This document shows, piece by piece, positions 1-33,710 of a stretch of 33,710 nt of DNA (positions within the stretch are counted from its first letter, which is position 1; each line of letters begins with the position of its first letter). Below the pieces are notes generated by a model. The model was not told the origin of the DNA. It saw only the letters and a list, made by a program, of their open reading frames with translations, and did no database searches. The position numbers were made by a program, and so were the translations under genes. The stretch lies in contig PWYL01000058.1 in the NCBI GenBank assembly GCA_003568315.1, positions 1-33,710 on the forward strand, in the 5' to 3' direction. This DNA is from Mollicutes bacterium. Lineage in GTDB: Bacteria; Bacillota_I; Bacilli_A; Izemoplasmatales; Izemoplasmataceae.

Positions 1-885
1 GGTCTTTCCATCGCGAGTTTCGGTTTCATCTGGGCTTCGCTTGTCGGCATCGTCTATCTGAACATCCAGAAGAAGCGCGGCCGCATCACGAAGAAACCCT
101 CGCAAAAGGCGGGCCTCGTGAGTTCGCAGGAAATCGAGACCCCCGACGAGATTCCCGTCGCCGAAGCCATCGACAAGTTCACCGTGCAGATCGCTTTGGT
201 GCTTTTGGTCTATTTTTTCACCTACGTCTTCATGTATTCCATGAGCCGCTTTCTCGAGACGGGTGTCTTGGGTGATTTCGGCATGAACACCATCCGTCCC
301 TTGATCTGGGGCTTCAACTTCATCTTCGGCATGCTTTTCGCTTTGGGCGCGAAACAGCTCTTTTTGGGACTCCGTCGCGCCAACATCATGACCCGGCAAT
401 ACCCGAACAACTACATGTTGAACCGGATTACCGGGCTCGTCTTCGATTTCATGATTGTCGCCGCCATAAGCGCCATCCGCATCGAGGACCTCTCGGGACT
501 CTGGATTCCCTTCTTCATTCTCGTCATCGCCGCCGGAGCCGCGACCATCGCCTATGTCAACTTCATCTGCAAGCGCGTCTATCCGGGCTATCCCATGGCC
601 GCGACCATGGGCATGTTCGGAATGTTGACGGGGACGGCCTCCACGGGAGTCATATTGCTCAGGGAAGTGGACACCGAATTCCGCACTCCGGCCGCGACCG
701 ACCTTGTGACCGGATCCTCGACCGCCATCCTCTTCGGCTTCCCGGTGTTGCTTCTGGTGGGTATCGCACCGATTTCTTTGGCCATGACCTTTTTGACGCT
801 CGCCATCATCATCGTCCTCTATGCGCTCTTTTTGGGTCTCCTTATGAAATTCAACCCCCGAAGCGCCCCGGCGGAAAAGGGCTGA
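1..885 (+). CDS. gltS: Sodium/glutamate symporter (GltS-type), 5' end outside window
   Basis: This is an integral membrane carrier, probably for sodium-coupled glutamate uptake or a related anion. The reading frame is open from the first base of the window, so the gene begins upstream; the GTG at 118 is internal. The 294 visible residues hold about seven hydrophobic stretches separated by short charged loops (for example a KKRGR loop near residue 25 and a KRVYPGYP loop near 190). A conserved-looking segment, GMLTGTASTGVILLRE, lies near residue 210 and resembles the second glycine/threonine-rich re-entrant loop of GltS-like proteins. The family is usually 400 residues or more, so roughly a quarter to a third is missing. 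It lies 41 bp upstream of hemW with no terminator between, so co-transcription is likely. The GltS-superfamily assignment is from recall of the family pattern; the exact substrate is not visible. Confidence 0.72.
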   Translation, partial: GLSIASFGFIWASLVGIVYLNIQKKRGRITKKPSQKAGLVSSQEIETPDEIPVAEAIDKFTVQIALVLLVYFFTYVFMYSMSRFLETGVLGDFGMNTIRPLIWGFNFIFGMLFALGAKQLFLGLRRANIMTRQYPNNYMLNRITGLVFDFMIVAAISAIRIEDLSGLWIPFFILVIAAGAATIAYVNFICKRVYPGYPMAATMGMFGMLTGTASTGVILLREVDTEFRTPAATDLVTGSSTAILFGFPVLLLVGIAPISLAMTFLTLAIIIVLYALFLGLLMKFNPRSAPAEKG

Positions 886-926
886 ACCCCGTTTCCGCAT
901 GAACCGTTCGCGAAGGAAGTGAGACG

Positions 927-2030
927 ATGGATGCCGTCTATGTGCACATCCCCTTCTGCAAGAGTATTTGTCCCTATTGCGCCTTCGCTCGCGAGAAGGC
1001 GTCCGCAAAGACCATGCGCGAATATGTCGATTGTCTGCTCATAGAGGCCGAAAACCGCCTTCAGACCGACAAGCGGGTGCGGACCGCCTATATCGGCGGC
1101 GGCACCCCGAGCGCGCTTCCATTGGCCGAAATCGAAAGGCTTTTGCGGAAGCTCAAAGACCTGTTTGTAGACGAACTCGAAGAGTGGACATTCGAATGCA
1201 ACCCCGCGGATGTCGACACCGCTTTGGCGCGCACATTGAGAAAGGGCGGCGTCGACCGGGTGAGCCTCGGGGTGCAGTCTTTCTCCGAAGAATCTTTGGC
1301 GCTTCTGCAAAGACGCCACAAAGGGGAGGATGTCGAAAGGGCCGTGTCCCTTCTGCGAGAAGCGGGTATCGAAAACATCAGCGTCGATATGCTTTTCGCG
1401 ATACCGGGTCAAACAACGAATTCCCTTGTTGCCGACATCGAACACCTCCTCGCCTTGGATGTTTTGCACGTATCTTACTACAGCCTCATCATCGAAGAGG
1501 ACACCCGCTTCGAAAGATGGGTGGACGAAGGAAGGATCATCCCCGTGGATGGCGACACGGAAGCGGACATGTTCGAGACGATCATCCGCCGTCTCATCGC
1601 TGCGGGCTACGAACACTATGAAATCAGCAACTTCGCAAAACCGGGCCACTCCTCGCGCCACAACACCATCATCTGGCAGGACGAGGACTACCTCGGCCTC
1701 GGTGTTTCGGCACACGGCAAGCATTCCTTTCGCCGCGAGGAGAACATCCCTTCCGTCCGGGCATATATCGATTCCGTCAGAACAAAGGGACATGGCATCC
1801 GCCGAACGTACCCCTATGAAGCGGAAGAAGACACCCTTCTCATGGGCCTCCGTCTTTCTGAGGGAATCGATCGCGAAACCTACCGCCGCCGTTTCGGCAA
1901 AATGCCGGAAGAACTCTTCCCGAAGCTCGAGAAAGCCTTCGAAGCGGGGCTTCTCGAAAAGAGGAAGGGGAGGCTCCGGCTCACAGAAAAAGGCGTCATG
2001 CTCGCCAACGAGGTCTTCATTCTGATATGA
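927..2030 (+). CDS. hemW: Heme chaperone HemW (radical SAM, CPDH-like)
   Basis: This is a radical-SAM-family protein of the HemW group, which binds heme and is thought to deliver it to membrane acceptors. It is often misnamed coproporphyrinogen III oxidase. The 367-residue length fits HemW. The iron-sulfur motif is near the N terminus: HIPFCKSICPYC at residues 8-19, which is CX3CX2C, the spacing expected for the 4Fe-4S cluster. The SAM-binding GGGTPS motif follows at about residues 58-63, and GVQSF at about 116. The later HNTIIWQ...YLGLGVSAHG segment (about residues 247-267) is typical of HemW. The ATG at 927 has a GGAAGTGAG-type ribosome site just upstream. It sits between gltS and xerD in a tight same-strand run. 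No other heme gene is nearby, and the chaperone role is inferred from the family. Confidence 0.9.
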   Translation: MDAVYVHIPFCKSICPYCAFAREKASAKTMREYVDCLLIEAENRLQTDKRVRTAYIGGGTPSALPLAEIERLLRKLKDLFVDELEEWTFECNPADVDTALARTLRKGGVDRVSLGVQSFSEESLALLQRRHKGEDVERAVSLLREAGIENISVDMLFAIPGQTTNSLVADIEHLLALDVLHVSYYSLIIEEDTRFERWVDEGRIIPVDGDTEADMFETIIRRLIAAGYEHYEISNFAKPGHSSRHNTIIWQDEDYLGLGVSAHGKHSFRREENIPSVRAYIDSVRTKGHGIRRTYPYEAEEDTLLMGLRLSEGIDRETYRRRFGKMPEELFPKLEKAFEAGLLEKRKGRLRLTEKGVMLANEVFILI

Positions 2031-2043
2031 TGGGGGTGGTTTG

Positions 2044-2943
2044 ATGTTGGCACAACTCTTGAAAGAGTATGAATACGAACTGAAAGCGGCGCGGAATCTG
2101 AGCAAGAACTCCATCCGGGCCTATCTTTCCGATTTGCAAGGGTATGTGGACTATCTTGCCGAACGGGAGGTTCGCGATCCCGCCGCCATCACCAAGACGA
2201 TGGTCGACCGCTACCTCATGACCCTGCGGAAGAAGAAGGCCTCCGCGGCGACGGTATCCAGGAAACTCTCGGCTCTCAAAGGTTTCCACCAATACCTCGT
2301 CGACGAACGCGTCGTGGAAGAGAACATCATCTTGAAGGTCCACCGTCCGAAGATGAAAAAGCGGCTCCCCGACATTCTCACCATCGAGGAGCTGGAGGCC
2401 ATCCTCGAAGCCACAAAGGGGAAGACCCCGCTCGCGCAGAGAAACCTCGCGATGATCGAGCTCCTCTACGGCAGCGGACTCAGGATCAGCGAACTCATCG
2501 GTCTGCAGACCCGCGACCTCCACATCAACCAGGGTTTCGTCAATGTCACGGGGAAAGGCGACAAGGAACGCATCGTCCCGATCGGCAGTGCGGCGGCGAG
2601 CGCTTTGAAGCGCTATCTTGAAGACGGGAGGCTCCAACTTTCCAAGGCCCCCGTTCCCGATGTCTTCTTGAACCGTTTCGGCCGTCCCATCGGCCGGGTG
2701 GGCTTTTACAAGATCTTGCGCGACCTCACAATGAAAGCGGGGCTCGACAAGGACGTGAGTCCGCACACCTTGCGCCACAGTTTCGCCTCGCACATGCTCG
2801 AGGCGGGGGTGGACCTCCGTTATGTGCAGGAGATGCTCGGTCACGCCGACGTCTCGACCACCGAACTCTACACCCACATCAACAAAAAACAACTCATCGC
2901 GGTCTACGACAAGTATCATCCGCATGCGAAAAGGAGCGAATGA
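2044..2943 (+). CDS. xerD: Tyrosine recombinase XerD
   Basis: This is a site-specific tyrosine recombinase that resolves chromosome dimers at dif together with a XerC-type partner. At 299 residues it is close to the E. coli XerD length (298). The N-terminal SAM-like core-binding domain covers about residues 1-90 and the catalytic domain about 105-290. All catalytic residues are present: R147 in [10 protein letters not shown]171 in [12 protein letters not shown]241 and R244 in PHTLRHSF, H267 in MLGHADV and the nucleophile Y276 in ELYTHI. I chose the ATG at 2044, after a GGGGGTGG stretch; a TTG at 2041 is an alternative. Only one base separates its stop from the start of deoB. Adjacent xerD-deoB also occurs in Bacillus subtilis (ripX-drm), which supports a chromosomal housekeeping XerD rather than an integrase. 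No dif site was recognised in the window. Confidence 0.93.
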
Positions 2944-2944
2944 C

Positions 2945-4120
2945 ATGTTTGAAAGAATCTTTCTCATCATCGCCGACAGCGTCGGCATCGGGGCTATGGA
3001 AGACGCCCACGAATACGGCGACGAAGGGGCGAACACCCTGAAGAACATCGCCGAGAGCCAAAACGGGATCCACCTTCCCCACATGGAAAAACTCGGTCTC
3101 GGCCATCTCGCCGACATTCAAGGTGTAGCACCCGTCGCTTCCCCCGCGGGCCGCCACACCCGGATGAAAGAACTTTCCGTCGGCAAGGACACGATGACAG
3201 GTCACTGGGAACTCATGGGACTCAAGGTGACAAAGCCCTTCCGGACCTTCACCGATCGTGGATTCCCCGCCGAACTGATAGAAGCCCTCGAAGCGAGGAC
3301 CGGCCGCAACATCACAGGCAACAAGGCCGCAAGCGGCACCGAGATCCTCGACGAACTCGGCGAGCACCAGCTCGCCACGGGGGATCTCATCGTCTATACT
3401 TCCGCCGACAGCGTTCTGCAGATCGCCGCGCACGAGGAGAAGGTGGGCCTCGAGGCCCTGTATGAAGCGTGCGAGATCGCCCGTGAACTCACCATGGACG
3501 AACGCTTCAAGGTCGGCCGCATCATCGCCCGCCCCTTTGTGGGCGAAGGGAAGGGGCGTTTCCGTCGCACGGCTGCTCGGCGTGATTACGCTTTGAAGCC
3601 TTATGCCCCGACGGTTTTGAACTATCTGGAGGATGCGGGGTTCACTGTCGCCGGCTTCGGCAAGATCGAGGACATCTATGCGGGCGAAGGCATCACAGAA
3701 AGCATAAAACAAAAAGACAACAACGAAGGCATGGAAAATCTCACCGCCTACGCGGACAAGGATTTCCGGGGCCTGGCCTACCTCAATCTCGTCGATTTCG
3801 ACGCCAAATACGGTCATCGTCGCGATCCCGCCGGCTACAAGGAGGCCTTGGAGGCTTTCGATGCGAAACTTCCGCCCCTGATGGAGAAACTCGGGGAAAA
3901 AGACCTCCTCGTCATCACCGCCGACCACGGGAACGACCCCACCCATGCGGGGACCGACCACACCAGGGAATATGTGCCTTTGCTCATGTATTCTCCCTCG
4001 CTTTCGGGCGGCGCTTTGGCAGAACGCGAGACCTTCGCCGATGTCGGCGCCACCATCGCCGACAATTTCGGTGTGAAGCTGCCCCCTCACGGGAAGAGTA
4101 TCCTCGACGAATTCGACTGA
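2945..4120 (+). CDS. deoB: Phosphopentomutase DeoB
   Basis: Converts (deoxy)ribose 1-phosphate to (deoxy)ribose 5-phosphate in nucleoside catabolism, linking nucleoside phosphorylase to DeoC. The 391-residue length matches the family (about 390). It belongs to the alkaline phosphatase superfamily, with two manganese ions. Expected residues are visible: D11 in IIADSVGIG, the phosphorylated threonine T85 in [10 protein letters not shown]286 and H291 in [13 protein letters not shown]327-H328 in TADHGNDPT, and H339 in TDHTRE. The middle cap domain holds TRTxxRxDYALKP-like sequence at about residues 208-219. The ATG at 2945 is one base after the xerD stop, with AAGGAG about 10 bases upstream inside the end of xerD, so the two genes are co-transcribed. 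Its pathway partners deoC and deoD lie about 24 kb away in this window, in another operon. Confidence 0.95.
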
Positions 4121-4252
4121 GCTTCATAGCGGGGCTTTGTCCTCGCTTCATGACACGTTTGCCGCTTTTTGAGAGGCCATTCGGAAGGGAAGGCCATGGC
4201 GGCGAATGTCACCCGTGTTTCCCACGATCCGGAATGAAGGAGGTCGGAATGC

Positions 4253-4441
4253 ATGCCGATCAGCAACCCCGACAGGCACAAGAATGCCTACACACACAAA
4301 CTCACCGAAAAAGACCGGGGCGAAAGAAGGACGAATCACGGGGTCAAAAGCACCTCATGGGTTCATGCGGCGCTGGCCGTTCTCGCGGTGGCGGCCCTGA
4401 TAGGGCTCATCTTCTTGCTCGGGCATCTTATCGGCGGTTGA
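4253..4441 (+). CDS. Small single-helix membrane protein, function unknown
   Basis: I do not recognise this 62-residue protein. The first 33 residues are highly charged and polar (KNAYTHKLTEKDRGERR). The last 27 form one strong hydrophobic helix starting at WVHAALAVLAVAALIG and ending LLGHLIGG. This suggests a small tail-anchored membrane protein with its N terminus in the cytoplasm. The start is supported by a GGAGG at 4239-4243, nine bases before the ATG. Other frames across this stretch give no hydrophobic helix. It lies 132 bp after deoB and before the terminator at 4529, so it could be the last gene of the gltS-hemW-xerD-deoB run. Short length and lack of a known family make it only moderately certain. 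Confidence 0.5.
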   Translation: MPISNPDRHKNAYTHKLTEKDRGERRTNHGVKSTSWVHAALAVLAVAALIGLIFLLGHLIGG

Positions 4442-4528
4442 GGAAAAGAACACCACCTTCCCAAAAAGGCCGCCTTCGGCACCTTCCTTTCCGGTAGGGA
4501 TAGAAAGAGGTGTCTTTGTCAATGGAAA

Positions 4529-4569
4529 AACCGCCCCTTCACCAATCTCGGTGAAGGGGCGGTTCTTTT
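4529..4569. terminator. Strong two-way intrinsic terminator
   Basis: A perfect 15-bp inverted repeat, AACCGCCCCTTCACC at 4529-4543 and its complement at 4550-4564, encloses a 6-base loop. On the + strand it is followed by CTTTTT. On the - strand it is followed by TTTTTCC, so it can stop transcription from both sides. It lies between the + strand operon ending at 4441 and the - strand coiled-coil gene whose stop is at 4588. Confidence 0.93.
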
Positions 4570-4587
4570 TGCAAAGAAGCGGAAACA

Positions 4588-7479
4588 TCAGGACTTGTAG
4601 CGGGCTTTGAGGTCTTTCAACGCTTTCCTTTTCTCTCTTTCGATGTTCCGTTTCGCCTTTTTCTCTTTGATGTGCTGTGACGAAGCGACCCGCTTCACGA
4701 ATTCGGTATAGCCCTTCAAAGCGGGACGGATGTGGCTGTCGAGTTCGGCCTGCATGTTCTTCAAGCGTTTCTTCCGCTCCTCGAGAGCCTCTTCGAGTTC
4801 GGCAAGTTGGCGTTTGCGGATATCCCTCTGTGTTTTTTGCAAGTCGGCGATATGGTTTTTCAAGTGTTTCTCGAGCGTTTCCTTGCCGGTATCGAGACCG
4901 TCCTTGTCGAGCTCTCCGCGGAGACTTTCCGTTTTCTTCACGAACGCGTCGCGTTCCTCATGGATTTCGGCCATAATCTTCTCATAACGGGATTTCTCTT
5001 CGGTCAGCGCTTGTTCCCGTTGTGCTTCGATACGGGCCGTCTCTTCCTCGATCTCGACGCGCTCGGGCTTCTCGCCTTCTTCCTTCTGCAGACGCTCGAG
5101 GGTGGCTTGCAGTTCCTCGATACGCTGCCGGGGGCCGGCGATTTTTTCCTCGTAGGTCTCTTTTGCTTCTTTCAGAGCCTCTTCATGTCGCATCTTGGCG
5201 GTCTTACCGGCCTCTTTCTCGATATAGGGGGCGAGGGAGTGTTCGGCGGTGTCCTTCTTTTTGAACTGCTCGAGTTTCTCCCTGTTGGTCTCCAACATGG
5301 TCTCAAAGGTCTCTTTTGTGCGGTCGCGGAGTTTCTTCGCGTCCTCACGGGCCTTGTCCGCCCGTTCTTGCGCGGCTTCGAGCTGCCTTTTGTAGCGTTG
5401 GACGTAGGGGTCGTTCTCCTCTTTCGCGCGAATGCCGGCGATTTTTTCGCCGTATTCGGCCTTGATGATTTCTTCGCGCTCTTTCAGTCGCCGTCTGTCT
5501 TTCTCGTCGGTGAAGAGAGCCAGGCGGTAGGAGATGTCTTCGAGTTTGTCGTCGCGTTCTTCCTCGAGCTCGCGGATGTCGGAGAGATATTTCTGCCGGT
5601 GGGTGGCCAGCTTCTCCTCGGCATATTCGAGTTCTTTCTGGAAAGCCTTGTCGATGTTCTCGAGCCGGAGGTGGTATTCGTTTTCGGCGAAGTCGATCTG
5701 TTGTTCGGCGAAATGGATCTGGCTCTCGATGGTGGTTCCGACCATCGCCTCGTTGACATTCTGGCCGATGTTCAGACGTTCCGTCTGCGCCTTGGTGAGG
5801 TTCATCTCACTGTCATAGAGGGAATCGATCTTCAAGAGCTGGAGTTCATGCTCCTTGTCGGCGAGGTCGATGAGCGCCTTCTGGTAGATGAGTTCGCTTT
5901 TCGCCTGCTCTTCGGCGTTCAGTCTCTCGATCGTGGAGGTCTTCTTGATGTCGGTGAGGGATTTGTCGATGTTGTCGAGTTTTTGGCGGTGTTGGACCCG
6001 GAGGGCATGCTCGCGGATGGTGTGTTCGATGCGGGCGGCCGTCTCGCGCTGGGAGAAGTGTCGGAGACGGAGCTTTTCGGCAAGGTCGAACTGGGCCCTT
6101 TTGAAACTCTTCCGGAGCGGTTTCAGTTTCTCGAGGAGAGCGATTTCCTCTTTGAGGTAGGCCTCGTGCTTGTCGGCGAGGAGGTCGTGGAAGGCCGCGA
6201 TGAAATCCACCACGCCGCGGATGAACTGTTCGAAGGCGTGGAAACGCTTCTCCATCGTTTTCACGAATTCGGCGTTGAACGCGAGGTCGTGCCGCAAGGC
6301 CTTCTCGTCTTCCTGCAGTTTGAAGATTTCTTGCGACTCGGAGAAACGGATATCTTCCCTGGTTTTCTCGAAACGGAGGTCGTGGAGCTTCTCGAGATAG
6401 GCCTTCTCGGCTTGGAAACGTTCCTTCTCGATTGTTTTGAATTCGGGTCCGAGGCGTTTTTGGGTCCGTTCTTCGATTTTTTTCTCCCGGAAAGAGGAAG
6501 CGGCCCGCTCTTTCTTCGCGTAATCCGCCCAGAGTTCCTTGAGTTCTTCTTTGGCGCCCTTTTTCTCCGCGGCGACGATTTTCAATTTGAGTTCCTTCAG
6601 TTGTTGCTCGACCACCTTTTTTTGGCCCTTCTCTGCTGAAAGGTGTTTCTCGTGCCGCTTCTGCAAGTCATCAAGGATGGTCTGTTCCAAATTCTCCCGC
6701 CGCTCGTCGAAGGCTTCCATGGCATTCTTCAGCTCGTTCTTGAGGCGTTTTTCCTCTTCGGCGAGTTCGGCCTTGCGCTCTTCGTGCGTACGCTTGACGC
6801 GTTCATCGAGCGTCTCTTCATCGTCTTCGGTCCTGAGCATATGCAAACGTTCCGAGACGAGTTCTTCCAAAGCGGGGAGAAAATCGTCGAACGCCTCGGC
6901 CAAGGCTTTCGATTGGTTGTCAAAAAGTTCGAGGATATGTTCGGTCCGTGATTTTTCGAGATAGTGCCGGCAGAAATAGGTTTCGCTCTTTTTGAAGACC
7001 TCCTCGATGAACTCGAGCGAGGCGCTCCGGAAGGATTGCAGGAAGACATCGCCGTCCGGGCTCTCTTCGGCTTTTTCGGAAAGGACGGAAAGAAGCCTTT
7101 CTTTCAGGGCTTCGCCGGTTTCTTCCCTGTTTCTTGAGAGGAAGGTCTCGGTGAAACGGGCGCGCATGTCGGAAAGGGCCCGGAAGATCCGGTCCTTGGA
7201 ATCGAGAAGATAGGTGAGTTGCGCGATGGTGGTCTCTTGGTCCTTTTGGTTGATTTCCTCCTTGAGACGGTCGATCTCCGCATTCAAAATGCGGAGTTTC
7301 TCGTCGGTCTCCTCGAGGCGTTTTTTGTGGGACTCCTTGACCTTGCGGTTGGCCTCGACGACTTCCTGGATGAGATTCTGCAAAAGTCTCGATTCCTTTT
7401 GCAGATTCGCATCGACCAAGGAAGTCAGGTTCTTCTTGGACGCGGATTCGTTTGTGAGGTCGTATTTCTTCTTCGCCAT
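4588..7479 (-). CDS. Giant coiled-coil protein, 963 residues, unknown family
   Basis: I do not recognise a family. Apart from a short polar N terminus (MAKKKYDLTNESASKKN), the protein is almost wholly alpha-helical heptad sequence rich in E, K, R, L, A and Q. It has about nine prolines, one Trp (ELWADY) and one Cys (YFCRHY). There is no signal peptide and no clear transmembrane helix, so it is probably cytoplasmic. Less charged, aromatic-rich helices interrupt the coil near residues 145-180 (FLQSFRSASLEFIEEVF) and 405-435 (FEQFIRGVVDFIAAFHDLL), and may be packing or hinge modules. The sequence ends very basic (KKAKRNIEREKRKALKDLK). The ATG at 7479 follows AGGGAG by about nine bases; the open frame continues upstream to 7767 only through the neighbouring gene. 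It is second in a two-gene operon, 31 bp after the other giant coil. A structural or cytoskeletal role is inference; SMC/Rad50-like ATPase motifs are absent. Confidence 0.85.
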   Translation of the reverse strand: MAKKKYDLTNESASKKNLTSLVDANLQKESRLLQNLIQEVVEANRKVKESHKKRLEETDEKLRILNAEIDRLKEEINQKDQETTIAQLTYLLDSKDRIFRALSDMRARFTETFLSRNREETGEALKERLLSVLSEKAEESPDGDVFLQSFRSASLEFIEEVFKKSETYFCRHYLEKSRTEHILELFDNQSKALAEAFDDFLPALEELVSERLHMLRTEDDEETLDERVKRTHEERKAELAEEEKRLKNELKNAMEAFDERRENLEQTILDDLQKRHEKHLSAEKGQKKVVEQQLKELKLKIVAAEKKGAKEELKELWADYAKKERAASSFREKKIEERTQKRLGPEFKTIEKERFQAEKAYLEKLHDLRFEKTREDIRFSESQEIFKLQEDEKALRHDLAFNAEFVKTMEKRFHAFEQFIRGVVDFIAAFHDLLADKHEAYLKEEIALLEKLKPLRKSFKRAQFDLAEKLRLRHFSQRETAARIEHTIREHALRVQHRQKLDNIDKSLTDIKKTSTIERLNAEEQAKSELIYQKALIDLADKEHELQLLKIDSLYDSEMNLTKAQTERLNIGQNVNEAMVGTTIESQIHFAEQQIDFAENEYHLRLENIDKAFQKELEYAEEKLATHRQKYLSDIRELEEERDDKLEDISYRLALFTDEKDRRRLKEREEIIKAEYGEKIAGIRAKEENDPYVQRYKRQLEAAQERADKAREDAKKLRDRTKETFETMLETNREKLEQFKKKDTAEHSLAPYIEKEAGKTAKMRHEEALKEAKETYEEKIAGPRQRIEELQATLERLQKEEGEKPERVEIEEETARIEAQREQALTEEKSRYEKIMAEIHEERDAFVKKTESLRGELDKDGLDTGKETLEKHLKNHIADLQKTQRDIRKRQLAELEEALEERKKRLKNMQAELDSHIRPALKGYTEFVKRVASSQHIKEKKAKRNIEREKRKALKDLKARYKS

Positions 7480-7510
7480 GAGAGGTGACTCCCTTCGTCC
7501 TCGTCGTGGG

Positions 7511-10500
7511 TCATACGGAGCTTTTGGTCTTGATCGCGCGTTTCGTCTCCTCGACATAGGCGTCGATGAGGGTGTCTTGTTCGTCGAAGAGCTCATCCAG
7601 GGCGCTTGTATGGTCAAGGGCCTCGAAAGGCGCTTCTTCGAGCTTTCCGACCACGATGCTGCCAAGGCGGTCGCACGCTTTCTGGAGCGATTCCTGCAGT
7701 TCCTTCTCGCGCTTTCCGACGATCTCTTCGAGATGTTCCTTGCGGGCTCGCTTGATGCGCGCCTCATCCTCGATCTTCCGGCTCACATCCTCGATCCGGT
7801 CGTCCAATTCGTCGGAAGCGGATTGCGCTCTTTGTTCGTGGTCCGCGGTGATTCTCTTTATGCGTCCGTTTTCTTCTTCGATGGCGGTCTTCTTTTCGGC
7901 GCCGAGGTCGTCCAACGCGTCCTGCATCTTCCGGTACGCCTTGTCATAGGCCTCCTGGTTGGCCTCCAAGGTGGTCTCGAGGGTGTTTTCGATCTCCTCG
8001 CGGGCGCTTTCCGCGTTCTCTTTCGCACTCTCGTTGATGACCAGCGCGTCGTCGAGTCGCTCGTCGACTTTCTTCTTCATGGCGTCGAAATGCTCGTCGA
8101 GACGTTTGCGTCTCTCATCCATCTGTTCGCGCACCCGCGTTCCCCGTGTTTCCCGTTCTTTCTTCTCGTCGAAGGCGGGAGCGCCGTTTTGAGCGATTTT
8201 TTTCTCGAGCCCTTCCAATCGTGCGAGCATCTCCTTTTGCTCTTTGGCGACGGGTTCGCGGCTTTCGGAGATTTTCGCGTCGTATTCTTCCTTTAGGACT
8301 CGCAAAGCTTTGTCGCGTTCCGATTGGATCCTTCGCCCTTCTTTTTCCAGGGGGATTCTTTCTTCCCGATGACGCTCTTGGGCTTCCTCTTTTGCTTTGA
8401 GACTCGAGTTCTCGGCGCGTTCGATGAGTTCGACATCGCTCTCCATGAGGGGGTAGAAGAGTTTCTCGAGGGTCTTATCGACATGGGAGGCATAGTCTTC
8501 GACCAGGGTGCGCGCCTTATCGCTCAAGGGGGAGAGGACATTCCGGATCCGGTCTATGGATTGGGTTTTGTGGCGGCGGAGCTCCTTGTCCGCCGCTTTG
8601 TGGGCCGATGTGAAGTCGTCGATGATCTCTTGGGCCTCTTTCTTGTGGTTCTTTTTCGACCGCTCCTTCATGGCGGCGAGCCGTTCGACGTGAGCGTTAC
8701 GTTTCTTCTCGTCGGGCATCTCTTCGGCGGCCTCTTTTTCGGCCAAACGGAAGAGGAAATTGTCTGCGTCCTGCAGCGTGCCACAGCCGAGTTCGATCGT
8801 CTGGACGAAACGCTCGCGGAAAGAAGCAGCCGCGACGGCGAGGAGTTCCTTCAGCGAGGCACCTTCTTTTTGCAGGCTTTCACGGTGGTCCTCAAGAGTG
8901 TCGAGGATTTCCTTCGCGCGCTCTTCGAGCGGCTCCAGACGGTTCCTCGCCATCTCTTTCACGTTTTCGATGTTCGCGTTGGCGTTTTCGGTTTCCCGCC
9001 GGAGAGCCTTGTCGATGAATCCGATTTGGCGTTCGTGTTCTTGTTCGAGGTCTTTCAGTTTTTTCTCGACGACGTCCGTTTTCTCGCGGTAGGCGTTTTG
9101 GAGCTCCCTTTCCTTTTCGGCGAGCTCGGATTCGAGTTTCCGTTTTGACCGCTCGATGGTGGCATCGATACGGTTCAACCGCTTCTTGGTCTTTTCCATC
9201 TCGAGTTCGAGGGCGATGCGTTCGCTCGTCTTTCCCTCTTCGTGTTCGGCTCGATGGAGTTCCGCGTCGCGTTCCGCCTCGAGCAGCCGGATTGTCTCCA
9301 TGGCATCGAGCCGCTCTTTCTCGAGCGCGTGACGTTTCTCGATTTGCGCCTTGTCGGCGACGTTCTGCTTTTTCCTGAGTTCGTGGCGGCAGGCGGCGAG
9401 TTCTTCGTCCCTTTTCTCTCCGAGTTCTTGAAGCGCGGCGATGCGCCGGGCTTTCAAATCGGCGAGGTACTGTTTTTCCTTTTCCACATGGAGGTGGTTC
9501 AAGAGCCGTTTCTCCTCGAGGGCGTAGTCGCGTTCGAGACGGGCGATGCGGATTTCGTGCTCTTTTTGGAGTTTCTTCATCTCGAGTCGCCACCGGGCCT
9601 CGCGCTTTTCAGCCTCGATTCTTTCTTTGCGGATGCGAATCTCCTTGAGCGCATCCTTGACATCGAGGAAATAGCGGATGTCATCAGCTTCCGCATACAA
9701 GGGGACGAGCGAGCGTGTGGTGTCGGCGACGGCTTTCAACCGCTCGGTTTCGAACTCGTAAAAAGCCTTGAAGAGGGAATGGAAAAAGGTCTTCAAGGCA
9801 TCCAAGTCGTCGCTCGGCGACTGCTTGTCGATATGGTCGCTCACGGCGGCGACGAGTTTCGGGCTCTGGTTTTGGAAGAGGTCGAACTTCCGTTTGAGTT
9901 TCGTCTGGTGTTCGTTGATGAGCTTCTCGTGCTGTTCGAGGGTCTCCTCGATGGTCTCGCGGGTTTTCCCCGCCATCGATTTGAACATGTCGAGAGTCTT
10001 TTCCACGGCGTTCTTCAGTGCGGCTGTGTGGTCTTTGAGGGCATTCTGCCTTTCGATGTTCAGTTCGATCTGCTTTTCCAATTCTTTGTCCGGCTCCTCG
10101 CCGCCTTCTTTGGATTGTTTTTTGGCGAGGTTGGAAAGACGGGTGCGTTCGGCGTTCACATCGATACGGAGCCGGTTCTGGAAACGTTCCTCATAGGCCT
10201 TGAAAAAGGCGGTGACGTCATTCAGGGACTGTTCGAAATCGAAAAAGGGGCGCTTGAGCCGCTGTTCCATCTCCGTCAGGAGTGTGGTGATCTCCTTGAT
10301 GGTCTTGTTCAAGTCCCTTCTCACTGTGTTGATGCGGTGCTGGAGAGCGTTGTCCTCGCGTTTCATGGCCGCCTTGACGTCCTCTGTGTTCTTGTCGAGG
10401 CGCTTTTCCAGCGGGCGGAAGGCTTTTTCTATCGTCTTTTCCAATTCCGAAAGGCGGCGTCTATCTTCCGAATAGAGTTTCTTCAGTTTCTCGAGGGCCT

Positions 10501-11005
10501 CTTCGAGAATCTCGCGGCACGCTTTCTTGTTGGTTTCGAGATTCTGTTCGTAGAGGTCGATCTTCTCTTCATAGACCTTGGTGCTCTCTTGGCGCTTCTC
10601 GTCGATACGGGAAATGCGACCTGCGATCTCGCCTTCGATCTCTTCGATTTCCTTCTTGAGAGCCTTGGCGGTCTTCTCGTGGTTGGCACTGATCGCCTCG
10701 AGCTCTTTTTGGACGTTTCTTTCCGCTTCGGTGATACGTGCGGTCTGATTGTCGATCTTGGCCGTATATTCCTTCTCGAGTTCGCGTTTTTTTCGTGCAT
10801 GTGTCTTCTCGATCCGCTGGATTTCGACCTGGTGTTCTTTTTCGTTGGTCTCGAACTCTTTCTGCGCCCGGGAGAGGACAGCCTCTTGGCGTTCTTTGAG
10901 GCCGTCGAGGGTGCTTTGGACGGGGTCGATTCGCTTTTTGTATTCGCGCTCGATCAAATAGAGCTTCTGTTCGAGCGTGGCGGCGCCATTCTTGCCTTTT
11001 TCCAT
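7511..11005 (-). CDS. Giant coiled-coil protein, 1164 residues, unknown family
   Basis: I do not recognise a family. From about residue 5 to about 1130 the sequence is nearly continuous heptad-type coil, very rich in E, K, R, L and A, with four Cys, one Trp (EARWRLEM) and no transmembrane or signal segment. Breaks with more hydrophobic or aromatic character occur at about residues 253-275 (PFFDFEQSLNDVTAFFKAY), 370-425 (DLFQNQSPKLVAAV, then FFHSLFKAFYEFE) and 722-760 (SFRERFVQTIELGCG). A glycine/proline break lies near 940 (AQNGAPAFDEKK). The C-terminal 40 residues are less coil-like and acidic, ending KTKSSV. There is no Walker motif, so it is not an SMC-type ATPase. The ATG at 11005 has a strong GGGAGGTG ribosome site; a start 10 codons upstream has none. 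It leads the two-gene operon and has its own promoter. Similarity in type to the 963-residue neighbour suggests the two proteins work together. Confidence 0.86.
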   Translation of the reverse strand: MEKGKNGAATLEQKLYLIEREYKKRIDPVQSTLDGLKERQEAVLSRAQKEFETNEKEHQVEIQRIEKTHARKKRELEKEYTAKIDNQTARITEAERNVQKELEAISANHEKTAKALKKEIEEIEGEIAGRISRIDEKRQESTKVYEEKIDLYEQNLETNKKACREILEEALEKLKKLYSEDRRRLSELEKTIEKAFRPLEKRLDKNTEDVKAAMKREDNALQHRINTVRRDLNKTIKEITTLLTEMEQRLKRPFFDFEQSLNDVTAFFKAYEERFQNRLRIDVNAERTRLSNLAKKQSKEGGEEPDKELEKQIELNIERQNALKDHTAALKNAVEKTLDMFKSMAGKTRETIEETLEQHEKLINEHQTKLKRKFDLFQNQSPKLVAAVSDHIDKQSPSDDLDALKTFFHSLFKAFYEFETERLKAVADTTRSLVPLYAEADDIRYFLDVKDALKEIRIRKERIEAEKREARWRLEMKKLQKEHEIRIARLERDYALEEKRLLNHLHVEKEKQYLADLKARRIAALQELGEKRDEELAACRHELRKKQNVADKAQIEKRHALEKERLDAMETIRLLEAERDAELHRAEHEEGKTSERIALELEMEKTKKRLNRIDATIERSKRKLESELAEKERELQNAYREKTDVVEKKLKDLEQEHERQIGFIDKALRRETENANANIENVKEMARNRLEPLEERAKEILDTLEDHRESLQKEGASLKELLAVAAASFRERFVQTIELGCGTLQDADNFLFRLAEKEAAEEMPDEKKRNAHVERLAAMKERSKKNHKKEAQEIIDDFTSAHKAADKELRRHKTQSIDRIRNVLSPLSDKARTLVEDYASHVDKTLEKLFYPLMESDVELIERAENSSLKAKEEAQERHREERIPLEKEGRRIQSERDKALRVLKEEYDAKISESREPVAKEQKEMLARLEGLEKKIAQNGAPAFDEKKERETRGTRVREQMDERRKRLDEHFDAMKKKVDERLDDALVINESAKENAESAREEIENTLETTLEANQEAYDKAYRKMQDALDDLGAEKKTAIEEENGRIKRITADHEQRAQSASDELDDRIEDVSRKIEDEARIKRARKEHLEEIVGKREKELQESLQKACDRLGSIVVGKLEEAPFEALDHTSALDELFDEQDTLIDAYVEETKRAIKTKSSV

Positions 11006-11050
11006 CCTTGCACCTCCCGACTTGGTGTATGACACACAATTCTCCCTATC

Positions 11051-11079
11051 ATTTTATCACAGGCCAAGCGCAAAGACAA
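11051..11079 (-). promoter_or_regulatory. Promoter of the giant coiled-coil operon
   Basis: Reading the - strand, a -35 of TTGTCT (11079-11074), a 17-bp spacer and a -10 of TAAAAT (11056-11051) form a good sigma-A-type promoter. The spacer ends in TGA, so the -10 is also of the extended TGn type. The expected transcription start is about 35-40 bases before the ATG at 11005. The leader holds a small inverted repeat, GTGT-N5-ACAC, on the + strand at about 11025-11037, which could be an operator. No other strong candidate lies before the gene. Confidence 0.7.
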
Positions 11080-11162
11080 CGCACGGGACGCCCGAAACGA
11101 ACATTTTGACGATTCTGCCGGTTCCCGGGAGAAGATCTCCGGATCCACGAGCGGTAAGACGG

Positions 11163-11190
11163 TTGTAAATCGCGTTCCATGGTGTATAAT
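11163..11190 (+). promoter_or_regulatory. Promoter of ruvB-queA
   Basis: TTGTAA (11163-11168), a 16-bp spacer and a perfect TATAAT (11185-11190) precede ruvB. The start of transcription would fall near 11197, giving a leader of only about 15 bases that contains the AGAGGTGAG ribosome site. It is divergent from the coiled-coil promoter, with the two -10 boxes about 130 bp apart. Confidence 0.7.
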
Positions 11191-11212
11191 CAGAAGAAGA
11201 GGTGAGTGACCG

Positions 11213-12220
11213 ATGAGCGAACGAATCGTCAGTGCCGACAAACAAAAAGAAGACATCGAGCAGATCCGTCTGCGCCCCGCACGACTCGACGAATACATCG
11301 GGCAGGAACGCGTCAAAGAGATGATGGCCATTTTCATCCAGGCCGCGAAAAATCGCAACGAGGCTTTGGACCACGTCTTGCTCTATGGTCCTCCCGGGCT
11401 GGGAAAGACAACACTCGCCAACATCGTCGCCAACGAGGTCGGAGCCGACATCAAGACCGCGAGCGGCCCTTCCATCGAAAAGAGCGGCGACCTCGCCGTA
11501 CTCTTGACGGACCTCGAGCCCGGCGACATCCTCTTCATCGACGAGATCCACCGTTTGCCCAGGGTTGTGGAGGAGGTCCTGTATCCGGCGATGGAGGATT
11601 ATGTCATCAATCTCATCGTCGGCAAGGAAGAGACTTCGAAAGCCATCCGCCTCGACCTTCCGCCTTTCACGCTGATCGGGGCGACGACACGTTATGGTGA
11701 CCTCACCGCGCCCTTGCGCGACCGATTCGGCGTGGTACACAAACTCGAATACTACGACGAAGACGCCCTCGCGAAAATCTGTGCGCGGACAGCGAAAATC
11801 TATGGTGCGAACATCGACAAACAAGCGATCGGCGAAATCGCCAAACGGAGCCGCGGCACCCCCAGGATTGTGAACCGCATCTTCCGGAGGGTCCGCGATT
11901 TCGCCGATGTCTTGAACGAGGGCGAGATCGACCTACCCGTCACGAAGAAGGCCCTCGACAAACTCCAGATCGATGCCATCGGCCTCGACAGCAAGGACCG
12001 CGACTATCTCCAAGGCCTCATCGAGGGTTACGGCGGCGGCCCCGTCGGTGTCGAGAGCCTCGCTTCCTCGATAAGCGAAGAGGTCACGACCATCGAGGAC
12101 GTCTATGAACCCTATCTCTTGAAACTGGGTTTCATCAAGCGCACCCCGCGGGGACGCATGGCCACGGAGAAAGCCTACAAGCATCTCGGCAAGTCCTATC
12201 AGGGCGGACTTTTCGAATGA
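11213..12220 (+). CDS. ruvB: Holliday junction branch-migration ATPase RuvB
   Basis: This is the AAA+ motor that, with RuvA, drives branch migration of Holliday junctions during recombinational repair. The 335-residue length is normal. Visible motifs are the RuvB N-terminal signature ([14 protein letters not shown], about 18-31), Walker A GPPGLGKT (59-66), Walker B LFIDEIH (107-113), sensor 1 in [10 protein letters not shown] and the arginine-finger region PLRDRFG. The C-terminal winged helix covers about 255-335 and ends with the familiar [25 protein letters not shown] pattern. The ATG at 11213 follows AGAGGTGAG. It overlaps queA by four bases (ATGA). In most Bacilli ruvA lies directly upstream; here the coiled-coil operon occupies that place on the other strand and no ruvA is seen in the window. 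Confidence 0.97.
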
Positions 12221-13251
12221 AGACCAAGGATTTCCGCTACGACCTCCCGAAGCGTCTCATCGCGCAACGCCCGATCGAACGTCGCGACGAGTCGCGGCTT
12301 CTTGTGGTCGACAAGACCCGCGGGACGAGGCACCACACCCGCTTCAAAAGGCTCCACGAACACTTGCGAACGGGCGATGTCCTCGTCTTGAACGACACCG
12401 CCGTGCGCCGCGCCCGGCTCACGGGGCAAAACGAGAAGACGGGCGGCACCATCGAGGTGCTCCTTTTGCGCGAGAAGGAAAGGGATGTTTTCGAGGCCCT
12501 CGCCAAGAAAGCGAAGAAGGTGCGGAAAGGCACCCGTCTCGTCTTCGGCGACGGTCTTCTCAAGATGGAATGTGTCGGCATCGGCGAAGAGGGATTGCGC
12601 GACTTCCGTCTCGAGTACGAAGGCGATTTCGATTTTCTCCTCGAGAAACTCGGCGAGATGCCCCTGCCGCCTTACATCCACGAGAAGCTCGAGGATGCCG
12701 ACCGCTACCAGACCGTCTATTCGCAAGAGAAAAAGAGCGCCGCCGCACCCACGGCGGGGCTCCATTTCACAAAAGACTATCTCGGTTTCTTGCAGGAGAG
12801 GGGAATCGGGTTCGCGACACTCACCCTCCATGTGGGACTCGGGACCTTCCGTCCCGTGTCCGTCGAGAACATCGAGGACCACGAGATGCATGAGGAATAT
12901 TACGTCGTGAGCGAGGATGCGGCCGAAACGATCAACCGCGCCAAGAGGGAAAGAAGACGCGTCATCGCCGTGGGCACGACTTCGGTGAGGACGCTGGAGA
13001 CCGTCGCCACTCCTGAAGGAAGTATCGCGCCCGGAAGCGGCAGAAGCGATCTCTTCATCCGGCCGGGATACCGGTTCAAGGTTGTCGATTGCCTGTTGAC
13101 GAACTTTCATCTTCCGGAATCGACGCTGCTCATGTTGGTCTCGGCTTTCGCGAGAAGAAAGATCATCCTGGAAGCCTACAAAGAGGCGATTGAAAAGGAG
13201 TACCGATTTTTTTCTTTCGGCGATGCGATGTTTTTGACGGACGAACTGTGA
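12217..13251 (+). CDS. queA: S-adenosylmethionine:tRNA ribosyltransferase-isomerase QueA
   Basis: Transfers and rearranges the ribose of S-adenosylmethionine onto preQ1 at wobble position 34 of tRNA, giving epoxyqueuosine. It acts after Tgt. The 344 residues match the family (about 340-360). Recognisable blocks include the N-terminal [27 protein letters not shown] (about 56-68), [18 protein letters not shown] (about 176-186), [22 protein letters not shown] and [18 protein letters not shown] near the end. The start codon overlaps the ruvB stop as ATGA, so translation is coupled. The gene ends directly before a strong hairpin terminator. Its partner tgt lies about 7 kb downstream rather than next door as in many Bacilli. 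Confidence 0.97.
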
Positions 13252-13252
13252 T

Positions 13253-13283
13253 GAAAAAGCCGGGCGATAAGCCCGGCTTTTTC
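13253..13283. terminator. Two-way terminator between queA and the MFS gene
   Basis: A 13-bp perfect inverted repeat, GAAAAAGCCGGGC at 13253-13265 and its complement at 13271-13283, has the 5-base loop GATAA. The A-rich 5' arm and T-rich 3' arm make it work in both directions. It begins two bases after the queA stop, and its far arm overlaps the stop codon of the convergent MFS gene. Confidence 0.93.
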
Positions 13284-14556
13284 AAAGGGTCTTCAAGAGC
13301 GCATCCACTCGTCCGTTCATCATGATGAGGCTGTAGGGGATGAGGCTCAACGTGAAAAGGATGAGCGCCACGACGCCGAGAGGAAGCATGTCGATGGCCA
13401 CCCCGCCGATGAAGATGGCCAACGGGACGAGTCCGCCCGAGAGGGTCTCGAGGAGGGAAAGCACCCGTCCGCGGACATCGGCGTCGATCGCCCGGAGCAT
13501 CCCCGTGTTGAAGGGGATGTTCACCCACATGTTCGCGATGGCGAAAAAGAAACTCGTGGTGGCGAAAATCGCGAAAAAGACATGGTAGGGAAGGCCGTCC
13601 GTCGTCACGAGATGGATGAGGACGGCGATGACGAGATAGAAGACGGCTTGCACTGTCAAGCCTTGGCGGAGGGCGTTTCTGACGATGAGACGCTTGCCGA
13701 CCACTCCGACGATGAGACTTCCCGCGAGAACGCCTGTCGAGAAGGACATTTGCGCCAAAGAAAGATCGAGCGGTCGCCTTCCGAGTTCGAGGTTGAAAAG
13801 ATAGGGGAGCACATTCGCGAAAAGGGGCACGAACGTGAAATTCAACACGAGCACGATCACCATGAATTCCATGAGACCGCGTTTGGCCCGGATGTAGGCG
13901 AGGCCCGTCTTGAAGTCCTCCAGATAGGAAGGTCTTTCTTTTTGGGCTTCGGGAATCTCGAGGGGGACTTTCTTGTGCGGTGTCTTTATGAACGTCTCGC
14001 TCAAGGCGCTTGCGAGGAACGTCGCCCCGTTAAGGATGAAAATGAGCTCGATGCCGAGGAACGTGTAGAGGATTCCGCCCAGAAGGACACCGATGAGCGC
14101 TTGGACGCTGCCGATGATGCTGAAGAGGGCGTTGCACTGGTTGAGTTCCTCGTCCTTCACGATCTCGGGTCTGAGCGCCATGGCGGCGGGCGAGAAGAAC
14201 GCATGGTTCACGGCAAGGATGAAAGCGACTCCGTAAAGGGTGAAAAGGATGAAGGCGTCCTGGTTCAGGACAAAGAGGGAAAAGCCGGCCAAAAGGACCG
14301 CGATGCCGCGCAAAGCGTCCGTCGCGACGAGGATTTTCACTTTCGGCAGCCTGTCGACGAAGACGCCGGCGAGCGGTACGCTCAATGCTTGCAGGATGGC
14401 GCCGAACGCGAGATACGCCCCCGCCTGGAAGGCGCTTCCGGTCAAAGAGAGGATGAACCAGCTGATGGCGAAATTGTAGAAGGTGTTGCCGATCTGGCTC
14501 ACGAGGTTCCCGCTGAAAAGCAGGGTGAAGTTCTTGTTCTTGAAAAGGGATTTCAT
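13282..14556 (-). CDS. Major facilitator superfamily exporter (MFS_3 / MefA-like group)
   Basis: This 424-residue membrane transporter is probably a proton-driven drug or metabolite exporter. It begins NKNFTLLFSGNLVSQIGNTFYNFAISWFILSLTGSA, the pattern of the MFS_3 group that includes macrolide (Mef-type) and siderophore (EntS-type) exporters. The loop between helices 2 and 3 carries GVFVDRLPKVKIL (about 64-76), an MFS motif-A variant. About 12 hydrophobic stretches are visible, with a charged central loop near residues 195-220 (KTPHKKVPLEIPEAQKERP). The ATG at 14556 is preceded by AGAGGTG; a frame extension nine codons upstream has no ribosome site. An inverted repeat spans the start region. 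The substrate cannot be read from sequence. It is transcribed toward queA and shares a terminator with it. Confidence 0.85.
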   Translation of the reverse strand: MKSLFKNKNFTLLFSGNLVSQIGNTFYNFAISWFILSLTGSAFQAGAYLAFGAILQALSVPLAGVFVDRLPKVKILVATDALRGIAVLLAGFSLFVLNQDAFILFTLYGVAFILAVNHAFFSPAAMALRPEIVKDEELNQCNALFSIIGSVQALIGVLLGGILYTFLGIELIFILNGATFLASALSETFIKTPHKKVPLEIPEAQKERPSYLEDFKTGLAYIRAKRGLMEFMVIVLVLNFTFVPLFANVLPYLFNLELGRRPLDLSLAQMSFSTGVLAGSLIVGVVGKRLIVRNALRQGLTVQAVFYLVIAVLIHLVTTDGLPYHVFFAIFATTSFFFAIANMWVNIPFNTGMLRAIDADVRGRVLSLLETLSGGLVPLAIFIGGVAIDMLPLGVVALILFTLSLIPYSLIMMNGRVDALLKTL

Positions 14557-14578
14557 GACACACCTCTTTTCTGTGTCA
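14556..14578. repeat. Inverted repeat across the MFS ribosome-binding site
   Basis: TGACACA (14556-14562) and TGTGTCA (14572-14578) form a perfect 7-bp inverted repeat with a 9-bp spacer. The repeat encloses the AGAGGTG ribosome site of the MFS gene and touches its ATG. It could be a repressor site near the transcription start, or a weak RNA hairpin hiding the ribosome site. No adjacent TetR/MarR-type regulator gene is present. Confidence 0.4.
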
Positions 14579-14600
14579 CACACGATAAGTTTAAAGACAG

Positions 14601-14625
14601 AAACCGGCGGTGTCCCCGCCGGTTT
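14601..14625 (-). terminator. Likely terminator of the DUF2089 operon
   Basis: A perfect 10-bp stem, AAACCGGCGG (14601-14610) and CCGCCGGTTT (14616-14625), has a 5-base loop. On the - strand it follows the stop at 14660 by about 35 bases and is succeeded by CTGTCTTTAAA, which is moderately T-rich. It separates the three-gene operon from the MFS gene downstream. Confidence 0.6.
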
Positions 14626-14659
14626 CGACGGAAGTGGCTGTTTCTACTGGGGGAGAGAT

Positions 14660-15031
14660 CTACTCGATGTAGATTTCGACGGTGTCGCCGTCATCCGATT
14701 GGATGTCGACGAGTTTTCCGTCCATACCGGACTCGATCATCTCGAGGATGGCCTCAAGGTCGATGTCCATGTCGCTTTCTTGCAGTTTCTCGAGTTTCGG
14801 GATGCCCTTTTTCGATTTGAGGGCGACTTTGGCGAATTCGAGGGGGATCTGCACGTTGACTTTGTCGCCGTCGGAACTGTTGATGCGGATCTTGAACATC
14901 TTGAACGCCTGTTTCTTGGGCGGTTTGGCATCCTTCTTGTCCTCGAGGGCGGCGAGGAGATCGGCCCCCTCCTTGGGGGTGATCGTCTTGTTTTGGATCA
15001 TTTCGAGGATTTTCAGTTTCTCCTGGCTCAC
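14660..15031 (-). CDS. SHOCT-like domain protein
   Basis: This 123-residue protein is predicted cytoplasmic. Residues 1-30 (SQEKLKILEMIQNKTITPKEGADLLAALE) match the short two-helix SHOCT-like/YvlB-N module. A lysine-rich linker follows, then FKIRINSSDGDKVNVQIPLEFAKVALK (about 46-72), a segment common in such proteins. The C terminus is acidic (QSDDGDTVEIYIE). There is no transmembrane helix. I chose the GTG at 15031, eight bases after AAGGA. A GTG at 15040 overlaps the upstream stop as GTGA and is an alternative coupled start, but it lies inside the ribosome site. It is the last gene of a three-gene operon with a DUF2089 regulator. Function is unknown; in other Bacillota such proteins often accompany envelope-stress or DUF4097 genes. 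Confidence 0.8.
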   Translation of the reverse strand: MSQEKLKILEMIQNKTITPKEGADLLAALEDKKDAKPPKKQAFKMFKIRINSSDGDKVNVQIPLEFAKVALKSKKGIPKLEKLQESDMDIDLEAILEMIESGMDGKLVDIQSDDGDTVEIYIE

Positions 15032-15036
15032 GGGAA

Positions 15037-15405
15037 TCACTCCTTGAGAAGCTTCAGGGCTTCTTCGCTAGAGATTTCGCCTTTGGCGAGTTTGTCGAGG
15101 ATCTCGTCGCGGTCGCGTTCGTCGGTGTCGTCTTCCTCGACCTTGTAGCCCAGCGCTTCGATGGCTTCCTTCAGCATCTTCTTGACGGTCGGATATGAGA
15201 CTTTGAGTTCTTTTTCGAGTTGTTTGATGTTGCCTTTGTTCTTGATGAAGAGTTCGATGAAATAGAGTCTCTCCTTGGAGAGGTAGTTGAACTTGGAAAG
15301 CTGGAACTGTCCGCTGATTTCGCTGTGACAGTGCGAACATTCGAGTTTGGTCACGAAGAGGTCGTGGCTGCAGATGGGGCATTCGCCGATGACGTGCTTT
15401 TGCAT
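15037..15405 (-). CDS. DUF2089 family zinc-ribbon / HTH regulator
   Basis: This 122-residue protein looks like a small DNA-binding regulator. The N terminus has a four-cysteine zinc ribbon (CPIC at 9-12 and CSHC at 24-27). A helix-turn-helix resembling sigma-70 region 4 follows at about 40-85, with LSKERLYFIELFIKNKGNIKQLEKELKVSYPTVKKML in two adjoining halves. An acidic linker leads to a C-terminal SHOCT-like helix pair (DEILDKLAKGEISSEEALKLL). This order is that of DUF2089 proteins. The ATG at 15405 is preceded by AAGGAAGTGA. It sits between two SHOCT-like genes in one operon and probably controls that operon, although this is inference. Confidence 0.88.
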   Translation of the reverse strand: MQKHVIGECPICSHDLFVTKLECSHCHSEISGQFQLSKFNYLSKERLYFIELFIKNKGNIKQLEKELKVSYPTVKKMLKEAIEALGYKVEEDDTDERDRDEILDKLAKGEISSEEALKLLKE

Positions 15406-15418
15406 GGAATCACTTCCT

Positions 15419-15805
15419 TTATACGATTTTGACCGAGAGGCGGGCATCTTCCGAGTCGATGAAGACACGGGTGCCCCGGGCGTAGCGGACGAGGGCACGG
15501 ATGTCCTTGGCGTCCAAGCCGGTCTCTTCGAGTTGTTTTTCCATCTTGCTTCCAACGATGCGGACGAAGAGGTTCACGATACTGACGGGGATGGGAAAAG
15601 CGAAAAGGATTCGCACGAGCCAATTGATTCTCCGTGGTTCGTTGGGGAGCCGGATCGAAATTTTTACGAAGTGGGCCCGCTTGAGATTTTTCTTGTCGAT
15701 TCCCTCCGGTGCGGAAGGCTCATCTTCCTTTCCGAGGATCGCGTTCGCTTTGTCGAGGTCGATGCGACCCTCGTAAAGGTCTTCGAGGATTTTCACGGTT
15801 TCCAA
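15419..15805 (-). CDS. SHOCT-like protein with a hydrophobic segment
   Basis: This 128-residue protein opens with a SHOCT-like module (ETVKILEDLYEGRIDLDKANAILGK). A polar linker and a beta-type segment (HFVKISIRLPNEP) follow, then a hydrophobic stretch INWLVRILFAFPIPVSIVNLFVRIV at about residues 60-84, written here in one piece of family interest but only possibly membrane-associated. The C-terminal 40 residues are charged. The start is TTG at 15805, chosen because a strong GGAGGTGA ribosome site precedes it by about five bases; no ATG or GTG fits as well. It is the first gene of the operon, 14 bp before the DUF2089 gene, and lies about 50 bp from a near-consensus promoter. Its overall plan (SHOCT, linker, beta segment) parallels the third gene of the operon. 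Confidence 0.78.
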   Translation of the reverse strand: METVKILEDLYEGRIDLDKANAILGKEDEPSAPEGIDKKNLKRAHFVKISIRLPNEPRRINWLVRILFAFPIPVSIVNLFVRIVGSKMEKQLEETGLDAKDIRALVRYARGTRVFIDSEDARLSVKIV

Positions 15806-15856
15806 GTCCTCACCTCCAGAGTCGTGGGCTCGGCGGATTTGCAGGAATACACTGTC

Positions 15857-15885
15857 AGTATAGGGTATCTGACCATGAATGTCAA
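15857..15885 (-). promoter_or_regulatory. Near-consensus promoter of the DUF2089 operon
   Basis: On the - strand a perfect TTGACA (15885-15880), a 17-bp spacer and TATACT (15862-15857) form the best promoter in the window. The AT-rich block just upstream (15886-15960) could act as an UP element. A small ACTG-N-CAGT dyad (15851-15859) overlaps the end of the -10 and could be an operator. Confidence 0.85.
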
Positions 15886-16015
15886 CACATAAGTTATAAA
15901 AATCAATATTGCAATTAATAAAATTAATTTAATACCCCCTTTTATATAAATTTAGACAATGTTATATTTTTCGAGTCGTACGCCGGCGCGCTTTCGGAAT
16001 TTGGTGGTGTACCTG
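15886..16015. other. AT-rich intergenic patch with short palindrome
   Basis: About the first 85 bases are very AT-rich, in sharp contrast to the GC-rich surroundings. The patch contains a perfect inverted repeat, AATTAAT-AAA-ATTAATT, at 15913-15929. It lies between two divergent promoters. It holds no ORF with a ribosome site. A role as UP element, regulator site or nucleoid-protein site is possible. Confidence 0.6.
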
Positions 16016-16044
16016 TGGCAATTTATCCCCATATCGTATATAAT
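16015..16044 (+). promoter_or_regulatory. Promoter of the activase/dehydratase genes
   Basis: A perfect TATAAT at 16039-16044 lies about 35 bases before the start codon. The best -35 match is GTGGCA at 16015-16020 with an 18-bp spacer, which is weak, so activation may be needed. A TTATCCCC element at 16023-16030 in the spacer recurs in front of ftsZ. Confidence 0.55.
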
Positions 16045-16079
16045 ATTGAGAGCAAGAAGAAGGAAACCAGGTGACCCGT

Positions 16080-19035
16080 ATGCGTAGGAAAGAATATCGT
16101 GTGGGCATCGATATCGGGAGCACGACCATCAAGGCCGTCGTGCTCGACGAGAGGGACCGGATCGTCCACAAGACCTATGACCGCCACATGAGCAGTATTT
16201 CCATCTCGCTCAAGGCGATGTTCGAGAAACTCGAGGAACGGTTCGGCGACATCCCCATGCGTTTCAACTTCACTGGAAGCGCGGGGCTCTCCCTCGCCAA
16301 GCATATCGGCGCTCAATTCACACAGGAAGTCATCAGCGCCACGACGGCGCTCAGACATCATGTTGGAGGCATTGATGTTTGCATCGAACTCGGCGGCGAG
16401 GATGCGAAGATCATCTTTTTTGACGGTGCCAATATCGAACAGCGTATGAACGGCACCTGCGCCGGCGGGACCGGCGCTTTCATCGACCAGATGGCCTCCC
16501 TTCTCGACACCGATGCCGCCGGGGTGAACGAGCTTGCCAAGGACTACGAGAAACTCCATGACATCGCCTCCCGCTGCGGCGTCTTCGCAAAAAGCGACAT
16601 CCAGCCGCTTTTGAACCAGGGTGCACGGAAGGAGGACATCGCCGCCTCGATCTATCAGGCCATCGTCAACCAGACGATCGGCGGTCTTTCCCAAGGCAAG
16701 AAAATCCGGGGCAAGGTCGCCTTTTTGGGTGGACCGCTCACCTTTTCGAGCGAACTCCGCAAGCGCTTCATCGAATACTTGAACCTCGAGGGCGTCTACA
16801 CGCCCGAGAACGGAGAGGTCTTCGTCGCCATCGGCGCCGCGCTCGAGGCGAAAGAAGCGCCGTTCAGGATCGAAGAAGTCATCGAGAGGATCAAGGCGTA
16901 TCGCCGACGCCACAAGGATGCCATCCGCAAGACCGTCGAGCCCCTTTTCAGCTCCGAAGCGGATTATGAGGAATTCCGGAAGCGCCATGAGAAGGCTTCA
17001 CTCGAGCGTATCGATTCCGGCGGATACCGGGGGAACGCTTATCTCGGCATCGACGCCGGCAGTACCACGACGAAGATGCTTCTCATCGGCGAGAATGAGG
17101 AGATCCTCTACGAATATTACGCCCACAACCGCGGCAACCCCGTCGACGTGACGCGCCGGGCCCTTCAGAGGATGTATGATTCCCTCCATGAAGGCATCAT
17201 CATCAAAAAGGCCTTCAGCACGGGCTATGGTGAAGAGTTGATCAAGAACGCCTTCCGCTTGGACGGAAGCGAGGTCGAGACCATCTGCCACTACAACGCC
17301 GCGAAATATTTCGATTCCGAGGTCGATTTCGTCGTCGACATCGGCGGACAGGATATGAAATGTTTCAAGATCCGCGACGGCGTCATCACGACGATCATTT
17401 TGAACGAGGCCTGCTCGAGCGGCTGCGGCTCCTTCGTGGAGACTTTCTCGGAATCCTTGGGTTATGAGATCAAGGATTTCGCCCGCCTCGCGCTGAAAAG
17501 CCGCGAACCCGTCGATCTCGGCAGCCGTTGCACCGTGTTCATGAATTCGAGCGTCAAGCAGGCCCAGTCAGAAGCCGCGAAAACCGAAGACATCTCCGCC
17601 GGCCTCGCCATGAGCGTCATCAAGAACGCCCTCTACAAGGTCATCCGCGCCCATGATGTCAAAGAGGAGTACGGGGATCGTATCCTCGTGCAGGGCGGCA
17701 CGTTCTTGAACGATGCCGTGCTCCGCGCTTTCGAAAGGGAAACCGGTGTCGAAGTGACGCGACCCGCCATCGCCGGCCTCATGGGAGCTTTCGGTGCCGC
17801 GCTCCTCGCGAGAAAGGCCGCCCATCCCGCCAACCACAGCACGCTTTTGGACACGGAAGAGCTGAAAAAATTCTCCTATGACACACGTCGTGCGACGTGC
17901 CGGAAGTGCGAAAATCTCTGCGCCTTGACCGTGAACATTTTCGGCGACGGTTCCCGCTACATCAGCGGCAACCGCTGCGAGAAGGGCGCGGGCCTCGAGA
18001 AGGGCTATGACGAGCTGCCCAACCTCTATCTCTACAAATACGACAAGGTCCTCTCTTATCAAAGCGATCCCGACAAGGACTACGCAAAGACCGTCGGCAT
18101 TCCACTCGTTTTGAACATGTACGAGAACATCCCCTTCTGGCAGCCCTTTTTCGATGCTTTGGATGTGCGCGTGGTCTACAGCGACCGTTCGACGAAGAAA
18201 CTCTATGAGGACGGACAGGATTCCATCCCGAGCGACACCATCTGCTATCCCGCGAAACTCGTGCACGGACACATGGAATCTTTGGAGCGAAAAAATCCCG
18301 ATTTCATCTTCTACCCGAACATCCCCTTCAACTTCAACGAATCCCCCCATGCCGACAACCACTTCAACTGTCCCGTCGTCGCCCACTATCCCGAAGTCAT
18401 CAACGCCAACATGGACCACCTCGATCTCGTTCGTTTCTTGCAGCCCTATCTCACGTTGAACGATAGAAAGAAGTTCATCGATGTCGCCCACGCAGCTTTG
18501 GCCCCCCATCTCAGGGTCACGAAAACCGCGCTGAAAAAGGCCTATGACAAGGGCATGGCCGCTTATGGGGCCTTCCGGGAGGATGTGCAGAAAGAAGGCG
18601 AACGCGCACTCGCCTACGCCCGGGAGAACAATCTCAACACCATCGTCCTCGCCGGCCGTCCCTACCATGTCGACCCCGAGGTCAACCACGGCATCCCGAA
18701 ACTCATCCGGAGCTTGAACGTCGTACTCGTGAGCGAAGACGCCGTGAACCATCTCGCCCAAGAGGAACGTCTGGGGGTCTTGAACCAGTGGACCTATCAT
18801 ACGCGTCTCTATGATGCCGCGAAAGCGATCAAGGACATGGAACGGGTGAACCTCGTGCAACTCGTCAGTTTCGGTTGCGGCCTCGATGCCATCACCACCG
18901 ACGAGGTCCAAGACATCCTCGAGAAAAACGGCAAGTTCTACACCCAGATCAAGATCGACGAGATTTCCAACCTCGGTGCCGTGAACATCCGTCTCCGGAG
19001 TCTCCTCTCGACAATGAAAAAGGAGGCTGAAGGCC

Positions 19036-19049
<14 letters not shown>
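16080..19049 (+). CDS. 2-hydroxyacyl-CoA dehydratase activase-like protein (two activase domains + DUF2229)
   Basis: This large protein (989 residues) carries two ASKHA-fold activase (BcrAD/BadFG) domains. Domain 1 (about 1-265) has GIDIGSTT at 9-16, then cysteines in NGTCAGGTGAF and SRCGVFAKSD that match the two cluster ligands of HgdC-type activases. Domain 2 (about 318-590) has GIDAGSTTTK, NEACSSGCGSF and SRCTVFMNSS. A cysteine-rich CRKCENLC follows at 607-614, then a DUF2229-type region to the end. Family logic is ATP-driven electron delivery from a bridging 4Fe-4S cluster to a dehydratase-like partner, which is the next gene. The natural substrate of this widespread fused type is unknown. 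I chose ATG 16080 after AGGTGA; GTG 16071 after AAGGA is an alternative. The end overlaps the next gene by 14 bases in another frame. Confidence 0.9.
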
Positions 19050-21427
<2,378 letters not shown>

Positions 21428-21450
21428 ACTTTGTCCGCTTTGGTGTTTCA

Positions 21451-21474
21451 TTATCCCCGCATATGCGTTATAAT
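21451..21474 (+). promoter_or_regulatory. Probable ftsZ promoter
   Basis: A perfect TATAAT at 21469-21474, in the context GCGTTATAATGGG, lies 38 bases before the ftsZ ATG. No good -35 is found at the usual distance (TTTCAT or GTTTCA). A TTATCCCC element at 21451-21458 lies about where a regulator or an alternative contact could act. The GC-rich ATATGC-type stretch between is not a hairpin terminator. Confidence 0.5.
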
Positions 21475-21512
21475 GGGTTTAAGTCAACCGGAGCCCAATT
21501 GGAGGTCATAAT

Positions 21513-22673
21513 ATGTTCGAAAAAGACGACCATTTCACCCAAAAACCTTCAATCAAAGTCATCGGCATCGGCGGTGGCGGCGGCAACGCCGTCAACCGCA
21601 TGATCGAGAACGAGGTGAAAGGGGTCGAATTCGTCGGCATCAACACGGATGCCCAGGTCCTCCGTCTTTCGCATGCCGATATCCGCCTCCAGATCGGCAA
21701 GAGTCTCACACGGGGACTCGGTGCCGGCGCCGACCCCGAAATCGGCCGCCGGGCCGCTTTGGAAAGTGAAGACGAACTGCGCGACCTCCTCAACGACACC
21801 GACATGGTGTTCCTCACCACCGGCATGGGCGGGGGCACCGGAACGGGCGCCGCGCCGGTCATCGCCAGGATCGCCCGTGAATGCGGGTGTCTGACCATCG
21901 GCATCGTCACCAAACCTTTCAAGTTCGAAGGAAGACGCCGCGTCGCGACCGCCCTCGAAGGGCTCGACGCCTTGAAACCCTATGTCGACACGCTCATCAT
22001 CATCCCCAACGACCGCCTCCTCTATGTGGTCGACCGCAACACCTCGATGCTCGAGGCGTTCCGCGAAGCCGACAACGTCCTCCGTCAGGGTGTGCAGGGC
22101 ATCGCCGAGATCATCACGGTGCCCGGCCTCATCAACGTCGACTTCGCCGATGTCAAGACCGTCATGAAAGACAAGGGTACCGCCCTCATGGGCATCGGTA
22201 TCGCTTCCGGCGAAGGCCGGGCGACCGAGGCCGCGAAGAAGGCGATCCACTCGCCGCTTCTCGATGCGAACATCGACGGTGCGACGGATGCCATCGTGAA
22301 CGTCACGAGCGGTACCGACATCTCGCTATGGGAAGTCACCGAAGCGATCGAGGCCATCCAGGCCGCCAGTTCCACCGAAATCAACATCATCCACGGAGCG
22401 ACCATCAACGAGGACCTCGAGGAAGAGGTCATCGTCACAGTCATCGCCACCGGTTTCGACGAGAAGAAGAAAATCGAGATCGACCAGCTCGGCGAGAGCG
22501 AATACGTCGAGACCGAGTATTCGCCGAAGCCGCAAGGGAAGTCTTCGAAAAAACCCGCGAAAAAAGCTGACAAAAAGAAGAAGAACAAGGCCGAAGAGGC
22601 GTCGAAGAAAGAAGAGGAGAAGGAACCGAAGAAAGAGAACATCCCCTCTTGGCTCAAAACCCGCTTCAAGTGA
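21513..22673 (+). CDS. ftsZ: Cell division protein FtsZ
   Basis: This tubulin-like GTPase assembles the division ring at midcell. It has 386 residues. The GTPase domain contains [14 protein letters not shown] (17-30), the tubulin signature [10 protein letters not shown] (106-115) and the T7-loop NVDFAD (208-213), which supplies the catalytic aspartates. A lysine/glutamate-rich linker (about 335-375) leads to the C-terminal peptide [10 protein letters not shown] (377-386), the conserved docking tail for SepF, FtsA and other partners. The ATG at 21513 has GGAGGT six bases upstream. The order ftsZ-yggS-sepF-yggT follows, as in Bacillus-type clusters, but no ftsA precedes it: tgt does. It has its own probable promoter. 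Confidence 0.98.
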
Positions 22674-22678
22674 ATCCC

Positions 22679-23329
22679 ATGAACAAGCCGCTCATAGAAA
22701 GATTCCTCCGCCTTGATGGCGTCCGTATTGTCATGGCCTCGAAATATCTGGATGTCGAGGGCATCCGCATATTCCATGCCGCAGGCATCCGCGATTTCGG
22801 CGAAAGCCGCGTGGAGCATTTCCTGAAGAAAGCGCCGCTTCTCGAAGACCTTTCCTTCCGTCGCCATTTCCTCGGCACGCTCCAGACCAAGAAAGTGAAA
22901 AAGATCATCAACCGCATCGACTGCCTGCAGAGTCTCGACCGCGCCCGCCTCGCCAAAGAGATCGAAAAAAGGCGCGACGAGCCTCTCGATTGTCTCGTGC
23001 AGGTGAACATCTCCGCCGAAAAGCAAAAACACGGCATCGCCCCGGATGAAATCCCCGACTTTTTGGATTTTCTCTCTTCTCTCACGAAAATCCGCGTGAA
23101 AGGTCTCATGGGAATGGCGGAGTTGACGAAGGACCAAGACCGCATCCGCGAACAATTCGCTTTGTTGCGTCGTTTGCGTGACGAAGCGCGAAAGAAGCAC
23201 CCCGAGATCCGGGAACTCTCGATGGGGATGAGCGGCGATTACGAGCTCGCGCTCGCCGAAGGCGCCACCATCCTCAGACTCGGGCGCATCCTCTTGAGGG
23301 AGGCATTCGATGAGAAGGAAGAAGGATAA
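22679..23329 (+). CDS. ylmE: YggS/YlmE family pyridoxal phosphate homeostasis protein
   Basis: This PLP-binding, enzymatically silent alanine-racemase-like barrel protein helps control pyridoxal phosphate and amino-acid pools. At 216 residues it is slightly short for the family (about 220-235). The PLP lysine lies in IVMASKYLD (about 19-27). FGESRVEHFL, HFLGTLQTKKVKKII, VQVNISAEKQKHG and LSMGMSGDYELALAEGAT follow in the expected order. The usual VRIGTAIFG end is altered to LRLGRILLREAF. The ATG at 22679 is five bases after the ftsZ stop; a longer frame start at 22649 lies inside ftsZ and is unlikely. The end overlaps sepF by 20 bases. ylmD, which often precedes ylmE, is absent. Confidence 0.92.
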   Translation: MNKPLIERFLRLDGVRIVMASKYLDVEGIRIFHAAGIRDFGESRVEHFLKKAPLLEDLSFRRHFLGTLQTKKVKKIINRIDCLQSLDRARLAKEIEKRRDEPLDCLVQVNISAEKQKHGIAPDEIPDFLDFLSSLTKIRVKGLMGMAELTKDQDRIREQFALLRRLRDEARKKHPEIRELSMGMSGDYELALAEGATILRLGRILLREAFDEKEEG

Positions 23330-23606
23330 ACAAAGCGCCTACGAACGCACCGAGTTCATCAAAGTCGACGAGGATGTCGATGTTTTCGAACTCGCCGACA
23401 AGCTTCTCTACCGGAAACCCCTCATTCTGAACTTCGAGGATTTCGACACCGTCGAGAGCAACCGCTTCATCATCTTCCTTTCCGGAGTCGCCTATGCACT
23501 TGACGGCGATGTCGAAGTCATCCGCGAAAAGATCTTCGCCTTCGCGACGAAAAAGGATCTGAAAGACAAGAGTCTCCGTTCCTTCATCAAGAAATACAAG
23601 GAGTAG
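23310..23606 (+). CDS. sepF: Cell division protein SepF
   Basis: SepF tethers FtsZ to the membrane and bundles its filaments. This copy has 98 residues, shorter than the usual 140-150. The conserved core is present: KPLILNFEDFDTVESNRFIIFLSGVAYALDGDVEVI (given here as the region about 36-72), then the FAFATKKDL strand. The N terminus (MRRKKDKQSAYER) is short and basic and lacks an obvious amphipathic membrane-binding helix. The C terminus is lysine-rich (FIKKYKE). The ATG at 23310 follows GAGGGAGG by six bases and overlaps the end of yggS. It lies next to ftsZ, whose C-terminal tail is its known binding site. How this short form attaches to the membrane is unclear. Confidence 0.88.
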   Translation: MRRKKDKQSAYERTEFIKVDEDVDVFELADKLLYRKPLILNFEDFDTVESNRFIIFLSGVAYALDGDVEVIREKIFAFATKKDLKDKSLRSFIKKYKE

Positions 23607-23611
23607 TTTGC

Positions 23612-23872
23612 ATGTTCGCAACAATTCTTTCGATATTACTCACGGTGCTCGAGGTCTATTTCTTCATCCTCATCGCCTATATCCTGCTTTCTTGGTTCCC
23701 CACCATCCGGGAGAGCCGTTTCTATTATTATCTGCACCGGCTCGCCGACCCCTACATGCGTTTCTTCCGGGGGTTTCTCGTGGTCGGGACCTTCGATTTC
23801 ACCCCGATTGTGGGCTTTTTGATCTATCGCTTCGGACTTTATGCTTTCGCCGAGTTCGTCGCCTCCCTTTGA
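23612..23872 (+). CDS. ylmG: YggT family membrane protein (YlmG)
   Basis: This 86-residue protein has two hydrophobic helices (about 5-28 and 62-84) joined by a charged loop. It matches the YggT/YlmG family: LLSWFPTIRESRFYYYLHRLADPYMRFFR (about 26-54) is the family's conserved loop with its W-P and DPY features, and FTPIVGFLIYRF opens the second helix. The family has been linked to membrane or cell-division organisation in bacteria and chloroplasts, without a defined activity. The ATG at 23612 follows AAGGAG (inside the end of sepF) by about eight bases. It is the last gene of the ftsZ cluster. ylmH and divIVA, which follow it in Bacillus, are missing. Confidence 0.92.
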   Translation: MFATILSILLTVLEVYFFILIAYILLSWFPTIRESRFYYYLHRLADPYMRFFRGFLVVGTFDFTPIVGFLIYRFGLYAFAEFVASL

Positions 23873-23879
23873 TGGATGC

Positions 23880-23908
23880 TTGCAATTTCCGATACTTCGC
23901 ATTATAAT
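23880..23908 (+). promoter_or_regulatory. Promoter of the T-box-ileS unit
   Basis: TTGCAA (23880-23885), a 17-bp spacer and a perfect TATAAT (23903-23908) lie directly after the ylmG stop and about 20 bases before Stem I of the T-box leader. Confidence 0.75.
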
Positions 23909-23930
23909 GACATAAACAAAGATATGTGAA

Positions 23931-24151
23931 CATCTTTGAAGCGGACGCGTTCCCGGAATCCTCTGTGAAAGAGACCAAGTGGTCGCTGCGAACTTGGACA
24001 AAGGATGCGGGAATATCACCGTGGAGATGGGGGTTCGACGAGGGCCCTCCGCCGGAAGGCGTTACCAATACCGAGAGCTGGGCAACCGGAATGAAGGTGG
24101 CACCGCGGATTGTTGAAGTCCGTCCTTCCCGTGGTTGCTTTTTCTTTTTTT
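23931..24151 (+). promoter_or_regulatory. T-box riboswitch (isoleucine) upstream of ileS
   Basis: The leader senses uncharged tRNA and controls read-through into ileS. Stem I is readable: base pairs CATCT (23931-23935) with AGATG (24025-24029), then TTCCCG with CGGGAA, ATCCT with AGGAT, and CCAAG with CTTGG at the tip. In the 3' side of the specifier loop, an ATC isoleucine codon (24015-24017) is followed by A, as expected. The T-box sequence ATGAAGGTGGCACCGCGG lies at 24091-24108. The competing terminator pairs about 24100-24108 with 24129-24138 and is followed by a T-run at 24139-24151. The ileS ribosome site AAGGAGG is at 24156-24162. The variable base of the UGGN bulge is C, where U would pair with A73 of a standard tRNA-Ile. 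Confidence 0.93.
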
Positions 24152-24170
24152 ATAAAAGGAGGAATCCGCA

Positions 24171-26906
24171 ATGAAAGACTACAAAGACACGCTCCATATG
24201 CCGAAGACGGCTTTCCCCATGCGGGGGAACCTCGGCAAACGGGAGCCGGAACGACAAAAATTCTGGGAAGAGAACAAGATCTACGAGAAGCGTCTCGCGA
24301 AGAATGAGGGCAACGAGACCTTCACGCTTCCCGACGGCCCGCCCTATGCCAACGGCGACATCCACATCGGCACCGCCATGAACAAGGCCTTGAAGGACAT
24401 CATCGTCCGTGACAGGAGCATGCGCGGCTTCTACACCCGCTATGTGCCGGGCTGGGACACGCACGGGCTACCCATCGAGAGCGCGCTCACCAAGAACGAG
24501 GGCGTCGACCGCAAGGCCTTGACCGTCGCCGAATTCCGGAAAAAATGCGAAGACTATGCGCTCGGACAGGTCGTCAACCAGCGGGCCCAGTTCAAGCGCA
24601 TCGGCATCCTGGGCGAATGGGAGGACCCCTATCTCACCCTGGACAAGCATTATGAAGCCTCGGAGCTCGAGATTTTCGCCGACATGGTCGAAAAAGGGCT
24701 CGTTTTCAAGGGGTTGAAACCGGTGTATTGGTCGCCTTCGAGCGAGACGGCGCTCGCCGAGGCGGAAATCGAGTATGCCGACAAGCGTTCGCCCGCGATC
24801 TATTTCACCTTCGACGCCGTGGATACGGGAGTCTATGAAAAGAATTTCAAATTCCTCGCCTGGACGACGACACCCTGGACGATTCCCGCCAACCTCGCCA
24901 CCGCCGTGAGCGAAGAGATCGACTATGTCTTCTCTGAAGCCGACGGCGAGGTCTATGTCTTCGCGGCGGCCCTGGAAGAAGAAATCAAAGAGAAACTCGG
25001 CTTCCAAGAGATGCGGACCATCCGCCATGTCAAAGGCAAAGACCTCATCAGTCTCACCTACAAGCATCCGCTCTACGACAGGGTGAGCCCGATCGTCAGC
25101 GGCCACCATGTGAGTGTGGAAAGCGGCACCGGCCTCGTCCACATCGCCCCGGGACACGGGGAGGACGACTTCCTCATCGGCCAAAGGGAAGGCCTCGAGG
25201 TCTTTTGTCCCGTCGACGAGAGAGGGCACATGACGAAAGAGGCGGGCCGCTATGAAGGCATGTTCGTGGAAAAATGCTCGAAAGAGGTCGTGAAAGACCT
25301 CGAAGAGAAGGGCAACCTCCTCAAGATGGAATGGATCGAGCATAGTTACCCGCATGACTGGCGGACGAAGAAACCCGTCATCTTCCGTGCCACGGACCAA
25401 TGGTTCGCTTCCGTGGAGAGTCTGAAAGAGGATTTGCTCCGGGAGGTCGAAAGGATCGAATGGATTCCTTCCTGGGGCAAGGTCCGCATGGAGAACATGA
25501 TCAAGGACCGCGAATCGTGGTGCATCAGCCGCCAGCGCACCTGGGGCGTGCCGATTCCCGTATTCTACCACGAGAACAAAGAAGCGATCCTCGATGCCGA
25601 CATCATCCGCCACGTGGCGCGTCTTTTCGAGAAGCACGGCTCGAACATCTGGTTCGAATGGGACGCGAAAGACCTCCTTCCCGAGGGCTTCGCGAGTGCA
25701 AAGAGCCCGAACGGCCGCTTCACCAAGGAGACCGACATCCTCGATGTCTGGTTCGACTCGGGAACTTCCCACAAGGGCGGCATGACGGACAAGGGACTCC
25801 CCTTCCCCGCCGACCTCTATCTCGAGGGAAGCGACCAGTACCGCGGCTGGTTCAACAGCTCGCTCTCGACCGCCGTGGCCTCCCGCGGCGAAAGCCCCTA
25901 TCTGACCTGTCTCACCCACGGCTTCGTGGTCGATGCCGAAGGCAGGAAGATGTCGAAATCCCTGGGCAACGTCGTCAACCCCCTGAAGGTCATGGACGAG
26001 CTCGGAGCCGACATTCTCAGGCTCTGGGTCGCCTCCGTCGACTATCAGGCGGATGTCCGCATCAGTGACAAGATGATGAAGCAGATCGCCGAGAACTACC
26101 GCAAGATCCGCAACACCTTCCGTTTCATGCTCGGCGTGCTTTCCGGCTTCGACATCGAGCGCGACGGTGTGGCCTATGAAGAGATGGACGAACTCGACCG
26201 CTACATCCTGCTAAAACTCGACGACCTCGTCGATGGTGCCAATGCCTATTACGACCGCTACATGTTCGACGATGTCATGCGCATCGTCAACCGTTTCGTG
26301 ACGAACGATCTTTCCGCCTTCTATCTCGACATCATCAAAGACATCGTCTACATCGAGAAACAACAGGACAAGCGGCGCCTCTCCGCCCTCACCGTCGTGT
26401 ATCGCTCGCTTTCTGCGCTTGTGCGCATCCTCACACCCATCATCCCCCACACGACCGAAGAGGCCTATCAGCACTTCCCGAACAAGGACGAAACAAGTGT
26501 CTATCTCGAAAACATGCCCAAGCGGAGGTATCCGGAGGATGCGTCCCTCAAAAAGAAATATGACGCTTTCATGGCGCTCCGCGACAGAGTTTTGAAATCT
26601 TTGGAGGACGCCCGGAACGAAAAGAGGATCGGCGGCAGCCTCGAAGCGCGCATCAAGCTCTATCCCGCCGGAAGCGAAGAAGAAGAGCTCTTGCGAAATG
26701 TCGACGATCTCGCCCGACTCTTCATCGTGAGCGAGGCGGAGATCGCTTCCGAAGGCGAAGGCGCCTACAAGCATGATGCACTCACACTGGATGTCGAGAA
26801 AGCGGAAGGGGCCAAGTGCGAGCGGTGCTGGAAAATCGGCGCGACGAACGATGAAGGCGTCTGTTCGCGTTGCGAGGACGTACTCGCCGGCAACGACCGT
26901 CATTGA
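24171..26906 (+). CDS. ileS: Isoleucyl-tRNA synthetase
   Basis: This class I synthetase charges tRNA-Ile. It has 911 residues, typical of bacterial IleRS1. The N-terminal MPKTAFPMRGNL and GPPYANGDIHIGTAMNKALKD place the first signature at 65-68 as HIGT rather than HIGH. PGWDTHGLPIE follows. The CP1 editing domain contains LAWTTTPWTIPANLA and GTGLVHIAPGHGEDD. DVWFDSGTSH precedes KMSKS at 593-597. The anticodon-binding domain follows, and a C-terminal zinc finger uses C883, C886 and the CSRC pair near 899-902. The ATG at 24171 follows AAGGAGG. Expression is controlled by the T-box leader. The position after the ftsZ-ylmG cluster matches Bacillus, minus ylmH and divIVA. The HIGT variant is the only odd residue seen. 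Confidence 0.98.
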   Translation: MKDYKDTLHMPKTAFPMRGNLGKREPERQKFWEENKIYEKRLAKNEGNETFTLPDGPPYANGDIHIGTAMNKALKDIIVRDRSMRGFYTRYVPGWDTHGLPIESALTKNEGVDRKALTVAEFRKKCEDYALGQVVNQRAQFKRIGILGEWEDPYLTLDKHYEASELEIFADMVEKGLVFKGLKPVYWSPSSETALAEAEIEYADKRSPAIYFTFDAVDTGVYEKNFKFLAWTTTPWTIPANLATAVSEEIDYVFSEADGEVYVFAAALEEEIKEKLGFQEMRTIRHVKGKDLISLTYKHPLYDRVSPIVSGHHVSVESGTGLVHIAPGHGEDDFLIGQREGLEVFCPVDERGHMTKEAGRYEGMFVEKCSKEVVKDLEEKGNLLKMEWIEHSYPHDWRTKKPVIFRATDQWFASVESLKEDLLREVERIEWIPSWGKVRMENMIKDRESWCISRQRTWGVPIPVFYHENKEAILDADIIRHVARLFEKHGSNIWFEWDAKDLLPEGFASAKSPNGRFTKETDILDVWFDSGTSHKGGMTDKGLPFPADLYLEGSDQYRGWFNSSLSTAVASRGESPYLTCLTHGFVVDAEGRKMSKSLGNVVNPLKVMDELGADILRLWVASVDYQADVRISDKMMKQIAENYRKIRNTFRFMLGVLSGFDIERDGVAYEEMDELDRYILLKLDDLVDGANAYYDRYMFDDVMRIVNRFVTNDLSAFYLDIIKDIVYIEKQQDKRRLSALTVVYRSLSALVRILTPIIPHTTEEAYQHFPNKDETSVYLENMPKRRYPEDASLKKKYDAFMALRDRVLKSLEDARNEKRIGGSLEARIKLYPAGSEEEELLRNVDDLARLFIVSEAEIASEGEGAYKHDALTLDVEKAEGAKCERCWKIGATNDEGVCSRCEDVLAGNDRH

Positions 26907-26931
26907 TTTTTCCTTTCATCTGGAGTAGAAT
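26903..26931 (+). promoter_or_regulatory. Promoter of the YczE-deoCD-yfmFH operon
   Basis: TTGATT (26903-26908, overlapping the ileS stop), a 17-bp spacer and TAGAAT (26926-26931, context GTAGAATGG) precede the operon by about 40 bases. No terminator hairpin separates ileS from it, so some read-through from ileS is also likely. Confidence 0.65.
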
Positions 26932-26972
26932 GGAAAGGGCAAGCGAAAATACGACAAAACGGCGATGATACC

Positions 26973-27650
26973 ATGAGAAGGGCCTTTTTCCGCAAAACCC
27001 CGATCCGGCTGGCGATGTATCTTTTGGGGTTCTTCGTCACCGGCGCCGGTGTGGTTCTCATCATCAGAAGCGACCTCGGGGCCGGCCCTTGGGATGCCGT
27101 GACCTACAATCTGAGCCGGCTTCTGGGCATCTCCCTCGGCTGGGCGAGTTTCATCGTGAACAGCGCGGTCTTGGCCTTCGTCATCGCAGTCCGGCGGAAA
27201 TGGCGTTTCCTCCTCGTTCTGATTCCGATCTATGGCATCCGTGTTTCGCTCGATTTATGGGATGCGCATCTCCTCGAAGGAAGGCTCATGGAAAACCCCT
27301 TCGCGTTGAGCGCCCTCCTCTACGTCTTTGGGACCTTCGTGCTGACGCTCGGTCTCGCTCTCATCATCGAGAGCGGCTATCCCGCGATGGTCTTTGACGA
27401 GGTCATGTTGTTTTTCATGGATTTGTTCCGGACCGAGAGCGTGACAGCGGTCCGACTCTCGAACGAACTTTTCGCGATCATGCTGGCGACCGTCTTCGGT
27501 TTCTCGGCCGGTATCCGTTTCGGTGCCGTGAACCTCGGAAGCTTTGTGCTCGCCGTTCTCATCGCCCCGATACTCGCGACGCAATTACGATGGTTGAAAG
27601 GTGTCATCTATGAAGGAGAAGAAAAACACTCTCGCAAGAACGATATTTGA
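26973..27650 (+). CDS. YczE/YyaS/YitT family integral membrane protein (first copy)
   Basis: This 225-residue protein has about five to six hydrophobic segments. The family mark is in the first helix and loop: GAGVVLIIRSDLGAGPWDAV (about 23-42), shared by YczE/YitT-type proteins. The family has no proven activity; transport or membrane organisation has been suggested. The C terminus is charged (EGEEKHSRKNDI). The start ATG at 26973 has only a weak ribosome site, so an alternative start just inside cannot be excluded. It is first in a tight operon and overlaps the second copy by 41 bases. The coupling of two such proteins to deoC and deoD suggests a link to nucleoside use, which is inference. 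Confidence 0.85.
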   Translation: MRRAFFRKTPIRLAMYLLGFFVTGAGVVLIIRSDLGAGPWDAVTYNLSRLLGISLGWASFIVNSAVLAFVIAVRRKWRFLLVLIPIYGIRVSLDLWDAHLLEGRLMENPFALSALLYVFGTFVLTLGLALIIESGYPAMVFDEVMLFFMDLFRTESVTAVRLSNELFAIMLATVFGFSAGIRFGAVNLGSFVLAVLIAPILATQLRWLKGVIYEGEEKHSRKNDI

Positions 27651-28269
27651 CATATCCACCTATCTCTTCGGCAGCCTCGCCGTCGCTTTCGGCGTTGTGT
27701 GGGTGATAAGAAGCGACCTCGGTACGAGTCCCTGGGATACGCTCTATGTGGCGCTCGATACTGTCACCCCCTTGACGGTGGGGACCGCGGCGATCGTCGT
27801 GACGCTTTTCATCACGGGTTTCATCATCATCATGCGCCGCGAAGTGCGCTATTTCTTCATGTCCGTGCCGATCATCCTCGTGGGGATTTTCATCGACTTC
27901 TTCAATCTCATCGTCTTTGTCGATTTCGACCCGAACGGAACCGGCCGGCTCGCGGTCTTCCTCATCGGTCTTTTCACGATCCCTCTCGGGGCGGCGCTGC
28001 TTATCATCTCCCGTTTTCCGGCGGGGGTCTTCGAGGAATTGATGTTGCTTTTGATGAAAATATTCAAGACCAAGAATCTCGTTCTCGTCCGCATTCTCAT
28101 GGAGGCTGCCCCCGTCACCATCGGCGTGCTTTTGACGGGGCTTTTCCGCGGCCATATCGGTTCCCTCTATTTCGGCACGATCGTCATCGTCTTGCTCGCC
28201 GGACCGCTGATCAGATTCTATCTAAAACTTTTCAGGAGGATTGAAGAGACATGGAAATCGCCCGTATGA
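27610..28269 (+). CDS. YczE/YyaS/YitT family integral membrane protein (second copy)
   Basis: This 219-residue protein is a relative of the preceding one. It repeats the mark as GVVWVIRSDLGTSPWDTLY (about 27-45) and has five or six hydrophobic helices with basic loops (MRREVRYF). The C terminus is amphipathic and basic (KLFRRIEETWK). I chose ATG 27610 with AAAGGTG six bases upstream; a GTG at 27601 is less likely. Its start lies inside the previous gene and its end overlaps deoC by 19 bases, so the three are translationally coupled. The two copies may form a heteromer. Substrate is unknown. Confidence 0.85.
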   Translation: MKEKKNTLARTIFDISTYLFGSLAVAFGVVWVIRSDLGTSPWDTLYVALDTVTPLTVGTAAIVVTLFITGFIIIMRREVRYFFMSVPIILVGIFIDFFNLIVFVDFDPNGTGRLAVFLIGLFTIPLGAALLIISRFPAGVFEELMLLLMKIFKTKNLVLVRILMEAAPVTIGVLLTGLFRGHIGSLYFGTIVIVLLAGPLIRFYLKLFRRIEETWKSPV

Positions 28270-28910
28270 TCGATCACACCTACTTGAAACCCTTCGGCAC
28301 CAAACAAGAGATCGACCGTCTCCTCGAAGAGGCGATCGAACACGAGTTCAAGAGCGTGTGCGTGCACCCCCTATGGGTGAGCTATTGCGCCGAGAGTCTG
28401 AAAAAGACCGACGTGCTCGTCTGCACCGTGGTCGGCTTTCCCCTGGGAGCCTCGACCACGAGCACGAAGGTCTTCGAGACCCGTGACGCTTTGAAGAACG
28501 GCGCCCACGAGATCGACATGGTCCAAAACATCGCTTGGGCGAAAGAGGGGCAATTCGACCTCATCGAGAAAGAGGTCCGTGCCATCAAGGAAGAGTGTGA
28601 GCGCCGCACGCTGAAAGTCATCCTCGAGACCTGCTATCTCACGGACGAGGAAATCCGCCTCGCAACGGAGGCGGCGGTGAAGGGCGGCGCCGATTTTGTC
28701 AAGACGAGCACCGGATTCGGCACCGGCGGCGCCGAGGTCGGACACGTCCGCATCATGAAGGAAGCCGCCGGCGACAAGGAAGTCAAGGCGAGCGGCGGCG
28801 TGAAGACCCGTGAGGATTTCGAAAACATGGTCGAAGCGGGTGCCACCCGCATCGGAACGAGCAGCGGCGTCCAGCTTGTCAAGGGCGAGACGTCGAAAGA
28901 AGATTATTGA
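28251..28910 (+). CDS. deoC: Deoxyribose-phosphate aldolase DeoC
   Basis: Splits 2-deoxyribose 5-phosphate into acetaldehyde and glyceraldehyde 3-phosphate, the last step of deoxynucleoside catabolism. The 219 residues match the short bacterial form. Catalytic residues are present: D89 in HEIDMVQNI, the Schiff-base lysine K151 in FVKTSTGFG and K179 in VKASGGVKT. The N-terminal IDHTYLKP and SVCVHP motifs are also typical. The ATG at 28251 follows AGGAGG by about nine bases inside the end of the previous membrane-protein gene. deoD follows 12 bases after its stop. DeoB, which makes its substrate, is encoded near the start of the window. Confidence 0.97.
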   Translation: MEIARMIDHTYLKPFGTKQEIDRLLEEAIEHEFKSVCVHPLWVSYCAESLKKTDVLVCTVVGFPLGASTTSTKVFETRDALKNGAHEIDMVQNIAWAKEGQFDLIEKEVRAIKEECERRTLKVILETCYLTDEEIRLATEAAVKGGADFVKTSTGFGTGGAEVGHVRIMKEAAGDKEVKASGGVKTREDFENMVEAGATRIGTSSGVQLVKGETSKEDY

Positions 28911-28922
28911 GGAGGTAGTTCC

Positions 28923-29627
28923 ATGAGCACTCCGCACATCAAGGCAGAAAAGAAAGACATCGCGAAGACCGTTCTCATGCCCGGCGACCCTTTGCGGGCG
29001 AAACACGTGGCGGAAACCTATCTCGAAGATGTCGAACAGTTCAACAGCGTCCGCAACATGCTCGGCTACACGGGGACATTCCAAGGCAAGAGGATAAGCG
29101 TCATGGGCAGCGGCATGGGCATGCCCTCGATCGGCATCTACTCCTATGAACTCTTCAAGTTCTTCGATGTCGAGAACATCGTACGCATCGGCTCCTGCGG
29201 CGCCTACACCGACGAGATCGACCTCTATGACGTGCTCCTCACCGAAAAGGCCTACAGCGAGTCGACCTATGCCAACGTGCAAGGCGGCCACGAAGGGGAA
29301 TACACCTATCCCGACCGTGAGCTGAACGAACGGATCGAGGCCATCGCCAAAGAACAATCCATCCCCTTGAGGAAGGGCGTCATCCATTCGTCGGACGTCT
29401 TCTATCGCGAGAACTTCGCCGATTACAAACAAATCCGTGACGAGAAAGGCGCCATCGCCGTCGAGATGGAAGCGTTCGCCCTTTTCCACAACGCCCGCAT
29501 CACCGGCAAACGGGCGGCTGCGATCCTCACGGTCTCGGATTCACTCGTCACCAAAGAGGCGACGAGCCCCGAAGAGCGCCAGAAATCCTTCACCAAGATG
29601 ATGGAGATCGCGCTCAGGCTCGCATGA
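28923..29627 (+). CDS. deoD: Purine nucleoside phosphorylase DeoD
   Basis: Cleaves purine (deoxy)ribonucleosides with phosphate to free base and (deoxy)ribose 1-phosphate, which DeoB then converts. The 234-residue length is typical of the hexameric DeoD type. Visible features are TPHI at the N terminus with H5, the phosphate-binding GDPLRAKH with R25, GSGMGMPSIGIY, RIGSCGAY, VEMEAFALF (substrate ribose contacts) and TVSDSLV with the aspartate that marks 6-amino/6-oxopurine enzymes. The ATG at 28923 follows GAGGAGGT by about six bases. It lies directly behind deoC in the same operon. Confidence 0.96.
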   Translation: MSTPHIKAEKKDIAKTVLMPGDPLRAKHVAETYLEDVEQFNSVRNMLGYTGTFQGKRISVMGSGMGMPSIGIYSYELFKFFDVENIVRIGSCGAYTDEIDLYDVLLTEKAYSESTYANVQGGHEGEYTYPDRELNERIEAIAKEQSIPLRKGVIHSSDVFYRENFADYKQIRDEKGAIAVEMEAFALFHNARITGKRAAAILTVSDSLVTKEATSPEERQKSFTKMMEIALRLA

Positions 29628-29661
29628 GTTCCTTTCGGACACTCGTTTCGGAGGCATCGAC

Positions 29662-30912
29662 ATGAACCTCACGACCAAGAAAGAAGGAAAGACCGTCTAC
29701 CAGTATGTCAAAACCGGACAGTTCAAGACCATGCAGGTCGCCGTCCGGTTTTTCGACGACCTCGATGTTGAGACCACCACAAAACGGCATCTCGCCTTGT
29801 CCATGCTCAAGGCGAAAACACGTTCCCATCCGACGCGCCGATTCTTGGAGAAACACCTCGAATCCCTCTATGACACGAGTCTCTCCGCGCATTCTTTCAA
29901 GATGGGCAACGTCCATGTGAACCAGTTCACCCTGCATCTCATCAATCCCTTCTATGCCAACGGCGAGAAGCTACTGACAGAAGCGCTTTCCGTGCTGCGG
30001 GAGATGCTTTTTCATCCCGCATTCGACGAAAAGACGCTCCGCGAGGAGAAACGTTTCCTCGCCGACCATTTTCGCGCCGAATACGCCGACAAGGACCGCT
30101 ATGCGGTGAAACGGTATCACGACCATCTCTTTTCCGACCACCCGGCCCGGGCGCATGCCATGGGCGAGCCGGAACAAATCGAGGATGTCCCGCTTTCCGA
30201 GATCGAAAAGACACACAGACGCATGCTTCGCGAGAACGGCATCCTCGTCGGCGTCGTCGGCGATATCGATGTCGCGAGGACCCATGCGCTCGTCAAGGAG
30301 AAACTCCCTTTCGCGAACGAGCGCGTCCTTCCCGCGAGCTTCTTCGACAAACGCCCCTTTGTAGCGCGAGAAGAAGTCCGCGAGACGATGCGCCTCCAAC
30401 AGGAACGTCTCTTCATGACGCTTTCCACGGGCATCCATTACGGTGATGCGGACTACCATGCGGCTTTGGTCATGAACACGCTCTTCGGTGAAGGCTCCGA
30501 ATCCCTCCTTTTCCGCCGCGTCCGCATCGAGGACTCGTTGGCCTATCACATCTCTTCCCGCTATTTGCCCTTCTATGGTCTTGCCACCATCCATTCGGCG
30601 ATGAAGAAAGACAGTGTGGAACAAGCGAAAGCACGGGTCGAAGGTGCGCTTTCGAGCTTGCACACGGGCGATTTCCACCACGCCGACCTCGAGCGGGCGA
30701 AGAATCATCTCGTCCGCTCCGTCAAACATACATTCGACTCTCCTTCGGGGCTCTCGGCCCTCGCGCTCCGCAATGAACTCCTCTCGGCCCCCTTGGACGA
30801 AAACGAGACGATCGCCTCCATCCGTTCCGTGCGGAAGGAAGACATCGAGCGTATCGCTGCATCGAGTTCTTTCATCTTCACTTTCACCTTGGGGGGCGAG
30901 ACGGATGGATGA
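29662..30912 (+). CDS. yfmF: M16-fold, protease-dead YfmF-type protein
   Basis: This 416-residue protein has the M16 (insulinase-like) fold but lacks the HXXEH zinc motif; the matching region reads KRHLALSMLKAKTRSHPT. This is the pattern of YfmF/YmfF, the inactive partner of YfmH in Bacillota. Database names link the pair to EF-P 5-aminopentanol modification in Bacillus, but the direct role is unclear. Typical sequence includes SLYDTSLSAHSFKMGNVHVNQFTL (about 70-93) and the second-domain LFGEGSESLLFRRVRIEDSLAYHISS (about 274-299). The ATG at 29662 follows CGGAGG. The gene overlaps yfmH by eight bases. No efp or modification gene is in the window. Confidence 0.88.
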   Translation: MNLTTKKEGKTVYQYVKTGQFKTMQVAVRFFDDLDVETTTKRHLALSMLKAKTRSHPTRRFLEKHLESLYDTSLSAHSFKMGNVHVNQFTLHLINPFYANGEKLLTEALSVLREMLFHPAFDEKTLREEKRFLADHFRAEYADKDRYAVKRYHDHLFSDHPARAHAMGEPEQIEDVPLSEIEKTHRRMLRENGILVGVVGDIDVARTHALVKEKLPFANERVLPASFFDKRPFVAREEVRETMRLQQERLFMTLSTGIHYGDADYHAALVMNTLFGEGSESLLFRRVRIEDSLAYHISSRYLPFYGLATIHSAMKKDSVEQAKARVEGALSSLHTGDFHHADLERAKNHLVRSVKHTFDSPSGLSALALRNELLSAPLDENETIASIRSVRKEDIERIAASSSFIFTFTLGGETDG

Positions 30913-32194
30913 GAGACGCTATGACGACTTCCGCGAAGTCGTGCACCATTTCCGCCTGCAAGCGAGACTCCCCGTCCACATCATCCAAAAGCCGTCCTAT
31001 TCCCAGGTCTATGTGACGCTTTCGGTCCCGCTGGGCTCCGTCCACACCCGTTTTCAAGACAAAGACGGTAAAGAGCGATCCGTTCCTCCCGGTGCGGCGC
31101 ATTTCCTCGAACACAAGGTTTTCGAGAAAGGCGGCCGTGATGTGAGCGAGGATTTCTCTCTCGACGGAGCCGATATCAACGCGTTCACCGACCATCACAG
31201 AACGACCTATCTCTTCCATGCGACAGACGTTTTGTATACGAATGTGACCCGTCTTTGCGAGATGTTCTTCTTTCCGGAGTTCACCCCCGCGGGGGTGAAG
31301 AAGGAGCGAAATGTCATCCTCGAGGAACTCGCCAGCCACAAGGACGACCCCTATTACGCGCAATACCGGGGACTCATGGCGGCGATGTATCGAAAACATC
31401 CCCTGAAAGACGACATCCTCGGCACCGAAGCATCGATCGAGTCGATGGACGCGAAGAATCTCCTCGACATCCACAAAGCCTTCTACAAGCCCGAACAGGC
31501 TGTCATGGTCATCGTCGGCGATATCGATTCCCATCGTTTGCGAGAGCATCTCGAAAAGGCGGACGTGCTTCCCGAAAAGACGAGGGCCCGTCCCTTGCCT
31601 TTCGAAACCGAGGAACCTTTCTCGGTCGAACAAGAGAAGACGGTGAAAGAACTCGACATCATGATACCGAGCGTCCTTTTCGGCATCAAGCTCCCTTTCT
31701 CTCCCTTCGAGCCCTTCCCAAAAAGGCTCCGGGCCCGCATTGCTTATGCCATCCTCTTCGACATCGTTTTCGGCAAGACGGGCGATGTCCACGAGGAGCT
31801 GCTCGACAAGGGTGTGATCAACGACTCCTACGGCGTCGACCTCGTCTTCGGCGAAACGTATGCGCACGCCCTCATCGGCACGGAGACCGAAGCGGTCTCC
31901 GCCTTCGAGGAGAGGATTCTCGCCGAACTCGGAAACCTCGGGGAAAAAGACCTCGCCGACGAGGACTTCCTCCGGGTGAAACGGCAACTCTACGGCGGCT
32001 TCATCCAATCATTGGACAACCTCGAGACTCTGGCCCACCAATACGGCGAATACATCCGCCACGACATTTCCTACTACGATATGCTCGCGATTGCGCGTTC
32101 CATCACCAAAGAAGAAGTGCTCGACCTCCGCAAAACGATCAGAAAAGAACATGTCAGCCGTTTCGTGGCCGTGCCCGAAAGAACAAGGCGTTGA
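30905..32194 (+). CDS. yfmH: M16 family zinc metallopeptidase, YfmH type
   Basis: This 429-residue active member of the YfmF/YfmH pair has the zinc motif HFLEH at 66-70 and a downstream ligand glutamate in NVILEELASHKDDP (E140/E141). KPEQAVMVIVGDID (about 192-205) and the second-domain SYGVDLVFGETYAHALIGTE are also typical of this M16 group. Such proteins are cytoplasmic here, since no signal peptide is seen. The ATG at 30905 follows a GGGGGG stretch; the frame is open further upstream, but only within yfmF. It closes the operon that begins with the YczE-type genes. Substrate is unknown. No terminator hairpin is visible after it; the next promoter starts immediately. Confidence 0.93.
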   Translation: MDERRYDDFREVVHHFRLQARLPVHIIQKPSYSQVYVTLSVPLGSVHTRFQDKDGKERSVPPGAAHFLEHKVFEKGGRDVSEDFSLDGADINAFTDHHRTTYLFHATDVLYTNVTRLCEMFFFPEFTPAGVKKERNVILEELASHKDDPYYAQYRGLMAAMYRKHPLKDDILGTEASIESMDAKNLLDIHKAFYKPEQAVMVIVGDIDSHRLREHLEKADVLPEKTRARPLPFETEEPFSVEQEKTVKELDIMIPSVLFGIKLPFSPFEPFPKRLRARIAYAILFDIVFGKTGDVHEELLDKGVINDSYGVDLVFGETYAHALIGTETEAVSAFEERILAELGNLGEKDLADEDFLRVKRQLYGGFIQSLDNLETLAHQYGEYIRHDISYYDMLAIARSITKEEVLDLRKTIRKEHVSRFVAVPERTRR

Positions 32195-32223
32195 TTCACA
32201 AAGACTTTGTTTTCGCGTATAAT
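32195..32223 (+). promoter_or_regulatory. Promoter of the DUF3137 gene
   Basis: TTCACA (32195-32200, five of six matches to TTGACA), a 17-bp spacer and a perfect TATAAT (32218-32223, context GCGTATAATGG) begin on the base after the yfmH stop. Confidence 0.8.
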
Positions 32224-32260
32224 GGAAGAAACCGCAATGATATCTTGAAGGGTGGTCGTC

Positions 32261-33124
32261 ATGGAGAAACATCTCGAGAAGTTCCAAAAACGGAAGACGA
32301 GAATCGAGGTCGCGGTCCTTCTGGGGGGCATCCTTCTCATCGGGGCTTTGCTGTTGTTCATATTCTTCGACCTCGGTGTCGTCGCTTTGCCCTTGGGCAT
32401 CGCCGGCGCGCTGTTCATGTTTTTCGGTTACGCCGCTTTCACCCAGCTCGAGGAGGATTTCAAAGGGCGCTTCTTGAAAAGGACCCTCAAAGAATGGATC
32501 GACAACTGCCACTACGACCACAAGAACGGTCTCTCGATGAAACAGGCCTACGAATCGGAGTTCTTGAAACAAGCGGACCGTTTCAAGAGCGAGGATTTTC
32601 TCTCGGGCGCCATCGACGGCGTCGCCTTCGTCTCGAGCGATCTCGAGTTGAAAGAACGCCGTGTGCAGTATGGTCGCTACGGCACGAGGACCTACTATCA
32701 CACCTACTTCCGGGGCCGTCTTTTCATCTTCGACTTCAACAAACGCTTCGAAGGCGTCCTGCAAGTCTTGGAAGACACCGCGCCGACCACCCGGCGTCCC
32801 TACAAGAAGGTGAAGATGGAAAGCATCCGGTTCAACGAGAAATTCCGGACCTACGCCACGAATGCGCATACCGCCTATTACATCCTCACGCCCCATTTCA
32901 TGGAAGCCTTGATGCGGCTCGAACGGAACCACCCGGGACTGCTCAGCTTCTCCTTCATCGACAGCAAACTCTATTTCGGCATCAACAATTTCAAAGACAC
33001 CTTCAGCCTGAAACTCTTCGCCCCCTTGAACAAAAAGCTCATCGACACCTTCAAGCGGGATGTGGACATCATCCGGGAGATTGTCGACGAGCTGAAACTG
33101 AATAGAAAGATCTTCAAGAGTTGA
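32261..33124 (+). CDS. DUF3137 domain membrane protein
   Basis: This 287-residue protein has two N-terminal transmembrane helices (about 14-36 and 40-60) and a soluble domain from about 100 that matches DUF3137: DGVAFVSSDLELKERR, YFRGRLFIFDFNKRFEG, RFNEKFRTYATNAHTAYYILTP and LLSFSFIDSKLYFGI occur in that order. These proteins are of unknown function and often sit beside LemA genes in other bacteria; no lemA is here. The soluble domain should face the cytoplasm. I chose ATG 32261 after AAGGGTGG rather than GTG 32252. It has its own promoter and terminator and so forms a single-gene unit. Confidence 0.85.
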   Translation: MEKHLEKFQKRKTRIEVAVLLGGILLIGALLLFIFFDLGVVALPLGIAGALFMFFGYAAFTQLEEDFKGRFLKRTLKEWIDNCHYDHKNGLSMKQAYESEFLKQADRFKSEDFLSGAIDGVAFVSSDLELKERRVQYGRYGTRTYYHTYFRGRLFIFDFNKRFEGVLQVLEDTAPTTRRPYKKVKMESIRFNEKFRTYATNAHTAYYILTPHFMEALMRLERNHPGLLSFSFIDSKLYFGINNFKDTFSLKLFAPLNKKLIDTFKRDVDIIREIVDELKLNRKIFKS

Positions 33125-33163
33125 AAATCTGCATTGTTTCTCGTTCTTGCGTGCAAAGGAGAA

Positions 33164-33191
33164 AAAGTGGGAAAATCACCCGCTTTTTTTT
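33164..33191 (+). terminator. Terminator after the DUF3137 gene
   Basis: AAAGTGGG (33164-33171) pairs with CCCGCTTT (33179-33186) over eight pairs, one of them G-U, with a 7-base loop. A run of eight T (33184-33191) follows. Confidence 0.82.
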
Positions 33192-33307
33192 CATGGAACA
33201 ATCCGCTTGCGGGCAGGAAATGACGGATTTTCGCAAAATGGTCCGCCAATGCCAAGTGACGCCATGTGGACAATGAGTTATCCTCGGGGCAAAAAGGAGG
33301 ATGCGAC

Positions 33308-33655
33308 ATGGTGAACCAAATCGTCCTGGTCGGAAGACTCGTCTATGATCCGGAACTGCGAACCTTGGAAAGCGGCAAGAAGGTGGCGACAGTCACCCTC
33401 GCATTGCAGAGGAGTTTCAAGAGCGCCCAAAGCGGCACCTATGAGACGGACTTCATCAAATGCACGCTCTGGAGCGGCATCGCCGAGAACACGGTCAACC
33501 ACTGCAAGAAGGGGATGACCATCGGCATCAAGGGAAGACTCCAGCAGAGGATCTATGAAATCGACAAGGAGAAATCCTTCAGCTATCCCGAAGTGATCGC
33601 GGAGAAGGTGAGCTTCATCAGCGCCAAGAAGGATTTCGAAAAAGCAGACGACTGA
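33308..33655 (+). CDS. ssb: Single-stranded DNA-binding protein, short form
   Basis: This 115-residue SSB binds single-stranded DNA through one OB fold. The start NQIVLVGRLVYDPELRTLESGKKVATVTLAL and the later DFIKCTLWSGIAENT and KGMTIGIKGRL are classic. The protein stops soon after the OB fold with KKDFEKADD, so it lacks the disordered linker and the acidic DDDIPF-type tip that recruits repair proteins. In length it resembles competence-type SsbB or phage SSBs. The ATG at 33308 has AAGGAGG about eight bases upstream; the open frame further upstream has no such site. It is not flanked by rpsF or rpsR as the main Bacilli ssb usually is, so a second full-length SSB gene may exist elsewhere. Confidence 0.93.
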   Translation: MVNQIVLVGRLVYDPELRTLESGKKVATVTLALQRSFKSAQSGTYETDFIKCTLWSGIAENTVNHCKKGMTIGIKGRLQQRIYEIDKEKSFSYPEVIAEKVSFISAKKDFEKADD

Positions 33656-33681
33656 AAAAACGCCAAGGCGTTTTTTCTTTT
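33655..33681 (+). terminator. Terminator after ssb
   Basis: AAAAAACGC (33655-33663) pairs with GCGTTTTTT (33668-33676) around the loop CAAG, followed by CTTTTT. It overlaps the last base of the ssb stop codon. The palindromic A/T flanks also allow termination in the opposite direction. Confidence 0.88.
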
Positions 33682-33710
33682 TGGATAAGTTGTGAGCGGG
33701 TGTGCTATAA

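Follow-up and report, generated by a model that had tools for sequence, protein, structure and literature searches.

Paired giant straight-helix proteins beside ruvB as candidate scaffold components of wall-less, Izemoplasma-like bacteria

Rods of the crescentin and FilP type are long, soluble, helical proteins, and the IF-like architecture has been loosely delineated by a helical rod exceeding 80 residues in a protein that has neither a signal sequence nor a membrane segment and carries no further functional domain (PMC2680258). Crescentin itself has 457 residues and forms a heptad coil in which the repeat is broken only by local stutters, if at all (PMC10873595). The two giant helical proteins considered here, termed A and B, are encoded by adjacent genes in a 33,710-nucleotide stretch of DNA (hereafter the window; contig PWYL01000058.1) from a Mollicutes bacterium of the order Izemoplasmatales. 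Their all-helical models, together with the lack of recognizable domains and of any hydrophobic segment, agree with the above architecture, and they share with the crescentin/FilP-type rods a candidate cytoskeletal role. However, A and B are more than twice as long as crescentin, occur as a pair, and display a straight-helix repeat of 3.62-3.69 residues in place of the heptad value of 3.5 that typifies crescentin-type rods, all of which speaks against the comparison with crescentin drawn in the first-pass annotation of this DNA. Profile searches of the PDB also recovered no sequence relation to crescentin or to any other solved IF-like protein. No support was obtained for counting A and B among the known IF-like families, while a function as a structural rod is plausible and may involve filament formation.

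The pair lies on the minus strand as an operon read in the order B to A, with the 1164-residue B (7511..11005) separated by 31 bp from the 963-residue A (4588..7479). Both frames are intact, with B recovering homologues at the same locus and A recovering profile matches, and together they occupy 19% of the window. Upstream of B lie a promoter-like site on the minus strand (11051..11079; TTGTCT-17-TAAAAT with a TG ahead of the -10), recognized in a consensus scan purely by its match to the consensus, and a Shine-Dalgarno sequence on the same strand (11011..11018; GGGAGGTG) with the ATG 5 nt further on. A strong terminator hairpin of 15 pairs (4529..4564), detected by a hairpin scan and in the sequence itself, separates A from the side on which deoB converges; its T-tract was called on the plus strand, and the minus strand is T-rich too. 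Thus, the adjacency and lengths of the two genes, their own extended -10 promoter and terminator, and their share of nearly one fifth of the window were correctly described in the first-pass annotation. Long antisense open reading frames overlie both genes; nothing independent supports them, and we attribute them to codon usage.

The locus is anchored by the divergent ruvB (11213..12220, plus strand; Pfam RuvB_N and RuvB_C) and, on the other side, by the converging phosphopentomutase-like deoB (2822..4120, plus strand; Pfam Metalloenzyme), both of which are found in the same place in relatives. The ftsZ gene (21513..22673, plus strand; Pfam Tubulin and FtsZ_C), situated ~10 kb from B, was considered only as context. 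Between deoB and the terminator is a 115-residue ORF (4150-4497, plus strand) with no Pfam match and a hydrophobic C-terminal stretch resembling a single membrane anchor. Further along the plus strand, positions 16071-19049 encode a 992-residue BcrAD/BadFG plus DUF2229 protein of the 2-hydroxyacyl-CoA dehydratase activator type, with a 424-residue ORF after it; ORFs of the same sizes come after ruvB-queA in the close relatives L041, L045 and L047-L049. The genome from which the window derives comprises 1.41 Mb and is 97% complete. Its closest named ruvB loci belong to MAGs from soda-lake sediment labelled 'Mollicutes bacterium' and 'Candidatus Izimaplasma', which points to an Izemoplasma-like lineage.

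The residues E, K, R, L and A abound in both proteins and G plus P are scarce (2.7% of A and 3.3% of B), with strong hydrophobic residues accounting for ~23% of A. Neither contains a Walker A motif, and no membrane or signal segment was detected, as the 19-residue Kyte-Doolittle mean never reaches 1.7 in any A or B sequence from families f1 and f3. Searches of Pfam and NCBIfam gave no match over cut-off for either protein, no PHROGs family matched A or B, no phage record matched A, and the SMC_N model had no match in either. Profile searches of the PDB with A and B retrieved only generic amphipathic helices (apolipoproteins and designed bundles), and Foldseek comparisons of their models against the PDB retrieved only generic long helices, mainly the arms of SMC, MukB and condensin, with TM-scores of at most 0.13. 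We found no paper on these proteins in the literature. On the whole, these results uphold the earlier statements that the pair lacks ATPase, membrane and secretion motifs and that no named family fits it, and the structure search proposed there yielded generic helices with no family match.

Analysis of hydrophobic periodicity placed the peak at 3.62-3.63 residues in B and at 3.62-3.69 residues in A. In the same test the SMC arms used as a control peaked at 3.49 and synthetic heptads at 3.50, and the power of B at 3.50 is near background. A and B are therefore almost wholly helical but non-heptad, and their original description as nearly all heptad coil is wrong. In B the power of the hydrophobic stripe is still climbing at windows of 300 residues, meaning that its phase is held over what would amount to ~45 nm of helix, which implies long straight helices. 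The A proteins of family f1 show this phase coherence only weakly, with local windows ranging from 3.4 to 3.85. A straight alpha helix has a period close to 3.62, which leads one to expect straight bundles or helices lying on a surface, and not a left-handed two-stranded coil. The maintenance of a 3.62-3.63 stripe over hundreds of residues in B represents an unusual helix design in comparison with the heptad coils of the known bacterial cytoskeletal rods. AlphaFold2 predicted both proteins to be all helix, with pLDDT 74 and pTM 0.35 for A, which has a helix of ~180 residues, and pLDDT 76 and pTM 0.32 for B, which opens with a helix of ~290 residues; at these pTM values the local helices are believable and the overall shape is not.

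Conserved islands were identified in both proteins. The sole island above threshold in A spans residues 536-614 (79 residues; 5638..5874, minus strand; LIDLADKEHELQLLKIDSLYDSEMNLTKAQTERLNIGQNVNEAMVGTTIESQIHFAEQQIDFAENEYHLRLENIDKAFQ), and contains a predicted helix break of low pLDDT near residues 565-577 along with the invariant residues Q594 and E601. This island is likely to be a joint or a binding or attachment site. The strongest island of B comprises residues 435-463 (9617..9703, minus strand; PLYAEADDIRYFLDVKDALKEIRIRKERI) with a nearly invariant D441, and a further conserved island is seen at residues 850-861 (8423..8458, minus strand; FYPLMESDVELI), where D857 is nearly invariant.

A single-sequence search with A recovered 36 of the 61 genomes of the order, and a profile search of 346 genomes of the class recovered matches in 39 genomes of the order, with six weak matches restricted to short stretches outside it. 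The distribution of B follows the same pattern, and no matches to A or B were listed from the mycoplasma-like families f6 and f17. The mapped loci share one layout, in which hemN-xerD-deoB converge on the pair and ruvB-queA diverge from B, and the pair occupies this position in nearly all genomes of the order with an assembled locus, so that its presence beside ruvB in related genomes, which had been proposed as a check, is established. Wherever the locus is complete, A and B are adjacent, in unchanged order and in single copy. Homologues of B occupy the locus in families f1 and f3, and lengths are held at 922-989 residues for A and 1145-1200 residues for B, though identity to the window proteins drops to 15% and 10%, respectively. 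Comparison of A with an 81%-identical relative gave a dN/dS of 0.12 by NG86 (dN 0.11, dS 0.87) and 0.23 by YN00, and A is under purifying selection. One carrier of the locus, L042 (PULU01000115.1), belongs to a MAG titled 'Thermoplasmata archaeon' and differs from the 'Mollicutes' contig L041 at 8 of 15,234 bases; it looks like a misbinned contig within the archaeal MAG.

The profiles missed family f2, yet one of its genomes (L144) carries, at the same place, a 1113-residue and a 931-residue ORF, both long and helical. The first of these is homologous to B as judged by profile comparison (E 3e-13 over 617 collinear columns; the reversed-profile controls gave 0.01 and 0.003), while the second was matched to A on size and position alone. 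Hence, the view that f2 and many other genomes lack the pair was mostly rejected. Absences in G005, G020, G023, G026, G032 and G053 are uninformative because ruvB itself was not found there. Two states of genuine loss are seen: G017 (L149) shows a clean deletion that leaves ruvB 11 bp from deoB, with A nowhere else in the genome, and G008 (L133) has lost A and retains only a 702-residue B-like gene. Counting open frames had pointed to a 2143-residue fusion of B and A in G019, but this was discarded because the sequence shows B stopping at its own stop codon. Paralogy of A and B was not accepted either: comparisons of full-family profiles gave E values of ~1e-9 to 1e-10 with the register roughly constant, as against 1e-5 to 1e-6 for reversed controls, and registers disagree between sub-family profiles, making the relationship suggestive only.

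The order in which the pair is conserved is wall-less. No peptidoglycan transpeptidase (PF00905) was detected in any of its 61 genomes, while 10 of 14 control genomes were positive; a wall is not visible in a cultured Izemoplasma (PMC8397711), and the order has been described as being without peptidoglycan (PMC10868615). FtsZ is present in 57 of the 61 genomes, at a distance from the pair that varies, being ~10 kb in the window and, for example, 25 kb in G015. Strong MreB matches, occurring as tandem genes, are confined to some genera (three tandem mreB genes are seen in G011, G013, G015, G021, G027, G031, G033, G052 and others). In the genome of the window the MreB profile gave only a weak match to a 614-residue frame, the size of DnaK, and no canonical MreB; other genera likewise yielded nothing beyond a weak DnaK-sized match. 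The presence of MreB does not track that of A and B. The pair is retained in genera with three MreB genes as well, and so does not simply substitute for MreB.

Beyond the order, we examined as much as 19 kb of sequence flanking ruvB in 53 other genomes of the class, and added L132 and L053. All examined genomes of f12 (12/12), f16 (4/4) and f22 (2/2), as well as L053, have a single giant coil of 1126-1240 residues that diverges from the ruv genes. The single-coil loci are L157-L162, L168, L187, L191-L199, L132 and L053, and include a goat-rumen 'Acholeplasmatales' MAG; f12, f16 and f22 are probably Acholeplasma-like. In L053 and L132, ftsZ converges directly on the single coil. No giant coil was present at ruvB in the loci examined from f5-f11, f13-f15 and f17-f21. 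Shorter helical genes of ~610 residues with ~2% G plus P occur near ruvB in f18 and in one f2 genome (L167 6895-8739; L186 6679-8505; L145 9965-11794). The single coil resembles B in position, length, G/P-poor composition and a 3.62 period that is coherent over 300 residues, and differs from the A-B arrangement in being one gene rather than two. Its homology to B by sequence was considered and not established, the forward E values being 1e-12 to 1e-13 and those of reversed controls 1e-8 to 1e-10. In a scan of 149 genomes for the transpeptidase, no f12, f16 or f22 genome was among the positives, and a giant coil occurs in none of the 20 transpeptidase-positive loci examined, a correlation that extends over few independent events given that these three families may be one related group. 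The converse fails: f6, f9 and f17 are transpeptidase-negative too, yet a giant coil is missing from their ruvB loci.

The above observations suggest that A and B could well constitute an intracellular structural scaffold of wall-less, Izemoplasma-like cells, a proposal that we regard as evenly poised. Under it, the two would be partner components, soluble and cytoplasmic, whose long straight helices might pack side by side to form rods, filaments or a network, with the island at residues 536-614 of A as the likely joint or attachment site; such an assembly would provide mechanical support or cell shape. The proposal draws support from the absence of the transpeptidase in the order and of a canonical MreB in the genome of the window, from the soluble and domain-free nature of the proteins, and from the restriction of giant coils at ruv to transpeptidase-negative families in the loci examined. 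The constant adjacency of the genes, the purifying selection on A, the absence of enzymatic, membrane or secretion domains, the all-helical models and the coherent stripe of B, with its narrow hydrophobic arc, also favor it, and the retention of length at low identity is as expected of a ruler or rod protein. Against it stand the non-universality of the pair (the G017 deletion and the G008 locus without A), the families f6, f9 and f17 with neither transpeptidase nor giant coil at ruvB, the retention of the pair alongside three MreB genes in some genera, the low confidence of the models and the weak coherent stripe in A of f1. The cytoskeletal or cell-shape role raised in the first-pass annotation is thus supported by context, namely wall loss together with soluble and domain-free proteins, while it stays conjectural, and the length and repeat of A and B speak against a likeness to crescentin.

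An alternative that we consider rather doubtful is a membrane cortex of apolipoprotein- or spectrin-like kind, in which the long straight amphipathic helices would rest flat against the inner membrane face and stabilize a membrane that lacks a wall. The 3.62-3.63 stripe does run straight along the helix, as in surface-lying helices, and the profile of B weakly matches apolipoproteins A-I and A-IV (E about 7e-5), whose helices are likewise long, amphipathic and non-heptad; however, any two long, charged amphipathic helices would be expected to give such a match, and the helical span of A and B is ten times longer than that of the apolipoproteins and lacks a secretion signal. Moreover, helical-wheel statistics showed a hydrophobic arc approximately as narrow as that of SMC arms, with K and R not enriched at the polar/apolar border and with acidic and basic residues over the entire polar face, unlike the broad apolar face and basic border of class A lipid-binding helices. 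The narrow arc and the lack of a lipid-binding charge pattern favor helix-helix packing over lying on the membrane, and the low share of strong hydrophobic residues in A also speaks against a cortex.

Less probable still is a division scaffold, in which the rods would brace the FtsZ ring or set its position as wall-less cells divide. The broad retention of FtsZ in the order, its proximity to the pair in the window and the direct convergence of ftsZ on the single coil in L053 and L132 are compatible with such a role, but the distance to ftsZ is variable and G017 keeps ftsZ in the absence of the pair. Similarly, we consider it quite improbable that A and B are headless SMC-arm-like rods that act as a tether with RuvB or in nucleoid organization, despite the constant adjacency to ruvB (and to ruvA-ruvB in f12, f16 and f22) and the recovery of MukB and condensin arms as the best fold matches. 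The arms of SMC, MukB and Rad50 are long helices like A and B, but the latter have a straight rather than heptad periodicity, and the fold matches, with TM-scores of about 0.1, are generic. An SMC-like identity was rejected in view of the missing ATPase head and Walker A motif and of the SMC_N matches found separately, on other contigs of the genome. Transcription of the pair also runs away from ruvB, whose constancy as a neighbor is matched by deoB, xerD and queA. The idea of a phage tape measure, another mobile-element protein or decaying pseudogenes, to which length and helical composition alone lend any appeal, is refuted by the lack of phage families and records noted above, the fixed single-copy synteny in a housekeeping context, the intact frames and the purifying selection. 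A clear match to a known family, such as an SMC-like protein or a tape measure, and absence from all relatives with signs of decay had been named at the outset as the outcomes that would speak against the annotation, and no SMC head, phage match, decay or general absence from relatives was found.

Returning to the structural scaffold, a broader and decidedly tentative extension is that the giant coils at ruv represent an unnamed class of skeletal proteins, namely straight-helix, non-heptad rods, single in the Acholeplasma-like lineages and paired in the Izemoplasma-like ones, which might have arisen around the loss of the wall and might stiffen or shape wall-less cells. If the single coils at ruv in the Acholeplasma-like families are orthologues, the question would become testable in cultured laboratory organisms, and the loss states in G017 and G008 offer a useful means of asking what else changes without the pair. 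The question addressed is how free-living wall-less bacteria maintain shape and osmotic resistance without peptidoglycan and, in the organism studied here, also without MreB. The conserved pair of giant rods provides a concrete candidate for what may hold shape in such cells.
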